A DNA stretch of 64,000 nt from Methanocalculus alkaliphilus (GCF_024170505.1 NZ_JALJYG010000005.1:1-64000); one strand, 5' to 3'. Positions 1-64,000 are shown, numbered from the stretch's first letter. Translations and numbers: made by a program. Notes: a model not told the origin generated them from the letters alone.

Positions 1-371
1 ATACTGGCATTATATTTGTTTGTACATATAATTGTACTTTATGGTTTTTCAATATAATTAGGTGGTACTTTTACAAAGGGTTCGCAAAGTGAGATAATCA
101 ATCTCAATATTCATTATTTCACCATTTTCTTCTATGGCGGGTTCGGCAGATAGAAGAAGTGACTGATACAGGGGTTAAGTGCCGGATTCTCAATTATACA
201 GACGAATTACAGGATATAACGCGGCTGTTTGGGTCTGGGGTGGAAAAATATTATGCGTGAAAAATTAGCTGCCGAATGTCGGTTATTTGGTTGGGGAGGA
301 TTGAACATTTATTTGATAAAATTATTATGAAATCATTATTAAAAAAATTATTTTTGAGCATTACATGTTGC
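1..371. other. AT-rich stretch without a recognisable gene
   Basis: I see no complete gene here. A plus-strand frame stays open from about position 110 to a stop at 258-260 but has no start codon, good ribosome binding site or recognisable motif. It could be the eroded 3' end of a lost gene. Base composition is strongly AT-rich, like the neighbouring glycosyltransferase genes. Confidence 0.4.
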
Positions 372-1598
372 TCAATCATATTTTTTCGCAAGATCTCCAC
401 AAGTATCCAAAATGTAATTAAAAAACTGATGCATACGTTCTGCTATATATGAGGGATCATGAAATCTGAAAACATATTCATGTGCATTTCTACCCAGTTC
501 CATCCTTTTTTCATTATCATAGATGAGTGACAGGATTGCATCTTTCAGTGCATGTCGCTCCTCCACTATATCAACAGGTATTTTCATCACCACATTATCC
601 GGAAGTTCTGAAAACCATGCATTGTTCGAAACAATGCATGATTTTCCTACAGTCAATGCCTGGATCAGTGTCATTGAACACTCCCCCATCGAAGGGTACC
701 TGAGGTTTACAACAATATCGGAAGCACACAATAACTTTTCGTACTCTTCCATGGAAGTGAATCCAGTTTTTTTTATATGATTGCTTAATAATCCGTCAAT
801 ATAGTTCCCTTCGCCAACCATGAGGTATGTTATATTGAGGGATGTGGTTGATACAATCTCATTAACAACTGATATAACCTGCTCATTACGCTTTGTCGGT
901 GCTACATACCCAAAAGAAGAAATCAGAATATCATCCTCAGAAATACCGTACCGCCTTCTCTGTTCGCGGTTTTCTTCCAGAGAACAGTTTAGTGGCATAG
1001 CTGTATCTATTAGAAAGTTGATCGTTACAACCTTAGAGGGAGAACATCCGATATCAATCAGCATTTTTCGTGTCGACTCTGAATGTACAATGATTCCGGG
1101 TGCTGTTTCAATAAGTCTTCGGAGGAGCGGATATCGTTCCGGATGAGGATATTGCAGAGGAGGAAGATATCCTCTTAAAATATGTTTTACCGCATCTATA
1201 CCCTCGATACCATAATTATAGAAGAATTCCTGGATATATTTCTCGCGATCATCCTTGTAGTTGAGAAAATATCCTGTAACCAGATAATAGATTACATAAT
1301 CGTGTAGAATGACAATTCCCGGATGGTGGAGAAACGTCTCATATATCTCAGAATGAAACTCAGGATTGTTACCAATATTATATAGTACAACATCATAATT
1401 TTTCAGTTTTTCAGGGATTGATCGGTTATTTTTGTAATCTATAATATCATGGCGTTGAGAGAAGTGCGTGTTTGGCCTCTGGCCAAATACCCATACATCA
1501 ATATCATAATATTTGCCCAGATATGGCAGGAGCAGTTCAGAATAGTTGGATATACCACTCTTCTGGGGCGGCAAGGGGCTGAAATATGCCATTTTCAT
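372..1598 (-). CDS. GT4-type glycosyltransferase
   Basis: Predicted 408-residue cytoplasmic GT-B enzyme that would transfer a sugar from a nucleotide-sugar donor to a growing surface glycan. The N-terminal domain begins with MKMAYFSPLPPQKSGISNYS, typical of the acceptor half of family GT4. The C-terminal donor domain has a phosphate-binding segment (SSFGYVAPTKRNEQ, around residue 228) and a GECSMTLIQA segment near 303 in place of the usual EX7E; the second acidic residue appears to be Gln. The gene is AT-rich and the most distal member of a minus-strand glycan cluster, 88 nt beyond the next GT gene. Donor and acceptor cannot be read from sequence. The family call is firm; activity is less sure because of the altered motif. 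Confidence 0.8.
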   Translation of the reverse strand: MKMAYFSPLPPQKSGISNYSELLLPYLGKYYDIDVWVFGQRPNTHFSQRHDIIDYKNNRSIPEKLKNYDVVLYNIGNNPEFHSEIYETFLHHPGIVILHDYVIYYLVTGYFLNYKDDREKYIQEFFYNYGIEGIDAVKHILRGYLPPLQYPHPERYPLLRRLIETAPGIIVHSESTRKMLIDIGCSPSKVVTINFLIDTAMPLNCSLEENREQRRRYGISEDDILISSFGYVAPTKRNEQVISVVNEIVSTTSLNITYLMVGEGNYIDGLLSNHIKKTGFTSMEEYEKLLCASDIVVNLRYPSMGECSMTLIQALTVGKSCIVSNNAWFSELPDNVVMKIPVDIVEERHALKDAILSLIYDNEKRMELGRNAHEYVFRFHDPSYIAERMHQFFNYILDTCGDLAKKYD

Positions 1599-1686
1599 CA
1601 GGTCATCACTCCGTAAAAAAATACAGCTTTATCAAAAGATGCCTCCCTGGGATCTTCCCGGACGCTTTTATATATCATTGTAATTT

Positions 1687-2799
1687 TCACCAGGATAATG
1701 TTGAAATTGATTGTTCAAATGCTGAGATAAACTCTTTTTTGATCTGTTCCTGAGAAAATCGTGACTGAGCGTTTTTCAACCCATGATGTCTGCAGAATCT
1801 ATTGACTCTCTTATCAATATACAATGTGTAAAGAGCAGATGCTGCGAATTCATAATTAATTTGATCCAGGACAATCTGGTTTTTTCCTACGGTTTCACCA
1901 AGACCTGTTCCTCCATAGGTTACAACCGGAAGTCCAAGTCTCTGAGCCTCGATCAGAGGTACATACAATCCTTCATATTCACTCATACAGAGAAACGCAT
2001 CACAACCAAGATAATATCCATAGAGATCGTTTGAAGGTACTGCATCGGTGAACGATACATAGTGCTGCATATTATTATTTTGTATCCATTCTTCAAGTTC
2101 ATTGTAATATGACCCGGGTTGTGTATGATCAATTGGACCGACTAACCAGAGATGTATATTGGAGTCATAGAACTCAACATACTGTTTTATTATTTCGAAA
2201 AGATGAATATATCCCCTGTTTGGCATAACCCTCCCGGCAAAAAGAATGTTATTGCAATGATTATTGATCAAAGTATCAATGATGTGATATTCTGGCTCCT
2301 GCTGTTTAAGATCCTTTGTAAAAGGTGGGACAATAAACCAATCTGCATTAAGGCCGCAGTTGTGCAGGTGAATAGAGTCGAAATTTGAATTGAACCACCA
2401 AACGCACTTCCGATCCTGCTGGATCAAAGATGGTGTTTGAGTAAATCCCCTGTACCATTGCTCATAATACTGAGTTGAATAACTGTGAAAATATTCAGGT
2501 GGCGGAATACTATGATATTTCACGATTAATTTTCCTCGAAAGTCCCTCAATAGTTGGTTCCCATACTCCCAATTTGCACTATGGTGATATATGAGAAGCA
2601 AATTAGGATTACTGAGGACATTAGGAACACTTGCTGCGTCGATAGAATGGTTCTTTGCCTCTCCATTCACGTATTCCCCGAGAAATCCAACTTTATATCC
2701 CAATCCGGTGAGCGTATCATACATGCCAAGCAAGTCCTGGCCAATTAGCTCTGAGTCGTCAATAATCCTATGGGCAAGAAGTACTTCAATTGATGTCAT
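1687..2799 (-). CDS. GT4-type glycosyltransferase
   Basis: A 370-residue GT-B glycosyltransferase. The C-terminal donor-binding half contains NILFAGRVMPNRGY and the intact EX7E motif EGLYVPLIE followed by GLPVVTYGGTG, the usual nucleotide-sugar phosphate contact region. The N-terminal half has an HHS.NWEYG segment also seen in the big triple glycosyltransferase at 3811, which suggests related acceptor handling. It lies between the other GT gene at 372 and a FkbM methyltransferase at 2990 on the same strand, and is AT-rich like them. No membrane segment is evident, so it probably works on the cytoplasmic face on a lipid-linked or nascent glycan. Sugar specificity is unknown. Confidence 0.82.
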   Translation of the reverse strand: MTSIEVLLAHRIIDDSELIGQDLLGMYDTLTGLGYKVGFLGEYVNGEAKNHSIDAASVPNVLSNPNLLLIYHHSANWEYGNQLLRDFRGKLIVKYHSIPPPEYFHSYSTQYYEQWYRGFTQTPSLIQQDRKCVWWFNSNFDSIHLHNCGLNADWFIVPPFTKDLKQQEPEYHIIDTLINNHCNNILFAGRVMPNRGYIHLFEIIKQYVEFYDSNIHLWLVGPIDHTQPGSYYNELEEWIQNNNMQHYVSFTDAVPSNDLYGYYLGCDAFLCMSEYEGLYVPLIEAQRLGLPVVTYGGTGLGETVGKNQIVLDQINYEFAASALYTLYIDKRVNRFCRHHGLKNAQSRFSQEQIKKEFISAFEQSISTLSW

Positions 2800-2989
2800 T
2801 ATCTGTCAATCACCACACAACGATTGCCAATCACCAAACCAGAGATAAACCTGATATGAATTAAGAGAGTAGCCACCATCGGATCCTAGTTTGTACCATG
2901 CGTATAGTGTAACCTGAAGTCACGAATTTGAGCTTCATCAAAGCAGGCAACTATATTTTGGTATTTCATTTGTGTAATATGGAGGTACA

Positions 2990-3781
2990 TTACAGTATAA
3001 CTATCACTTTTACAGTATAACTATCACTTTCGTTATGTAAATCAAGGTAATTCGATCCATCAACTGCCAGCAGAATCGGGAATAGTGAGCGAAGGAAATC
3101 AAAAAAATCCGGAACCGATGTCCTCTGGAATGCATTTAAACACCAGTGATTCAATTCCAGGACAACCAGAGGCATAAAGTTTGAAAGCGTCTGCTTACCC
3201 CCACGAAGAACATGTTCCTCAAATCCCTCGACATCGATTTTAATAAAGTCAATCTGTTGTAACTGAAGTGAGTTAACAACCTCGTCTAAGGTTTTAATAA
3301 CAATCTTTTCGACGATGTGGCCAGTACTCGCCTGTGTCTGGTTCGAAACAAAGCCACCGGATCGATTCGACGGTGCGAATGTTAGGGTAGATTCTCCCGA
3401 CTCCGATCCAAGTCCAATATTGTGAAGTATTATATTTGAATGCCCTGATTGGATGATATTTTGTTCAAGGAATCGAAACGTTGTTTGGGATGGTTCAAAT
3501 GCATATACATTCTCCGATAACTCTCCAAAAAGGATGGCAGTACAACCTATATTAGCACCTATGTCAAAAATTACTGTACTATCCTTTGCCAAATGTTTAA
3601 AAAGCTCTACCATTTCCGGCTCAAAGCAATTGCGTATATGCTCAAGATAATCATCATCTGATGCGATTGTATATTCCTTTCCGCCTATGTCAACTTTCAC
3701 TTCGCTTATCTGCCTATTCTCGTGTTTTTGTGAGATGAGATCGCCAATTTTCTGGTTTATTAATTCCAATATTTTCGCCAT
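2990..3781 (-). CDS. FkbM-family SAM methyltransferase, C-terminus truncated
   Basis: FkbM-type O-methyltransferase, likely to methylate a sugar or acceptor in glycan synthesis. The SAM site is seen as VIFDIGANIGCTAILFGE, followed by YAFEPSQ and the family segment DFIKIDVEGFEEHVLRGG. I prefer the ATG at 3781 (263 residues): a GGAGGT ribosome binding site lies 10 nt upstream. An ATG at 3814 overlapping the upstream stop (ATGA) would add 11 residues. The 3' end carries a perfect 20-bp tandem repeat (2991-3010 and 3011-3030). It shifts the frame so the protein ends in KVIVIL; with one repeat unit the frame would continue 34 codons to a stop at 2886-2888. The core fold is present, so activity may survive. 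Confidence 0.82.
   Translation of the reverse strand: MAKILELINQKIGDLISQKHENRQISEVKVDIGGKEYTIASDDDYLEHIRNCFEPEMVELFKHLAKDSTVIFDIGANIGCTAILFGELSENVYAFEPSQTTFRFLEQNIIQSGHSNIILHNIGLGSESGESTLTFAPSNRSGGFVSNQTQASTGHIVEKIVIKTLDEVVNSLQLQQIDFIKIDVEGFEEHVLRGGKQTLSNFMPLVVLELNHWCLNAFQRTSVPDFFDFLRSLFPILLAVDGSNYLDLHNESDSYTVKVIVIL
2991..3030. repeat. Perfect 20-bp tandem duplication in fkbM 3' end
   Basis: Two identical 20-bp units, 2991-3010 and 3011-3030, lie head to tail with no spacer at the 3' end of the minus-strand FkbM gene. Because 20 is not a multiple of three, the second copy changes the frame and creates the present stop codon at 2990-2992. It looks like a recent slippage event. Confidence 0.9.
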
Positions 3782-3810
3782 GATTCTAGATACCTCCTCA
3801 AGATAATGTG

Positions 3811-6800
3811 TCATTTTACGTTTTCAAACAATGGAACCTTATGAGAAAAGGCCATTGTTGAGTGTTTCTGAATTGAAGCTATAATATTCATCAATCGTTT
3901 TGACAATGAACTCCATTGGTGTTGCTCTATCCATTTTAATTGAGCGTCAGAGTGTATGTGCGTCTTCTGTAGAGAAGATATGATTCCAAGTGCAATCGAT
4001 TCATGATCAGTTCCGGAGAGGTAGTAAATTATGGGTGCAACATCGTTAAATGTGATCAGGGGTGTGCAAAGGACTGGCTTTCCGGATGCCAGTCCGAGTC
4101 TCACGGCGTTACTTGATGCCTTATGTGCATACTGATAAGGATATACAATCACGTCAGACAGTGACAGAAGTGCAAGGGAATCTCTATCTTCCAAGTAATT
4201 GGTTATCAGTGTAATGTGAGCCTCAAGATTGAGATCCTGAATAAGAGATCGACATTCCTCAAGCAATGACAACGATTCCTGACTGGATACTGTAGTGCTA
4301 ATGAGCAACAGATGAGATTCTGGAATCTGGTTATGGACTATTTTAAATGCATATAATAATTCGGTAATACCTTTATATGGTAATATATGGCCATATGATG
4401 CTATGATTTTTTTCTCTTGCAGATCCATATCTCTCTTCAGATTCTTTATATCAACAGATGGACATTCATCAACTCCATGAGGGAAAAGTGCCGTATTACA
4501 AATAATTCCATATTCTTTGAGCTGATTTAAATCATTGACACAGTGAACAAAAATTCTCTGGACTTTTCTCAGTGATTCACCAATACTCCTAAGTGAAACA
4601 TTGTTGCCAGGATCATTATAATCTACAGTGGAATGCATTATTATGATGATAGCAACATCTTTCTCTGAAAGAGAATCAATGAATTTTCCGAATATACCAA
4701 TATCAAAGAAGCCAAATTCAAAATGTATTAACAAAATATCAATATTTTTTGATACAACTTCAGAATATAATGAATCTAGGGAAGAATTGGGTATATTGTT
4801 CCAGTAATGGATAGCTTGATGTTGATCGTCTGATGGTTGAACTGGGGGAGTATTTGAAAAGACGGTTACATGAAATAAGGCAGGATCGAAAGAGTGTAAT
4901 AGAGAACCTGAATATTTCGCAACCTGTTTTTTTGTCCCCCAGCCAGAGACCCATCCGAGCCGAATCCTGTCCCCTGGTTTGCTTTCAGATGAATCAAGGG
5001 CATGGACAAACTGATCAAGTCGTCTGGCACACTGATTCCATGTATATTGTTCTTGAATGGTTTCCTTTGCCCGTTTGGTTTTTTTCTGAATGAGATCGGG
5101 AGATTGGGAAGCGATCTCCTTCATAAGTGTGGCCAGATGTTCTGCATCCGGTTCAACCCAGACAGAATCGTTCAGCCCGATATGAGTCTCTGCATAAGCA
5201 AATGAATAGTCAATGAGCCATGCATTGTCTTTATCAGCAAAATCAAGCTGCCCTCCATAACCTGTAATAATAACTGGTAAACCAAACAACATAGCTTCTG
5301 CAAATGGGAGTCCAAAGCCCTCCCCTCTGGATGGACCAACATACGCATTGCATCTTTTGTAAAGATTTATAATATACCCATAGTCTAGATCCTCATCGAT
5401 CAAAATGATATTCGGACAACTTTTCATATTCTTTCTATAATGGTGAACTTGATTTGAAACGGTATTCAGATAATGTGGAACTGTTTTAATAATCAGGGTT
5501 ACATCATCCAGATTTGTAAATGCCATCGTGTATGCCTTTAAAAGCACATCAATACCTTTTCTGGGAAATCCAGACGATATATGGAGAAAGCGAAAGCCTT
5601 TACCAAGATTTTTATAATATTGCTTCTCTTTCACAGTTAAACAATGATCAACACCAATTCCCATGGTTATTATGGGTAAAGATACACCATTACTGATCAA
5701 TAACTGGGTGACATAGTCTGACATTGTGGCAATGCCATCAAGATGTGCATAAAAACCATCAATATATTCACCTGGAAAACCTGACTCTTCCCACCCATAA
5801 CTACCTAAGATGTTAATAGTTCCTTTCATATTGGAAACACGCGGAGGATAGAGATTTCTGATCACCGCATGAACATCTTGATTTGCTTTTCCTAAATCCC
5901 ACATTTTTTGAATATCTTTTGGTAGCGGATTATTTGAAGGGTTATAATCCCCAAGACCGTCTGTAGAATGGAGAGTTACCTTATCAGGATATGTACCGTT
6001 CAAAGCTCGTGCAATCTCCCTGTTTACCATGGCAAGACTATAGCTGCTATCAAAGGGACCTTCTATTTGGTATTGAATTGAATCTGAATTCATATTTTGA
6101 ATAAATTCATCAGGATAACAAGGGATATGAATATGGTTATTCTTGAAAAATGTTATTAACTTCTGGATGATAGAGGAAAGAGAGTATGACCGAAGGTGTT
6201 GCCGTTGCCGTTCAATGATTCTTCTTCGAATATTCTTATTTTGTGCAATATATTCTATTAATGAGGCTATTTCAAGATGGTTTTTTGTATTTAATAATAA
6301 ACCTGAGTTTCCAAGTGTATAGGGAATGTTACTGGAGTTGTAGGCAATGACCGGAACATCAAATACCATCGCTTCAATAAGGGGGACGCCAAAGCCTTCA
6401 TGTTCACTCATGGATACGAAGAGATCAGCTAACCGATAATATCCATATAAATCTTCTTCCGAAACCTTTCCAGTAAGATGAACAATCTCTGAAAGACCAT
6501 ATCGATCGACACTCTTTTTAAGTTCCTGATAATAGGGATCATTATGTTCATATCCCCCAACAAGATGGATTTTAAAAGGGATAGGAAATAGTGAACGAAG
6601 ATAGTTGGCAACTATTACCAAATCATGCTGGCATTTATTGGGGGAAATTCGTCCAACGAATAATACATTAAAATAATAAGAGTTCTTTACTTCAATCTCC
6701 TGATTCCAATTCTTCTTCAGAATATCATCAATATTTATAAGAAGCGGGATTACTGTTGTATCTTTATAACCAAGCCCAATTAATTCCTCTTCATTAATGT

Positions 6801-7197
6801 GTGAGTCGCATATGGATGCTTTAATAACATTTTTCAACAAATCAAGTTGTTTTCTTCCCAACTGTGAATAATAATGATTTGGAGAACCCGCGGGGAAGAA
6901 ATGATGAGGTGTAATATTATGATATATTAAAAATTTCTCATCTTCCACCTGAATAACCCAGTCAAGGATATCGTGGCCCATTGAATGATGAACCAATAGA
7001 ATCTGATTTTCTTTTGATCTGTATTCTTTATATGAATACAATTCGTGCTTTAGTTCTGGCGCAACATGAAGCACATATATCTCTGAATTAAAGCCAAGTT
7101 GTCGAAGGATTTTTCGAGTAAATAACATCGAGTTAGTAACTGCATCACCGTATGCAGATCCTGCATGAAATTGATGAATAGAGTGTATATTACGCAC
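3811..7197 (-). CDS. Triple-domain GT-B glycosyltransferase (1128 aa)
   Basis: A very long glycosyltransferase with three GT4-like GT-B units in one chain. Unit 1 (about 1-350) has LFVGRISPNKCQHDLV near 179 and EX7E motif EGFGVPLIE near 267. Unit 2 (about 380-720) has FLHISSGFPRKGIDVL and EGFGLPFAE followed by GLPVIITGYGG. Unit 3 (about 735-1110) has ASYGHILPYKGITEL and SDVIVYPYQYAHKASSNAV, where the acidic EX7E residues are missing, so it may be a binding unit rather than a catalyst. It would add at least two sugars in one pass, as polymerising or bifunctional GTs do. Start is GTG, 17 nt after the methyltransferase gene. Its 3' end overlaps the alternative fkbM start by 4 nt. Strongly AT-rich compared with the preceding gene. 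Confidence 0.82.
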   Translation of the reverse strand: MRNIHSIHQFHAGSAYGDAVTNSMLFTRKILRQLGFNSEIYVLHVAPELKHELYSYKEYRSKENQILLVHHSMGHDILDWVIQVEDEKFLIYHNITPHHFFPAGSPNHYYSQLGRKQLDLLKNVIKASICDSHINEEELIGLGYKDTTVIPLLINIDDILKKNWNQEIEVKNSYYFNVLFVGRISPNKCQHDLVIVANYLRSLFPIPFKIHLVGGYEHNDPYYQELKKSVDRYGLSEIVHLTGKVSEEDLYGYYRLADLFVSMSEHEGFGVPLIEAMVFDVPVIAYNSSNIPYTLGNSGLLLNTKNHLEIASLIEYIAQNKNIRRRIIERQRQHLRSYSLSSIIQKLITFFKNNHIHIPCYPDEFIQNMNSDSIQYQIEGPFDSSYSLAMVNREIARALNGTYPDKVTLHSTDGLGDYNPSNNPLPKDIQKMWDLGKANQDVHAVIRNLYPPRVSNMKGTINILGSYGWEESGFPGEYIDGFYAHLDGIATMSDYVTQLLISNGVSLPIITMGIGVDHCLTVKEKQYYKNLGKGFRFLHISSGFPRKGIDVLLKAYTMAFTNLDDVTLIIKTVPHYLNTVSNQVHHYRKNMKSCPNIILIDEDLDYGYIINLYKRCNAYVGPSRGEGFGLPFAEAMLFGLPVIITGYGGQLDFADKDNAWLIDYSFAYAETHIGLNDSVWVEPDAEHLATLMKEIASQSPDLIQKKTKRAKETIQEQYTWNQCARRLDQFVHALDSSESKPGDRIRLGWVSGWGTKKQVAKYSGSLLHSFDPALFHVTVFSNTPPVQPSDDQHQAIHYWNNIPNSSLDSLYSEVVSKNIDILLIHFEFGFFDIGIFGKFIDSLSEKDVAIIIIMHSTVDYNDPGNNVSLRSIGESLRKVQRIFVHCVNDLNQLKEYGIICNTALFPHGVDECPSVDIKNLKRDMDLQEKKIIASYGHILPYKGITELLYAFKIVHNQIPESHLLLISTTVSSQESLSLLEECRSLIQDLNLEAHITLITNYLEDRDSLALLSLSDVIVYPYQYAHKASSNAVRLGLASGKPVLCTPLITFNDVAPIIYYLSGTDHESIALGIISSLQKTHIHSDAQLKWIEQHQWSSLSKRLMNIIASIQKHSTMAFSHKVPLFENVK

Positions 7198-7214
7198 TAA
7201 TGGTTCAACCCCAA

Positions 7215-8525
7215 TTATTTCTTCCCCACAACAACATAATCCTGGGCACCATACAAAATTCCATTCAGCATCTCAATATTCCTGTTATACACCTCAACCC
7301 GATGCCGCTCCATCTCCCCCATCGCTCCACCAATCTCATCACTAACAGGAACCTTCTGAAGCCGTGCCTCGTCTGTGACAGGCGAAAGGAAATTGACATC
7401 AATCTCCCGGAAACCGGCATTATCGAATAAGAACCGCAGCGTCTCCGGGTGCACCGGCTTGACATGCGTCAGGTCGATGTAGAAGTTGGCAAATGACGTG
7501 AATGAGAGCGGGTTCACCGTCTCGGCAACAAGGTAAAACCCGTACTTCAACTTCTGGTGGCAGAGCTGGAGTAGCCGGATCAAATACCCCGGTTCAAGAT
7601 GCTCGACAACCTGGTCGATGAAGATGCCATCAAGACTTGCGTCCTCCAACTGCTCAAGATAGGTGAGGGCGTCATTCTGCTCCACCTCAAGCCCCCGCAT
7701 CCGGCAGTAATCTACCATCGTCTCATCCAGATCCACGCCACGGGCACCGATCCCCTGCTCTTTCATCAGTTCGAGGAACTCGCCCCGGCCGCAGCCAATG
7801 TCAAGGACATTCCTGCATCCTTCGAAGTATGGAAGAAATGCATTTTGCCTGTTTTTAATGAGAGCGCGTGTTCCCCGGAACCGATCTTCAAACACGAAGT
7901 AGTTGATGCCACTTCCCTCTGATACTGAAGAGGTATTCTCCTCTGATGCGGGGGAGGGGGGGCTGGCTATCCGCCCCTCAAGCACCTTCGCAAGCCAGCC
8001 CTTGTTCTGGATGTCCGTGTCCATGGCAAGGAGAGCCGTTTCGACCTGCTTTCTTACTTCATCGGCGATCTCAGCCTGTATGTTGGATCGCAGATCATTC
8101 ATTTCTGAGCGGATCAGTTCATGTACCTGACGATCAATTTCTGAAAGGCGCCCCATTAGACCCTCAATTGTCCGTGCAGTACATCGGTTAAACTCAGTCT
8201 GCTTCCAAATCACCGGGTCGACGTATCGCCGGACCTCGCCATGTACGAGATTCCGCCCTTTTACCAGGTATTTGCCGATATGTGGGCGGTGGGAAGAGAT
8301 GAAATAGCTATTATTCTGGATATCCCAGTTGCCGGAGAGGTACGAGAGATCCCGGCTGTAATCCGGGGTGTGAGATGATATGGGATCTGATATAGGTTGT
8401 ATTGAGTCCGGGTCAGCCGGAAGAAGTCCCGCTTCTTTCCGGCGCCGGATATTATCACGGATCTTCTGCATGATCTCTTCAACATTTATCTCGTCGTCGT
8501 GTATCTGAAATGGTGTATCGCTCAT
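7215..8525 (-). CDS. SAM-dependent methyltransferase with N-terminal coiled coil
   Basis: A 436-residue protein whose C-terminal half is a class I SAM methyltransferase: motif I VLDIGCGRGEFLEL at about 240-253, then GVDLDETMVDYC and DGIFIDQVVEHLEP. The N-terminal half is polar, with a predicted helical coiled coil (about 115-172) rich in Arg/Glu. This layout resembles chain-terminating or chain-length-control methyltransferases that work with Wzm/Wzt exporters, and its gene lies 11 nt downstream of wzt. That role is inferred from context. I place the start at 8525 because a GAGG box lies 6 nt upstream; an upstream ATG at 8549 would overlap wzt but lacks a binding site. Its GC content is far higher than that of the next gene downstream. 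Confidence 0.82.
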   Translation of the reverse strand: MSDTPFQIHDDEINVEEIMQKIRDNIRRRKEAGLLPADPDSIQPISDPISSHTPDYSRDLSYLSGNWDIQNNSYFISSHRPHIGKYLVKGRNLVHGEVRRYVDPVIWKQTEFNRCTARTIEGLMGRLSEIDRQVHELIRSEMNDLRSNIQAEIADEVRKQVETALLAMDTDIQNKGWLAKVLEGRIASPPSPASEENTSSVSEGSGINYFVFEDRFRGTRALIKNRQNAFLPYFEGCRNVLDIGCGRGEFLELMKEQGIGARGVDLDETMVDYCRMRGLEVEQNDALTYLEQLEDASLDGIFIDQVVEHLEPGYLIRLLQLCHQKLKYGFYLVAETVNPLSFTSFANFYIDLTHVKPVHPETLRFLFDNAGFREIDVNFLSPVTDEARLQKVPVSDEIGGAMGEMERHRVEVYNRNIEMLNGILYGAQDYVVVGKK

Positions 8526-8536
8526 ATGCTTCCTCG

Positions 8537-9745
8537 TTATTTCTCCCATCGACAGGGTACATCAAAGAGTCCTGCATCCCTTCCTGTTTGTATTATATCA
8601 AATGAATAGAGTTTATCAAGCCAGTCATAAGGCTGACCACTATGGCTGTGAACCGCAACGGTAAGCTGATACTTTCCAGCGAGCATCGGTATCCGGTCTA
8701 CCAAGAGATCGATATGTCCATCACCATTGATATACCCTATGATAATATCTTTCAGCTCTGTATTCGTCCCATAAAGCTGCTCTCCTTTATCAGAGTATAG
8801 AGCAATTCCAAACACCGGATCCTCAATGCGTTCTTTTGATGAATAAAAGATCCTTATCGTCATCGGATCGAAGGTGTTGAACCGGATACTCTCAGCACCA
8901 AACTTATTGTAGAATTTAACTCCGGTGATCTCGACCTTACCATCACCCCAGCGTGTCCTCTCCACCTGTTCGGCAGGTGCTGCATCGGCTTCAGGTGCAG
9001 CTCCGGTTGGCTCTTCAGCTGATTTTCCATAGACATACCGGTCAATGACTTCGTTTGTATCCCCTAAAGCAACCTGCTCCCCCTTCTGGAGGAGGAGGGT
9101 GCGGTCACAGAACCGCCGGACAGAGCCGAGATCATGGGAGACAAAGACGATTGTGACGCCTTCGTTCCGGTAACGCTTGAGTACATCCATACATTTCTGC
9201 TGAAAATCCATATCACCGACAGCGAGTACTTCATCAAGGAGCAGAATTTCGGGATCTGTCTGGATTGCGGTTGAGAAAGCCAGCCGGACCTGCATCCCTG
9301 AGGAGTAATTTTTCAGTTTTGTGTCCCGGAAATGTGTAAGATCTGCAAATTCAAGGATCTCATCAATTTTATCCGCAATATCCCGGTGTGAAAGACCCAT
9401 GATCGTACTATACATCTTGATATTTTCAACTGCGGTAAAATCAGGGTTAAAACCAACACCAAGCTCCAGAAATGGTGTAAGCCTGCGATGAACAGAAACT
9501 GATCCGGATGTCGGCCGCATGATCTGTGCCAGGATCTTCAGGAGGGTGCTCTTCCCGCTCCCATTCTCACCGATGATGCCGAGCATCTCTCCTTCTTCAA
9601 CAGAGAAGGTGACATCATGGAGTGCAGGGAAGGTTTCATACTGGACAGGCCTTAGGAAACCGGTCAGAGCCTCAAATAATGTTGTCCGTTTCTCGTGAGG
9701 AATACGAAACTCCTTTCGCAGGTGTTCAACATCAATTGCGTTCAT
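8537..9745 (-). CDS. wzt: ABC polysaccharide exporter, ATP-binding subunit with Wzt C-terminal domain
   Basis: A 402-residue ATPase that powers export of a lipid-linked polysaccharide across the cytoplasmic membrane. Walker A GENGSGKST lies at about 59-67, the ABC signature SSGMQ near 148, and Walker B ILLLDEVLAVGD near 168. The extra C-terminal domain (about 255-402, beta-rich, ending in a DWLDKLYSF segment) matches the carbohydrate-recognition domain of Wzt proteins, which in bacteria binds the modified end of the glycan. Its start codon shares a nucleotide with the stop of the permease gene (TAATG), a sign of translational coupling. A methyltransferase that might cap the glycan follows directly. 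Confidence 0.9.
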   Translation of the reverse strand: MNAIDVEHLRKEFRIPHEKRTTLFEALTGFLRPVQYETFPALHDVTFSVEEGEMLGIIGENGSGKSTLLKILAQIMRPTSGSVSVHRRLTPFLELGVGFNPDFTAVENIKMYSTIMGLSHRDIADKIDEILEFADLTHFRDTKLKNYSSGMQVRLAFSTAIQTDPEILLLDEVLAVGDMDFQQKCMDVLKRYRNEGVTIVFVSHDLGSVRRFCDRTLLLQKGEQVALGDTNEVIDRYVYGKSAEEPTGAAPEADAAPAEQVERTRWGDGKVEITGVKFYNKFGAESIRFNTFDPMTIRIFYSSKERIEDPVFGIALYSDKGEQLYGTNTELKDIIIGYINGDGHIDLLVDRIPMLAGKYQLTVAVHSHSGQPYDWLDKLYSFDIIQTGRDAGLFDVPCRWEK

Positions 9746-10527
9746 TACATCTCCTCCGCAAAACGAGGTTCATAGTGAGCGAAAATCAGGTATCCGACTG
9801 CAAGTGTAATGAGGGAGACAATTCCTGCATACAGAAGGCTTCCGATCGATGGAGGTGTTGCATAGATTATCACATTCCTTGCCTCAATGATGATATGGGC
9901 CATTGGGTTTAAAAGAAAGATATCACGAAGTCCTTCAGGAAAAATTGTAACCGGGTAAAGGATAGGGGTGGCAAAGAAACCTGCGGACAATACCACAGCC
10001 CAGATAAACTGGACATCGCGATACGAGACATTCAGGGCGGCCAGTGCAAGCGAAACTCCAAGAGCCAGGGTGAAGAGAATAAGCAGGATTGGGAGCACAT
10101 ACAACAGTGTTACTGATGGAGCTACCTTGAAATAGAGCATAAATAAGATGAAGACCAGGGACTCAAAGATGCTCATAAGGAGAGCTGTTATACAGAAAGA
10201 TAGTACAAGAATATCTCGTGGGAAGTAAATTTTCTGTACAAGACCGGGTCTTCCAACAATTGCAGAGAGGCCAAATGATGTTGCTTTTGCAAAAAAGTTC
10301 CAGAGAATGATACCAAGGAGCAGGAAGAGCTGGTAGTACTCAACCTCTATCCGCATCAGGTTTGAAAATACTACATACAGTACTGTAAGCAATAGAAGCG
10401 GTTCAAGAAGCGACCAGAAGTATCCAAGAATGGAGTTTTTATATCTCTGTTTGAACTCACCCCAGGCAAGCGCCCGGATCAGAGCTCTATAATTATAGAG
10501 GGTTCTGATGTGGTTAAGAAACATCAT
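9745..10527 (-). CDS. wzm: ABC-2 polysaccharide exporter permease
   Basis: A 260-residue integral membrane protein with about six hydrophobic segments. The N-terminal part [28 protein letters not shown] is the signature region of ABC-2 permeases of the O-antigen/teichoic-acid type, where an amphipathic interface helix precedes the first membrane span. With the adjacent Wzt ATPase it forms a complete exporter. The gene overlaps the 3' end of the upstream glycosyltransferase gene by 14 nt and joins wzt at TAATG, so the three are almost certainly one transcript. Two Met codons (10527, 10524) are possible starts. Confidence 0.9.
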
Positions 10528-11587
10528 TTATCACCCGCTGTATTTTTTCTGAAAAGACAATTGTATCAAACTCCTTCGCCCTCTTCACACATGCCTCCCG
10601 GTAACGCTCCGGCTCACTCGACACCTGCCTCACCGCCTCCGCAATCTCGCGTGCATCTGCGGAAACCAGCACTCCTGTTTCGGGGGTTACCGTCTCCCGG
10701 AAGCCGCCTTCATTCACCGCCACAACCGGCTTCCCGGAGGCCATCGCCTCGACCGGGGTCAGCCCGAAATCCTCGTCAAGGGCGGTACACACCAGGCCCC
10801 GGCATCGGCCATAGAGATCGAGGAGTTTCTCTTCCGTGACTTCGCCGAGGATCTCGACATTTGGGGGAAGATCCTTCATTAACTTCTCTGCATACATGCC
10901 TGCATGTCGATCACCTTCAGAATACCCTCCAACAATGATGATCCGCTTATCAGGTAGAGAGCGAAAAGCTTCGATCTGGAGATCTATGCGCTTTTCAGGA
11001 TAAAAGCGGTTCACCGAGAGCCAGAAGTCACCATACTCTTTACAGTGGTACCTGGAGGTATCCACAGGAGGATAGATTACCTGAGCGTCCCGGTGATAGT
11101 ACTGCTGAATCCGCTTCCTGACATTCTCAGATATAGTTACAATCTGGTCAACCTCCCTCACAGAACGCTGATCAAATCTACGATGGATGGTTGTCCAGAG
11201 CCGGAATGCCTGTCTGGATAAACAGTTCTGTCGTGAAAGAAAGTTTGTATAGAGATCATAGAATGATCTTTCGGGCGAGTAGCAGTACCAGATATTGGGA
11301 GAGTTGAATCTGGCAGCATAATGACTCCACATCCCGGTAAAAATAAAGAAATCATACTCATCAGAGAAATCAGCTGAGGCAAACTTCCAAGTTGTAGAGA
11401 GCTGTTTCAAAGGGGGAATTGTGATCGGAGATCCAAGACTTCTGATATGGACGTTCTTATCCAGTCTACATGCTGCATCAGGAACAGTTGTGATAATATC
11501 AGCCTTCAAAATATTGGCAAGGGTGATGGCAACCCGTTCCCCTCCCCCGATCGCCCCGAAATAGTCATGGAAGATCGCAATCTTCAT
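10514..11587 (-). CDS. GT4-type glycosyltransferase
   Basis: A 357-residue GT-B enzyme. The N-terminus [19 protein letters not shown] is the glycine-rich loop of GT4 mannosyl/glucosyltransferases; the donor half contains [19 protein letters not shown], and [25 protein letters not shown] with an intact EX7E. It probably adds a hexose to the lipid-linked glycan exported by the neighbouring Wzm/Wzt pair. Its start overlaps the SDR gene by 4 nt (ATGA) and its end overlaps wzm, so it belongs to the same operon. GC content resembles the chromosome rather than the AT-rich block to the left. Confidence 0.87.
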
Positions 11588-12813
11588 GTTCGCCTGATCT
11601 CGTTCAGGTAATAGTTCAGTTGATCACGGACGATATCATCCACACTGAATTTTGTTGAAAACCCAAGCTTCTGTATTTTTGTGGTATCAGAGAAGAGGAT
11701 CGGAACCTCGGCCGGCCGGAACCGATCCGGATCGAAGACGATCGGTATCTTCCGTGCACCGGAATAGACTGTAATACCGCCATCTTCAGCTGAAAAGTCA
11801 ATCTCACCCGCAAGCATCATCGAATCGACCTTCGTCTTCTCAAATGGCACTCCAAAGACAGCAGATGAATCCCGCATCGTCGGTTCGCTGATAACCTTGC
11901 TATTCCGCACCGTCTCAATTTTATCCACCGGAATTCCGGCAGATTCAAGGCTGAGAAGAATATAGCTCAGAACCGAGGTCGTCCGCATGGATCCCTGGTT
12001 ATAGACATCCCCAGGCAGCCCCTTCTCGGCCAACAGGCAGTAGCCGTGGATCGTATCAATGACATGTGACCAGTCCCGGAAGGCATTCACATTCCCGATG
12101 GTAATCTCTTTGATCTCACCTGCAACGAGTTTTGCCACCTGGTTTGTGATGACTGATGTAACAAACATCATACCGCGGCCCGCTCCTTCGTGGTTGAATG
12201 CCCGTGAGACGATCGCTTTTGTGCCATATGTATAAAAGTAGTTCCGCATCAGGTGATCGCCATAGACTTTGCTCACCGCGTAGGGGGACATCGGGCGGAG
12301 CGGGTTCGTCTCTTTGATCGGCACCTCCGGAATCGAGGTCGGTTCAGGGTAGATGGTGCCGTGGACAGCCTTCATCCGCTGGTACTGTTCCTCTGAACTG
12401 AAGACGAGGCCGTACTCTTCGGAAGATCCGGCAAAAATAATCCTCGGATCACAGTCTTTCAATCTGACCGCCTCAAGAAGGTTATTGGTCCCGATGGAGT
12501 TGATCTGGGCGGTCTCTATCGGGTGGGAAAAAGACCTGGGAACAAAAGACTGGGCTGCAAGATGGAAGATGACATCCGGGTCAGAGATATCAAGTGCAGT
12601 TGCCATCCCGGTTATATCCTCCAGATTTCCCTCGATGAAGGTGATGCTGTTTGCAATATTCTTCTCCCTGATATTATTTGGAAGGGAGCCATCTGCCCGG
12701 CGGCGGACAAGCCCGAAGATGTCTGCACCCTGATCAATCAGGTGACGGGCGAGATAGGACCCTGCAAAACCGCTGATACCGGTGATTAAAACATTCTTAT
12801 TATTCCAGCTCAT
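11584..12813 (-). CDS. GDP-mannose 4,6-dehydratase-like extended SDR
   Basis: A nucleotide-sugar dehydratase/epimerase of the extended SDR family that would make an activated deoxy- or epimerised sugar. The Rossmann motif [14 protein letters not shown] is at about 11-24; the catalytic residues appear in FAGSSEEYG and in YAVSKVYGD (YxxxK). The C-terminal [21 protein letters not shown] matches GDP-mannose dehydratases and epimerases. At 409 residues it is longer than the usual 310-350: there are inserts after SSEEYG (about 30 residues before the YxxxK) and near 325-370. Those inserts may change substrate specificity. First gene of the GT-wzm-wzt-methyltransferase operon, overlapping the next by 4 nt. 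Confidence 0.85.
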
Positions 12814-12947
12814 TGTATAGCTCCTGAATTAGGGGTACTGGTCACACATATCATTCCCCGGGAAGGTTCCTGCATGCATATGTATGATAAAATCGCCTGT
12901 TTATGAGATAAAACTTTTCAAATATCGCTTTCATAGGTTTTTTTCAC

Positions 12948-14141
12948 TCACATCCCCCGGTACTCCCCCTCCAGCCGCTCCAGAATCCCCTTCCATTCAA
13001 ACTCCGCCGCCACTGCCCGGAGGGCATCCTGCATCTGTTCGCGTTCAGAGAGAGACAGTCGGATCCCCTCTGCCAACCCCTCCGGCGATAGCGGACGGCG
13101 ATACCCGGTCACCCCATCCTCCACCAGGTCTGCGGCGGCATTCTGCGGATGAATTACCGTCACCACGGGCAGGCCGCAGGCCATTGCCTCCAGCGCCACA
13201 ATGCCGAAGCCCTCCCTTGTTGAGGGGAGGACGAAGACTTTTGACGCTTTCATGGCGGCGATGACGGCGTCATGGTCGGGGAGGAAGCCGGTGAAGCTGA
13301 CGCTGCCTTCCAGCCTAAGGTTGTGGGTGAGCCGCTCAAGGGCCTGCCGCTCAGGTCCGTCGCCGATGATGGCAAGCCGGAGGCCGGGCAGCTCCTCCCT
13401 GAGAAGGGCGGCGGCCCGGATCAGGAGATCGACATGCTTCTCCCGGATGAGGCGGCCGGTGAAGATGATATCCGATTGTGGGATGTCAGGGCCGCCATCC
13501 CCGCGGCCATAACAAGCCGCAGGGCCGCCTCCTTCCATTTCAGCCGGCACAACTGCTGTTATCTGCCCCATATTGATCCCGTTTGGAATAACAGGGATAT
13601 CTCCGGTGATGCCGAGCCCTTCGAGCGCCCTAGCCGTCATTGGCGAGACGGCGATCGGATAGTGGGGGAGCGCGGCCGCCCTTGCTTCGATGATCTTTCC
13701 AAAGACCCCGCGCCGCCCGAGATACTCGTACCAGTACTCCCCCCATACCTCGTGCCAGGTGATCACAAGGGGGATCCCAAGGTGTTTCGCAACACGGTGT
13801 GCAGAGAAGCAGGGGAAGTACGGGAAGTTCTGGCAGTCGATGAGATCAATCCCTGAGGTCCTGCCAAGAGCCAGGAGCGGGTGATAGACCGAGCGGGCGA
13901 ACCGGAGCGCCTGGCCGGCAGTCCGCCTGCCTCCTGCATAGAGCGGCTCAGCCGGGCAGACACCATGGATGGTAACACCACCCTGCTGGATCACCGTATC
14001 CGGCTCATTCCACCATTTCATCCCGAAGAGATGAATCTCGTGGCCGCGGGCGGCGAGCCGGGTGGCAAGCTCCCATATCCGCTTCTCGGCACCGCCGCGG
14101 ACATAGGGGTAGATGGCGTCATACACATAAGCGATTTTCAT
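12948..14141 (-). CDS. GT4-type glycosyltransferase
   Basis: A 397-residue GT-B enzyme starting MKIAYVYDAIYPYVRGGAEKR, the canonical glycine/basic loop of GT4. The donor domain has IIFTGRLIREKHVDLLIRAA and the intact EX7E EGFGIVALEAMACGLPVVTV. The middle holds VITWHEVWGEYWYEYLG, common in archaeal GT4 proteins. It lies on the same strand as the SDR-wzm-wzt group but is separated by 134 nt, so it may have its own promoter. I use the ATG at 14141, with an AGG box just upstream; ATGs at 14144 and 14165 are alternatives. GC-rich, native-looking. Substrate unknown. Confidence 0.87.
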   Translation of the reverse strand: MKIAYVYDAIYPYVRGGAEKRIWELATRLAARGHEIHLFGMKWWNEPDTVIQQGGVTIHGVCPAEPLYAGGRRTAGQALRFARSVYHPLLALGRTSGIDLIDCQNFPYFPCFSAHRVAKHLGIPLVITWHEVWGEYWYEYLGRRGVFGKIIEARAAALPHYPIAVSPMTARALEGLGITGDIPVIPNGINMGQITAVVPAEMEGGGPAACYGRGDGGPDIPQSDIIFTGRLIREKHVDLLIRAAALLREELPGLRLAIIGDGPERQALERLTHNLRLEGSVSFTGFLPDHDAVIAAMKASKVFVLPSTREGFGIVALEAMACGLPVVTVIHPQNAAADLVEDGVTGYRRPLSPEGLAEGIRLSLSEREQMQDALRAVAAEFEWKGILERLEGEYRGM

Positions 14142-14300
14142 CATCCTATCCAGAAGAAAGCACAATTAACCAATTCATTGCACGGGTACTATCCGATGGT
14201 TTTACACAAAGGAGAGAGTGCATGATTATAATGTCTCCTTCTTTAAGATGTGTATGCGTGGGCATTCAGGTTACCGAAGAAAAAACCAGAGATTGCCAGT

Positions 14301-15470
14301 TTATACATCATCATTTCCACGTTCAAGTAACATCATGCTGATAAAGATGGCAGAAAAGAATATCTGCATGCCAGAGAGGAAAAAAGTGAGGGACCATACT
14401 GCATTTGCGATCTGTGAAAGTGAACCAAAGCCGGTTGCAGCCCAATTATGAACAATTCCATACCCTATCGCCACTCCGACGAACATCAGGATTATGCCAA
14501 GTATAAGCTCCTTTTCCAAATTATGATAATTAATGAGTTTTCTGATAAAGCTATTCTTATCACTATAACCATGAATAGCTGAGTACATCATAATTGTCAA
14601 ACCCATAAGAAATGCCTGTAATCCACCAATGAATACCAGAGAAGCAAGAATAAAGGAATGGAGATTCGAAGTCTCGACATCTCCTCTGACATAAAAGAAC
14701 CCCATCATGAAAAGCCCCAGGAGCGCAAAAACAAAGCCCGGAATAGCGATAAATGGGAGCGGGCGGTAGAGAAGCATGAAACGAACGTGTCGCCAGCCAT
14801 CAGAAAAACTGCTCAGTTTTGAAGGTGTAACCCTTGGCCAGTAGGTGATCGGCACTTCATCAATCCGTAATCCGGCTTTTGCAGCCTCGATAAACATCTC
14901 TGAAGCAAACTCCATCCCTCCTGTCTTCAAGTTGAGTCTTTCAAGCGCTTCCCGCCTGATTGCCCGTAGCCCGCAATGTGCATCTGATATATCGGTTCCA
15001 AAGAGCTGGTTTAATAGCCAGGTGAGGAAGGGATTACCAATATACCGATGGAGTGGAGGCATGGCACCTGGTTTAATATCACCTTTCAGCCGCGTCCCCA
15101 TGACGAAGTCGGCACCATCATCGAGCAGTTCAAGTAATTTTGGGATCTCACAAAAATCATATGTATTGTCGGCATCGCCGATTACGATATATCTCCCCTT
15201 CGCAAATGCAAAGGCTGCGAGATATGCATTGCCGTATCCCATCGATTCAGGATGGACTATCACACACCCAAAAGACTCCCCGATCTCAGCAGTCCTGTCT
15301 TTTGAGGAATCTGCAATGATGATCTCACCCTCTAGCTGAAGATGTGAGAAGACCTTTTGTATTCGTGATAGACACTCACCAATCGTCTCCTCCTCATTTA
15401 AGGCAGGGAGGATGACAGATATATCGGGTATTCCTTTTTTCATTGCATATACCGGTATATCAATGTACAT
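14301..15470 (-). CDS. Membrane-anchored GT2 glycosyltransferase (DPM synthase-like)
   Basis: A family GT2 GT-A enzyme, probably using a nucleotide sugar to glycosylate dolichol phosphate. The catalytic domain (about 1-230) contains SVILPALNEEETIGECLSRI, the GDADNTYDF metal-binding acidic motif, and HCGLRAIRREA. The C-terminal 160 residues hold about four membrane spans, as in Dpm1-type enzymes with a C-terminal anchor. A dolichol-linked sugar could feed the N-glycosylation pathway of S-layer proteins and archaellins. The start at 15470 has an AAGGGAAAG box directly upstream; an ATG at 15443 is possible because a TATA-like CATAAATA lies close to the first ATG. Separate from the other glycan genes by 159 nt. 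Confidence 0.85.
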   Translation of the reverse strand: MYIDIPVYAMKKGIPDISVILPALNEEETIGECLSRIQKVFSHLQLEGEIIIADSSKDRTAEIGESFGCVIVHPESMGYGNAYLAAFAFAKGRYIVIGDADNTYDFCEIPKLLELLDDGADFVMGTRLKGDIKPGAMPPLHRYIGNPFLTWLLNQLFGTDISDAHCGLRAIRREALERLNLKTGGMEFASEMFIEAAKAGLRIDEVPITYWPRVTPSKLSSFSDGWRHVRFMLLYRPLPFIAIPGFVFALLGLFMMGFFYVRGDVETSNLHSFILASLVFIGGLQAFLMGLTIMMYSAIHGYSDKNSFIRKLINYHNLEKELILGIILMFVGVAIGYGIVHNWAATGFGSLSQIANAVWSLTFFLSGMQIFFSAIFISMMLLERGNDDV

Positions 15471-15592
15471 CTTTCCCTTATTTATGAATTCTGATTAGTT
15501 TTTATGGAAAGAAGCTGATTACTCTGCGTGGCAATCCAGACAAGCCCAATTCCCAAATAACCATACCTCACTCCTCCATGAAACAACCCAAC

Positions 15593-15630
15593 GTGAACTA
15601 CCCCCAGCTTGCGCAAGGGGACTTCCCGCC
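15593..15630 (-). repeat. Relic resembling an IS605-type right end
   Basis: Read on the minus strand, this stretch has AAGTCCCC, a short palindromic loop, then GGGGGTAGTTCAC. The layout matches the right end of the TnpB element at 54867-54895, where AAGCCCACGAC...GTCGTGGG is followed by TAGTTGAC. No transposase gene remains beside it, so it would be a solo end or footprint of an excised element. This is inference from similarity of about 20 positions. Confidence 0.4.
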
Positions 15631-15730
15631 TGTGGAGAAAAAAAAATAAAAACTTGAAAACATAACAACTTTCAATGAATAAATATAATCAGTAGTTACC
15701 AGAAGTAACCAAGGTATCAGGCGGAACTGC

Positions 15731-17719
15731 ATGTCCACATTAAAGAAAGATTCCATTCAAAAGAGAAAAAATCAAAAGGAAAGGAGAGATCCTAAAACTT
15801 CAGATGAATCATCCAGGGCGAATCATGCCCCAGAGAACAGTATTGGATGGTTCCTTTCGGAACATACACTTTCGATCTTGGTATTTCTCTTTGCACTCTT
15901 CTTTATCATCACAATTGCGAATCCTGCTCTTTTTCTCAACGACGGTTGGATCAGTGCTAACCAGCTCCATCAGCTCGATGAAGGGACGCAACTGATCGTT
16001 AATGAAGGCAAATATGGGGTCTTTATAAATGGAACCCCGGGACCATACTTCGAAGCTCGGAATAATCTTCTCGGATACACCTTAATGCTGCCTCTACTTT
16101 CATTCCCTGCCCTGAAGTTTTTTTATCTGTTCGGAGATCAGTTCCGGTTCTCTGTGATTCTCCTATGGAGTATTTTGCCGGTATTGATAGCACTTTTAAT
16201 CGAGATTCGTTATCCTGAACGAATACAGTTTAGAGGCATCAGGTTAACAATCCCAATAATCGGGTTGGCCTTTGCCGGACTTCTTGCAAATATCTGGCTA
16301 TATAACCCCTTTCCTTTTATCTCTGAGAATGCCCCGCGGGAAGTAGCAGCGATAATCTTTACAAATCATATCTTGTTCAGCCTGATGGCAGTTATGATAT
16401 TTCTCATTTGTAAAAGCATTTTTGAAGATGACTGGTACGCCCTGTTTGGAACGCTTGTTTGTATTTCATGCTCTTCCTATATCTTCTGGGCAACAGATGC
16501 AAAAGACCATATCCTTGTTGCAACGTTAATCACTGCTGTCATTCTGTTTTTTGCACGATATACCTATAAGCAAAGAAATTTGGATGCCGCACTCATTTTT
16601 ATCGCAATTGGGTTACTTGCATGGGCGCGTCCTGAGCTTGGATTCACCGTATTCATCGCCTGCGTACTCTCTTATTTTTCTATGCATATCGTATCGGACT
16701 CTTTTCGGCAATCAACCAAAAATCGGGTTCTCTGCATTCTACTCACCCCTCTCTGGACATTTTTCGGGGCAATTCCATTTTTTGTAAATAATTACATTGT
16801 CACCGGCAATCCTCTTGTACCAACATTATCGATCACACATGGCTATTATCAGGAAAGGGTGAGCCCGGGTGTCTCCGGGGAGGGATCACCAGTAATCATT
16901 GAGAGCACCACGGACGTAATTGCCGCCAGCATGAGTGGAGAAGTATCCGCTTCGGCCATCCCCTATCCAGGAGGTATCGAAGACGTCATCCCTGTTCTAA
17001 CGCACCACTTTAATCTCACATTCAATACGTTATTTTCAGATCTCTTTGGCATACTATTCGCCCCGGTTTCCGGTAATATGAGTCTTGTCGCCGTCTCTCC
17101 GATAGTTGTCTTTGCCATTATTCTATTACCAGCCATGATCTGGCACCATAGTGAGCGGTTCAGTTCTATAGACAGACAGATGATCAGAACACTTGCCTTC
17201 ATTGCATGTGCAATATGGGCGGCATACATTCAGTACCTCCCACTCTTGAACCATGATTCGGGGATTATTCCGGATATTCGCTACCTGATGCCCTTCTACC
17301 TCCCGGCAGGTCTCCTTGCACTTTTTGCGCTCCGGGGCACCCTCACCGTTAATGAACGCTGGTCCCTTACCCTTGCGACGCTCATCTCTGTTCTCCTGAT
17401 CCCTGCGATCCTGTTCTTCATAATGATCATAGTGCAGCCTTTTGGAGGGCTTTACGCCGGATATACCACATTCTTCACCCTCATCATCTATGGCTGCCTT
17501 GCTATCGCCCTCATTCTCTTAAGCCTGAGATTGATGAATTACCCGGTCCCACAGGTCTATCTGATAGGGATTATCGCCATCCTCATTGCAATCCCCCTGG
17601 GGTGGCAGCTCATGATGACAGTGCTGTATTCGGTGGCAAAATTCAACGGCTACCCCTTCTGGATACCCGTCATTGAGCAGATATACTCCTCCCTGATCCA
17701 GGTGACTGATATATCTTAA
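15731..17719 (+). CDS. Polytopic membrane protein, possible GT-C glycosyltransferase-like
   Basis: A 662-residue membrane protein whose specific family I do not recognise. A polar, lysine-rich N-terminal tail (about 45 residues) precedes at least twelve hydrophobic segments spread to the C-terminus. The first extracytoplasmic loop contains LHQLDEGTQLIVNEGKYG, an acidic loop in the place where GT-C enzymes carry catalytic acids, and a large outside loop sits near 360-430. Together with its place beside a dolichol-phosphate GT2 gene and a glycan export cluster, this suggests a lipid-phosphate-sugar-dependent glycosyltransferase or a related membrane enzyme. That is inference. It is transcribed toward the archaellum genes. 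A flippase or polymerase role is also possible. Confidence 0.65.
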   Translation: MSTLKKDSIQKRKNQKERRDPKTSDESSRANHAPENSIGWFLSEHTLSILVFLFALFFIITIANPALFLNDGWISANQLHQLDEGTQLIVNEGKYGVFINGTPGPYFEARNNLLGYTLMLPLLSFPALKFFYLFGDQFRFSVILLWSILPVLIALLIEIRYPERIQFRGIRLTIPIIGLAFAGLLANIWLYNPFPFISENAPREVAAIIFTNHILFSLMAVMIFLICKSIFEDDWYALFGTLVCISCSSYIFWATDAKDHILVATLITAVILFFARYTYKQRNLDAALIFIAIGLLAWARPELGFTVFIACVLSYFSMHIVSDSFRQSTKNRVLCILLTPLWTFFGAIPFFVNNYIVTGNPLVPTLSITHGYYQERVSPGVSGEGSPVIIESTTDVIAASMSGEVSASAIPYPGGIEDVIPVLTHHFNLTFNTLFSDLFGILFAPVSGNMSLVAVSPIVVFAIILLPAMIWHHSERFSSIDRQMIRTLAFIACAIWAAYIQYLPLLNHDSGIIPDIRYLMPFYLPAGLLALFALRGTLTVNERWSLTLATLISVLLIPAILFFIMIIVQPFGGLYAGYTTFFTLIIYGCLAIALILLSLRLMNYPVPQVYLIGIIAILIAIPLGWQLMMTVLYSVAKFNGYPFWIPVIEQIYSSLIQVTDIS

Positions 17720-17841
17720 TAAGGGCAGGTAGCTCCCTTACACGACCAGCATATCATATGGTCGTTCCGGGGTGATGAGGTCTCGCAAAATAAAAGAAGG
17801 GAGGTGGTGGATTAGATAGGGAAACAGAGCACGAGCACAAC

Positions 17842-18567
17842 TCACTGCACCGGGACCTTCGCCTCTATTGTATATGATTCGATGAGCCGGCTCTCGATGA
17901 TCAGGTAGTAGCTCCGTCCCCCTTCAAGGAAGCTCTCCTTCCAGGGGCGGGGATCGTTGTTGCTCCAGAGTCGTTCGTCGATGATCCCGCCCCCTGCCGG
18001 GTCGATGGTACGGACGACCCGGTTTGGATCCTCGGCATCCATCACGGTGATGATGAACCGGGGATAGCCGACCGACTGGCCGGATCCGGTCGGGAGGACC
18101 GATGGATTAACAGTGTACCAGAGCTCCCACCGGGGGGAGGGGATCTCAAACACCTGGGATGCCCCGCTCCACCGCCCTTCAATCGTTGCAAATGTCTGAA
18201 GGGTCACCTCCCGGTCATCCGTCTCGATGGGGCGCCGTGCCGGGATCGAGCTATCCGGCCGTGTCAGGTGATAGGTGCCGGGATCGACGTACCCAAGCCG
18301 GATCGGCTGGCCATCCCAGACCTGTGCCATCGTACCCTTGGTACTCGCCGCCTGAACCGTCGACGGGTGGGGGATACTGATCTGCCCAAGCGGCACTGCT
18401 GTCGGCGGGGGGGTCACCACCGCCTGCGGGCCGCGCTCCCCCGCGCCCGGCATCGGCGGAATGCTGAAATCAGGGCTTTCGCCGGTGACCATCGGATTGA
18501 TAACAACGGCAATGATGACCACGAAGACGAGCCCGCCGATGAATGTCATGATATCCTGTTTATCCAT
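17842..18567 (-). CDS. Membrane-anchored extracytoplasmic protein of unknown function
   Basis: A 241-residue protein with one N-terminal membrane segment (about 9-27, IMTFIGGLVFVVIIAVVINP) after a short charged start, then a Pro-rich linker and a soluble, probably beta-rich domain expected outside the cell. I take the ATG at 18567 because an AGGAGGT box lies 7 nt upstream; an upstream in-frame ATG at 18627 has no such site. No catalytic motif is recognised. The C-terminal domain includes RSYYLIIESRLIESYTIE. It is transcribed away from the archaellin genes; the two start codons are 188 nt apart, so they may share a regulatory region. A role as a pilin-like or archaellum-associated cell-envelope component is only a guess from context. 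Confidence 0.7.
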   Translation of the reverse strand: MDKQDIMTFIGGLVFVVIIAVVINPMVTGESPDFSIPPMPGAGERGPQAVVTPPPTAVPLGQISIPHPSTVQAASTKGTMAQVWDGQPIRLGYVDPGTYHLTRPDSSIPARRPIETDDREVTLQTFATIEGRWSGASQVFEIPSPRWELWYTVNPSVLPTGSGQSVGYPRFIITVMDAEDPNRVVRTIDPAGGGIIDERLWSNNDPRPWKESFLEGGRSYYLIIESRLIESYTIEAKVPVQ

Positions 18568-18675
18568 GATTTGGCAAACCTCCTGTTGTATACACGGCTT
18601 TAAAGATCCTCCAATAAGTACTATCATGGAGAGAAAAGCAATCGTAATGATTCATGTAACTCCGTATGATAGATA

Positions 18676-18690
18676 CCTATATATATTATT
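18676..18690 (+). promoter_or_regulatory. TATA-type promoter of the archaellin genes
   Basis: The stretch CCTATATATATT at about 18676-18687 is a strong archaeal TATA box. A transcript starting about 25 nt downstream would carry a leader of roughly 45 nt with a GGTGAT binding site 5 nt before the first archaellin ATG, fitting a highly expressed structural gene. Confidence 0.55.
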
Positions 18691-18755
18691 GCACATACAA
18701 AGATGAGTAAGAATGTTGGGAAGACCCAGCGTTCAACATTAAAAGGTGATTGAAA

Positions 18756-19310
18756 ATGACGTTACGAAGAAATGAGGATGCCTTCACCGGCCTTGAGGCC
18801 GCAATCGTTCTGATTGCGTTCATCGTGGTCGCTGCGGTCTTCTCGTATGTTATGCTCGGCGCAGGGTTCTTCACAACCCAGAAGAGCCAGGAGACGGTCT
18901 ACTCCGCTATCGGACAGGCTGGTACGAATATGGAGGTCTCCGGACCGGTTATTCTAGAAACAAACACTGATTCACAAGTGAAGAGTGTGGCCTTTACACT
19001 TATCCTTGCTGCAGGCGGGATGCCGGTTGACATGAAGAGGGTGACCTATACAGTCTCCACTCAGACAAGCATTGATGATCTGACATTAAATGATGCTGCT
19101 GTTGATATGAGTAAGCACAACGCTAATGACAACGATCTCCTTGAGCGGGGGGAGATAGCGGAAATTACGATAACCGGCTCTAGTGTCGGAAATATAAAAG
19201 CAAATCTCCCGTTCACCATTGAAGTGAAACCCTCAACCGGAGCTGCACTCCCGATTACCCGGTTTGCACCACTCTCATTTGGGAAGAACGCTTTTTATGA
19301 GGTCTACTGA
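18756..19310 (+). CDS. arlB: Archaellin (archaellum filament subunit) 1
   Basis: Major filament protein of the archaellum, 184 residues. The N-terminus MTLRRNEDAFTG/LEAAIVLIAF has the class III signal: basic residues, then Gly-Leu-Glu at the prepilin-type cleavage site, followed by the hydrophobic helix that packs in the filament core. The rest is the variable surface beta domain. I start at the ATG 18756 with AGGTGAT 5 nt upstream, not at an in-frame TTG at 18750. I see no N-X-S/T sequon here. The paralogous archaellin follows immediately with a nearly identical first 45 residues. No preflagellin peptidase gene is in the window. Confidence 0.93.
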   Translation: MTLRRNEDAFTGLEAAIVLIAFIVVAAVFSYVMLGAGFFTTQKSQETVYSAIGQAGTNMEVSGPVILETNTDSQVKSVAFTLILAAGGMPVDMKRVTYTVSTQTSIDDLTLNDAAVDMSKHNANDNDLLERGEIAEITITGSSVGNIKANLPFTIEVKPSTGAALPITRFAPLSFGKNAFYEVY

Positions 19311-19321
19311 AGGTGATTATG

Positions 19322-19930
19322 ATGAAAAGAAGAAATGATAATGCATTTACCGGCCTTGAAGCTGCTATCGTCCTGATCGCCTTCGTCGTCGTCGCCGCAG
19401 TCTTCTCATATGTGATGCTCGGTGCAGGATTCTTCACTGCACAGAAGAGCCAGGAGGTTGTTCACACAGGTATCGGCCAGGCATCATCCAGCATTGAAGT
19501 TGTCGGCGATGTGTATGGAATTGCTCAAACTGGAGCAACATATTTGGATACAGTTCGATTCAGCATTGGCCTGACATCAGGCATGTCGCCAATGAACATC
19601 TCCGCTATGAGAGTTCACTATACGGATGCAACAGCGAGACATCAAATAACATTTAATAATGATAAATCCGTTACAGCAACTTTAATTGATGGGGAAACAC
19701 CTGATACTGGGTGGGTTATCAAAAGAGTTGAGAACAGAGATACCGCTATCAACGAGCCTAAGGACAGAGTACTCAGACCGGGAGAGAAGTTCCTCCTTGA
19801 GATGAAGGTGCCAACCTCAGCAACACCAAATACCCGGTTTACAATAACCATGCAACCCGAGGTTGGGGCACTGACAACCATTATCCGGACAGTTCCAGCA
19901 TCGATCTACCCGGTGAACGTTCTCAGGTAA
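19322..19930 (+). CDS. arlB: Archaellin (archaellum filament subunit) 2
   Basis: Second filament subunit, 202 residues. The processing site is FTG/LEAAIVLIAF with the same hydrophobic helix as archaellin 1; the outer domain differs and is about 20 residues longer. One N-glycosylation sequon (N-I-S, near residue 92) is present in the outer domain, so this copy is the likelier target for the glycans made nearby. The ATG at 19322 lies 4 nt after an AGGTGAT box; ATG 19319 is an alternative. It is 11 nt downstream of archaellin 1 and followed by a T-rich stretch, so the two probably form a short transcript distinct from the motor operon. Confidence 0.93.
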   Translation: MKRRNDNAFTGLEAAIVLIAFVVVAAVFSYVMLGAGFFTAQKSQEVVHTGIGQASSSIEVVGDVYGIAQTGATYLDTVRFSIGLTSGMSPMNISAMRVHYTDATARHQITFNNDKSVTATLIDGETPDTGWVIKRVENRDTAINEPKDRVLRPGEKFLLEMKVPTSATPNTRFTITMQPEVGALTTIIRTVPASIYPVNVLR

Positions 19931-19942
19931 ACCAAACAACCA

Positions 19943-19960
19943 CTTTTTTTCTTCTCCTCT
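19943..19960 (+). terminator. T-rich terminator after the archaellin genes
   Basis: A run of seven T followed by a pyrimidine-rich CTTCTCCTCT lies 13 nt after the second archaellin stop. Oligo-T tracts like this terminate archaeal transcription. It would separate the abundant archaellin mRNA from the motor operon. Confidence 0.5.
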
Positions 19961-20097
19961 GAGCAACTGGGGAGCACGCTCTGCCACATCGGCACGCATC
20001 GGAATCCACTCCATCCATGCCATTCTTCCGGATGCCGTATGAACCATGCCATCACCCTACTTTTCTGAAAAGGTACGCTATTCTGGAACAATACCAA

Positions 20098-20112
20098 TCC
20101 AAATATTTAATT
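20098..20112 (+). promoter_or_regulatory. TATA-type promoter of the archaellum-chemotaxis operon
   Basis: CCAAATATTTAATT is centred about 32 nt before the ATG at 20138. With the usual 25-nt spacing the transcript would begin almost at the start codon, giving a leaderless or near-leaderless mRNA; no Shine-Dalgarno box precedes this ATG. Confidence 0.5.
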
Positions 20113-20137
20113 ACCCATACGAAACAATAATATATCT

Positions 20138-20965
20138 ATGGCAGTAGATCAGTCTCAGGTCGACAGCATTCTGGCGAGCGCCTCCGCCGATGATCCCGAG
20201 GTGAAACTGCAGAACCTGGAGCGGGAGGTGGAGCTCCTCAAAAAGTCGATCAAGAAGCTGTTGATCGACATCAGGGAGCGGCTCAACGAGGGGGACAACC
20301 CCCTGACCGTCCTTGCACAGGGGGGGGGCGGCGAGGTGATCGCCGGCCTCACCGCAGACGATGCCGCCCGCCTCGAAGAGCTTGAGGCGAGGGTGGCAGA
20401 GCTCTTTGAGTTCCGCGAGATGGTGGAGCTTGAAGAGGAGGAGAAGCCGAAGAGATCAAAGAAGAGACCTGAGACTGACGATTACCCTGAGGCACAGCCT
20501 GCCCCTCCCCTCCCCCAGCTGCCAAACCCGATGATGCCGGAGACCCCGTCTGCCAGCCAGAAGAAAGAGTCCGGTGATGAGAAGCTCTGCCTCCAGAAAG
20601 TCTATCATCTCTTCAACTGGACGAAGGCCGCCATCACGAAATACGGCCATGATCGGCTTGATATCATGCTCGACAGCTACCGTTCCATCGGGTACATCAC
20701 CAAGGAGGCGGCAGACGAGGTAAAAGAGATCGCACGGATCATGCCCGCCTCACTCGGCGAGGAGCATGAGGTCGGGGCAGACGAGTTCGTCTCAGAGCTC
20801 TATATTCTTAACCGAATCATGGAACCCGACGACACCTCACTCGATCGCGACATGATCGCCGTGATGATGGAGCGGGATTCGAAGAAGGGTCTTTCAAAGA
20901 AATCCGGGCTATCGAAGAGAGAAGAGATCGGGGAGGAGTGGGCGCACCTGATCGATAAAATATAA
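20138..20965 (+). CDS. Archaellum accessory protein ArlD/E-like
   Basis: Cytoplasmic archaellum protein of the FlaC/D/E group, 275 residues, part of the ring that links the motor to the chemotaxis adaptor CheF. Residues about 20-50 (LQNLEREVELLKKSIKKLL) form a coiled coil typical of FlaC; an acidic, proline-rich linker covers about 100-150; the C-terminal domain (about 160-275) has the FlaD/E signature LFNWTKAAITKYGHDRLDIMLDSYRSIGYIT. One gene thus seems to serve for the separate C, D and E genes of other archaea. It is the first gene of the operon, 40 nt upstream of arlG, and likely translated from a leaderless start. Confidence 0.82.
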   Translation: MAVDQSQVDSILASASADDPEVKLQNLEREVELLKKSIKKLLIDIRERLNEGDNPLTVLAQGGGGEVIAGLTADDAARLEELEARVAELFEFREMVELEEEEKPKRSKKRPETDDYPEAQPAPPLPQLPNPMMPETPSASQKKESGDEKLCLQKVYHLFNWTKAAITKYGHDRLDIMLDSYRSIGYITKEAADEVKEIARIMPASLGEEHEVGADEFVSELYILNRIMEPDDTSLDRDMIAVMMERDSKKGLSKKSGLSKREEIGEEWAHLIDKI

Positions 20966-21005
20966 GACCATCAGGAAACCCGCCCCCTCAGACAGATAAG
21001 ACACC

Positions 21006-21503
21006 ATGACCTCGGAGACATTTGTCACTGCCATATTTCTGGTTACCGCAATCATAGCGGCAGGTGTCCTCGTCAATGCAATCTTTCCTTCGATCTACCA
21101 GGCATCGGAGACCTTCGTTGCGGGATCGCATGAGATGGACGACCGGATGCGGACCGATATCAGGATCATCAATACCGTCCTCCATTCAGATGATGATGTC
21201 GCCTATATCTGGATCAAGAACACCGGCGTCAACCCTATCCAGGAGAATCTCATCCCCAGGTTCGATATCTTCCTTGGCAAAACCGGGCAATACAAGCGGT
21301 TGACACATGTGGAGGGGGGAGTCCCGGATGCCGGGGAATGGCAATTCATACTCCATGACGACAATGGAAACGGACTCTGGGATCGGGGGGAGACGCTTGA
21401 GATCATCGCCAACGGTGGAGTTGTCGGCTCAGGAGACAGGATCGTCTTCCAGGTAGTCCTCCCAAACGGTGTCAGAAGGAGCACTGAATTTGCTGCAGTC
21501 TGA
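21006..21503 (+). CDS. arlG: Archaellum stator-type protein ArlG
   Basis: A 165-residue protein with an N-terminal membrane helix (about 6-28, TFVTAIFLVTAIIAAGVLVNA) and an outside beta-sandwich domain of the archaellin-like kind. The segment MRTDIRIINTV after the helix matches the conserved LRTDFEIIN element of FlaG. In studied archaea ArlG with ArlF binds the S-layer from the pseudoperiplasm and anchors the motor. It lies 40 nt after arlD/E and 9 nt before the next gene. Here the G gene seems to come before F, the reverse of Methanococcus. Confidence 0.78.
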   Translation: MTSETFVTAIFLVTAIIAAGVLVNAIFPSIYQASETFVAGSHEMDDRMRTDIRIINTVLHSDDDVAYIWIKNTGVNPIQENLIPRFDIFLGKTGQYKRLTHVEGGVPDAGEWQFILHDDNGNGLWDRGETLEIIANGGVVGSGDRIVFQVVLPNGVRRSTEFAAV

Positions 21504-21512
21504 GGGGCATGT

Positions 21513-21971
21513 ATGGCGATCGCAAATCTGATCGGGGCAGTCGTCGGAGTCTTCCTCCTGCTCCTTGTGGCATATCTCCTCGTGGGCGCGACCCTTATCA
21601 CCGCAGAGACGGTGATGAACGCCCAGCGTGAGATGACAGAGGTTCAGGTGACCACCATTCGTACATCCATCGCCATCGAAGAGTATACGCTAACTGACGA
21701 TCGGCTCTATCTCCTCATAACAAATGACGGAGCAACCATCATCGATCCGAAGCCCGAAGGTATGGATGTCTACCTCTCAGATGATCTGTTCACACAAATG
21801 GTCAGGGCATCCTGGATACAGGAGGGGACAATCACCCCCGATGGCATCAACCCCGGCCTCCTCGATCCCGGGGAGTCCCTGAATATGAGCATAGATATCT
21901 CCGGTGTTGCCAGTCCCTCATGGGTGAAGGTCGCAACACCAAACGGGATTACTGCATCGAGCTATCTCTGA
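21513..21971 (+). CDS. arlF: Archaellum stator-type protein ArlF
   Basis: A 152-residue protein with one N-terminal membrane helix (about 4-27) followed by an alpha-helical neck containing EMTEVQVTTIRTSIAIEEY, the FlaF-type element, and an extracytoplasmic beta-sandwich. It would pair with ArlG to fix the archaellum motor to the S-layer. A GAGGGGC box precedes the ATG. Spacing to neighbours is 9-10 nt, so it is in one transcript with arlG and arlH. Assignment of F versus G rests on short motifs and could be reversed. Confidence 0.75.
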   Translation: MAIANLIGAVVGVFLLLLVAYLLVGATLITAETVMNAQREMTEVQVTTIRTSIAIEEYTLTDDRLYLLITNDGATIIDPKPEGMDVYLSDDLFTQMVRASWIQEGTITPDGINPGLLDPGESLNMSIDISGVASPSWVKVATPNGITASSYL

Positions 21972-21981
21972 AGGAGGAAGA

Positions 21982-22746
21982 ATGAAGAATATATACGACG
22001 ATGACGAGGAAGAAGAGGTCCTTGATGAGGATCTTCATCTGGATACCGGAAAGGAGATCCTCTCCACCGGGAACCCGGAGATCGACAAGAAGATAGCCGA
22101 CGGCCTCCCCCTCTACTCGATGACCCTCATCGAGGGGGAGAACGACACCGGCAAGAGCGTCATCACCCAGCAGATCACCTGGGGTGCGATGAAGAACTCC
22201 TTCCGGGTTGACCTCTTCACCACCGAGAATACCGTCAAGAGTTTCTTAAACCAGATGGAGTCGATGAGCCTTGACATCTCCCAGTACTATGCCTGGGGGT
22301 ACCTCCGGGTCTTCCCCCTCCATGTCGTCGGCTTCGACTGGGATGAGAAGGATATGCAGGGGATCCTCGGGCGGCTCATCAGGCATATCCAGCAGAGCAA
22401 GGCAGAGGTGATCATCATCGACTCGCTCACTCTCTTCTCAGAGTATGCATCGACCGATATGGTCCTCACCTTCTTCACCAATTGCAAGACCCTTGTTGAC
22501 AATGGCAAGACCATCCTGATCACACTCCACACCTATGCCTTCGATGAAGACTCCCTCGTCCGCATCCGGTCAACCTGCGATGCCCACCTTGTGATGAAGA
22601 AGGCGCTCATCGGCGACAAGTATGTGATGGTGATGGAGGTCGGAAAAGTCCGGGGTGCACGGAAGACGACCGGAAACCTGGTATCATTTGAGGTGCACCC
22701 GGGGTACGGCATGAAGATCATTCCGATGTCCTTTGCACGGGTATAA
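21982..22746 (+). CDS. arlH: Archaellum motor ATP-binding protein ArlH
   Basis: RecA/KaiC-like ATP-binding protein, 254 residues, that sits under ArlI and regulates the motor. Walker A is GENDTGKS at about 52-59 and Walker B is VIIIDSLT near 140. An acidic N-terminal tail (DDDEEEEVLDED) precedes the fold. The length matches the family (about 230-260). A strong AAGGAGGAAG box lies directly before the ATG. It is followed by arlI after 3 nt, matching the conserved arlH-I-J order. Confidence 0.93.
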   Translation: MKNIYDDDEEEEVLDEDLHLDTGKEILSTGNPEIDKKIADGLPLYSMTLIEGENDTGKSVITQQITWGAMKNSFRVDLFTTENTVKSFLNQMESMSLDISQYYAWGYLRVFPLHVVGFDWDEKDMQGILGRLIRHIQQSKAEVIIIDSLTLFSEYASTDMVLTFFTNCKTLVDNGKTILITLHTYAFDEDSLVRIRSTCDAHLVMKKALIGDKYVMVMEVGKVRGARKTTGNLVSFEVHPGYGMKIIPMSFARV

Positions 22747-22749
22747 CGT

Positions 22750-24624
22750 ATGGCATCATCACTCTCAATCGACGTAACCCTCCCCTTTCAGCCCCAGACA
22801 ACAGATGTCGAAGGGATCTATGAAGGCGATCTCGAGTCATCCGCACTGTACAGGATGCTCCCTGAGAACGCCAGGGAGTACGTCCGCGAGAGTCCGCACC
22901 TCCTTGAATACCTCCTCATCTTCCCGGTGGATATCTACGGGATGCCCCTCTTCCTCCCCGAGCTGAAAGGGGATCTGAAGGGGATGGAGAACCCAAACGT
23001 CATCTATCCCGCCGGCAAAGGGGTCTTCGTCCATATCCTCCCGGACCCCGACGATGTCCGCCAGTACTATATCCCGATTGAGCCTTCCTTCCTGCACAGT
23101 GTCAACTACCTGATGCCGGCGATCGAATGCAAGCTGATCGATCTCCTCGATGCCCTCGATTATGATCCCGTGACTGAGAAGGAACGGAGTGATATCCTCA
23201 AGAAGCTTCTCCTGGAGATCACCACAATCAGAAGTGAAGGAGAGAGCCCGGTAATCACCGAACAGGCAACAGAGGCCGCCATCTCTCTTAAAAACAAGAT
23301 CATCGACTTCCTCCAGAAGGATATCGGGGAACCAAAGAAAGATTCCTCAAAGATGAAATTCCCTGACATCCCGCAGACGGCAGATGGGAGGGTGATCGTT
23401 ACCCAGGCACAATACACGGCACTTGAGTACCTGCTCATCCGTGACAAGGTCGATATGGGGATCCTAAAACCATTCCTTTCAGACGGATACATCGAGGATA
23501 TCTCCTGCAACGGGGTAGGCCCCATCTTCATCGAGCATAAGATCTTTAAAGGCCTGAAGTCGGTCATCGAATTCAAAAAATCAGATGAACTTGACCTCTT
23601 CGTCCTGAAGATGGCTGAACGGATCAAGCACCCGATCACCTACCGCTCACCGATCGTCGATGCCACCCTTCCTGATGGATCCCGTATTAACATCGTCTAT
23701 GGAACCGAGATCAGCAAACACGGGAGCAACTTCACCATCCGTAAGGCGATGGGGGAGCCGCTCTCAATCTTAAACATCATCTCCGGTGGCGGCTGCGACT
23801 ATATGCTGGCAGCATATCTCTGGATCATGGTCGAGTACGGGATGTCCCTCTTTGTCTCAGGGGAGACGGCATCCGGAAAAACAACCACCCTCAATGCCAT
23901 CACTGCGTTCCTGCCACCTGAGAATAAGATCGTCACCATCGAGGATACCCCGGAACTGAACATCCCGCACCGGAACTGGACCCGGGAGGTCGCCAAAGGA
24001 AAAGGCAAGGGAGAGGGTGAAGGATCCGAAGTGACGATGTTTGACCTCCTGCGTGCCGCACTCCGTCAGCGCCCGAACCAGATCCTTGTCGGAGAGATTC
24101 GTGGTGTCGAGGGTGCGATCGCCTTTGGTGCAATGCAGACCGGCCACCCGGTGATGAGCACCTTTCATGCTGCGACTGTCGAAAAGCTGATCCAGCGTCT
24201 CACAGGAGATCCGATCCTGATCCCAAAGACCTTCGTCGACAATTTAAATCTCGTTGTTATCCAGAGCGCAGTGAAGCGGCCAAGCGGGGAGACCGTCAGG
24301 CGTATCCTCTCGGTATCAGAGCTCGTCGGCTATGATCCGGAGACGCAGGGCTTCTCGTTCATCGAGGCATTCTCCTGGGAGCCGGTGACGGATACCTTTA
24401 CCTTCAATGCCAGAGGGATCAGCTACCTCCTTGAGTACAAGATCGCAACGATGCTTGGTATCCCGGAGCGGAGGAAGGCCGACATCTATCTTGAGATCGA
24501 TAAACGTGCGAAGATTCTCGAGAGGCTTCACCAGTCAGGATACGTCCGATATTATGATCTCTTTCATATGCTGACGAAGGTCAGGAAACAGGGACTCCTG
24601 AAGATCGAGGTCGGGAAGGATTAA
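22750..24624 (+). CDS. arlI: Archaellum motor ATPase ArlI
   Basis: Type IV pilus-type secretion/rotation ATPase, 624 residues, which assembles archaellins and drives rotation. The catalytic region has Walker A SGETASGKTT at about 371-380, an Asp-box glutamate stretch IVTIEDTPELNIP, Walker B ILVGEIRGVEG and the His box TGHPVMSTFHAATVE. The N-terminal about 200 residues form the extra domain found in archaeal ArlI, which contacts ArlH and ArlJ. Only 1 nt separates it from arlJ, so translation is probably coupled. Motifs are complete, so the motor should be functional. Confidence 0.94.
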   Translation: MASSLSIDVTLPFQPQTTDVEGIYEGDLESSALYRMLPENAREYVRESPHLLEYLLIFPVDIYGMPLFLPELKGDLKGMENPNVIYPAGKGVFVHILPDPDDVRQYYIPIEPSFLHSVNYLMPAIECKLIDLLDALDYDPVTEKERSDILKKLLLEITTIRSEGESPVITEQATEAAISLKNKIIDFLQKDIGEPKKDSSKMKFPDIPQTADGRVIVTQAQYTALEYLLIRDKVDMGILKPFLSDGYIEDISCNGVGPIFIEHKIFKGLKSVIEFKKSDELDLFVLKMAERIKHPITYRSPIVDATLPDGSRINIVYGTEISKHGSNFTIRKAMGEPLSILNIISGGGCDYMLAAYLWIMVEYGMSLFVSGETASGKTTTLNAITAFLPPENKIVTIEDTPELNIPHRNWTREVAKGKGKGEGEGSEVTMFDLLRAALRQRPNQILVGEIRGVEGAIAFGAMQTGHPVMSTFHAATVEKLIQRLTGDPILIPKTFVDNLNLVVIQSAVKRPSGETVRRILSVSELVGYDPETQGFSFIEAFSWEPVTDTFTFNARGISYLLEYKIATMLGIPERRKADIYLEIDKRAKILERLHQSGYVRYYDLFHMLTKVRKQGLLKIEVGKD

Positions 24625-24625
24625 G

Positions 24626-26242
24626 ATGTTTGAGAATGTTGTTGACCGTCTCCGCGAGAGCAATAATGGCAAACTCCCATTTGAGGATCTCTTTGGGAAG
24701 ATCTATGACAGGATCAACCGGGTCTTTGAAGAGCGGAGGATGGTCTCTGATATCCTCTTCATGGTCACCTATATGAACTCGCTTGCCATCGCCCGTGCCT
24801 CGCGTCCCGAGATCTTTGCGGCCACTGCTGAACGGAAGGAGTATGCCCCCGCCAGAGCCATCAGGAAGGTGGAGTTCTTCGTCAAGCGCTGGGGGTACAG
24901 CTATGTTCAGTCACTATCGATTGTTGCAGAAAGGACAGATAATGATGTCCTCCGAACACTCCTCAACAGGTTTGCAAACTCGATGGAGTCGGGGGTGCCT
25001 GACGAGGACTTCCTTGACGGTGAGATCTCCTCATCGATGGAGATCTTCAGAAACAACCAGGACAGCGGATTTGAGCTCCTGAAGAAATGGGGGGATGCCT
25101 ACATCGCGATGCTCCTCTCTGCGGTCGTTATTGCCGTCACTATCATGATCTCGGTTGCGATCTATTCACCGGGCGAGGTGAAGGAGACGCTCTCGATCAC
25201 TTACTGGATCATCATCCTCATCTCCCTCTTCGGAATAGGTACGATGTTTCAGACTGTGCCAACTGATGAGCGTGTGTATAAATCTGAGGAATGGTTATCA
25301 AAAGAGCAGGGGATGATCGCCCGGATGGAGAAGATCGTCCTTCCGGTAACGGTGGCTGCATGGCTCCTCACATGGGCAGCAGGGGTCCAGGCAGGGGTCA
25401 TCTTCATGCTTGTTGGCATCATGCTCGCCCCGCTTGGTATTCTTGCCTATATCGACAACAAAAATGTCATCGCCCGCGATGAGGAGTTTCCGAACTTCAT
25501 CCGTGGTGTCGGGTCAATCATGGGAGGGAAGGGGGGAACCATGTCCCAGGCACTCGCTGAGATCGACAAAAAGTCGATGGTGAACCTTTCGCCGCATATG
25601 CTCTCCGTCTTCTCAAAGCTCAACCTCGGCTTAAATGAAGAGCTCTCATGGAGAAAGTTCGTTGGCGAATGTGGGAGCAACTTCATCTACAAGTACTTAA
25701 ATATCTTCCGTGATACCGTCAATATGGGCGGGGACTCAAAGAAGATCGGAACAGTCGTCGCCGATTCCATGCTTGAGCAGGTGCTGATGAGGAAGAAGCG
25801 TGAGATGATCAGCATGGGATTCATCGTTCTGCTGGTTCCGATGCATGCGGCGATGGCCGGCATCTTCATTGCACTCTATCAGATCCTGGTCACCCTCTCC
25901 CGTGCCATCACCGAGGTGATGGGGACCTTTGATGCAGCATCCGCTGCACTTTCTGAATCAACAGCTTCACCGCTTGGCGGGATGGGCGGAGGATCCCTTG
26001 GGATATTCGTCGACTTCCCCGAGGCGATCGTCGGGGCGTATGTTGTCAATATCCTCATCATCATCTGCATATCAAACGTCATCGTCGCAAAACTTGCCGT
26101 CGGAGGGGACAGAAGTGTCGCCTATCCCTTTGCAGCCCTGATGCTCTTCATCACAGGGGTGCTCTTCATGGTGATCCCGCCGGTTATTGAGGTCTTCTTC
26201 AGCATGGAAGGGCTTGTTTCAACAGGAGGAGGAGTATTATAA
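24626..26242 (+). CDS. arlJ: Archaellum membrane platform protein ArlJ
   Basis: Polytopic inner-membrane platform of the archaellum, 538 residues, homologous to type II secretion F proteins. About nine hydrophobic segments are visible: a pair near 155-205, a pair near 235-280, and several in the last 200 residues. Cytoplasmic segments carry the conserved FPNFIRGVGSIMGGKGGTM loop of the T2SSF fold, thought to be pushed by ArlI. Its stop overlaps the next start (TAATG), tying the following unknown membrane protein to the archaellum operon. Confidence 0.93.
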   Translation: MFENVVDRLRESNNGKLPFEDLFGKIYDRINRVFEERRMVSDILFMVTYMNSLAIARASRPEIFAATAERKEYAPARAIRKVEFFVKRWGYSYVQSLSIVAERTDNDVLRTLLNRFANSMESGVPDEDFLDGEISSSMEIFRNNQDSGFELLKKWGDAYIAMLLSAVVIAVTIMISVAIYSPGEVKETLSITYWIIILISLFGIGTMFQTVPTDERVYKSEEWLSKEQGMIARMEKIVLPVTVAAWLLTWAAGVQAGVIFMLVGIMLAPLGILAYIDNKNVIARDEEFPNFIRGVGSIMGGKGGTMSQALAEIDKKSMVNLSPHMLSVFSKLNLGLNEELSWRKFVGECGSNFIYKYLNIFRDTVNMGGDSKKIGTVVADSMLEQVLMRKKREMISMGFIVLLVPMHAAMAGIFIALYQILVTLSRAITEVMGTFDAASAALSESTASPLGGMGGGSLGIFVDFPEAIVGAYVVNILIIICISNVIVAKLAVGGDRSVAYPFAALMLFITGVLFMVIPPVIEVFFSMEGLVSTGGGVL

Positions 26243-27456
26243 TGAAAGATTCAGTACGGAGGGCAATCCTCTTCTTGGGAACGGTCAGCATCGGAACATT
26301 CTTTGTCTTTGTCCAGCTTCCGGTCATCTACATCCTGCTTGTGACATTCGTCCTCGGCGTCTTCCTCCTCTTCCTGACCGGGGCGCTCACTCTCTCGGAT
26401 CTCCGTCTGAGGAGGGCGAAGGCAGAAGAACAGATAGACGAGCCGGAGATCCCTCCGGGTCCTGGCTGGCGGGAGAAATTTGAGGAGAAGATGCCCTCCT
26501 TCTACCGGGGGTTCCAAAAGATTGAGGCTGCGGCCGCACCCCTTGGGCGGGCTGCAGGCGCAGTCAAAGCCCGGTTCAGGCGTTCAAAGAAAGAGGAGGC
26601 GCCGGTGGCGGCAACTCCCGCAACAGAGAGGAAACCCCTCTTTGGAGGGCTTCGGGAGCGCCTCGCCCGGCTCCGCCCGGGAAGAAAGGAGGAGGCCGCA
26701 CCTGCCGTCTCCGGGCCTGGTGGGACACCGGGGAAGGCATCTCCCCGTGACGAGGCGCTTGCCGCAGCCGGGGCGATCGCGGCATCCGGTGTACAGCAGG
26801 GATCCGGTGACAAAGCCGACGATGTATTCGGAGATATCTCCCTTGACGAGCTTGATGATGACGTCTTCGCAGAACTTGACGGCGAGATGGAGATGGACGC
26901 TCCACTCCCTGATCCCGATAGTGACGAGGGGGTATCCTTCGATCCCGAATCCGCCTCATTCATGGATGATGCTGCCGCCATCCTTGCGCAGGAGGGGGCG
27001 CTGGATGATGAGGCATTCGATGCAGATGAACTCTCAACCGGGATGGATCTCGATAGCCTTGAGATCGATGAGGATCTCGATGAGATAGGCGATATCGATG
27101 CCGATCCGGAGAAGAGCACCCCGGCAGCCCCTGATACCGATGAGGAGGAGGAAGAGGATCAGGAGGAGGAGCAGCCGCAAACGGTTATCGCGGCCAATGA
27201 AGGCTACCAGTTCACACCCGATCAGGAACAGAAGGTACCGGACTTTGGGGCACTCGGCGGGGGGAGCGATATGGATATCCTCAGTGCCCTCAAAGGTGAT
27301 GTCAAGACCGTCAAGAAAGAACTTGACCTCAGCCTCGTCCGGGATCTTAAGGATGTTGATGTCCGCGCCGAAGAGCTTGAGGATGAGCTTGAGATGGTGG
27401 TCAGACAGCTTGGCGGCAGGAAGGACGAGGAGCCCGCCCAGGAGTCAGAGGCATAA
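26242..27456 (+). CDS. Acidic membrane-anchored protein between arlJ and cheF, unknown function
   Basis: I do not recognise a named family. The 404-residue protein begins with two close hydrophobic helices (about 9-28 and 30-49, a hairpin), then a basic, Arg/Lys-rich segment (about 55-150), then a long acidic stretch rich in Asp/Glu (about 180-320) and a folded-looking C-terminus (about 335-390, helical: DILSALKGDVKTVKKELDLS). Topology suggests most of it is cytoplasmic. Its start overlaps the arlJ stop, and cheF follows after 21 nt, so it is made together with the motor and the chemotaxis adaptor. It might be a membrane scaffold between platform and switch, comparable in place to crenarchaeal ArlX, but I see no sequence proof. 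Confidence 0.75.
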   Translation: MKDSVRRAILFLGTVSIGTFFVFVQLPVIYILLVTFVLGVFLLFLTGALTLSDLRLRRAKAEEQIDEPEIPPGPGWREKFEEKMPSFYRGFQKIEAAAAPLGRAAGAVKARFRRSKKEEAPVAATPATERKPLFGGLRERLARLRPGRKEEAAPAVSGPGGTPGKASPRDEALAAAGAIAASGVQQGSGDKADDVFGDISLDELDDDVFAELDGEMEMDAPLPDPDSDEGVSFDPESASFMDDAAAILAQEGALDDEAFDADELSTGMDLDSLEIDEDLDEIGDIDADPEKSTPAAPDTDEEEEEDQEEEQPQTVIAANEGYQFTPDQEQKVPDFGALGGGSDMDILSALKGDVKTVKKELDLSLVRDLKDVDVRAEELEDELEMVVRQLGGRKDEEPAQESEA

Positions 27457-27477
27457 GAACGAGGATGGTGAAGGAGA

Positions 27478-28281
27478 ATGGTAGAAGCACCTGTGAAGAT
27501 CCGGCATAATGACGGATGGATCAATTGTAAGATATCGCTTGAAGATGAGCAGATCATCATCCCGGCTCCGGTGAGCCAGACGATCCCGTTGAAGAGCATC
27601 GTCGATCTCCAGGAGAAGAAGAACACCCTCACGATCATTTTGAAGAATGCAACCGAGATTCGGCTCGTATCCGTTGAGAAGGTCCTCTTCGTCATCAAAC
27701 ACAGGATCCTGATGAAATGCAGCGCCTACCGGCTGATGGCATTCTTCATGTCCCCTGCGATCCGTGGCGGAGTGCTGATAACCAACGCCGTCTGGGAGAA
27801 GGGTGCGATCGTGGTCCTCAAGAGCGACATCTGGTTTGTCACCCAGAACAAGCAGATCTGTATCCCGCTCACCGATGTCTCGGGCATCGAGATGACGAAG
27901 CGGGAGGTCGATGAGAAGAAGCAGGATGTCGTCAGAATCGATCACCTTGAGGATCAGGGGCTTGTATCAAGCTTCGTCCTCACCCAGCTCTCGACACTGC
28001 AGATCCTCTACAGCTTCCTCTCCGAGATCACCGCAGGCCTCTCGGTCGAGGGGGCGGATCTCGACTCGATGGATCAGCAGATCGCGATGCTCGTCTATTC
28101 CGGGATGGATTCATCCACGATCCAGAACATGCTGCAACTCAAATTCAAGGATATCGATCGGATCTATGACAAACTGATCAACCTGAATATGGCCGAGGTC
28201 AAGGAGATCCGGCGTGAGATCCACCTGACCGCAAAAGGGGTCAGATACATCACAGAAGCCACGAAATCCGGTACGAATTGA
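27478..28281 (+). CDS. cheF: Archaeal chemotaxis adaptor CheF
   Basis: Euryarchaeal adaptor that joins phospho-CheY to the archaellum accessory ring, 267 residues. The N-terminal half (about 1-190) is made of beta-rich repeats with the family pattern INCKISLEDEQIIIP and WFVTQNKQICIPLTDVSGI. The C-terminal part (about 200-267) is a helix-turn-helix-like domain (IYDKLINLNMAEVKEIRREIHLTAKG). An AAGGAGA box lies just before the ATG. Its place between motor genes and cheY fits the known arlCDE-CheF-CheY chain. Confidence 0.9.
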   Translation: MVEAPVKIRHNDGWINCKISLEDEQIIIPAPVSQTIPLKSIVDLQEKKNTLTIILKNATEIRLVSVEKVLFVIKHRILMKCSAYRLMAFFMSPAIRGGVLITNAVWEKGAIVVLKSDIWFVTQNKQICIPLTDVSGIEMTKREVDEKKQDVVRIDHLEDQGLVSSFVLTQLSTLQILYSFLSEITAGLSVEGADLDSMDQQIAMLVYSGMDSSTIQNMLQLKFKDIDRIYDKLINLNMAEVKEIRREIHLTAKGVRYITEATKSGTN

Positions 28282-28304
28282 TTGCGGTTGCAGAAGGGGA
28301 AGAT

Positions 28305-28319
28305 ATCTCTATATATAAT
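28305..28319 (+). promoter_or_regulatory. Possible internal promoter before cheY
   Basis: The 66-nt gap between cheF and cheY is the longest in the downstream part of the operon and contains TCTCTATATATAATC about 35 nt before the cheY ATG. This would allow separate transcription of cheY-B-A-C-D. Confidence 0.45.
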
Positions 28320-28347
28320 CGGACACTAATAAATGGATGGATGCTGA

Positions 28348-28710
28348 ATGGGTAGAATTTTAATCGTCGATGATACGATGTTTATGAGAACGCTTCTCAA
28401 AAACATCCTCTTCTCCGGGGGCCATGAGATCGTCGGAGAGGCTGCGGATGGTACCGAAGCCGTTGCAAAATACCAGGATCTGAAGCCTGATCTCGTCACG
28501 ATGGATGTCGTCATGCCGAAGATGAATGGTATTGAGGCACTCAAGGAGATCAAGAAGATGGATCCCGGTGCCAGGGTTGTGATGTGCACCGCCGTCGGCC
28601 AGGAGCAGATGGTGAAGCTCGCAATAAAGAGCGGGGCACGGGGCTATGTCGTCAAGCCGTTCCAGGCTCCGAAGGTACTTGATGAAGTAAAGAACGTGCT
28701 TGCGTCGTGA
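28348..28710 (+). CDS. cheY: Chemotaxis response regulator CheY
   Basis: Single receiver domain, 120 residues. The acidic pocket is D9/D10 (ILIVDDTMFMRT), the phospho-acceptor is D53 (LVTMDVVMP), with the switch Thr in VMCTAVG and the Lys in YVVKPFQAP. Phosphorylated by CheA, it would bind CheF to change archaellum rotation. Length and residues match archaeal CheY. Followed 3 nt later by cheB. Confidence 0.95.
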   Translation: MGRILIVDDTMFMRTLLKNILFSGGHEIVGEAADGTEAVAKYQDLKPDLVTMDVVMPKMNGIEALKEIKKMDPGARVVMCTAVGQEQMVKLAIKSGARGYVVKPFQAPKVLDEVKNVLAS

Positions 28711-28713
28711 TAT

Positions 28714-29760
28714 ATGGTATCTCTCCTGATCGTCGATGACTCCGTCTTTATGCGGACGATTCTGAAGGATATCATCGGCCGTGATCCCGAGATCGAGATC
28801 GTCGGTACAGCCGTCGATGGGATAGATGCACTTGCCAAAATCGAGCGGCTCAATCCCGATGTTATCACCCTCGATATCGAGATGCCCCGGATGGACGGGA
28901 TCGAGGTCCTCAAAAAACTGAGGCGGTTCCATCCTGACAGGCAGCCGAAGGTGATCATGCTCAGCTCCCTCACATCCGAAGGGGCCGATATGACCCTCAA
29001 GGCGATCCGTCTTGGAGCAGCAGACTTCCTCTTAAAGCCGACCGACATCCGGAAGGTCCGGGATATCGGCCAGGAGATCAGATCCAAGATCAAGCATCTC
29101 GCCTCGATGCCGCAGGAGATCCCAAAATCCCGGCCACAACCGGCCACCGGGGATACAAAGAGGTCAGATACCCTTGTTCTGATCGGATCATCCGCCGGGG
29201 GACCGCAGATGCTCGACACACTCCTCTCGATGTTCCCCGCAGATCTCGGTGCAGGGGTGATCATCACCCAGCATATGCCGGTCGGATTCACTGCCGCGCT
29301 TGCGGAGAGGTTCAACCGGATCTGCCCCCTCCCGGTGAAGGAGACGGAGAACGGGGATCTGATAGATACAAACCGGATCCTCCTCTCAAAAGCAGGATAC
29401 CACACCATCGTGACAAATGCCCCCTCATTCCCGGGAACGATCGCCGGCAAGGTCGTCCATGCAAGCGGCCCTGCGATCCATGGCGTCAAGCCGGCGGTGG
29501 ACAAGACATTCGTCTCTGCAGCACAGATCTACCAGAAACGGATCGTCGCCGTCATCCTCTCCGGTATGGGGAGTGACGGAGGAGCAGGCATGCTTGCGGT
29601 GAAGGGGGCAGGGGGGCGGACCTTCGTCGTCCGCGAGGATGAATGCCTCGTCTACGGGATGGCACGTTCAGCACTGGAGCATAAGGCGGTGGAGGAGACG
29701 ATCCCCCTGAGGAGGATGGCATCTGAGATCCACAGGGCAGTCAGGCAGATAGGAGGGTAG
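28714..29760 (+). CDS. cheB: Chemotaxis methylesterase CheB
   Basis: Two-domain response regulator, 348 residues, that demethylates or deamidates chemoreceptors. The receiver domain has D9/D10 and phospho-acceptor D54 (VITLDIEMP). The esterase domain holds the Ser-His-Asp triad: GSSAGGP near 157, QHMPVGF near 187 and GMGSDGG near 288. A linker of about 25 residues joins them. The presence of CheB implies a CheR methyltransferase elsewhere, since none is seen in this window. The gene is 5 nt before cheA. Confidence 0.95.
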   Translation: MVSLLIVDDSVFMRTILKDIIGRDPEIEIVGTAVDGIDALAKIERLNPDVITLDIEMPRMDGIEVLKKLRRFHPDRQPKVIMLSSLTSEGADMTLKAIRLGAADFLLKPTDIRKVRDIGQEIRSKIKHLASMPQEIPKSRPQPATGDTKRSDTLVLIGSSAGGPQMLDTLLSMFPADLGAGVIITQHMPVGFTAALAERFNRICPLPVKETENGDLIDTNRILLSKAGYHTIVTNAPSFPGTIAGKVVHASGPAIHGVKPAVDKTFVSAAQIYQKRIVAVILSGMGSDGGAGMLAVKGAGGRTFVVREDECLVYGMARSALEHKAVEETIPLRRMASEIHRAVRQIGG

Positions 29761-29765
29761 AGAAG

Positions 29766-31952
29766 ATGGTCGAGTCAGAGTTTGAACAGTACCGGGGCCT
29801 CTTTGTGGCAGAGTCACGGGAAAACCATGAGGTGATAGTACGGAACATTCTCATCCTTGAGGGGGGAGATGATCCCGGTGCGATCGATGAGATCTTCCGG
29901 GCGGCACATACCCTCAAAGGAGCCTCTGCCTCGATGGGCTTTGACACAATGGAGCACCTCTGCCACGCGATGGAGGATGTCTTCCAGGCGATCAGGAACA
30001 GGGAGGTCGAGGTCACCCAGGGGCTGATGGATCTCCTCCTCCGGACCGTCGATCTCATCGAGGAGATGATCGACGATATCGAGGAGGGGGGGGACAGTTC
30101 ATCTGCTGATGTCGATGAGCTGGTGGCAGCACTCAAAGCCTCCGGGATACCGGCCGGCCAGAAGAAGGACCCGGTTCTGGAGATACAGGATGCGGAGCCG
30201 CCTGTTGAGGCCGGGCTTCCCAGGTACCGGATCAGGATCGTCGTCGATGACGCCTCCCAGATGAAGGATGTCCGGGCGCTCATCGCCATCGGCAACCTTG
30301 AGCAGTTCGGCACCATCATCATGACCGAACCCCCGCTTGCCGTCCTTGAAGGGGATGGTGATTCATTTGATGGAACGATCACCATCGAGATCGCAAGCGA
30401 TGCAGGAGAAGAGGCGCTCACCTCTGCGGCTGAGGGATCCGAGATCGCCTCCGTCACCTTCATAGGCGAGGACCCGGATCTCCCCGTCTATCGGATCCTC
30501 ATCTCGGTTGATGAAGAGTCAGCGATGCGTGGACTCCGTGCCTGTATCGCGATCGAGCGGCTCGAGGAGATGGGGGCGATCATCGCTACTGATCCCGGGC
30601 GTGAGGCGATCGAGGACGGAAACTTCGACTCGGTCTTTCACCTGAAGATCAGGACCGGGAGCGACCCCGAGGCACTGAAGAGGGCGGCACTGGTCCCCGA
30701 GATCAGATCCGTCGAGGTGATCGCCGAAGAGGCAGCCGCTCCAAAAACGCCCATACAAAACGATATGGCCGCTCCCGGTCCGGAGGAGAAGGCGCCGAAG
30801 AAAGCGGAGACGAAGAACCGGGAGATCAAGAATCTCAGGGTCGATATCCAGCAGCTTGACCGGATGATGAACCTGATCGAGGATCTCGTCATCAACCGTG
30901 GCAGGCTCAAACAGATCGCAGAGAAGAACAGAATGAAAGAGATGGAGGAGGCGATCGGGATGATCGACCGATCCGTCTCTGATCTCCAGATCCTGATGAT
31001 GGATATCAGGATGATCCCCTTGAACCATATCTTCAACCGCCTCCCCCGTGTCGTGCGGGATACAGCCCATTACGATGGGAAGGAGGTTGAGTTTGTGATG
31101 GTCGGAGGGGAGACAGAACTTGACCGAAGCGTGATGGACGGGTTAAACGACCCCCTCCTCCACCTCATCAGAAACGCCGTCAATCATGGGATCGAGCCTC
31201 CGGAGAAGAGGATTGCCGCCGGTAAACCTGCCAAAGGGCTCGTCCATCTCTCAGCACGCCGCGACCGTGACAACGTCATCATCGAGCTCCGGGATGATGG
31301 GGGCGGGATCAATGTTGAGAAGGTGAAGGCAAAAGCGATAGAGAAGGGGATCCTCACCCGGGATCAGGCTGATCAGCTGACGAAAGAGGAGGCGATCAAC
31401 CTCCTCTTCCATGCAGGCTTCAGCACAGCAGATGCCATCACCGACATCAGCGGACGCGGTGTCGGCCTGGATGTTGTGCGGGGTGCTATCGAGTCACTGA
31501 AGGGAACGATACGGGTCACATCCCATGAGGGGAGAGGATCGACGTTTGAACTCCTCCTTCCCCCGACGATGGCGATCGTCGAGGTGATGATCGTCAGGCT
31601 CAACAACAGAAGAATCGCAATTCCGATCAGCGCCATCGTTGAGGTGGCGAGTATGAGAAGAGAGAATATCCACCGTATCGGACGACAGGAATCCATCCTC
31701 CTCAGGGATGAAGTCCTCCCCCTCCATATGCTTGAGGATATGTTCGGCCTCTCCGAAGAGACCGAGATCCTTGTCGTGGTGCAGTATGACAACAAAAAGA
31801 GCTGCATCGCCGTTGACCTTGTCGAAGGCCAGCAGGAGGTGGTGGTCAAGCCACTCAGTTCCATCATCGGGGTGACCCGTGGAATCTCCGGCATCACCAT
31901 CCTTGGAGATGGTCATGTCGTTCCGGTACTAGATGTAAATACAATGGTGTAA
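29766..31952 (+). CDS. cheA: Chemotaxis histidine kinase CheA
   Basis: A 728-residue kinase. The HPt domain carries the phosphorylated His48 (AAHTLKGASAS). Residues about 156-238 and 244-324 are two tandem copies of one domain, each with a pattern VD..S.M...RA.IAI..LE..G.II, corresponding to the P2-type CheY/CheB-binding region. Then follow the dimerisation helices (LDRMMNLIEDLVINRGRL), the ATP-binding domain (NAVNHGIE, RDDGGGI, GRGVGLDVV) and a C-terminal CheW-like regulatory domain. All catalytic motifs are intact. It is 5 nt before cheC. No separate cheW gene or receptor is in the window. Confidence 0.95.
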   Translation: MVESEFEQYRGLFVAESRENHEVIVRNILILEGGDDPGAIDEIFRAAHTLKGASASMGFDTMEHLCHAMEDVFQAIRNREVEVTQGLMDLLLRTVDLIEEMIDDIEEGGDSSSADVDELVAALKASGIPAGQKKDPVLEIQDAEPPVEAGLPRYRIRIVVDDASQMKDVRALIAIGNLEQFGTIIMTEPPLAVLEGDGDSFDGTITIEIASDAGEEALTSAAEGSEIASVTFIGEDPDLPVYRILISVDEESAMRGLRACIAIERLEEMGAIIATDPGREAIEDGNFDSVFHLKIRTGSDPEALKRAALVPEIRSVEVIAEEAAAPKTPIQNDMAAPGPEEKAPKKAETKNREIKNLRVDIQQLDRMMNLIEDLVINRGRLKQIAEKNRMKEMEEAIGMIDRSVSDLQILMMDIRMIPLNHIFNRLPRVVRDTAHYDGKEVEFVMVGGETELDRSVMDGLNDPLLHLIRNAVNHGIEPPEKRIAAGKPAKGLVHLSARRDRDNVIIELRDDGGGINVEKVKAKAIEKGILTRDQADQLTKEEAINLLFHAGFSTADAITDISGRGVGLDVVRGAIESLKGTIRVTSHEGRGSTFELLLPPTMAIVEVMIVRLNNRRIAIPISAIVEVASMRRENIHRIGRQESILLRDEVLPLHMLEDMFGLSEETEILVVVQYDNKKSCIAVDLVEGQQEVVVKPLSSIIGVTRGISGITILGDGHVVPVLDVNTMV

Positions 31953-31956
31953 TAGT

Positions 31957-32574
31957 ATGACAGTCCTGACACCCGCCCAGTTGGATGCGCTAAGCGAACT
32001 TGGAAACATTGGAGCCTCCCATGCAGCAACGTCCCTCTCACAGATGTTGATGGGGGAGATTGAGATGACCGTCCCGTCGGTTGAGATCGTCGATCTCGCC
32101 GATATCTACAAGCATGTCACCGATGAGGTCTCGGCACTCGCAATCTTTGAGATGCAGGGGGAGATAGAGAAGGCAGGATATGTCATATTCCTCATGCCGC
32201 TCCACTCCGCCATCCGGATGACGAACACAATGCTCGGGATGGCCGATGAGGATCGCGAGATCAACGAGATGGACGAGAGTGCACTCAACGAGATCGGCAA
32301 TATCATGGTCTCCGCCTTCCTTGACGCCACCGCCGAGCTCCTCGGGGTCGTGATGCTCCCCTCCCCGCCAGTTCTCGTCATCGATATGGGGCATGCCGCA
32401 ATCCAGCAGCTGCTTGTCGAGGTCGCCTGTGATGTCAACGAGGTCGTCTTCTTCCATACCAAACTGGTCTGCGACCAGTATGCGATCAACGGGGATCTCC
32501 TGATGCTCCCTGAGATACACACACTCTCGCAGATACTTGAAATGATGGACAAACTGCTCAATGCCCATAGCTAA
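31957..32574 (+). CDS. cheC: CheY-P phosphatase CheC
   Basis: CheC/CheX/FliY-family phosphatase, 205 residues. Both internal repeats keep the active helix: LSELGNIGASHAATSL near 14 and LNEIGNIMVSAFLDATAEL near 110, each with the E..N pair used to dephosphorylate CheY. Two functional sites are typical of archaeal CheC. CheC also binds CheD, encoded directly downstream, forming the feedback loop known from Bacillus and Thermotoga. Confidence 0.93.
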   Translation: MTVLTPAQLDALSELGNIGASHAATSLSQMLMGEIEMTVPSVEIVDLADIYKHVTDEVSALAIFEMQGEIEKAGYVIFLMPLHSAIRMTNTMLGMADEDREINEMDESALNEIGNIMVSAFLDATAELLGVVMLPSPPVLVIDMGHAAIQQLLVEVACDVNEVVFFHTKLVCDQYAINGDLLMLPEIHTLSQILEMMDKLLNAHS

Positions 32575-32593
32575 GCGATCGGAGAATCCCTGG

Positions 32594-33088
32594 ATGGACA
32601 GAAATCCCCCTCGAAGCGATCCACGGGCGATCGTCATTGGTATCGGAGATTACTATGTCGGAACAGAGCCGATGACCTCCATCGGTCTTGGGTCCTGCAT
32701 CGGCCTCATTCTCCATGACACCCGTCTTGGCATCGGCGGCATGGCACATATTATGCTTCCTGAGAGCGGAGGCAAGCGTGATCGGCCGGGGAAGTACGCC
32801 GATACAGCAGTTGAGATCCTTCTCAAGGATCTCTCAAAGAAGGGCTGTACACCAAAGACCCTTCAGGCGAAACTGGTCGGCGGAGCCCAGATGTTTGCCA
32901 ACTTCAGTGGAAACCTCTCGATAGGCCTCCGGAACGTCGAGGCGATCAGGGAGCTCCTGAAGAAGAACGGGATCTCAGTCAAGGGAGAGGATATCGGCGG
33001 GACAAAGGGCCGTACGGTCTATTACTGCCCCGCAGATGGCTTTGAGATCAGAATCCGGCGTGCCGACGGAAACTGCTCGGAATTATAA
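32594..33088 (+). CDS. cheD: Chemoreceptor glutamine deamidase CheD
   Basis: Deamidase acting on receptor glutamines, regulated by CheC. The catalytic Cys is in GLGSCIGLIL and the His in GGMAHIMLPES; GGAQMF and the downstream GGTKGR segment match the family. I prefer the ATG at 32594 (164 residues), which has GGAG 9 nt upstream; an ATG at 32561 would overlap cheC by 14 nt but lacks a binding site. Last gene of the operon; a convergent gene ends 6 nt away across an AT-rich stretch. Confidence 0.92.
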   Translation: MDRNPPRSDPRAIVIGIGDYYVGTEPMTSIGLGSCIGLILHDTRLGIGGMAHIMLPESGGKRDRPGKYADTAVEILLKDLSKKGCTPKTLQAKLVGGAQMFANFSGNLSIGLRNVEAIRELLKKNGISVKGEDIGGTKGRTVYYCPADGFEIRIRRADGNCSEL

Positions 33089-33094
33089 AAAAAA

Positions 33095-34876
33095 TTATTC
33101 ATCATCCGGGGTTGCGTAATAATACTCGCCCCGTGATTTCTGATCCCGGTCAAGGAAGGATCCCACCTTGTTGATCCTCGGCCGTCCGCTCTTATCTCTT
33201 CTGAATGTGATCCCCAGGTTGCCGAGGAACCGGTTCATCCCGTCCTGCATCCCAAAGGGACCAAATGCGGCACCCCGGTTCCCTGGTTCTCCTTCAAAGA
33301 CGAGAAGACGCTCAGAGAGCATATCGATGATATACATATCATGGTCGATGACCAGCACACCCACCTCTTTTCCTTCAGCAAAGTGCTTGATGACCCGAAC
33401 GGACTTCATCCTCTGCTCCACATCAAGGTGGGCACTCGGTTCATCAAGAATATAGAGATCCGCATCCTGGGAGAGGCAGAGGGCGATGGCCAGTCGCTGA
33501 AGCTCTCCTCCGGAGAGGGTATCGGCAGGGGACTGGAGGATCGGGCCGAGCATCAGCGGCTCGATGATCTCATGCTGGTAGTACGAGGTGTCAAACCGCC
33601 TGGTCGCAGCCCTGAGGAGCTCCTCGACGGTCGCATCGGATCCCGCCTTGATGTACTGGGGTTTATAGGCGACCTTCAGTGTCCGTTCCATCTTCCCGGA
33701 TCCGGCATCCGGCTCATAGACACCGGCAAGGAGGTTTGCAAAGGTACTCTTTCCGATACCATTTGCCCCGACGACCCCGAGGACCTCCCCCCGCCTGATA
33801 TCGCCGCCATCGATCGTGAGTGAAAAGCCGGGGAAGCTCTTCCTCATCGAGGGGATGGAGAGGAGCGTCTCACGGTCAACCGTCTTATTGTGGGATCGCG
33901 TCTCAAAGACGACCTGGTGATCCCGGAACCGGACATTCTCCTCATGGAGGAATCCTTCAAGGTACTGATTGATCCCGACACGGACCCCTTTTGGGCGGGT
34001 GATGATACCAAAGACCGCAGGTTTTCCGTATCCTATATGAACGGTATCGGCGAGGAGATCGAGGATCGCCAGATCATGCTCGACGATCATCACCGGCCGC
34101 GTTGCCGCAAGTGCACGGATCAGCCGGGCCGCCGCCATCCTCTGGTAGATATCAAGGAACGGCGTCACTTCGTCGAGGAAGTAGAAGTCGGCCTCGCGGG
34201 AGAGGCAGGCGGTAAAGGCGATTCGCTGCAGTTCTCCGCCGGAGAGGGTATCGACATTCTTATCAAGGACATTCTCAAGGGAGAGTTCCCGGATATACTG
34301 ATCAAGCCGGCCCGTCTCGTCGGTCCGTTTGAGGAGATCCCCGACCTTCCCCTTGAAGACCTTCGGGATACCGTCGATATACTGCGGCTTGACGGCGACC
34401 TTCACACCTTTTTCAGAGACCGCCTTGATGTAATCGAAGAGCTCGGTCCCGGCATACTGTTTCAGGATGAGATCCCATGACCCTGCATCCCCGGTCTCTC
34501 CGCCGAGATTTGGCTGGAGCTGGCCGGAGAGGATGGCAACAGAGGTACTCTTCCCGATCCCGTTTGCACCGAGGATCCCGGAGACCTTCCCTTCGACAGG
34601 GATTGGCAGGCCATAGAGAACGAACCCGTTCTTTCCGTACCGGTGGGTTGGAAACTCCTGCTCAACGGGGAGAGTGATGATATCAATTGCATCAAACGGG
34701 CATTTCTTGATGCAGATACCACACCCGACACAGAGCTCTTCTGAGATCTCGGCCTTATCATCCCCCCCGATGATGATCGTCTCATCACCGGTTCGGACGC
34801 GCGGACAATAGATGATGCATTCGGTCCCACATTTTTTCGAGTGGCACCGATCCCGGTGGACAACAGCAATTCGCAT
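33095..34876 (-). CDS. abcE1: Ribosome recycling ATPase ABCE1
   Basis: ABCE1/Rli1, 593 residues, which splits post-termination or stalled ribosomes with aRF1 or Pelota. The N-terminal iron-sulfur domain has two cysteine sets (RCHSKKCGTECIIYCP and CVGCGICIKKCP) for two 4Fe-4S clusters. Two nucleotide-binding domains follow, each with Walker A GANGIGKST, signature LSGGELQR and Walker B (FYFLDEVTPF; LYILDEPSAHLD). Length is standard. It is the second gene of a pair with an EMC6-like membrane protein, 6 nt apart, and close to Pelota and RqcH. Confidence 0.96.
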   Translation of the reverse strand: MRIAVVHRDRCHSKKCGTECIIYCPRVRTGDETIIIGGDDKAEISEELCVGCGICIKKCPFDAIDIITLPVEQEFPTHRYGKNGFVLYGLPIPVEGKVSGILGANGIGKSTSVAILSGQLQPNLGGETGDAGSWDLILKQYAGTELFDYIKAVSEKGVKVAVKPQYIDGIPKVFKGKVGDLLKRTDETGRLDQYIRELSLENVLDKNVDTLSGGELQRIAFTACLSREADFYFLDEVTPFLDIYQRMAAARLIRALAATRPVMIVEHDLAILDLLADTVHIGYGKPAVFGIITRPKGVRVGINQYLEGFLHEENVRFRDHQVVFETRSHNKTVDRETLLSIPSMRKSFPGFSLTIDGGDIRRGEVLGVVGANGIGKSTFANLLAGVYEPDAGSGKMERTLKVAYKPQYIKAGSDATVEELLRAATRRFDTSYYQHEIIEPLMLGPILQSPADTLSGGELQRLAIALCLSQDADLYILDEPSAHLDVEQRMKSVRVIKHFAEGKEVGVLVIDHDMYIIDMLSERLLVFEGEPGNRGAAFGPFGMQDGMNRFLGNLGITFRRDKSGRPRINKVGSFLDRDQKSRGEYYYATPDDE

Positions 34877-34882
34877 GGCAGA

Positions 34883-35365
34883 TCAGAGGATACTTGTGGT
34901 CAGGAGGATCGTCCAGGTAATAATCCAGAGGGCAAATGTCATGAATCCCTGGTAGAACCAGTCTTTCTTCCCAAGTTCTTCGAGATCAATGCCGATCAGC
35001 ATGAAGATATGCTTCTGGAAGACGATACCGGCCATCAGAAGGAGGATGGCAAGGAAGGTGTTTGGCTGGACACCCGCGGCGTCAGGCACCCCGCCAAGGA
35101 GGAAGGAGAGGACACCGGCAAAGAAACCCATGATACAGGCGATGAGGGTCCTCTTCACCCGCTTGATATGCTGCTCCTTCTTTTCGAGGCGCTTCGCATG
35201 TGGATCCTTCTTTACCGCCTTCGTCTCGGCAGGCTCAGTCGTCTCGGGCTGATCCTCCTCTGAACCCTCATTATCGGGACGGAGATCCTTTGGATCCTGT
35301 TTCTCCACGGGAGTATCCTTTGGATCCCGCTTCATCTGACGCCTCTCCTTTGAACTTTTACTCAT
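34883..35365 (-). CDS. EMC6-like membrane protein
   Basis: A 160-residue protein with a highly charged N-terminal tail (about 1-70, repeats of DPKD, rich in Lys/Glu/Pro), then three hydrophobic helices (about 73-92, 99-118, 138-157). The hydrophobic core has IACIMGFFAGVLSFLLGG, GIDLEELGKKDWFYQGFM and WIITWTILL, which I recognise as the archaeal relatives of EMC6, a subunit of the eukaryotic ER membrane complex for protein insertion. Function in archaea is not established. It shares a transcript with ABCE1 (6 nt gap), which may point to a link between translation and membrane insertion. The charged tail is longer than I would expect for the core family. Confidence 0.72.
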   Translation of the reverse strand: MSKSSKERRQMKRDPKDTPVEKQDPKDLRPDNEGSEEDQPETTEPAETKAVKKDPHAKRLEKKEQHIKRVKRTLIACIMGFFAGVLSFLLGGVPDAAGVQPNTFLAILLLMAGIVFQKHIFMLIGIDLEELGKKDWFYQGFMTFALWIITWTILLTTSIL

Positions 35366-35420
35366 AATGCACCAGTGGAGTATTTTTTAGTCTTCGCATC
35401 TTATGTATCTTGGTATTATC

Positions 35421-37322
35421 ATGGCGACAAAACAGGGGATGAGCGGACTTGATCTCACCGCATTGACCGCGGAGATGAAGAGCCATCTTCCTCTCTGGAT
35501 CGGAAAGATCTATCAATATGACACCATGAACTTCGGGTTCCGGCTCAATGGCGAGAATAAGGCACGCCATCTCTTCTTCGTGGAGATCGGGAGGCGTGCC
35601 CACATGGTCCCCCGCCTCCCCCCGGCTCCGAAGAACCCATCCGGATACTCGATGTACCTCCGCAAGTATATCGAGGGGGGGAAGGTCCTCTCGGTGACGC
35701 AGAAGAGCATCGAGCGGGTGATCATCCTTGAGATCGGGAAAGGAGAAGGCATCCTGAAGATGATCATCGAGCTCTTCGATGAAGGGAACATCATCCTCAC
35801 TGATGGAAATAATGTCATCCAGAATGCCCTGAAGAGGCGGCGGTTCCGCGAACGCGAGATCGTTTCCGGGGAGGTATATGAGATGGGGGGCCCGGATCTG
35901 GCCGCTCTTCCATTTGATACCTTCAGTGAGACTCTCAAAGAATCAGATCGTGATCTCGTCAGGACGATCGCCACAAACCTGATGTTCGGTGGTGTGATGG
36001 CAGAGGAGCTCTGTTCCCGCGCAGGTGTTGAGAAGGAGTTCCCGACGAAGTACCTTGACGACCGTATCCTGCAGAGCCTCTATACAGCCTACAGGGGCAT
36101 CCTGAATGATGCAGCGTCCATTGCCGGGCCGGTCATCGACGGACGGGGATGCTGGCCGTTCCCCCTCACCGGATCACCCCCGGTATCCGGGCATCCGACC
36201 TTCTCCGAGGCCCTCTCGGAGTTCTTCCCGCTCCCTAAGATCGAGGAGAAGGAGACGGCCAGAAAGGAGGTCCTCTCCCGTGAGGAGCGTATCAGGCGGC
36301 AGCAGGAGGCTGCGATCACAAAGTTCGAGGCGAAGATTGCAGAGTCTGAACGGGCGGCAGAACTCATCTATGAGCATTACTCTGATGTCTCGCACCTGAT
36401 CACCACCCTTGCAGCAGCTGCTGAGAAGATGTCATGGCAGCAGATTGCTGAAGTCCTGAAGAAGGCTGATCACCCGGCGGCGGCGATGATCGTCTCGGTC
36501 AATCCTGCTGATGCTTCCGTCGTCCTGGATCTCGGGATGAAGGTGACCGTCTCGATCAAAAAGAGTGTCGAAGGAAATGTCGGCGTCTACTATGATCAGA
36601 TGAAGAAGTTCCGTTCCAAGAAGGAGGGAGCCATCCGGGCGATGAGCCGCCCCCCGGCCCCAAAGAAGGAGGCAAAGCCGATCCAGAAGCGGCAGAAACC
36701 CAAGTGGTATCACCGCTTCCGCTGGTTTGAGACGAGCGACGGTGTCCTCGTCATCGGGGGAAGGGATGCTGATCAGAACGAGGAGCTCGTCAGAAAGTAC
36801 ATGGAAGGCGGCGACACCTTCGTCCATGCGGATATTCATGGAGGAAGTGTCGTCATTGTGAAAGGCAAAACTGAACGGATGGATGAAGTGACCGCCTTTG
36901 CCGCGTCATTCTCAAACTTCTGGAAGAGCGGGTATGGGTCAGGCGATGTCTATGCCGTCCGCCCCGATCAGGTCAGCAAGACACCGGAGTCCGGCGAGTA
37001 CATCGCAAAGGGAGCATTTGTGATCAGGGGAGAGCGGAAGTACTACCGCTCTGTCCCCCTTGGTATCGCAATCGGGGTCGTGACCGAACCGACCCTTGCC
37101 GTCATCGGGGGTCCTGAGAATGCCATCAGAGAAAGGGCAAAAGAGATGGTGAGGCTTACTCCGGGAACATTTGAGCCAAACGACATCGCAAAGAAGGCTG
37201 TGCGGATCCTTCGGGATCAGATCTCCGCAACCGATGCAAAGCTGCTCAGGAGTGTGCTCTCAACCGAGGCGGTCGCCGCCTTCGTTCCGGCCGGCGGATC
37301 GGATATTCTGGAAGAGGCATGA
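35421..37322 (+). CDS. rqcH: Ribosome-associated quality control factor RqcH (NEMF/Rqc2 family)
   Basis: NFACT-domain protein, 633 residues, that binds split large subunits with stuck peptidyl-tRNA and in other organisms adds C-terminal tails. The N-terminal NFACT-N domain (about 1-200) is followed by helix-hairpin and coiled-coil segments (about 275-345), and the C-terminal NFACT-R domain has WYHRFRWFETSDGVLVIGGRDADQNE and DTFVHADIHGGS. I use ATG 35421, since a TATA-like TATTTTTTAG about 35 nt upstream suggests a near-leaderless start; 35403 is the alternative. It overlaps pelota by 4 nt (ATGA), a meaningful pairing of rescue and tagging factors. Confidence 0.9.
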   Translation: MATKQGMSGLDLTALTAEMKSHLPLWIGKIYQYDTMNFGFRLNGENKARHLFFVEIGRRAHMVPRLPPAPKNPSGYSMYLRKYIEGGKVLSVTQKSIERVIILEIGKGEGILKMIIELFDEGNIILTDGNNVIQNALKRRRFREREIVSGEVYEMGGPDLAALPFDTFSETLKESDRDLVRTIATNLMFGGVMAEELCSRAGVEKEFPTKYLDDRILQSLYTAYRGILNDAASIAGPVIDGRGCWPFPLTGSPPVSGHPTFSEALSEFFPLPKIEEKETARKEVLSREERIRRQQEAAITKFEAKIAESERAAELIYEHYSDVSHLITTLAAAAEKMSWQQIAEVLKKADHPAAAMIVSVNPADASVVLDLGMKVTVSIKKSVEGNVGVYYDQMKKFRSKKEGAIRAMSRPPAPKKEAKPIQKRQKPKWYHRFRWFETSDGVLVIGGRDADQNEELVRKYMEGGDTFVHADIHGGSVVIVKGKTERMDEVTAFAASFSNFWKSGYGSGDVYAVRPDQVSKTPESGEYIAKGAFVIRGERKYYRSVPLGIAIGVVTEPTLAVIGGPENAIRERAKEMVRLTPGTFEPNDIAKKAVRILRDQISATDAKLLRSVLSTEAVAAFVPAGGSDILEEA

Positions 37323-38344
37323 AAGCGGTATTCTGTGATCTGAAACGGAACGTCGGCGAGATCAAGCTCAACCCGGAGTCTTTCGATGATCTCTGGCACC
37401 TCTCCCACCTCATCGAGGCGGGTGACCGGGTCTATGCAACAACCCTCAGATCAGTCGAGCAGTCCTCTGATAAGATCCGCCCCGACAAGATCGAGAAGCG
37501 GCCGGTCCGGCTCGGTATTGAGGTCGAGAGAGTTGAGTTCGTCCCCGAATCCAGGAGACTCCGGGTGGCGGGCATCATTCGTGACGGTCCGGATCCCGGG
37601 CTCCACCACAGCTTCAATCTCGAGACCGGATATGAGATCTCAGTCATCAGGAGGTGGAGGGGGACCGATCTCGAACGGATCGACCGTGCGGTGAAGGCAT
37701 CGCTCTATGATGCCGTTCATATCATTGCAGTCGAGGAGGGGGAGGCGGAGATCTGCCGGGTTCGCCAGTACGGGCCTGAGCGGATCACCACCATCACCGC
37801 GGGGAGCGGCAAGACCCGGGGGGAGAACAGCCGGCAGGGGCTCTTCAAGGAGATCCTTTCATTCCTTTCCTCGGTGACAGGGCCTATCGTCATCGCAGGC
37901 CCCGGCTTCATCAAGGAGGAGTGTGTTGCATATATCCGATCCAATGCGCCCGACCTGGCACCGCGAATCATGGTCGTCGATACCCAGCGGAGCGGATACG
38001 GTGCAATCCAGCAGGCGATCGGCGACGGCGTCCTTGAGAAGGTGGCAGAGGATCTCCAGCTCGCCGCTGAGGTCCGGGCGGTCGATGAGATCTTCAAACG
38101 GGTTGCCCGCAATGATCCCGTCACCTATGGGATCGACGATGTGACGCGGGCTGTCTCTTTTGGAGCGGTAGAACAGCTGATCGTCTCTGATACCGCAGTC
38201 CGGACCCCCGGTGTTGCCCGTATTATGGAAGAGGCAGAGTCGATGCAGGCGTCAATCATCGTCCTCTCAACGGAATTTGAGCCGGGAAAAAGAGTTGAGG
38301 GGCTTGGCGGGATCGCCGCACTCCTCAGATATGCGATAGACTGA
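37319..38344 (+). CDS. pelA: Ribosome rescue factor Pelota
   Basis: Archaeal Pelota/Dom34, 341 residues, an eRF1 paralogue that enters the A site of stalled ribosomes with aEF1A and is followed by ABCE1. The N-terminal Sm-like domain begins KAVFCDLKRNVGEIKLNPESFDDLWHL; the central domain shows TITAGSGKTRGEN where eRF1 would have GGQ, so it does not hydrolyse peptidyl-tRNA; the C-terminal domain has the TPGVARIMEEAE and LGGIAALLRY elements. Full length for the family. Start overlaps the rqcH stop. It faces the FKBP gene tail to tail with 10 nt between. Confidence 0.94.
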   Translation: MKAVFCDLKRNVGEIKLNPESFDDLWHLSHLIEAGDRVYATTLRSVEQSSDKIRPDKIEKRPVRLGIEVERVEFVPESRRLRVAGIIRDGPDPGLHHSFNLETGYEISVIRRWRGTDLERIDRAVKASLYDAVHIIAVEEGEAEICRVRQYGPERITTITAGSGKTRGENSRQGLFKEILSFLSSVTGPIVIAGPGFIKEECVAYIRSNAPDLAPRIMVVDTQRSGYGAIQQAIGDGVLEKVAEDLQLAAEVRAVDEIFKRVARNDPVTYGIDDVTRAVSFGAVEQLIVSDTAVRTPGVARIMEEAESMQASIIVLSTEFEPGKRVEGLGGIAALLRYAID

Positions 38345-38354
38345 AACGGTAGGT

Positions 38355-39074
38355 TCAGACTTCTGGTTCTTCTGTCTGTGGTTCGGCTGCTTCCGGTTCT
38401 TCAACTGCCGGGGGCTCGGGCCGTCTGAATGTCTCCATAAAGACGATCTCAGAGACCGAATCACTGACCTTGAAGAGCTCCTGGACGATGGTGCCACGCC
38501 ACATAAACCACCGCTGATCATAGTTGATTCCCGGTGGGAGATGCATGGTGACCTTGCCGTCAGTGAATTCGAGATCGATATCACGACCGGAGAAGAGCCG
38601 GATCATCCCCTGCATTTTCTCGACATCATCAGCCACAATCTCTTCGACGGTGAATGTATATTCCAGGGTCTTGCCTGCAAGCGGGTGGTTGAAGTCAACA
38701 AGTGCCCGCTGGCCGATGATATCGACGACGACACCCTCTTTCTTATCCTGGGAGATTCTGGTTCCAATCGTCGGCTTCTTCTCAAATGCCTTGAACGGAT
38801 ATGCCTTCACCTGCTCCCTGTCATGGGGGCCAAAACCCTTCTCCGGGGCGACGGTGATGGTCTGCTCAACGCCAGGCTCGGCACCAGTGAGAGCCTCATC
38901 AAGACCAGGGATGACATGGCCGCTTCCGACACGGATGACCATCGGGCCGTACCGTGCTTTTTCATTGAAAATACCTGATTCCTTTGCGGTCTCTTCACGG
39001 GTCGTATCAAAGGCGATTCCTTCGATGGATCCAGTGTATGAGAGACGGATAAAAACGCCATTCTCGATAGCCAT
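38355..39074 (-). CDS. FKBP-type peptidyl-prolyl isomerase, SlyD-like
   Basis: Long archaeal FKBP, 239 residues, a proline isomerase and chaperone. The FKBP core (about 1-150) has FIRLSYTGSIEGIAFDTT and GSGHVIPGLDEALTGAEPG; an IF chaperone insert (FEKKPTIGTRISQDKKEGVVVDI) interrupts it, then VDFNHPLAGKTLEYTFTVEEI. The C-terminal extra domain (about 155-225) is typical of the 26-kDa archaeal class, ending in an acidic Glu/Pro tail. The start at 39074 has an AGGGTATC box; an in-frame upstream ATG at 39197 has no support and would overlap the divergent CYTH gene. Confidence 0.93.
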   Translation of the reverse strand: MAIENGVFIRLSYTGSIEGIAFDTTREETAKESGIFNEKARYGPMVIRVGSGHVIPGLDEALTGAEPGVEQTITVAPEKGFGPHDREQVKAYPFKAFEKKPTIGTRISQDKKEGVVVDIIGQRALVDFNHPLAGKTLEYTFTVEEIVADDVEKMQGMIRLFSGRDIDLEFTDGKVTMHLPPGINYDQRWFMWRGTIVQELFKVSDSVSEIVFMETFRRPEPPAVEEPEAAEPQTEEPEV

Positions 39075-39130
39075 AATGATACCCTGTCTTATTAAATGGT
39101 GCTGAATAATACTTAAAGAAGTGGTTTTGC

Positions 39131-39673
39131 ATGCTTGAGATTGAGATAAAGGTGAAGGTGAATGAGCTGGCACCGATACGTGAGCGGCTGGTTGCATCCG
39201 GGGCAGAGCTTCTGGGGGAAGGGATGGAGTATGATGCCTACTATCAGGGGCCGCTTAGGAACTTTGCAGAGACCGATGAGGCGCTCCGTCTGAGGGAGGC
39301 AGGAGATATCGCAGTCCTCACCTATAAAGGGCCGAAGGTTGGGTGCGGCACAATGAAGGCGCGTGAAGAGTTAAACATCCGGGTCGAATCCCGTGAGACG
39401 ATGGATGCAATCCTCAGCAGGATAGGGTACCAGAAGACAGCGGCTGTCCAGAAGTACCGGGAGTCATACCGCGTGGGCAGGGCGACGGTGACCCTCGACC
39501 AGGTGGACGGGCTTGGCACCTTCGCAGAGGTTGAGGCGGCAGGGGACCTCACCCCGGAGGAGGCGGAAAAAGAGATAGAGAGAATTGCCACTGAATTTGG
39601 TATTATCGGGGAACGGTTCTGCCTCAGCTATCTTGAGCTGCATCTTGAGAAAGAGCAAGCAGCTCAATCCTGA
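39131..39673 (+). CDS. CYTH-domain phosphohydrolase/cyclase-like protein
   Basis: CYTH-fold protein, 180 residues, with the founding EXEXK motif at the start (EIEIK in MLEIEIKVKV) and alternating charged strands (AVLTYKGPKVG, KYRESYRV, VTLDQVDGLGTFAEVEA). The family includes CyaB class IV adenylate cyclases and inorganic triphosphatases. In archaea the substrate is usually uncertain; the conserved arginines and glutamates that bind triphosphate and metal are present. It diverges from the FKBP gene. Its last 50 nt overlap the convergent phosphoesterase gene. Confidence 0.85.
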   Translation: MLEIEIKVKVNELAPIRERLVASGAELLGEGMEYDAYYQGPLRNFAETDEALRLREAGDIAVLTYKGPKVGCGTMKAREELNIRVESRETMDAILSRIGYQKTAAVQKYRESYRVGRATVTLDQVDGLGTFAEVEAAGDLTPEEAEKEIERIATEFGIIGERFCLSYLELHLEKEQAAQS

Positions 39674-40292
39674 TATCGCCGCTCTCATCACCGATATGAA
39701 TGAGGGCACCATACCCCTCGGATGCAGGGCCCGGGTTCACTACCCAGGTCTCTCCAACCCTGACAACCCCTCTCTGCTCATGAATGTGAGCACAGCAGAC
39801 GATATCGAAGGCCTTGAGATACTTCGCTATACTCGTTGAACCGACATGGACACCTGGGGAGACCTCATCGAGCGCTCCATAGGGGGGTGCATGGGAGATG
39901 AGGATATTCGTCTGGTTCTTCTCCATCCTCTGAAGCATCGCTGCCATCGTCTCGTCGATCTCCTCTTCTGAGCATTCAAAAGCGGTATTGAATGGTGTCG
40001 GGTTCGATCCCCCGATCCCTGCGATGGTGACCGTATTGAGGGAGATGGAGGATCCATGGAGGCAGACCGCCCCTGAGTCGTCGAGGCAGGAGAGCGAGTC
40101 CCGGGGATCGCAGTTGCCGGGGACGGCAAGGACGGGGAGGTCAAGCCGGTCGATGAGTGCCGTTATCTCCTCAAGAGGTCCAAACTGCGTCAGATCGCCT
40201 GCGATAAAGAGGCAGTCCGGTTCGGTGGTGAGGAGATCATCGAGATGATCATAGGTGCCGTGCAGATCGGCAAGCAGCAATGCTTTCATCAT
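39624..40292 (-). CDS. Calcineurin-type metallophosphoesterase (YfcE/MJ0936-like)
   Basis: A 222-residue two-metal phosphodiesterase. All motifs are visible: ADLHGTYDHL, AGDLTQFG, VPGNCDPRD, LISHAPPYG and CCAHIHEQRG. Likely substrate is a small phosphodiester; the family is broad. Its start overlaps the radical SAM gene by 4 nt, so it is the third gene of a minus-strand operon with that gene and the phosphomevalonate dehydratase small subunit. Its end overlaps the CYTH gene by 50 nt on the opposite strand, unusual for two intact genes. Confidence 0.9.
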   Translation of the reverse strand: MMKALLLADLHGTYDHLDDLLTTEPDCLFIAGDLTQFGPLEEITALIDRLDLPVLAVPGNCDPRDSLSCLDDSGAVCLHGSSISLNTVTIAGIGGSNPTPFNTAFECSEEEIDETMAAMLQRMEKNQTNILISHAPPYGALDEVSPGVHVGSTSIAKYLKAFDIVCCAHIHEQRGVVRVGETWVVNPGPASEGYGALIHIGDESGDIRIELLALSQDAAQDS

Positions 40293-41416
40293 ATATCTTC
40301 TGTATCTCCTGACGCATTCAAAAACCTTCGTCCGGGATCGGTCCAGTACCCGGTGAGCCGTCCGCCCAGGGCAAGGGATCCAAAGATCTTCTCCGCAGAC
40401 GGGGGGAGGGGTTGTGGTGTGGATCCGCCAAGCGGAGTGCCGGGGAGCGGCATGAAGTAGTGAAGATGCACCTTTCCATATCGTGTGATCTGCCGGATGA
40501 GATCGATGGTCATCCCGAGATCCTCCTCAGACTCTCCCGGGAAGCCGACGATCATATCGACGACGGGGAGGAGGCCATGGGAGACCGCCCGATCGACGGC
40601 CTCTTCCACATCGGATCTGGTATGGCCGCGCCTGATCAGGGAGAGGATCCGATCACTCCCGGACTGCCCACCGAAATGAATCTTCCGTCCTGCGGTGTAC
40701 GTGCAGATGAGATCGAGTGCCTCATCAGTCACCCACTCGGGCCGGACCTCGGAAGGAAATGTGCCAAACCAGATCCGGTTCCCTGCAAGGCGGCGGAAGA
40801 GCGCCTCGACCTTTTCAAGCCGGGGTTTCCGTCCGTCTGATCCATAGGCAAGAGCATTCGGGGTGACGAACCTCGCATCAGAGATACGGGCTGCCGATGC
40901 CGCGATCGCATCGATACTCCGATGCCGCATCCGGTTGCCGAAGAGCCGGGGTGTCTGGCAGTATGCGCAGGCATGCGGGCACCCCCGTGAGATCTCAAGA
41001 TATCCTTTGACCCGTGAGAAGCATGGATATGCATCAAGAAGGACGGAATGATCAACAGGGGTATAGCCGTCCTTTGTCGCAACACCCGGTATTTTGTCGG
41101 CTGAGCCGGTTATGATGGCATCAAGGAGGCGGGGGAGGGTACGCTCACCCTCCCCGACGATGACATAATCTGCATACTCTGCCACCTCGCAGTAGCAGGC
41201 AGACGCATGAGGACCCCCGACGATGGTGATACCGGGTGCATCCCGGATCTCGGATCTGAGACGGGGTTCATTGATGCTGTTTAGGCTGTAGCAGATGATA
41301 TCCCCGTCCGGCGAGTCGGATGGGATGAGATCGTACCCTGCCACCCCGCATGCGGCAGAGAGGGCCGCAAAGGTGTTCCGTGCAGCCCTGATATCCCGCC
41401 AGGTGACCTGCATCAC
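40289..41416 (-). CDS. B12-binding/radical SAM domain protein
   Basis: A 375-residue radical SAM enzyme. The 4Fe-4S motif is GCPHACAYCQTP (CxxxCxxC) at about 150. The N-terminal about 120 residues look like a cobalamin-binding-type Rossmann region (ITIVGGPHASACYCEVAEYADYVIVGEGE), as in the archaeal MJ1487-type family of unknown function. C-terminal elements GGQSGSDRILSLIRRGHT and DMIVGFPGESEEDL resemble methylthiotransferases and Elp3-like proteins. Substrate is not known. It overlaps its upstream neighbour (phosphomevalonate dehydratase small subunit) and downstream neighbour by 4 nt each. Confidence 0.85.
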   Translation of the reverse strand: MMQVTWRDIRAARNTFAALSAACGVAGYDLIPSDSPDGDIICYSLNSINEPRLRSEIRDAPGITIVGGPHASACYCEVAEYADYVIVGEGERTLPRLLDAIITGSADKIPGVATKDGYTPVDHSVLLDAYPCFSRVKGYLEISRGCPHACAYCQTPRLFGNRMRHRSIDAIAASAARISDARFVTPNALAYGSDGRKPRLEKVEALFRRLAGNRIWFGTFPSEVRPEWVTDEALDLICTYTAGRKIHFGGQSGSDRILSLIRRGHTRSDVEEAVDRAVSHGLLPVVDMIVGFPGESEEDLGMTIDLIRQITRYGKVHLHYFMPLPGTPLGGSTPQPLPPSAEKIFGSLALGGRLTGYWTDPGRRFLNASGDTEDI

Positions 41417-41823
41417 GAATCAGCCGGTTCTTCAAGCCGGAGTTCCCCTGCATCCCCATCGACGGTTGCGTGGACGCCGGTCCGGAGCTGTGAGAAGCCC
41501 CCCTCCAGGTTGTCGACCATCGGGATTCCGGCCATGATCGCTCCGACAGCGATGATCACCTCTGCCTCGGCGTTGATGAGTGCGGCGGGGGCGACATTGT
41601 TCCTCTTCAGGGCATAGATGATGTATGACCCGACCGTCGATCCCTTCCCGAAAGGAAAGGCGAGGACGGTGTCCCTGATACAGACCCCCTTCAGGGGGTG
41701 GCCCTCCTCAATGATGATGCCGCTTGCCGGATCCACACCGGAGAGGAATGAGATGGGGGCTTCCGAGACGAGAAGCCTGCCGCTTCCGGTTCCTTTTGCG
41801 ATTGATCTTGCCTTGATTATCAC
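41413..41823 (-). CDS. Phosphomevalonate dehydratase small subunit (aconitase X swivel, DUF126)
   Basis: Small subunit of the aconitase-X-type dehydratase of the archaeal modified mevalonate pathway, which turns 5-phosphomevalonate into trans-anhydromevalonate 5-phosphate for lipid synthesis. The 136-residue swivelling domain shows GKGSTVGSYIIYALKRNNVAPAA and the preceding GVDPASGIIIEEGHPLKG and IRDTVLAFP elements. The large catalytic subunit is not beside it in this window. It leads a three-gene operon with a radical SAM protein and a phosphoesterase, joined by ATGA overlaps; the functional link is unclear. Confidence 0.86.
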   Translation of the reverse strand: MIIKARSIAKGTGSGRLLVSEAPISFLSGVDPASGIIIEEGHPLKGVCIRDTVLAFPFGKGSTVGSYIIYALKRNNVAPAALINAEAEVIIAVGAIMAGIPMVDNLEGGFSQLRTGVHATVDGDAGELRLEEPADS

Positions 41824-41867
41824 GATGACACCTAATAAATGGTGAGAGGATATAGTATATTATAGAC

Positions 41868-43049
41868 ATGGACGAAACGCTCATCGAGAATGTTGGAAAA
41901 GACTCAACGCTCCAGTCACAACAGCTGAAAGAACTGTATGAATCACTCATCGAGCTCCGGGAGAAGGTTGAGACCCAGCAGAGAGATGTGGTAAAACTCC
42001 GGGAGGAGAATGCCCAGCTGAAGCGGGAGAACAACCAGCTCAAACGGCTCCCCCTCTTCGTTGCGGTGGTCATCGAGAAGCTGCCTGACGGTGAGGTGTA
42101 TCTGCGCCAGCAGGGGAACAATCAGGAGTATATCACTCAGGTATCTGATGATCTCTACCCGCTCCTCAAAGCCGGAACCAAGGTCGCCGTCAATAACGCG
42201 CTCTCAATCATCAAGGTCATCGGGACGACCTATGACGCCCGTGTTCGTGTGATGGAACTGGAAACCTCTCCATCTGCGACATTTGAGCAGGTGGGAGGCC
42301 TCAAAGAGGAGATCGAAGAGGTGAGGGAGGCTGTCGAGTATCCGATCACCCGGCCGGAGGTCTATGCACGACTTGGTGTTGAGCCACCAAAAGGTATCCT
42401 GCTGTATGGACCACCAGGCACAGGGAAGACCCTGATCGCAAAGGCAGTGGCACATAATGCAAGCGCTACCTTCATCCGGATGTCCGGGAGCGAGCTTGTC
42501 CACAAATTCATCGGTGAAGGGGCACAGCTCGTCCGGGAACTCTTCGAACTTGCCCGCGAGAGGGCGCCATCCATCGTCTTCATCGACGAGATCGATGCAG
42601 TCGGGAGCACCCGGACCCATGACGGTACATCGGGATCTGCCGAGGTGCAGCGTACCCTGATGCAGCTCCTCGCCGAGATGGACGGGTTTGACAACAGGGG
42701 CGACATCAGGATCATGGCCGCAACCAACCGGCCTGATATGCTCGATCCTGCACTCCTCCGACCGGGACGGTTCGACCGGATCATCGAGATCCCCTTCCCT
42801 GATGCCGCATCACGAACAGAGATCCTCAGGATCCACACACGGAACCTCTCCCTCGGGGATATCACCCTTGCGTCGATCGTCTCCCGCACCGAAGGGGCAA
42901 CCGGGGCCGAACTCGAGGCCATCTGCCGCGAGGCAGGGATGATCGCGGTCCGGGAGAGTGCAACCTCAATCGAAGAAGAGCACTTTGATGCAGCCATCCG
43001 GAAGGTCAGGCATGAGATGCCCGAACAGGATGTCCGCATGTATCTCTGA
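41868..43049 (+). CDS. pan: Proteasome-activating nucleotidase PAN (copy 1)
   Basis: AAA+ ATPase ring, 393 residues, which unfolds proteins for the 20S proteasome. N-terminal coiled coil at about 20-60 (heptads of Leu with Glu/Lys), OB fold about 62-125, then the AAA domain with Walker A GPPGTGKT at 181-188, Walker B SIVFIDEIDA near 234, sensor AATNRPD and the arginine finger region RPGRFDR. The C-terminus is MYL, a canonical hydrophobic-Tyr-X gate-opening tail. It converges on a second PAN gene. Divergent from the dehydratase small subunit, 44 nt apart. Confidence 0.95.
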   Translation: MDETLIENVGKDSTLQSQQLKELYESLIELREKVETQQRDVVKLREENAQLKRENNQLKRLPLFVAVVIEKLPDGEVYLRQQGNNQEYITQVSDDLYPLLKAGTKVAVNNALSIIKVIGTTYDARVRVMELETSPSATFEQVGGLKEEIEEVREAVEYPITRPEVYARLGVEPPKGILLYGPPGTGKTLIAKAVAHNASATFIRMSGSELVHKFIGEGAQLVRELFELARERAPSIVFIDEIDAVGSTRTHDGTSGSAEVQRTLMQLLAEMDGFDNRGDIRIMAATNRPDMLDPALLRPGRFDRIIEIPFPDAASRTEILRIHTRNLSLGDITLASIVSRTEGATGAELEAICREAGMIAVRESATSIEEEHFDAAIRKVRHEMPEQDVRMYL

Positions 43050-43061
43050 ACGACGACGGTC

Positions 43062-43484
43062 ATGCTGGTCATTTTTATCCCCAAACCCGGCATAGACCTG
43101 TATCGCACTTTTTTGGAGTCCGAGACGAGCCGGATGATCCTTCGGTTCTATCCCCCGCAGAGGCGGGCGGGCGGGGTCGTCGAGGTTGCCGTTGCGACAC
43201 TTGGATCCGGCCTCTCCCTTGCATCCGAGCTCCGGTGGTATATCCGGAGATATACATCAGATCTCCTCTTCCAGACCGGGGATGGCGTCATCCTCTCACA
43301 GAAGCTTGCCCGCGAGATCTATGACCGCCAGCTCGGCTATCCGGGTTTGGAATGGGAACACAGGTATCTTTGCACCATCTCAGATGAGACAGCAAGCTAT
43401 GATCTGACCGTCCTCTGTTCAGAGGATGAAGGAAAAAAGGGAGCGGGATCAGGCAAACATCGTTTGGATGGATGTCATCTGTGA
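43062..43484 (+). CDS. Conserved-looking hypothetical protein
   Basis: A 140-residue protein I cannot assign. It has no membrane span and no signal peptide. The first 110 residues look folded ([39 protein letters not shown]); the tail is basic and low in complexity. It starts 12 nt after pan copy 1 on the same strand, so it is likely cotranscribed with it. Its last 36 nt overlap the convergent pan copy 2 gene. A possible accessory of the proteasome is inference from position only. Confidence 0.55.
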
Positions 43485-44693
43485 GACCTTATTTCTATCA
43501 AAGTCCGCAGAGATCTTTCTGATCGCCCTCTCAAAGTCCGACATGATGACGGCGGACCTCTCTTCACGAATCGCAAACATTCCCGCCTCCATACAGATTG
43601 CAGAGAGATCAGCCCCGTTCTTCCCCTCGGTGATGCGTGCAAGTGTAACGAGATCAACATCATCTCCAAGGGTTATCTTCTTTGTATGGATCCTGAGGAT
43701 GGCAAGCCGTCCTTCGATATCAGGGAGTGGAATCTCGATGATCCGGTCAAACCTGCCGGGGCGGAGGAGGGCCGGATCAAGGATATCGATCCGGTTCGTC
43801 GCCCCGATGATCTTTACATCACCCCGGTTGTCAAACCCGTCCATCTCGGCAAGGAGCTGCATCAGGGTGCGGTGAACCTCACGATCACCGGATGAGGTCT
43901 CCTGCCCCCTGGATGCCCCGATTGCATCAATCTCGTCGATGAAGATGATGGAGGGGGCATTCTTCTTCGCACTCTCAAAGAGCTCACGGACGAGCCGCGC
44001 CCCTTCACCGATATACTTCTGCACAAGTTCGGAGCCGACCACACGGAGGAAGGTCGCCTCGGTCTCATGGGCGACAGCCCGTGCAAGGAGGGTCTTTCCA
44101 GTACCAGGCGGGCCATGGAGAAGAATACCTTTCGGGGGGAGGATCCCGATCTGTTCAAAGAGATGCGGCTTCTTCAGGGGCAGTTCGACCGCCTCGCGGA
44201 CCTCAATGGTCTGCTCTTTCAGGCCACCGACATCGACATAGGTCTCGGTCGGGCGGGTCTCCACCTCCATCCCGTAGATCTGGGAGTCAAAGGCGGAGGG
44301 GAGCACCTCCACGATGGCCAGGGTCTGCTGATTCATCGTGCATCTGACGCCTGGCTTCAGATCATCGATATTAATGAACTGTGATGTCCGGACAAGGAAT
44401 TTCGGTCCGGCACTGCTCCTGACGACCGCACGGTTGGAATCGACGACATCGATGATCGTCCCGACGATGAGGGGCGGGCTCCTCATCTGCTCGATCTCGG
44501 AGCGGAGTTTTCTGACTTCCCGTTCGTACCTGACCTTCTGGGTCTCAAGGTACTGGCGATCCGTCTTCGACTGGCGGAGTTCCTCCCGCAACTCCTGATT
44601 TCGCGCCTCAAGCTCGGAAAGGCGCTCAATCACCACCCGATATGTATCTTCGGAGTGGTGTGTATCCTCAGGTATGCGAGATTTTGTAGCCAT
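43449..44693 (-). CDS. pan: Proteasome-activating nucleotidase PAN (copy 2)
   Basis: Second PAN, 414 residues. N-terminal coiled coil about 18-72, OB domain about 74-140, AAA domain with Walker A GPPGTGKT at about 194-201, Walker [33 protein letters not shown] and the alpha-helical lid. The C-terminus is MFA, so Phe takes the place of the Tyr in the HbYX motif, which may alter proteasome gate opening. Its sequence differs from copy 1 throughout the coiled coil and OB parts, suggesting an old duplication and different substrates or a mixed regulation. Divergent from the aMBF1 gene, 56 nt apart. Confidence 0.95.
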
Positions 44694-44749
44694 AATCCTT
44701 CAAATAGATATATAGAGAAAAAAGGTATAAAGTTCTTTGGGGTATTTTC

Positions 44750-45250
44750 ATGAAAACCGAACAATGTGAAGCCTGCGGGCAGATAATCAAAGGACGATCG
44801 AAGACTGTACGGATTGAGGGATCGACGCCGATGAAGGTATGTGACCGGTGTGCCCGGCTCGGAACGGAGGTGCAGGTCCAGACAGGGCCGAGGGGAACCC
44901 CCGGGAGGGCGCCGCCCGGTGGATCTCCGAGCGCACCTCCCAGGCGAAGGCGCGATGTCTTTGACTTCATCGAGGGGGACATTGCAGAGGACTACGCAGA
45001 CCGGATCCGCGAGGCCCGCCTTGAACAGGGCATCTCCCAGAAGGATCTCGCCCTTGAGATTAAGGAAAAGGAGCACCTGATCAGAAAGATCGAGAACGGG
45101 GATCTCATACCCGAAGATGCCGTCAGAAAGAAGATAGAGGCAGCCCTTGGGATAAGCCTGATCGATTCCGATACCATCGCCGGAGAGGGAGCAGGTACTG
45201 ACAAGACCAGAACCACGCTTGGGGATGTCATCAAGGTGAAGAGGAAGTGA
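44750..45250 (+). CDS. mbf1: Archaeal multiprotein bridging factor 1 (aMBF1)
   Basis: A 166-residue protein with an N-terminal zinc ribbon (C6xxC9 ... C31xxC34), a flexible Gly/Pro/Arg linker (about 45-70), and a cro-type helix-turn-helix (about 85-140: [34 protein letters not shown]). In archaea aMBF1 associates with the 30S subunit and affects translation; in eukaryotes its homologue is a transcription coactivator. The tpiA gene begins 2 nt after its stop, an unusual but clear coupling. Confidence 0.92.
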
Positions 45251-45251
45251 G

Positions 45252-45920
45252 ATGACCGTTCCCTTCATCCTCATCAATTTCAAGACGTACCGGGAGGGGA
45301 CCGACCACTCCGCAGATCGGATAGCACGGGCTTCACAGGCGGTGATGGAGGATACCGGTGTTGAGATCGGGATCGCGCCTTCATTCACCGAACTTCGCCG
45401 GATGGCAAAACATTATACAATACCGGTATTTGCCCAGCATATCGACGGTGTCGATGCCGGCGCCCACACCGGGAGAATTCCTGCGTTTATGCTGACGATG
45501 GCAGGTGCCTCGGGCACCCTCATCAACCATTCCGAACGGCGCCTCACCCTCGCTGAGATCGAGGCAGGACTTGCCGCTGCCGAGGCTGCAAAGCTGCAGA
45601 CCGTCATCTGCACCAACAATATCCGGGCGACGGGCGGCGCGGCGGCCCTCGGACCGTCGTATGTCGCAATCGAGCCGCCTGAACTGATCGGATCAGGCAT
45701 CTCGGTAGCAACAGCGGACCCCGGGATCATTGAGGGGTCTGTCAGGGCTGCAAGAGAACAGAACCCGTCCGTGAAGGTTCTGGCAGGTGCCGGGATACAC
45801 TCGGGCGAGTGTGTAAGGATTGCCCTGGATCTCGGCTGTGCAGGCGTGCTCCTGGCTTCCGGTGTTGTCAGGGCAGAAGATCCCGAGGCAGTTCTCAGGG
45901 ATCTCGTCTCAAAGTGCTGA
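45252..45920 (+). CDS. tpiA: Triosephosphate isomerase, archaeal type
   Basis: Interconverts dihydroxyacetone phosphate and glyceraldehyde 3-phosphate in gluconeogenesis/glycolysis. At 222 residues it is the short, usually tetrameric archaeal form. Catalytic residues: Lys11 (NFKTY), His in LINHSERR near 93 and Glu in [11 protein letters not shown] near 140; the phosphate loop GAGIHSGE and GVLLASGVV near the end are present. Cotranscribed with aMBF1. The convergent regulator gene ends 3 nt away. Confidence 0.95.
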
Positions 45921-45922
45921 AC

Positions 45923-46480
45923 CTACCGGGTAATGAGGGAGATGAGGTCATGCTTTGTGATGACCCCCTCGACCCGGCCTTCTGCCATCACCAGGACGGC
46001 ATGGTGCTGTTCGAGGATGGAGACGACCGTCTCAATCTCGATCTCAGGGGGGACGGTCGGGAAGCTCGCCTCCATAAAATCCCTGACCTTCTCATGATGC
46101 CCGCGGGGATGGCGCTGCTCACCAATGGCAGTCAGGATGGCCGTCTCAGAGATGCAGCCGACGGGAACACCATCTTTTAGGACAGGCAGCTGGGAGAATG
46201 CCATCTGCTCCATCTTCTCAACTGCCGAGAGGATCGAGTCATCCGGTGAGACACTGACGACCGGGGAGTGCATCACACTTCCGGCAGTCACCGCCGGGAT
46301 TTCTGCAGCAGTGAGGACATCAACGATCCGCCGGAGGGTGCTGACACGGGGATCGACGGATCCCCGCTCGATCCGTGCGATCATCGACTGACTGATCCCG
46401 GCCCTGCGTGCAAGGTCAGCCTGCTTCAGCCCAATCCTCCTTCGGGCAGATCTCAGCTCCTCGGGTGATGGAAGATGCAT
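45923..46480 (-). CDS. HTH transcriptional regulator with paired CBS domains
   Basis: A 185-residue regulator. The N-terminal XRE-type helix-turn-helix (about 8-58) reads RIGLKQADLARRAGISQSMIARIERG; two CBS domains (about 65-185) follow with the motifs VSVSPDDSILSAVEKMEQ and FPTVPPEIEIETVVSILEQHHAVLVM. CBS pairs usually bind adenine nucleotides or SAM, so it probably senses energy or metabolite state. Such proteins are common in methanogens; targets are unknown. It lies 50 nt downstream of the RNase P RNA gene on the same strand. Confidence 0.9.
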   Translation of the reverse strand: MHLPSPEELRSARRRIGLKQADLARRAGISQSMIARIERGSVDPRVSTLRRIVDVLTAAEIPAVTAGSVMHSPVVSVSPDDSILSAVEKMEQMAFSQLPVLKDGVPVGCISETAILTAIGEQRHPRGHHEKVRDFMEASFPTVPPEIEIETVVSILEQHHAVLVMAEGRVEGVITKHDLISLITR

Positions 46481-46500
46481 AGTATTACTATGAGTTATAT

Positions 46501-46509
46501 AAGAAAAAG
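46501..46509 (-). terminator. Oligo-T terminator of RNase P RNA
   Basis: On the minus strand a GCTTTTTCTT tract begins 21 nt after the predicted 3' end of the RNase P RNA, before the CBS regulator gene. Confidence 0.4.
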
Positions 46510-46529
46510 CTCGTCGTCCACAGACAGAT

Positions 46530-46870
46530 GGTGAGTGGGAGGAGTAAGCCCCCTTCTGTTCGTTGCGGCATTCAGCTAAGCGCCGTACCCGGGCGGGATC
46601 CAGGCGTCCCTTCTGCCCTGTTTGGCTTGCACCCGCAGGGATTCACCGTTCCATCGGTCCCTGCCGTTACGCTCAACGAGTTAGGTATCGCACCACCATC
46701 AGGGATGGTGGGGCTCGGTCGTTTCATCGCTGGCGGCAGGACGTGTCGTTTCTGTGTCATTGCCATGACTCTCGCCATCCCCGCTTGCACGGGGCTGCGC
46801 GCCTGAAAAGTGGGGGGACTTTCCTCAGCGACCAGAACTGGTCACCGTCAGCCGCACTCTCCCTCTCACC
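46530..46870 (-). ncRNA. rnpB: RNase P RNA (archaeal type)
   Basis: Catalytic RNA that trims tRNA 5' leaders. On the minus strand the invariant CR-I sequence GAGGAAAGUCC lies at 46816-46826 and the matching 3' region GGGGGCUUACUCC at 46540-46552. The ends pair: GGUGAGAGGGAG at the 5' side (46870 downward) with CUCCCACUCACC at the 3' side (46541-46530), a 12-bp P1 helix with a single A-A mismatch. Between them are the ACAGAAACGACA and GCGUAACGGCAGGG segments typical of archaeal type A molecules. Length about 341 nt. Ends may be off by a few bases. Plus- and minus-strand open frames over this stretch are accidental. Confidence 0.93.
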
Positions 46871-46900
46871 GCTGGACCATGGTGCCAAAGCCCCAGGTAC

Positions 46901-46912
46901 AGTATATAGTAT
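46901..46912 (-). promoter_or_regulatory. TATA-type promoter of RNase P RNA
   Basis: On the minus strand CATATACTATATACT lies about 31-42 nt upstream of the predicted RNA 5' end, close to the distance expected for an archaeal TATA box. The sequence is nearly symmetric and could also serve the divergent AMMECR1 gene, though that is farther away. Confidence 0.5.
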
Positions 46913-46983
46913 ATGCTTTATCTCTTCATTAATCCTCGTTCACCCGGAGATACCATCTTCTGCTCCTGCGATGATGATTATAT

Positions 46984-47541
46984 ATGCAGCTTCTTCATGA
47001 GGGGGACGGCAGGGCCGGGATTGCCCTCGCCCGTGCAGCCATTACGGCGGCCCTCGACCGGGATGAGTATCAGCCCCCGCCTCTTCCGCCGATCTTTGAC
47101 GAGAAGAGGGGAGTCTTTGTCACCCTCACACAGAACAAGGAGCTTCGGGGATGTATCGGCCTCCCGATGCCGGTGATGCCACTTGGCGAAGCCATCATCG
47201 AAGCAGCGCGATCCGCCGCCTTCAGGGATCCGAGGTTTCCACCACTTCGTAGCCAGGAGCTTCCCCTGATACGAATCGAGCTGACCGTCCTCTCTCTCCC
47301 TGAAGAGATCCCCGGCACTCCCGAAGCAAGGGCAGACCAGGTGATCATCGGCCGCCATGGCCTGATCATCCAGGGAAGGGGCCGATCCGGACTCCTCCTC
47401 CCCCAGGTGGCAGCAGAATATGGATGGTCGGGTGCCGAGTTCCTCGATCAGACCTGTATGAAAGCAGGTCTTCCGCCGGGATGCTGGCGGGATGACCAGA
47501 TAACCGCCCTCAGATTCGAGGGCCAGATCTTCTCTGAATAA
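46984..47541 (+). CDS. AMMECR1-domain protein
   Basis: A 185-residue protein of the AMMECR1 family, conserved in archaea and eukaryotes, function not known. The signature LRGCIG is present (KELRGCIGLPMPV) as are the LLPQVAAEYGW and FLDQTCMKAGLPPGCW elements in the C-terminal half. It probably binds or modifies an RNA or protein, but no reaction is established. The arcTGT gene starts 2 nt after its stop, so it is in an operon with archaeosine synthesis. Note the ATTATAT just before the ATG, which may mean a short leader. Confidence 0.92.
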   Translation: MQLLHEGDGRAGIALARAAITAALDRDEYQPPPLPPIFDEKRGVFVTLTQNKELRGCIGLPMPVMPLGEAIIEAARSAAFRDPRFPPLRSQELPLIRIELTVLSLPEEIPGTPEARADQVIIGRHGLIIQGRGRSGLLLPQVAAEYGWSGAEFLDQTCMKAGLPPGCWRDDQITALRFEGQIFSE

Positions 47542-47543
47542 CC

Positions 47544-48989
47544 ATGTCAATCCAGTTTGAAGTGATGCATAAGGACATCGCCGGACGAGTCGGACGACTC
47601 ACCGTCGGTGATAAACGAATACGAACCCCGGCACTCCTCCCGGTCGTCAACCCGCATATCCAGATTGTTCCTCCCGGGGAGATGGCGGCGATGGGGGTCG
47701 AGGGCCTGATCACAAACGCCTATATCTTCTCAAAGAGTGCGGATTTCCGGGAAGAGGCATTATCCCGCGGTCTCCATGACCTCCTCGGCTTTAACGGACT
47801 GATCATGACCGATTCCGGATCGTTTCAGCTCTCGGTCTATGGATCGGTTGATACGACCAATGAGATGACACTGGCATTTCAGCGGGATATCGGAAGCGAC
47901 ATCTGGGTACCGCTCGACATTCCGACCCACCCGGACGCACCCCGTGAGACCGTCGAATCGGAGCTTGGGATCACCATGGAGCGGCTCCGGGAGGCACGGG
48001 AGATCTTTGGTGATGATGCACCCATCGCCGGGCCGGTCCAGGGGGGCATCCACCCAGATCTGAGAGAGAAGGCCGGGCGGGAGGTGAGCGATCTCGGCTT
48101 CTCATTCTGCCCGGTCGGCGCGGTCGTCCCGCTCCTTGAAGGCTACCGGTACCGTGAGCTTGTGCATTCGGTCCTCGCCGCGAAGAAGGGGCTCTCCCCG
48201 GGGGCATGCGTCCACCTCTTTGGTGCAGGCCATCCCTCGATGTTCGCCCTTGCGGCAGCGATGGGCTGTGATATCTTCGATTCGGCGGCCTATGCCCTCT
48301 ATGCGCGGGAGGGGCGCTACATCACCCCGTCCGGGACCCTCAAACTCGCCGAGATGGCCGAACTCCCCTGTGCCTGTGCCATCTGCCGCTCACATACCGC
48401 AGATGAACTCCGTGCATCAGATCAGAAGGAGCGGCTCCTTGCGACCCATAATCTTGCGGTGACGCAGGCCGAGATCTCCCGTGTCCGCCTCTCCATCCAG
48501 GAAGGAACCCTCTGGGAGCTTGTGGATGAGCGGTGCCGATCACACCCGAGGCTCCTTGACGGGTACCGTGAGCTCCTCAAAGCCGGAGATCTCCTCGAAC
48601 GATCAGATCGTGCAACCAAACGGAGGTTCTTCTACCGGGGAGACGAATCCTGCCAGCGGACCGAGGTGATCCGGTTTCAGAGGATGATTCCCGCGATTGG
48701 CCTCTCATCCCGCGTACTCATCCTCTGCGGCGGGCCTGAGCCGCAGGACTTTGAGGAGGTTCTTGAACTCCGCCCACCCTTTGGTGCAGTACCACGGGAA
48801 CTCTCCGAGACCTTCCCGATAGGTCAGACCGAGGTTCCTGCCTGGGATGATGCGATGCTCGAATCGGCATGGAAGGGTGTCGATATACTCCTTGCCGCCA
48901 ATCCCGAGACAGAGGTCACCTTCTCAGCTTCTCCTGACCTTATCCAGCATATCGAAGAGCGGTTCCCTGATGCCGTGGTGATAGCATGA
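47544..48989 (+). CDS. tgtA: Archaeosine tRNA-guanine transglycosylase (arcTGT)
   Basis: Exchanges guanine-15 in archaeal tRNA for preQ0, the first step of archaeosine formation. 481 residues. The nucleophile region MTDSGSFQLS puts the proton-acceptor Asp at about 90; the second catalytic Asp is in WVPLDIPTHP; substrate loop GPVQGGIHPDLR and a zinc site CACAICRSH are seen. The C-terminal part after about 360 ends without a clear PUA domain, which longer arcTGTs carry; a PUA is found in the next gene product instead. Overlaps arcS by 4 nt. Confidence 0.93.
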   Translation: MSIQFEVMHKDIAGRVGRLTVGDKRIRTPALLPVVNPHIQIVPPGEMAAMGVEGLITNAYIFSKSADFREEALSRGLHDLLGFNGLIMTDSGSFQLSVYGSVDTTNEMTLAFQRDIGSDIWVPLDIPTHPDAPRETVESELGITMERLREAREIFGDDAPIAGPVQGGIHPDLREKAGREVSDLGFSFCPVGAVVPLLEGYRYRELVHSVLAAKKGLSPGACVHLFGAGHPSMFALAAAMGCDIFDSAAYALYAREGRYITPSGTLKLAEMAELPCACAICRSHTADELRASDQKERLLATHNLAVTQAEISRVRLSIQEGTLWELVDERCRSHPRLLDGYRELLKAGDLLERSDRATKRRFFYRGDESCQRTEVIRFQRMIPAIGLSSRVLILCGGPEPQDFEEVLELRPPFGAVPRELSETFPIGQTEVPAWDDAMLESAWKGVDILLAANPETEVTFSASPDLIQHIEERFPDAVVIA

Positions 48990-50620
48990 CCCAGTTTGAG
49001 GTTCGGAGGCGGGACGGGCTTGCCAGGCAGGGAATCTTCACCATCAATGATCAACAGATCCCAACACCCGCCATCATTGACCCGATAGAATGCTTCCCGG
49101 ATCTGGCGTCCCGTCCTCTCTCGAATATCCCGCTCCAGGCAGATGCAGAGTTTGTCCGGAGATATGCCGGTGAGGTTTTTGATCAGCCGATCCCGGCACA
49201 CCCCATCTCACCGGAAACCATATCATCAGGAGACGCGGCGATCATTTCGGGATGGCATACCGCCCTAGCCGATCCACGTGCCTATGCTGACTGGGTGGAG
49301 ACGTTCCTCAGTGCACTCCCACCGGATGCCGCACGGTATGCACCGGCATCCGCACTCCCTTCACATGTCGCGATGCTGATAGCAACCGGTCTCGATCTCT
49401 TCGATACCATCGCCGTCGATCTAAAATCCGCAGAAGGGCTCTTCTGCACCACGGAAGGCATCTATCCCGGCTCATGGCTTGATGAGGGGATCTGCAGCTG
49501 CTCCGGGTGCCGGACCGGGGATCTCAGGGAGCATAACCGGCAGGCACTCCAAAATGAGATCCGGTTCGCAACCGCTCTCCTCCAGAGGGGGGAGCTGAGG
49601 GAACTGATCGAGGCGCGCTGCCGTTCTGATGCATCGCTTGTAGCAATACTCCGCCATCTCGACAGAAAGGGGGATCTGATGGAGAGGGCAGCTCCCATCG
49701 CCCGAACAACATCATTCCGGGCACACACCCAGGAATCGATGTACCGGGCCGAGATTGGGAGATTTGAGGATCGGGTCATCCGGCGGTTCACCCAGAACAC
49801 CTGGGATGTCTGTGTCCTTCTCCCCTGTTCAGCAAAGAAGCCGTATTCACTCTCCCAGAGCCACCGGAAGTTCCAGGATGCGATAGCCGGAAGGGCCCAT
49901 GAGGTGATCATCACTTCCCCACTCGGGGTTGTCCCACGGGAGCTTGAGCTGATCTACCCGGCCGCCCATTACGATGTTCCGGTGACCGGCCACTGGGATC
50001 ATGAGGAGCAGGCGATCCTTGCCGGATACCTGACTGAGTACCTCAGAACCCACCCATACAGGCGGGTCATCGCACACCTGGAAGGGGGGGCGCTTGAGGT
50101 TGCCAGAACGGCTGCGGCTTCTGCTGGCATTCCCCTTGAAGAGACCTGTACAGACGGCCGTCCCACCTCATGGGAGTCCACCGGAGCACTACGGGACGCA
50201 CTCGCCGGAGAGAGGAAGAGAGGACTGGATATCGTCGGTGGAACGCTTGCCTGGCAGTTCGGGGTACGGCCGGATACCAGGAAGATGATCATCAAAGGAC
50301 GCTTCCCTGAAAGGAAGGTCTTTGCAGGCCGCCAGCAGCTCTTCTCCTTCGATCCCGGAACCGGACTCCTCCGGCCGACGATGGAGGGCTGGGCACTCCT
50401 CCCGGACTGTTACCGGGTCACCATCGAGGGGTTCGTGCCCCAGGGTGACATCCTGGCCCCGGGTGTTCAGTCTGCTGATCCCGCCATCCGGGACGGCGAT
50501 GAGGTTCTTGTCATAGGTGAGGGGGTCCGTGCGACAGGGAGAGCGATGATGTCCGCAGATGAGATGATACGATCTACCCGTGGTATCGCTGTAAAAGTGC
50601 GTAAAGTAAAGAAGTCATAG
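48986..50620 (+). CDS. arcS: Archaeosine synthase ArcS with PUA domain
   Basis: A TGT-like protein that converts preQ0-15 to archaeosine precursor by adding an amine donor (lysine in studied archaea). 544 residues: a degenerate TGT domain lacking the MTDSGSFQ motif (about 1-250) with zinc ligands CSCSGCRTGDLREHNR, then the ArcS-specific core with PCSAKKPYSLSQSH near 280, and a C-terminal PUA domain (about 430-535: KMIIKGRFPERKVFAGRQQL, then GDEVLVIG). The start overlaps the arcTGT stop. No RaSEA radical partner gene is beside it. Confidence 0.93.
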   Translation: MTQFEVRRRDGLARQGIFTINDQQIPTPAIIDPIECFPDLASRPLSNIPLQADAEFVRRYAGEVFDQPIPAHPISPETISSGDAAIISGWHTALADPRAYADWVETFLSALPPDAARYAPASALPSHVAMLIATGLDLFDTIAVDLKSAEGLFCTTEGIYPGSWLDEGICSCSGCRTGDLREHNRQALQNEIRFATALLQRGELRELIEARCRSDASLVAILRHLDRKGDLMERAAPIARTTSFRAHTQESMYRAEIGRFEDRVIRRFTQNTWDVCVLLPCSAKKPYSLSQSHRKFQDAIAGRAHEVIITSPLGVVPRELELIYPAAHYDVPVTGHWDHEEQAILAGYLTEYLRTHPYRRVIAHLEGGALEVARTAAASAGIPLEETCTDGRPTSWESTGALRDALAGERKRGLDIVGGTLAWQFGVRPDTRKMIIKGRFPERKVFAGRQQLFSFDPGTGLLRPTMEGWALLPDCYRVTIEGFVPQGDILAPGVQSADPAIRDGDEVLVIGEGVRATGRAMMSADEMIRSTRGIAVKVRKVKKS

Positions 50621-50666
50621 GAATAATATATACGAGTTTGTTTCTGGGTATTTCGGAGATGGTAGT

Positions 50667-51503
50667 GTGTATAGGATAACAGCAGCATCCGCGCTTGCGG
50701 AGAACGTTTATGAGGCATGGATCTCGGCGCCCCATGTCAGCAGGCATGCAGAGGCGGGCCAGTTCCTTGTGCTCCGAATTGATGAAAAGGGAGAGCGGAT
50801 TCCACTGACAATCTCCGGGGTGGATGGCGATCTCGTCAGGATCATCTTTATGACCGTCGGGACGACGACACGAAGGCTTGCTGCACTGAAGGAAGGGGAT
50901 ACTATCCTTGATGTCGTCGGTCCTCTCGGCGAGCCGACCGAGGTCAAAAGCTATGGAACCTGCGTCCTCGTCGGCGGTGGTGTCGGTATCGCCTGCCTGC
51001 CGATCATCGCAAAAGCCCTGAAGGTGGCCGGGAATACCGTCATCGGGATCATCGGCGCACGGAATAAGGATCTCCTCATCCTTGAGGATGAGATGCGTGA
51101 AGTCTGCGATGAGCTGATCATCACAACTGATGACGGATCCTATGGGATCAAAGGCTTTGCAGCCGGTCCACTCAAAGAGATCTGCGAGACGAGGCCACCC
51201 GATGCTGTCTGGGTGATCGGCCCCGCCATCATGATGAAGGTCACCTCAGGGGTGACAAAGCCGTTTGGCATCAGAACATTCGTCTCGTTAAACCCGATCA
51301 TGGTCGATGGTACCGGGATGTGCGGCTCCTGCCGGGTCGTCGTTGGTGGGGAGACACGGTTTGCGTGTGTCGACGGGCCCGAATTTGATGCGCATGCGGT
51401 CGATTTTGATCTCCTGATGAGCCGCCAGCGGTTCTATACTGATGAAGAGAAAGAGTCTGCCACTCATCATGCCGGGGGATGCAGCTGCGGGGGGAACCAC
51501 TGA
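50667..51503 (+). CDS. NfnA/SudB-like electron-transfer flavoprotein subunit
   Basis: A 278-residue ferredoxin-NADP reductase-type protein (PyrK/DHOD electron transfer family). FAD-binding segment IPLTISGVDGDLVRIIFMTVG, NAD-binding segment CVLVGGGVGIACLPIIAKAL, and a C-terminal 2Fe-2S site GTGMCGSCRVVV...FACVDGPEFDAH. With the following GltA-like subunit it resembles NfnAB (electron-bifurcating NADH-ferredoxin:NADP oxidoreductase) or sulfide dehydrogenase. The start is GTG with GGAG 9 nt upstream. It overlaps the next gene by 25 nt. Confidence 0.87.
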   Translation: MYRITAASALAENVYEAWISAPHVSRHAEAGQFLVLRIDEKGERIPLTISGVDGDLVRIIFMTVGTTTRRLAALKEGDTILDVVGPLGEPTEVKSYGTCVLVGGGVGIACLPIIAKALKVAGNTVIGIIGARNKDLLILEDEMREVCDELIITTDDGSYGIKGFAAGPLKEICETRPPDAVWVIGPAIMMKVTSGVTKPFGIRTFVSLNPIMVDGTGMCGSCRVVVGGETRFACVDGPEFDAHAVDFDLLMSRQRFYTDEEKESATHHAGGCSCGGNH

Positions 51504-52846
51504 TGTCCGATCGTCCGGCAGATGTCAGGGTACACGACTTTGACGAGGTCGATAGCGGGATCACCGCTGAAGAGGCGATAGCCGAGGCGGCACGGTGTCT
51601 CCAGTGTAAAAAACCTGTATGCGTCGATGGGTGCCCGGTCGGGATTGATATCCCCGGGTTCATCCGCTGTATTGAGGATGGGGATTTCCGTTCCGCAATC
51701 GGGATCATCAAGGAGAGCAATATGCTTCCCGCCGTCTGCGGCCGTGTCTGTCCCCAGGAGGTCCAGTGCGAGGGGGAGTGTATCCTTGGTATCAAGGACA
51801 GGCCGATTGCCATCGGGTCGCTGGAGCGGTTCCTTGCAGACTGGGAGCGTGAGAACGGAATCGAGGTTCCGGAGCGTGCAGAAAAGCGGCCAGAAAGGAT
51901 CGCAGTCGTCGGATCCGGTCCCGCCGGCCTCACCGCCGCAGCAGAACTTGCCAGAAATGGATTCTCTGTGACCATCTTCGAGGCATTCCATGAACCAGGC
52001 GGCGTCCTCACCTATGGCATCCCGGAGTTCCGGCTTCCAAAGGAGGTTGTCCGGGCCGAGATTGCCGAGGTGAAACGCCTTGGTGTTGAGATCAGGACCA
52101 ATTATCTCGTCGGTAGAAGCCTGCCTGTGGATGAGCTCCTCAGCTATGACGCCATCATCCTGGCAACAGGGGCGGGCCTCCCCGCATTCATGGGGATCCC
52201 GGGGGAGAACCTGATCGGTGTCTACTCAGCCAATGAATTCCTGACACGGGTCAACCTCCTCCATGCCGACGCCTTCCCTAACCATGATACCCCGGTGAGG
52301 AAGGGGCGGTCGGTCGTCGTGATAGGTGGTGGAAACGTCGCGATGGACGCCGCCCGCGTCGCAAAGAGGATGGGTGCCGATGTCACGCTCGTTTACCGGC
52401 GGCGGAGGGAGGATATGCCGGCACGTCTTGTTGAGGTGCACCATGCAGAGGAGGAGGGGATCCGATTCCTCTGCTGCACAAACCCGACCAGAATTCTTGG
52501 AGAGGGAACGGTCACCGGCGTCGAGGTCGTCTCGATGGATATGTGCGAGCTCGATGACTCCGGGCGGCCTTCGGCAAAACCGATTCCGGGGAGTGAGTAT
52601 ACCATCCCTGCCGATGTCGTCATCGAGGCGATCGGCCAGAGCCCAAACCCCCTCCTCATCAGGATGATCGAGGGGCTCGTCCGTGAGAAGAAAGGGAATC
52701 TGCTGGTTGATGAGTCGGGGAAGACGACGGTTCCGAAGATCTATGCTGCAGGCGATGTTGCCACAGGTGCTGCAACCGTCATCCTCGCAATGGGTGCGGC
52801 GAAGACGGCAGCTGATGCCGTCTGCCGGATGCTTGCAGAGGAGTAG
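51479..52846 (+). CDS. NfnB/GltA-like NADPH-dependent oxidoreductase subunit
   Basis: A 455-residue glutamate synthase small-subunit-like flavoprotein. The N-terminal iron-sulfur domain has CLQCKKPVCVDGCP and CGRVCPQEVQCEGEC for two 4Fe-4S clusters; FAD binding GSGPAGLTAA near 143 and NADPH binding GGGNVAMDAAR near 283 follow, and AAGDVATGAATVILAMG near the C-terminus. No large GltB-type subunit is nearby, so glutamate synthase activity is less likely than an NfnB/sulfide-dehydrogenase role with the overlapping upstream gene. The start region includes HDFDEVD, as seen in such subunits. Followed by a T-run. Confidence 0.9.
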   Translation: MQLRGEPLMSDRPADVRVHDFDEVDSGITAEEAIAEAARCLQCKKPVCVDGCPVGIDIPGFIRCIEDGDFRSAIGIIKESNMLPAVCGRVCPQEVQCEGECILGIKDRPIAIGSLERFLADWERENGIEVPERAEKRPERIAVVGSGPAGLTAAAELARNGFSVTIFEAFHEPGGVLTYGIPEFRLPKEVVRAEIAEVKRLGVEIRTNYLVGRSLPVDELLSYDAIILATGAGLPAFMGIPGENLIGVYSANEFLTRVNLLHADAFPNHDTPVRKGRSVVVIGGGNVAMDAARVAKRMGADVTLVYRRRREDMPARLVEVHHAEEEGIRFLCCTNPTRILGEGTVTGVEVVSMDMCELDDSGRPSAKPIPGSEYTIPADVVIEAIGQSPNPLLIRMIEGLVREKKGNLLVDESGKTTVPKIYAAGDVATGAATVILAMGAAKTAADAVCRMLAEE

Positions 52847-52852
52847 GCAACC

Positions 52853-52861
52853 CTTTTTTTA
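52853..52861 (+). terminator. Oligo-T terminator after the NfnB-like gene
   Basis: CCCTTTTTTT follows the stop of the plus-strand NfnB-like gene by 6 nt and lies at the 3' junction with the convergent mscS gene. Confidence 0.45.
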
Positions 52862-53674
52862 AGGAGTCTCAGCCACCGGATACAGTCGTGGCGGGGGGAT
52901 CCCCGCCTCCTGAAATGCTGTTTTTGTCCTTCGTGATATCTCTGCCTTGCATTCAAACTCATCACGAAGATCCCAGACATATGCCCGTGCCCGGAGCCGG
53001 ACTGCGTATATCTGGTTCTCAGTAAGGATCGTATAAAAGCAGGTATCTGTGATATACACATGCCGGGATGTGACGATGGCGTCCCTGAAGATCTCGATTG
53101 CACGGCAGATATCCGCAGTATGATCGATGTAGACGTCCACAACGACCTGCATCTCAGTCTTCCCGGCATTGGCACTTGCGACGCTCTGGGTGAAGATCTT
53201 GTAATTCGGGATGGTGACATAACTGTCATCAGGGGTGACGATCCGGGTATCGATGAGGCCAAGCTCCACCACCTCCCCATAATACTCCCCCATCTTAATC
53301 CGATCCCCTATCCGGAACGGTTTTTCAAAGGCGATGATGACCCCGCCGATGACATTTGCAAAGGCATCCTTCAGGCCAAAGCCGATCGCCGCACCGAAGA
53401 GACCGGAGAAGGCGACCAGCTCGATGGTCGAGAGCGTCACCACACGCTGGATCACGAGCATGATAGCAACGGTGTAGATAAGGATGTTGAGTATCGGAAC
53501 GATCATCCGGATGGCGATCCGTGCATGGCCCAGGAACTCCGATGAACGGATCAACGCAAAACTGATCACTCTGGCAAGCAGATATGCGATAATGAAAATA
53601 ACTGCGGCGTCGATGAGAAGGGGGATGATCTCCTCATAGATCTCTGCAAACTGTGTCTCGACCATCGTACTCAC
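52859..53674 (-). CDS. mscS: MscS-type mechanosensitive channel
   Basis: Small mechanosensitive channel, 271 residues, that releases solutes on osmotic downshock. Three membrane helices lie in the first about 115 residues; the pore helix is seen as LVAFSGLFGAAIGFGLKDAFANVIGG (Gly/Ala-rich), followed by the MscS beta domain FRIGDRIKMGEYYGEVVELGLIDTRI and TIPNYKIF. The C-terminal alpha/beta vestibule follows. The TnpB element lies directly upstream and a P-loop ATPase gene beyond it on the same strand; the two were probably cotranscribed before the insertion. Confidence 0.94.
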   Translation of the reverse strand: MSTMVETQFAEIYEEIIPLLIDAAVIFIIAYLLARVISFALIRSSEFLGHARIAIRMIVPILNILIYTVAIMLVIQRVVTLSTIELVAFSGLFGAAIGFGLKDAFANVIGGVIIAFEKPFRIGDRIKMGEYYGEVVELGLIDTRIVTPDDSYVTIPNYKIFTQSVASANAGKTEMQVVVDVYIDHTADICRAIEIFRDAIVTSRHVYITDTCFYTILTENQIYAVRLRARAYVWDLRDEFECKAEISRRTKTAFQEAGIPPPRLYPVAETP

Positions 53675-53692
53675 GATCTAACAGGCAGGAAG

Positions 53693-53712
53693 CCCAAGAC
53701 TTCAGTCGTGGG
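53693..53712 (+). repeat. Left-end hairpin of the TnpB element
   Basis: CCCAAGAC-TTCA-GTCGTGGG can form an 8-bp stem with one mismatch and a 4-nt loop. It differs by one base from the right-end hairpin at 54869-54888 and is also preceded by AAG. It marks the left end of the element, about 50-65 nt before the tnpB start. Confidence 0.75.
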
Positions 53713-53776
53713 ATGAATGCCGACATAGGTATGTTTAATTATATTTGTGGGATATGTATATTTAATGCTTCTGACA

Positions 53777-54895
53777 ATGAAGGTGAAACTCCATCCAATC
53801 GGGGATCAGCACCAGAAACTGCTCCGTACAATGGAGCGTTTCAACGAAGCATGTAACTATATTTCAGAATTCGCCTGGAGAAATAAGGTTTTTAACAAAG
53901 TCGAACTTCAAAAGAACCTGTACTATGACATTCGCGGTACATTCTCCCTGTCATCTCAAATGGTAATTCGTGCGATTGGCAAAGTATCCGAAAGTTATCT
54001 TGCGGATCGATCCGGCTACCATGAGTTCAGGCCTCATGGAGCAATCATCTATGATCAACGTATCCTGGCGATAAAGACTCCTGATACCTGTTCTATCCTG
54101 ACACTTGACGGAAGAGAGATGGTATCGATGTCATACGGCAGATACCAGCCTCTCGATCTCAAACGGGTAAAGGGTCAGGCCGATCTCGCCCTCATCAAGA
54201 ACCAGTTCTATCTCCTGATCGTGGTAGACGTACCTGAAGAACCACAGATTGAACCTGAGGAGATCATCGGAGTCGATCTCGGTATCGCCAATATCGCAAC
54301 AACATCGACAGGTGAAACCTTCTCCGGGCAGAAATGTACTGAATCCAGAAAGAGATACACCCGTATTAAAGCGGATCTTCAATCCGTTGGTACATGGGAC
54401 GCAAAAAAACATCTCAAAAAACTCAGTGGAAAAGAACGCCGATTCAAGAATGATACAAACCACTGTATCAGCAAACAGATCGTCGCTGAAGCCAAAGGCA
54501 CACACTCCGGTATCGCGTTGGAAGATCTGACAGGTATCCGTGATCGGACACCCGGTTATAAGGCATTAGCAGCGGCAATCGGTAAATGGGCGTTTTATGA
54601 GATAGCAATGTACATCCGATATAAAGCACATATGGCTGGTCTCCCGGTCTACCTCGTTGATCCCCACTATACATCCCAAGAATGTTCCCATTGTGGATAT
54701 ACGAGCAGGGAAAACCGGAAAACCCAGTCTGACTTCTTCTGTATCAAATGTGGATATAAGGATAATGCGGATATCAATGCCGCAAAAAACATTGCATCAA
54801 GGGCTGATGTCAACCAGCCTATCGCACTCCGTCCTGAACCTAAACGGTCAGGAAGATGGAAGGGCAAGCCCACGACTTCAGTCGTGGGTAGTTGA
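53777..54895 (+). CDS. tnpB: TnpB (OrfB) RNA-guided nuclease of an IS605-type element
   Basis: Predicted 372-residue TnpB, ancestor of Cas12. RuvC catalytic residues are intact: Asp in IIGVDLGIAN, Glu in GIALEDLTGIRD and Asp in DNADINAAKNIA; a zinc ribbon CSHCGYTS...CIKCGY lies between the last two. The N-terminal helix-turn-helix part (HQKLLRTMERFNEACNYISEFAW) is typical. The last codons (KPTTSVVGS) are encoded by the right-end hairpin, so a guide-like RNA from the 3' end would overlap the coding sequence. I use ATG 53777 (MKVKLHP); 53765 and 53747 are alternatives without binding sites. Confidence 0.9.
   Translation: MKVKLHPIGDQHQKLLRTMERFNEACNYISEFAWRNKVFNKVELQKNLYYDIRGTFSLSSQMVIRAIGKVSESYLADRSGYHEFRPHGAIIYDQRILAIKTPDTCSILTLDGREMVSMSYGRYQPLDLKRVKGQADLALIKNQFYLLIVVDVPEEPQIEPEEIIGVDLGIANIATTSTGETFSGQKCTESRKRYTRIKADLQSVGTWDAKKHLKKLSGKERRFKNDTNHCISKQIVAEAKGTHSGIALEDLTGIRDRTPGYKALAAAIGKWAFYEIAMYIRYKAHMAGLPVYLVDPHYTSQECSHCGYTSRENRKTQSDFFCIKCGYKDNADINAAKNIASRADVNQPIALRPEPKRSGRWKGKPTTSVVGS
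54869..54888 (+). repeat. Right-end hairpin of the TnpB element
   Basis: A perfect 8-bp stem with a 4-nt TTCA loop, CCCACGAC-TTCA-GTCGTGGG, preceded by AAG and followed by TAGTTGAC. It overlaps the last codons of tnpB and the stop codon of the convergent ATPase gene (54878-54880). Confidence 0.85.
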
Positions 54896-55942
54896 CTCCC
54901 AGACGATCCGCAGTTTCAGAAGCATCTCATTTACAAGAAGGAGCGCTTCCGGACAGACCTGATATCCTCCGTTGCTTTTCATAATAACCCCGAGAGAGAG
55001 GAGCCGGTAGAGGGTCGGGCAGATTGAATATTCCCCGCCTGCCGCCCCCTCCAGTTCCTCACGCGAAATATTTCCGGTCATTGCTATGATACCAAGGATG
55101 AAGGCATCATTTCGAAGGAGTGGATCTGGCATCCGCATAGGTACGTAATCCTTGAGGTTGACAGTCGGATACACAAAACTCTTCTTCCAGATAGCCTTTC
55201 CAACGCCAGGGTTGCCACCTGCCATCCTCGTTATCTTCTGAAATACCAGCTCCTCATCTGAGAGGTTCATCTCCTTCCTCTGCCGTCTCAACGATATCCG
55301 ATCGATATTGACACTGGGAAGGGGTATCTCAACAGGCTCGCTCTTCCATGGAAGCTTCACCGGATATGGGGTAAATCTGAGCAGGGACGGCAGTTCAATA
55401 TCCACATCTCCGATGAACTGGAGCTCGGCTTCAGTATAGTCTTTTAAAATACACTCCCGCATCTCGGTATCAGAGAGAGGAGAGAGTCTGATGATCTTTG
55501 GAAAGAAACGTTCCACCTCCCGGACCCGCCTGATATAGTTCCATGCATGGAGATTCCAGGTCGTGATAAAGAGGGAGGGGGAGGAGGCGACCTCTTCGAG
55601 GAAATCATCGAGGACCGAAAAGCCACCGATCCGGCGGGAGAAGAGGTACTGGCACCCGTCAATGAATATGATCGGTTGAGAGTACCGGGATTCGAGGAGC
55701 TCCCGTTTCTTTGTGATCCGTGAATTATATTCAACCAGGTATGAAGAATCCTTATATTCTCCATTGAGGGCTGCCAGAAGTGTGCTTCTGCCGGAGTATG
55801 GGAGCCCGAGGATCGCAACATTCTGTTTTGTACCTGACCGGTACATACTGATGATCTCCTGGATCAGCTCAAACTCATTCTGGAACCCGATACAGGGTGG
55901 ATGATCGATCCTGCCTCTGGATTCGGCTTCATCGCCACTCAT
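54878..55942 (-). CDS. P-loop ATPase with winged-helix C-terminus, 3' end altered by IS
   Basis: A STAND/AAA-like ATPase of unknown role. Walker A is LGLPYSGRST (about 47-56) and Walker B PIIFIDGCQYLF near 96; sensor-like SLFITTWNLHAW follows, and a C-terminal helical/winged-helix region (about 275-350). I start at ATG 55942 with GAGGG 10 nt upstream (354 residues); a GTG at 56023 would add 27 residues. The last residues ESTTHD are encoded by the right end of the TnpB element, which also supplies the stop. The original C-terminus is thus changed by a few residues at most. Same strand as mscS, so an ATPase-channel operon is likely. Confidence 0.75.
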   Translation of the reverse strand: MSGDEAESRGRIDHPPCIGFQNEFELIQEIISMYRSGTKQNVAILGLPYSGRSTLLAALNGEYKDSSYLVEYNSRITKKRELLESRYSQPIIFIDGCQYLFSRRIGGFSVLDDFLEEVASSPSLFITTWNLHAWNYIRRVREVERFFPKIIRLSPLSDTEMRECILKDYTEAELQFIGDVDIELPSLLRFTPYPVKLPWKSEPVEIPLPSVNIDRISLRRQRKEMNLSDEELVFQKITRMAGGNPGVGKAIWKKSFVYPTVNLKDYVPMRMPDPLLRNDAFILGIIAMTGNISREELEGAAGGEYSICPTLYRLLSLGVIMKSNGGYQVCPEALLLVNEMLLKLRIVWESTTHD

Positions 55943-56079
55943 CTGATCACATCCCTCTATCAGGGAGGAGCGGGATAAAGATTCCTCTTCATCTCCGGCC
56001 ACCTTCAGGGGAAAGGCTATCACCGGATAGTGAGAAGAGATCTACCAACCCTCAGTATGGAGAGAGAAGTGAGCTTGCT

Positions 56080-57696
56080 ATGAACAGTGTCTATGTTATC
56101 GGGCATAAAAACCCGGATACGGATAGTATCTGCAGTGTTATCGGATATGCGGCATATCTCAACCGGGATGAGATGGGGAGATATATCCCTGCACGATGTG
56201 GTGACGTGAACCCGGAGACGGCATTTGTCCTCTCGCACTTCGGGATCGAGCCACCAGCCTTCATCGAGTCGGTCGAGGCGACGGTGGCGGATATTCCATT
56301 TACCTACACATTGAATGCCGGGATGGACGTTCCGACGATCGATGTCGTCGAGATGATGGATGAACATGATCTGAGAAACATCCCGATCATCGATGACAAG
56401 GGGCGCCTCGCCGGGCTCGTCTCTGAACACGGCCTCTCCAAGGCATATGTCAGGCGTACCCGGGTTGAGCACCTCTCCGTATCCCCAATTCCTATTGAGA
56501 CACTGGCACGGATTCTTGATGCTGATATCGTCGTCAGGAAGAGAGAGATCATCGAAGGGAATGTCTATATCTCCATCGATGCGCTCCATGTCACCCTCTC
56601 CCGCCTCACCGAGAATGATATTGCGATCGTCGGAGATAATGAACCATCCCAGCTTGCACTCATCTCAGCAGGGATTGCCGTTCTGATCATCGCAGATGAC
56701 GCCCCGCTTGGGGAACGGGTGATCAAGGCTGCGACACAACGGGATGTCTCACTCCTTGCAACGAAGCTTGATGCATTCGGGGTCGCCAAGATGATCAACC
56801 TCTCCCTCCCCGCATCCCAGGTGATGGCCACCGATGTCCCGGTGGTCCATACAGATGACAATCTCGATTACGTCAAGCAGCTCGTCAGCAACTCGCGATA
56901 CCGTACCGCCTGTATTGTTGATGAGGAGAATAAACTCATCGGGATGATATCCCGCAATACCCTGATGGAGGAGATTCAGAAGTCGGTTATCCTCCTTGAT
57001 CATAATGAGTACAGTCAGGCGGTCGATGGCATCGAGCATGCCGAGATCCTTGAGATCATCGACCATCACCGGCTTGGGGCGATGACCACACTCAAGCCGA
57101 TCCGCTTTGTGATGGAACCTGTCGGATCAACCTCAACCATCGTCGCATCCATCTATCGTGATTCCGGAGTACAAATCCCCGAAAAGATTGCAGGACTTCT
57201 CCTCGCCGGCATCCTCTCGGATACGCTCGGACTGAAGATGTCGACGACGACGACAAAGGATGAGGAGATGGTCACGTACCTTTCCGGGATAACAGGGATA
57301 GAACCGGTTGAGTTTGGCATGAAACTCTTCCAGGAAGGGATGGAGCTCTCAGAGTATTCAATAGGGGAACTCCTGAAGAAAGATACAAAGCGGTACACAC
57401 TCTTCTCCAAGGAGGTCGTCATCACCCAGGTGATGGTTCCATCAGAGAATTTCTCGACCATTCACGCAGAAGAGATTCAGGCGATCCTCCCCGAGATCCG
57501 TGAAGAGCTCGATGTGGATATCGTCGCCGTCCTGATCACCTGTGTCTTTGAAAATGGGAGCGATCTCTTCGTCGCTGCAGATGACCAGACACTCCAGCGC
57601 CTGCAAATCGATACGCAGCCCGTCCGGCTTGAGGGAGTTATGTCACGAAAGAAGGACTTCCTTCCAAGATTCGGCCAGATGATCAGGTCACTCTGA
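56080..57696 (+). CDS. ppaC: Family II inorganic pyrophosphatase with regulatory CBS/DRTGG insert
   Basis: Manganese-dependent pyrophosphatase, 538 residues, that hydrolyses PPi from biosynthesis. The DHH domain begins VIGHKNPDTDSICS; a regulatory insert (about 70-300) has a CBS motif DVVEMMDEHDLRNIPIIDDKGRLAGLVSE, a DRTGG-type domain and a second CBS (QVMATDVPVVHTDDNLDYVKQLV). The core resumes with EIIDHHRLGAM and ends with the DHHA2 substrate-binding domain. The insert binds adenine nucleotides in relatives. The ATG at 56080 has an AAGTGAG box; the longer open frame upstream is not coding. Confidence 0.93.
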   Translation: MNSVYVIGHKNPDTDSICSVIGYAAYLNRDEMGRYIPARCGDVNPETAFVLSHFGIEPPAFIESVEATVADIPFTYTLNAGMDVPTIDVVEMMDEHDLRNIPIIDDKGRLAGLVSEHGLSKAYVRRTRVEHLSVSPIPIETLARILDADIVVRKREIIEGNVYISIDALHVTLSRLTENDIAIVGDNEPSQLALISAGIAVLIIADDAPLGERVIKAATQRDVSLLATKLDAFGVAKMINLSLPASQVMATDVPVVHTDDNLDYVKQLVSNSRYRTACIVDEENKLIGMISRNTLMEEIQKSVILLDHNEYSQAVDGIEHAEILEIIDHHRLGAMTTLKPIRFVMEPVGSTSTIVASIYRDSGVQIPEKIAGLLLAGILSDTLGLKMSTTTTKDEEMVTYLSGITGIEPVEFGMKLFQEGMELSEYSIGELLKKDTKRYTLFSKEVVITQVMVPSENFSTIHAEEIQAILPEIREELDVDIVAVLITCVFENGSDLFVAADDQTLQRLQIDTQPVRLEGVMSRKKDFLPRFGQMIRSL

Positions 57697-57883
57697 TCAT
57701 TGGATCTTTGGAACAACCCCTGTCCCCTTTCAGAGCATGGAGGGGAGGAGAGGTGTGATCAGGGATCCTGGAAGCCATCCCGGACCGGTATCTACACATT
57801 TAAAAAAGTCTGTGAGGAAGTACGCAAGTTGCGTATTCAATAGAAAGAAAAGACAGGGGGTGATAAAACAGTTCAGTTCAATC
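57697..57883. other. Intergenic stretch, no gene seen
   Basis: 187 nt between the pyrophosphatase gene and the beta-RFAP fragment. No open frame, RNA motif or repeat is recognised. Confidence 0.4.
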
Positions 57884-58157
57884 CTCACGCCGGGGGGGTC
57901 ACCTGGACACCCTGGTTATCAACGGCAGCCTCAACTGCGATCTCAAGGCCGAGGGAGGCGACGATCGATTCCACATCTCCTCTGCTCTTCTCAGTGATGA
58001 TGGCGATCGCCGGACCGACCGAACTCATCGCAACAAACTCAAGACCTGCTTCCCGGAGGCGGCTCATATACTCATAGAGCGCAAAGCTGTGATGCTCCAC
58101 CTCTGCCCGCTTTGATCCGCGGAACTCTATCTCCCACATGATGTCGCCGATTGTTTT
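57884..58157. repeat. 274-bp direct repeat, left copy
   Basis: Copy of the 3' end of the beta-RFAP synthase gene, about 98-99 percent identical (four differences by eye) to 59031-59304, in the same orientation. Homology includes the stop codon and ends sharply after GATTGTTTT at 58157. Together with the right copy it flanks the PIN island. Confidence 0.9.
57885..58157 (-). pseudogene. 3' fragment of beta-RFAP synthase gene
   Basis: Encodes the last about 91 residues of the enzyme at 59032 (from KTIGDIMWEIEFRGSKRAEV onward) and ends in TPPA instead of TPLV. It lacks the ATP-binding and catalytic GHMP region and any start with a binding site, so it should not make an active protein. It most likely is the original 3' end of the gene, displaced when the PIN island arrived with its own copy. 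Confidence 0.88.
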
Positions 58158-58215
58158 TCAATAAGACATTGGTTTTATTTTGATTGAGGGTGAATACTGG
58201 CCGAGGGATGATAGA

Positions 58216-58671
58216 TTGAAGGTTTATCTTGATGTATGCTGTCTATGCCGACCATTTGATAACCAGCAGTCACATCGCATCAGGATGGAAACTGAAGCAG
58301 TAATTGCAATACTTGGTCGTTGTATGTCCAACTGGGTGTTGGTTGACAGTGAAGTGATCGAGTATGAGATTGGTCAATTTGCAGACGAAGAGAGGGCAAA
58401 GACGGTTCAGAACCTCCTAAATTTTTCCCAGGAGCGAGTGAGTATCGATACAAATATCATAAATCGTGCCCGAGAAATCCATGAGTTGGGTATCGATACC
58501 TTTGATGCCCTGCATGTTGCATCTGCTGAGAGTGTGGATGCAGTCTTCATTACAAGCGATGACGCCCTTGTCAAAGGTATTAAGAATCACCAGGAAACAT
58601 CCTCTATTGTAATAGGCAACCCTGTTCAGTGGCTCATGGAGGTGACCTATGGAAACAAAAACACTCAATGA
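58216..58671 (+). CDS. PIN-domain ribonuclease, toxin-like
   Basis: A 151-residue PIN-domain protein, a likely RNA-cleaving toxin. Acidic metal-binding residues are at the start (KVYLDVCCLCRPFD), in VLVDSEVIEYEIGQ, in GIDTFDALHVASA and in VFITSDDALVK. I use a TTG start at 58216, because it gives the usual N-terminus and has GAGGGATG about 9 nt upstream; TTG at 58180 would add 12 residues. It overlaps the small downstream gene by 23 nt. In many genomes this type of PIN gene is paired with such a small protein. Confidence 0.8.
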   Translation: MKVYLDVCCLCRPFDNQQSHRIRMETEAVIAILGRCMSNWVLVDSEVIEYEIGQFADEERAKTVQNLLNFSQERVSIDTNIINRAREIHELGIDTFDALHVASAESVDAVFITSDDALVKGIKNHQETSSIVIGNPVQWLMEVTYGNKNTQ

Positions 58672-58858
58672 GGTAAGAATCACAGGTTTTAAGGTACTTG
58701 TCCAGCACCTTGGACCCGCTGATGCAATTCGGTTTATTCAGAGCTATTCGCATGGAAGTGGAGATTATACAAGGGACCGAAAGTTATGGCTCGAAAAGGA
58801 TTTTGATACCGTCGTAACAGGAATCATTGAGCGGCGCAAACAAAAGCATAAGGATTGA
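58649..58858 (+). CDS. Small partner of PIN toxin, antitoxin-like
   Basis: A 69-residue protein with the pattern METKTLNEVR...LGPADAIRFIQSYSHGSGDYTRDR, which I recognise as a common small partner of PIN-domain proteins in archaea and bacteria. It overlaps the PIN gene by 23 nt, so the two are translationally linked, toxin first. No DNA-binding motif is obvious. The antitoxin role is inferred from pairing. Confidence 0.72.
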   Translation: METKTLNEVRITGFKVLVQHLGPADAIRFIQSYSHGSGDYTRDRKLWLEKDFDTVVTGIIERRKQKHKD

Positions 58859-59030
58859 CTGTCCGATTTAGCAAATAGCAATAAAATTTTGATTTTATCG
58901 GTACCATAAAATATATACTTAAATACAATTTTTAAGTGTATGAGTCTTTCCCTTTAAAAAAAACATAAAGAATGATAGGTTAAAAAAGAGGGAGCATTCC
59001 ATAGAATATATATAAAAGAGAGAGCTTTAT

Positions 59031-59304
59031 CTCACACCAGGGGGGTCACCTGGACACCCTGGTTATCAACGGCAGCCTCAACTGCGATCTCAAGGCCGAG
59101 GGAGGCGACGATCGATTCCATATCTCCTCTGCTCTTCTCAGTGATAATGGCGATCGCCGGACCGACCGAACTCATCGCAACAAACTCAAGACCTGCTTCC
59201 CGGAGGCGGCTCATATACTCATAGAGCGCAAAGCTGTGATGCTCCACCTCTGCCCGCTTTGATCCGCGGAACTCTATCTCCCACATGATGTCGCCGATTG
59301 TTTT
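59031..59304. repeat. 274-bp direct repeat, right copy
   Basis: This copy forms the 3' end of the intact beta-RFAP synthase gene and matches 57884-58157. Its borders coincide with the stop codon side and with GATTGTTTT. Its presence keeps the synthase gene full length despite the insertion. Confidence 0.9.
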
Positions 59305-60120
59305 GAGGTCGCCCCGCTCAACCGCAGGAATCAGATCCATCATGATCATATAGACCTTGAGTTCACGATCCCGGTAATCAAGGGTACGGGCCCTCGTCAT
59401 CAGGAGATCGAACTCATGCTCCCCTGCACTGGATACTCCGGTCGGGGGGATGACGATGAAGACGTTCTTATCTTCAGCAAATGGATGCTGGTAGACGAGG
59501 GAGAGTGCATCACCCATCACCCCGATGCCGCCGTGTGTTGATACCGCAGGGCCGACCCCGGTCTCAAATCCAAAGACGACATCGCCGCCTTCGGTCTCCT
59601 CGACATAATTATTCCCAATAAGCACCCGGATCTGATCGCTTGAGAGTGGAGAGCCAAGTGCGGCATTTGTGGCATTTCCAACGGCGGTGAGAAGGGTGCT
59701 TGTCGATCCAAGCCCCACATGCTCCTTGCCATGGTCCGTCGCCACCACATGGAATCCTCCGGTATAGCCGACAGCCCGGCTCATTGCAATAAGGAAGTGG
59801 CGGATGATGGATGCCCGGGGATGCTCCACCTCTATGCCTTCCGGTGTGCAGGAGACCTCAGCCTGGCAGTACAGCCGGATGGCAAACCCAAGGCCGCCTC
59901 CGCCGGGATGGCCGGGGGCAAAACGGTTCATGTCAAAGACGCTCAGATGGATTCGTGCAGGTGCAACTGCAGTGAATGTACCCTCCTGTGGATCTGCAGT
60001 CACTTTCCCGAGTAATCCGCATGTCCTGATCTCCTCTCCTGGTGAGAAGGCGACGAACTCGTACTCAACGAGATCGAGGTCGCCACCACGGATCTTCATC
60101 GTCGGCATGGTGTATCCCAT
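59032..60120 (-). CDS. Beta-ribofuranosylaminobenzene 5'-phosphate synthase
   Basis: Condenses p-hydroxybenzoate or 4-aminobenzoate with PRPP in tetrahydromethanopterin biosynthesis. 362 residues, a GHMP-kinase-like fold with HVGLGSTSTLLTAVGNA near 135-152 and the tail GLEFVAMSSVGPAIAIITEK. The N-terminus MGYTMPTMKIRGGDLDL and IHLSVFDMNRFAPGHPGGGGLGFAI are typical of the archaeal family. The last 91 codons are a copy of 57885-58157, suggesting that the 3' end was replaced by the PIN island. Upstream of the start are about 226 nt with no gene before the divergent 60347 gene. Confidence 0.9.
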   Translation of the reverse strand: MGYTMPTMKIRGGDLDLVEYEFVAFSPGEEIRTCGLLGKVTADPQEGTFTAVAPARIHLSVFDMNRFAPGHPGGGGLGFAIRLYCQAEVSCTPEGIEVEHPRASIIRHFLIAMSRAVGYTGGFHVVATDHGKEHVGLGSTSTLLTAVGNATNAALGSPLSSDQIRVLIGNNYVEETEGGDVVFGFETGVGPAVSTHGGIGVMGDALSLVYQHPFAEDKNVFIVIPPTGVSSAGEHEFDLLMTRARTLDYRDRELKVYMIMMDLIPAVERGDLKTIGDIMWEIEFRGSKRAEVEHHSFALYEYMSRLREAGLEFVAMSSVGPAIAIITEKSRGDMESIVASLGLEIAVEAAVDNQGVQVTPLV

Positions 60121-60314
60121 AGCCTTTTTCGATACCCGGTGATAGTCTTTCTGATTTGTGTATGCAAATATGCATTATCATAACAAGCAGGAGAGAAGGC
60201 AACCCGGTGGTATACTCTTGCACCCCCTGAGCCGATAGATCATGAGAATGCACAGAGTCCCAAAAGAGACACAATACAGGAATCCATTGCCACTGTACGA
60301 GAGGAAAATAGATT

Positions 60315-60325
60315 AGTATAAATAG
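60315..60325 (+). promoter_or_regulatory. TATA-type promoter of the 60347 gene
   Basis: AGTATAAATAGG is centred about 27 nt before the ATG at 60347, so the mRNA would start at or very close to the start codon (leaderless). No Shine-Dalgarno box is present there. Confidence 0.55.
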
Positions 60326-60346
60326 GTGTAGTGCAGTATTCAGTGT

Positions 60347-60661
60347 ATGCTCTCGCCGGGAGAGATCAGGAAAGAGATCGAAGAGCGCCTCAGAGCGTAC
60401 CTATCCAGAGACAGATCCGGGATACGGAAAGAGTTGCTCAACCTCTTCATTCGTGTCCGTTCACTCACCATTGCAGAGATCCATGCACGGTTAAATGAAC
60501 ACTTCAGCATCGGTATCAAATCCGTTGCATCCATGGTTGGGATCATCGCATCCAAATTCGGAATACTGCATATCCGTCGGAATGCCGAAGGTACAACCAG
60601 TGTCTATGAGATGAAAGAACAATATCTTGATGTTGTGACAGATATTGTCGCATCAACATAA
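60347..60661 (+). CDS. Small archaeal winged-helix protein (DUF2551-like)
   Basis: A 104-residue protein predicted to be a winged-helix DNA-binding domain: helices in EIRKEIEERLRAYLSR and RKELLNLFIRVRSLTIAEIHARLNEHFSIGIKSVASMVGIIASKFGILHI, the last part being the recognition helix and wing. I recognise it as a short archaeal family of unknown role. It probably regulates genes in response to an unknown signal. Its promoter and likely leaderless start are seen just upstream. Confidence 0.72.
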   Translation: MLSPGEIRKEIEERLRAYLSRDRSGIRKELLNLFIRVRSLTIAEIHARLNEHFSIGIKSVASMVGIIASKFGILHIRRNAEGTTSVYEMKEQYLDVVTDIVAST

Positions 60662-60730
60662 GACTCCTTTTTCTGATCGCCTGCATCAGTCAGAACTATT
60701 TTAATCATTCTCTCCCCATTAATTACGTAC

Positions 60731-61015
60731 ATGCGTAGACCGTTTGGAGAACCCACAGAGGTGCCGGATATCATCATCAACGAAGACGTACGGGCATATA
60801 TTCATGAGCGCGGATGCGACTTCAGGGTCTGTACATCATGTGGAGGGCCAATCCTCCTCCCGACATCAATCAAGCAGCCAAAATCAACTGACATACGCAT
60901 AACGGTCGGTGACCATGATCTGTATGTCTCACGGTACCAGGTGAAATGGATCCAGACGATCGACATGAAGATGGTGCCACGGTACTTTGGATATGGTCCG
61001 TCCGATGAGTATTGA
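60731..61015 (+). CDS. Conserved methanogen-type protein, zinc-ribbon-like, unknown
   Basis: A 94-residue protein with one CxxC motif (RVCTSCGGPILLP, near 36-39) and a YVSRYQVKWIQTIDMKMVPRYF tail; no membrane span. I cannot name a family with confidence. The first part IINEDVRAYIHERGCDFRVC might place metal ligands. Its last 11 nt overlap the archease gene, so it belongs to the archease-rtcB operon and may serve RNA processing. Confidence 0.62.
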   Translation: MRRPFGEPTEVPDIIINEDVRAYIHERGCDFRVCTSCGGPILLPTSIKQPKSTDIRITVGDHDLYVSRYQVKWIQTIDMKMVPRYFGYGPSDEY

Positions 61016-61412
61016 AGAACTCCCTCATACCGCAGATGTACGTCGGCGTATACGGGCAGAGAGCAGGGAGGAGCTCTTCTCCCTTGCTGCAAAGGCTATG
61101 TTTGCAGTCCTCTACCCCGGAGAATGTGATCATCATTCTGAGAAGACGATGAGAGTTGATGCAGACGAGCCCGAGGATCTCCTCTGGGAGTTCCTCTCTG
61201 ATCTCCTCTACACCTCCGAGGTTGAATCATTCGTCGTCTGTGAGACGGTTGTCAGATTCACAGAAAGCGGTCTGGTCGCCACACTCAGAGGAGAGCCATT
61301 TCAGCGAGAGAAGCATGAAGGGGGGCGGGAGATCAAAGGTGTCTCACTCTCCGGCCTCGCCATCCGGACTACCGGAGATATGATGAGCTGTGATATCATC
61401 TTTGATATTTGA
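61005..61412 (+). CDS. Archease, RtcB activator
   Basis: A 135-residue protein that speeds RtcB guanylylation and turnover. The N-terminus MSIEELPHTADVRRRIRAES carries the conserved HTADxxx motif; the acidic core SDLLYTSEVESFVV and the C-terminal VSLSGLAIRTTGDMMSCDIIFDI complete the fold. I start at ATG 61005, which matches the family N-terminus; ATG 60993 is an alternative. Directly followed by rtcB with 9 nt between stop and start, the common archease-rtcB pairing. Confidence 0.93.
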   Translation: MSIEELPHTADVRRRIRAESREELFSLAAKAMFAVLYPGECDHHSEKTMRVDADEPEDLLWEFLSDLLYTSEVESFVVCETVVRFTESGLVATLRGEPFQREKHEGGREIKGVSLSGLAIRTTGDMMSCDIIFDI

Positions 61413-61421
61413 GGTGTGATG

Positions 61422-62855
61422 ATGCAGAAAGAATTCTCTTCTGTTGGACGCCATGAATGGGATCTTCCCCTGGGATATATCCCGGATATGCGGGTATCCG
61501 GGAGGCTCTTCCTTTCAGAGTCTCTCTTTGGCTCTCTTGAAGAGGGAGCCGTCCGACAGCTTGCCAATGTCGCAACCCTCCCGGGTATCATCGGCCACTC
61601 CTTTGGGATGCCTGACATCCACTGGGGCTATGGATTTCCGATCGGTGGGGTCGCCGCCTTCTCAGAAGAGGAGGGGATCATCTCACCCGGGGGTGTCGGA
61701 TTTGACATCAATTGTGGAGTCCGGATGATCACAACGCCCCTGAATATCTCCGATCTGGGGAAGATGGAGGATATCATCGGCAGGCTGTATCAGCAGGTTC
61801 CAACAGGTGTTGGTTCAAAAAGTGCATTCCGCCTCTCCGCTACCGCACTCGACGATCTCCTGGCACACGGAGCCAGCTGGGCGGTATCTGAAGGCTATGG
61901 CCTTCCTGATGACTGCATCCGGTGTGAAGAGGGAGGATATATGAAGGAGGCTGTCCCCGAAAACGTCAGTGAGAAGGCGCGCAAGAGGGGGATTCCCCAG
62001 TGCGGCACCCTGGGATCAGGAAATCACTTCCTTGAGCTCCAGGTGGTATCCGAGATCAGGGATCAAGAGGCTGCAGCAACATTTGGTGTACAGGAAGGCA
62101 ACGTCTGTTGTATGATCCATTGCGGATCGCGCGGGCTCGGGCACCAGGTCTGCACAGATCACCTGAAAACCCTTGAGAAAGCCACAAAGAAGTACGGGAT
62201 TAATCTCCCTGACCGCCAGCTCTCCTGTGCCCCTCTCACCTCACCTGAAGGGGAGAGCTACTTCGGCGCGATGGCGGCGGCTGCAAATTATGCCTGGGCC
62301 AACCGCCAGATCATCACCCATCAGGTGAGAACCCTCTTTGAATCGGCATTTGGGATCGCCCATACCGAGATGCCACTGGTCTATGATGTGGCGCATAATG
62401 TCGCCAAATGGGAGAAACATACTGTTGATGGCTCAGAACGGCGCGTCTGTGTTCATAGAAAAGGAGCAACCCGGGCATTTGGACCAGGAAGACCAGAACT
62501 CCCCGCCGTGTACCGGAAAACAGGACAGCCGGTGATCATTCCAGGCAGCATGGGAACGGCATCCTACCTCCTCGCAGGAACAGAGACGGCGATGGAGAAG
62601 ACCTTCGGGAGCACCTGCCATGGTGCAGGACGGGTCAGTAGCAGAAAAGAGGCGAAGAAGACAGTACGTGGGGCTGCGGTATCAGCTGAACTAAAGAAGC
62701 AGGGGATCATCGTCCGGGCGCCATCCGGGGATGTAATCGCCGAGGAAGCACCTGAGATGTATAAGTCAAGTGATGAGGTTATCCGTGTTGTTCATGAGGC
62801 CGGACTCTCCCGGATCGTTGCACGCATGATGCCCCTTGGAGTGATCAAAGGATGA
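61422..62855 (+). CDS. rtcB: RNA-splicing ligase RtcB
   Basis: Joins tRNA halves after intron removal by ligating 2',3'-cyclic phosphate to 5'-OH ends using GTP and Mn. 477 residues. Active-site motifs are visible: HSFGMPDIHWGYGFPIGG, GVGFDINCGVR (metal Cys), GSGNHFLEL, IHCGSRGLGHQ and DVAHNVAKWE with the guanylylated His region further on. No intein is present. The ATG at 61422 has a GAGGTG box 5 nt upstream. It overlaps the next gene by 4 nt. Confidence 0.95.
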   Translation: MQKEFSSVGRHEWDLPLGYIPDMRVSGRLFLSESLFGSLEEGAVRQLANVATLPGIIGHSFGMPDIHWGYGFPIGGVAAFSEEEGIISPGGVGFDINCGVRMITTPLNISDLGKMEDIIGRLYQQVPTGVGSKSAFRLSATALDDLLAHGASWAVSEGYGLPDDCIRCEEGGYMKEAVPENVSEKARKRGIPQCGTLGSGNHFLELQVVSEIRDQEAAATFGVQEGNVCCMIHCGSRGLGHQVCTDHLKTLEKATKKYGINLPDRQLSCAPLTSPEGESYFGAMAAAANYAWANRQIITHQVRTLFESAFGIAHTEMPLVYDVAHNVAKWEKHTVDGSERRVCVHRKGATRAFGPGRPELPAVYRKTGQPVIIPGSMGTASYLLAGTETAMEKTFGSTCHGAGRVSSRKEAKKTVRGAAVSAELKKQGIIVRAPSGDVIAEEAPEMYKSSDEVIRVVHEAGLSRIVARMMPLGVIKG

Positions 62856-63433
62856 AAGGCGGATCACCGGCACTCATCTGGGAAGAGAGGCTGATGTTTC
62901 TTCGTCTGATCGAGGATTGTGTCGGGTCCTGCGAACTGGTCACACCACAGCTCCTTGCCGCCCCCTTCTACCGTGGATCATTTGGAACGCTCATCATCCC
63001 GACAGGCTTTGCAAACAAGGACTATTCCCGTGTCCTCCCCGCACTCAGGGCAACGAAAAGCCGGATGGAGCGCTTCATCAGGTCAGGAGGAGAGCTTGTG
63101 GTCTTTGGGGGTGGCGGCGATGTACCGGACTGCTATGACTGGCTCCCATTCTCTGTACAATACCGGTTTTCATACGGTTCGCGTGAGATTCTCATCAGAA
63201 GAGAGAGTGATGCCGTCGCCCTGCTTGATGGATATGACCATACTGCCTTTGAATGCGACGGGCATCTCACCGGGTATTCCGGGGAAGCCATTGCAGAGAC
63301 CAGGGAGGGAGAACCCATCCTGATTGAGGAGTGTATTGGAGACGGCCGCGTCATCCTGACAACCGCACATGAGTATCCGTCCCGAAGGTTTATCACGGCA
63401 TTTTGCTCCTCCAAAAAGGAAACCTTCTTTTAG
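62852..63433 (+). CDS. Conserved hypothetical protein, class I GATase-like fold
   Basis: A 193-residue protein. The order of strands and the segment RFIRSGGELVVFGGGGDVPD followed by WLPFSVQY resemble class I glutamine-amidotransferase-like or ThuA-like proteins, with AETREGEPILIEECIGDGRVILTTAHEYPSRR near the end. A catalytic Cys in a nucleophile elbow is not clear. Start overlaps the rtcB stop (ATGA), so it is in the same operon. Function unknown. Confidence 0.6.
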   Translation: MKGGSPALIWEERLMFLRLIEDCVGSCELVTPQLLAAPFYRGSFGTLIIPTGFANKDYSRVLPALRATKSRMERFIRSGGELVVFGGGGDVPDCYDWLPFSVQYRFSYGSREILIRRESDAVALLDGYDHTAFECDGHLTGYSGEAIAETREGEPILIEECIGDGRVILTTAHEYPSRRFITAFCSSKKETFF

Positions 63434-63464
63434 ATGGAATTGGTATGGTTGTTAGTGTTCCAAT

Positions 63465-63887
63465 ATGCATCGATATACCATTGCCCGGGATGCATCAGCC
63501 GATGATCTCGAACCGGTCCTGATGACGATCCACACGATAGTCTCGAATCTTCCGATAACCGGACGATCCAAAGAGAAGCCCGGCATCCGGATAGAAGACG
63601 GGAAGGTGATCGAGAGATCCTATTCAGGACCGATCCTTGAAGAGGCGATTGCGAAGAACAGCCTGATCAAGACACGGCCAAAAGAGGGGATCTATAAGGG
63701 AATTCCGGTCGTCGTCGCACCCATACGGGATAGTGAGGGGGAGGCGATTGGAGCAATCGGGGTCGTTGACATCACCGGCATCTTTGATCTGGCGACGCTT
63801 ATGGAACACCAGTCTTTCATCCTTCGTCAGGTCTGTGGAACAGATCCCTGTCCATTGGATAGTGAACAGAGCATTGCAAAAAGGTAA
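63465..63887 (+). CDS. Methanogen DUF2111-family protein
   Basis: A 140-residue protein of a family found in methanogens and of unknown function. The motif NLPITGRSKEKPGIRIEDGKV and the tail region APIRDSEGEAIGAIGVVDITGIFDLATLMEHQ are typical; the latter looks like a small-molecule-binding PAS/GAF-type strand order. No membrane span. It follows the GATase-like gene by 31 nt and precedes a BirA-like gene by 5 nt. Confidence 0.72.
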   Translation: MHRYTIARDASADDLEPVLMTIHTIVSNLPITGRSKEKPGIRIEDGKVIERSYSGPILEEAIAKNSLIKTRPKEGIYKGIPVVVAPIRDSEGEAIGAIGVVDITGIFDLATLMEHQSFILRQVCGTDPCPLDSEQSIAKR

Positions 63888-63892
63888 AAACA

Positions 63893-64000
63893 ATGAATAA
63901 CGCTGCATTTAACGTCCTGAAGATCCTTGACCGGGAGAGCGGTAAGATTTCTGGAGAGAAGATCAGTGAAGAGCTGGGGATCAGCCGATCTGCGGTCTGG
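63893..64000 (+). CDS. BirA-like biotin operon regulator/ligase, N-terminus only (window edge)
   Basis: The first 36 codons are seen: a winged-helix start with KILDRESGKISGEKISEELGISRSAVW, the N-terminal DNA-binding domain of bifunctional BirA proteins. The window ends here, so the ligase domain cannot be checked; a stand-alone HTH regulator is also possible. It begins 5 nt after the DUF2111 gene, probably in one transcript. Confidence 0.65.
   Translation, partial: MNNAAFNVLKILDRESGKISGEKISEELGISRSAVW

Follow-up and report, generated by a model that had tools for sequence, protein, structure and literature searches.

A dedicated, membrane-anchored protein encoded beside arlJ in Methanomicrobiales, and its possible role as a flexible tether of the archaellum motor

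Comparative analysis supports the view that a 404-residue protein of Methanocalculus alkaliphilus, encoded directly 3′ of the archaellum platform gene arlJ and labelled X in the following, is a membrane-anchored accessory protein dedicated to the archaellum and without a named family. Its best explanation is a flexible membrane tether of the motor, a general reading to which we give a probability of about 0.5 and in which we infer the binding partner and the mechanical role. The parts list of the archaellum, about ten proteins long, is treated as closed. A census of type IV pilus loci in archaea gives, in the portion drawn on here, seven universal archaellum components and cheF near the arl genes (PMC4858521); X is not discussed in that portion and may figure as an unnamed orthologous group in the supplementary tables of the census. 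Nor is X discussed in the literature searched, supplementary tables aside.

Results

The gene for X occupies positions 26242-27456 on the plus strand of the 64,000-nucleotide stretch analysed (GCF_024170505.1 NZ_JALJYG010000005.1:1-64000), here called the window. It is an open frame with an ATG start, and a search of its own genome returned one copy only. Directly 5′ lies arlJ (24626-26242, plus strand), identified by NF004703 with 645.9 bits against a cut-off of 570 in the NCBIfam scan. The TAA of arlJ at 26240-26242 and the ATG of X from 26242 share one base in the string TAATG at 26240-26244, and a ribosome-binding stretch, AGGAGGAGGAG, is located within the 3′ end of arlJ at 26224-26234 (plus strand), 7 nt 5′ of the ATG. 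The next gene 3′ of X is cheF (27478-28281, plus strand, PF04283), after a gap of 22 nt; the start overlapping the arlJ stop and the closely following cheF are thus as described in the earlier note. The genes 5′ of X are arlCDE, arlF, arlG, arlH, arlI and arlJ and those 3′ are cheF, cheY, cheB, cheA, cheC and cheD, of which cheY, cheB and cheA were assigned by reading the sequence. The arlCDE gene (20138-20965, plus strand, PF04659 above cut-off) encodes a single fused cytoplasmic ring protein with no apparent membrane segment in its sequence. The window also holds a tandem pair of archaellin genes with almost identical N-termini (18750-19930), and on the minus strand (17842-18627) a 261-amino-acid protein, divergent from the archaellin genes and with no Pfam or NCBIfam match.

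Scans of the window protein and of family members gave no NCBIfam match, and a profile search of the PDB returned no solved structure at E ≤ 1. The sole Pfam match was to LapA_dom (PF06305), 27.9 bits against a cut-off of 28, and a LapA identity was rejected, the score lying 0.1 bit under the curated cut-off and only 2 of 32 members matching at E ≤ 0.01. The bacterial LapA_dom resembles X in having a two-helix membrane hairpin with a cytoplasmic region behind it but shares no C-terminus with it, and the match looks like generic hairpin similarity. PF04659 (ArlC/D/E) was absent from the window protein and 32 members at E ≤ 0.01, PF04283 was matched by the neighbour at 27478-28281 and not by X in the Pfam scan, neither LysM nor the FimV C-terminal domain was matched in the Pfam and NCBIfam scans including members, and no match bearing the name ArlX was returned by either database. 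That X corresponds to no standard archaellum component, as first noticed from the sequence, is in line with all of these searches.

A protein search in 60 relatives placed the X matches between arlJ and cheF, or after arlJ. When the 25-row alignment of X (A1) was used as a profile on 150 Methanomicrobiales genomes, X was found in 109 and ArlJ in 110; the sole ArlJ-only genome is a fragmented assembly with an ArlJ match of just 183 residues. X was on the contig and strand of arlJ and 3′ of it in 109/109 genomes, the ends of the two matches lying a median of 23 nt apart, and the single large distance (G121) is due to a partial match, the X frame there abutting arlJ. Across 142 loci, redundant copies included, the start of X overlaps or abuts the arlJ stop (-45 to +30 nt) in 98.6%. 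X was absent from the sampled genomes lacking ArlJ, including the sampled members of g2, the sister genus in the family of the window. The remaining in-order profile matches outside arl loci were few, all with E > 8e-4, and two weak matches outside arl loci from the phylum search (G212 and G436, the latter with no arl genes around it) were left out of the family. With homologues in 109 of 150 genomes, all just 3′ of arlJ, X is more than a chance open reading frame, and its homologues lie in arl operons rather than mostly outside them, as the reading in the earlier note requires, and fall in no named family.

The strict genetic coupling, with X starting at or within the arlJ stop, would also suit an assembly factor: X would stabilise ArlJ, or ArlI on ArlJ, in the membrane or position it there while the motor is built, and take no mechanical part in the finished motor. 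Platform stabilisers have a precedent in Sulfolobus, where ArlJ stability depends on ArlX (PMC8978795). Contact is not proven by gene order alone, however, and the very long arm and the conserved cytoplasmic module far from the membrane, described below, would be left unexplained, so that this role is considered unlikely.

Two loci carry an altered X gene. In the single-contig genome G033 (L189:2447-5640) an oppositely oriented gene for a DDE transposase (PF01609, 388 aa), flanked by 13-nt perfect inverted repeats at 3512-3524 and 5236-5248, cuts X just before the C-terminal module; this is a natural disruption. At G047:C1:1366007-1367208 X is apparently frameshifted into two open frames of 259 and 277 aa, and appears to be either a degraded gene or a sequencing error.

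The anatomy of X, with all features on the plus strand, begins with a two-helix membrane hairpin at residues 3-46 (26248-26379), predicted from AlphaFold (pLDDT 82-89), hydropathy and the marginal LapA_dom match, with both termini predicted to be cytoplasmic from the flanking basic residues. It is followed by a basic juxtamembrane region (residues 57-180, 26410-26781; net charge +8), mainly disordered in the model apart from a predicted helix at 86-113, and by an acidic disordered arm (residues 181-320, 26782-27201) with 53 D/E, 2 K/R and a net charge of -51. The arm carries three motifs. The first, DDVFGDISLDELD (residues 193-205, 26818-26856), was located from A1 and the Archaeoglobi alignment A2; it aligns with the DPF.AL and DPFQDL motifs of other members and is, judged by eye, possibly equivalent to NLLEEM of Archaeoglobi. 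The second, m3, is a short helix motif by alignment and AlphaFold, DDAAAILAQ (residues 242-250, 26965-26991; family form DVxxIL), and the third, m4, is MDLDSLEIDEDLDEI by alignment (residues 268-282, 27043-27087; family form DLDxxDLDEIE). A conserved two-helix module at residues 342-392 (27265-27417), with helices at 344-370 and 376-390, was delimited at the C-terminus from the alignment, profile comparison and AlphaFold.

The model of X was built from 32 sequences and has a short arm helix at 241-249 and a pLDDT of about 57-79 in the C-terminal helices. An Archaeoglobi model built from 8 sequences has one N-terminal helix, a helix at 36-59 bearing an IDxxL motif, a short helix at 84-91 (NLLEEMET) and C-terminal helices at 154-182 and 187-206 that match the two-helix module. 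Both are low in overall confidence and confident in isolated helices only, and they carry no information on partners. Most of the cytoplasmic part of X is predicted to be disordered and no folded ring-forming domain is predicted. The proposal of a scaffold beneath the platform therefore holds in so far as X is a membrane-anchored archaellum accessory protein, and fails in that its cytoplasmic part is mostly disordered by prediction and not a folded scaffold.

An N-terminal membrane anchor was found by hydropathy in 38/38 aligned members, as a hairpin in Methanomicrobiales and, from hydropathy and AlphaFold, as a single helix in Archaeoglobi, Methanocellales and Methanosarcinaceae. From the membrane to the C-terminal module the arm has a median of 278 residues among 52 scorable members (range 164-334), and a chain of this length in good solvent is estimated to span about 16 nm (rms), its contour being about 106 nm; the gap between membrane and polar cap in P. 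furiosus is about 35 nm (PMC5517150). The arm is acidic in most cases, but its D+E content ranges from 11% to about 50% across members while both ends stay conserved. At the loci L017 and L020, of genus g15 in which no chemotaxis genes were detected, the arm has 11% D+E and the anchor and the C-terminal module are intact. Acidity was for this reason dropped as a defining feature, and of the anatomy first described the hairpin, the basic stretch, the acidic stretch and the helical C-terminus stand, strong acidity as a fixed trait does not.

The plan of X resembles that of the bacterial polar landmark proteins FimV/HubP, with a membrane segment, a long acidic cytoplasmic region and a conserved helical C-terminus (PMC12918733). 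X might accordingly be a polar organiser or polar-cap component, its C-terminus recruiting positioning ATPases or the polar cap, and would then place archaella and chemoreceptor arrays at the pole; the polar cap, the composition of which is not known, always accompanies archaella in P. furiosus (PMC5517150). The combination of a membrane segment and an extended acidic region is nevertheless a trait of the window protein (181-320, net -51) and not of the whole family, acidity is dispensable, and no periplasmic LysM or FimV-type domain was matched. Unlike what would be expected of a general organiser, which should have other clients, X was found only beside arlJ and vanishes with it, and none was seen beside arlJ at the haloarchaeal loci examined although a haloarchaeal polar cap is reported (cited in PMC5517150). 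Such a function is rather unlikely.

Relatives beyond the order were sought by a phylum-wide profile search from which Thermococcales and Methanococcales were left out. Matches to the C-terminal module were obtained in families f9 and f14, the latter of which we infer to be Methanocellales (the Methanocella locus L136 has the same type of gene). In 9/9 fetched Archaeoglobi and Methanocellales loci with a C-terminal match the gene is 3′ of arlJ, at L074 about 640 nt off, and homologues with a membrane segment are found 3′ of arlJ in Methanosarcinaceae too. The module is the only part linking X to the homologues of Archaeoglobi and Methanocellales by profile comparison, with a probability of 96.9% (E 1.8e-10) for A1 against A2, 99% (E 7e-18) for A2 against A3, 94% (E 1e-7) for A2 against A4, 87% (E 3.8e-6) for A1 against A4 and, weakest, 55% (E 1.2e-4) for A1 against A3. 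Its consensus is DDLlssLk.Dvk..Kk..d.sLLRDLKg.k..AeeLe.ELee.L. These comparisons support homology of the module across Methanomicrobiales, Archaeoglobi and Methanocellales and, more weakly, Methanosarcinaceae, the direct link of which to the X of Methanomicrobiales is weaker than that of Archaeoglobi.

ArlCDE is well studied in haloarchaea. At 12 haloarchaeal arlJ loci the C-terminal profile found no relative, and at L089 a CheF-like frame directly follows arlJ. X is therefore not required for every ArlCDE ring. At five loci from some Methanosarcina and ANME-related genomes (L079:2970-3851, L080, L146, L148 and L168) arlJ is followed by a gene for a charged, soluble protein that has no membrane segment, and these genes were not accepted into the family, the C-terminal profile being not significant. 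A contig labelled Dehalococcoides sp. JdFR-54 has an arl cluster with a 160-aa protein after arlJ (L157:10203-10685), having a single membrane helix and an acidic central part; it is a possible bacterial counterpart of X and was kept out of the family since, at the same position, its C-terminal profile score was below significance. In P. furiosus a "hypothetical gene" follows arlJ (PMC10665913), and PF0329, after flaJ, is reported to lie outside the operon and not to be cotranscribed (PMC4263178). The reported position of PF0329 outside the operon may count against the tether reading, as may the post-arlJ genes without a membrane segment in some ANME-related and Methanosarcina loci.

The relation to chemotaxis was followed through the presence of cheF and the arm motifs. 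CheF is an archaellum-chemotaxis adaptor that docks on ArlCDE (PMC9126983), and its gene comes next after X in the window and in most Methanomicrobiales loci, as would be expected if X were mainly a chemotaxis adaptor coupling CheF or CheY-P to the motor. CheF itself is a soluble PH-domain dimer that has no sequence match to X, and X persists in genomes that yielded no CheF. Several lineages have a gene other than cheF next to X, in Archaeoglobi X and cheF are separated, and PF04283 was missing in 10 X-positive genomes. From these, G145 was withdrawn as a case without CheF, a CheF-like frame following X there, and G059 was not counted as lacking chemotaxis, an archaellum-type CheA being present (59%). 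No cheF and no CheA match whatever was found in the X-positive G138 (96% complete), and no cheF and only distant CheA matches elsewhere (32-35% identity) in the X-positive G034 and G042 (both 98% complete), the latter a single contig with convergent unrelated genes after X. X keeps the anchor and the C-terminal module in all three. Because X is kept in near-complete genomes that yielded neither cheF nor archaellum-type cheA, coupling to CheF or bridging of the platform to the switch, which the earlier note had entertained, cannot be its core role.

In a regular-expression search m3 was found in 76/84 and m4 in 77/84 cheF-adjacent members, with at least one in each, against shuffled-sequence rates of 0.17 and 0.20. 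Only 1/5 members from genomes without detected chemotaxis genes has them, namely G138, which keeps both, and both are lost in genera g15, g4 and g10, three of the four lineages without detected chemotaxis genes. The expressions were drawn from A1, and g4, g10 and G138 were examined afterwards; g15 is no independent test since A1 already held g15 sequences. The association gives a naive Fisher value of 2e-6 with ancestry ignored, the effective evidence being three losses and one exception. The motif counts favour an adaptor; the retention of X without chemotaxis genes, the separation from cheF in Archaeoglobi, the exception of G138 and the restriction of the association to about four lineages weigh against it, and an adaptor as the main function, already weakened, is very unlikely. 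A secondary link to chemotaxis through the arm motifs is possible.

Discussion

ArlCDE is the accepted counterpart of ArlX, which occurs instead of it; ArlX crosses the membrane with one helix and forms a ring of about 30 nm with its cytoplasmic domain. Like ArlX, X is encoded in the archaellum operon and combines a membrane anchor at the N-terminus with a cytoplasmic part, but the window protein has a hairpin and a disordered arm and coexists with ArlCDE. A diverged ArlX, to which the membrane anchor and the place in the arl operon might point, is highly improbable, since X co-occurs with the very protein that replaces ArlX, is anchored here by a hairpin and not by one helix, and has no ring-forming fold in the prediction. 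The suggestion that X fills the place of ArlX does not hold for the ring, which the operon already encodes as ArlCDE (20138-20965); what X would add is at most a membrane anchor, present in ArlX and absent from ArlCDE. ArlC/D/E are likewise accessory archaellum proteins of the same operon that co-occur with X, the difference being that they are soluble, folded ring proteins (PF04659). ArlX is stabilised by ArlJ (PMC8978795), and ArlCDE is described as having no membrane tether, unlike ArlX, in two recent reviews (PMC8978795, PMC12024892).

As a flexible membrane tether, X would be a dedicated subunit of the archaellum motor, its N-terminal anchor sitting in the cytoplasmic membrane near ArlJ and its disordered arm of roughly 160-330 residues extending into the cytoplasm. 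The C-terminal module would dock on the motor from the cytoplasm, the ArlCDE ring (or ArlH/ArlI beneath it) being the most probable site, and X would thereby give the ring the membrane anchorage that is built into ArlX and missing from ArlCDE. In chemotactic lineages the short acidic arm motifs may also recruit chemotaxis parts. This reading is favoured by the co-occurrence with ArlJ (109 against 110 of 150), the constant position beside arlJ, the C-terminal module shared with post-arlJ genes of other lineages, the anatomy predicted by the models, the conserved ends flanking a variable arm and the retention of X in genomes without detected cheF or archaellum-type cheA, and X has what would be expected of a tether, namely an anchor, a long disordered arm, a terminal docking module and a distribution that strictly follows the motor. 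Cryo-electron tomography of the P. furiosus motor revealed six narrow connections from the motor complex to the membrane (PMC5517150), and an X tether may account for such connections in tomograms. The more specific proposal, in which X provides the euryarchaeal ArlCDE ring with the membrane tether it lacks and the arm of X also serves chemotaxis parts as a docking strip, is advanced only tentatively; the docking partner may just as well be ArlH, ArlI, ArlJ or the polar cap.

X is a further protein that accompanies ArlJ in essentially every sampled archaellated Methanomicrobiales genome and has relatives in three other lineages. It offers a testable candidate for an acknowledged gap, namely what holds the tether-less ArlCDE ring for torque production, and the loss of m3 and m4 in lineages without detected chemotaxis genes suggests a docking place for chemotaxis parts. 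If the ArlCDE-specific proposal is true, what holds the ring to the membrane in methanogens and Archaeoglobi would be an intrinsically disordered arm with motifs and not a transmembrane helix of the ring protein itself.
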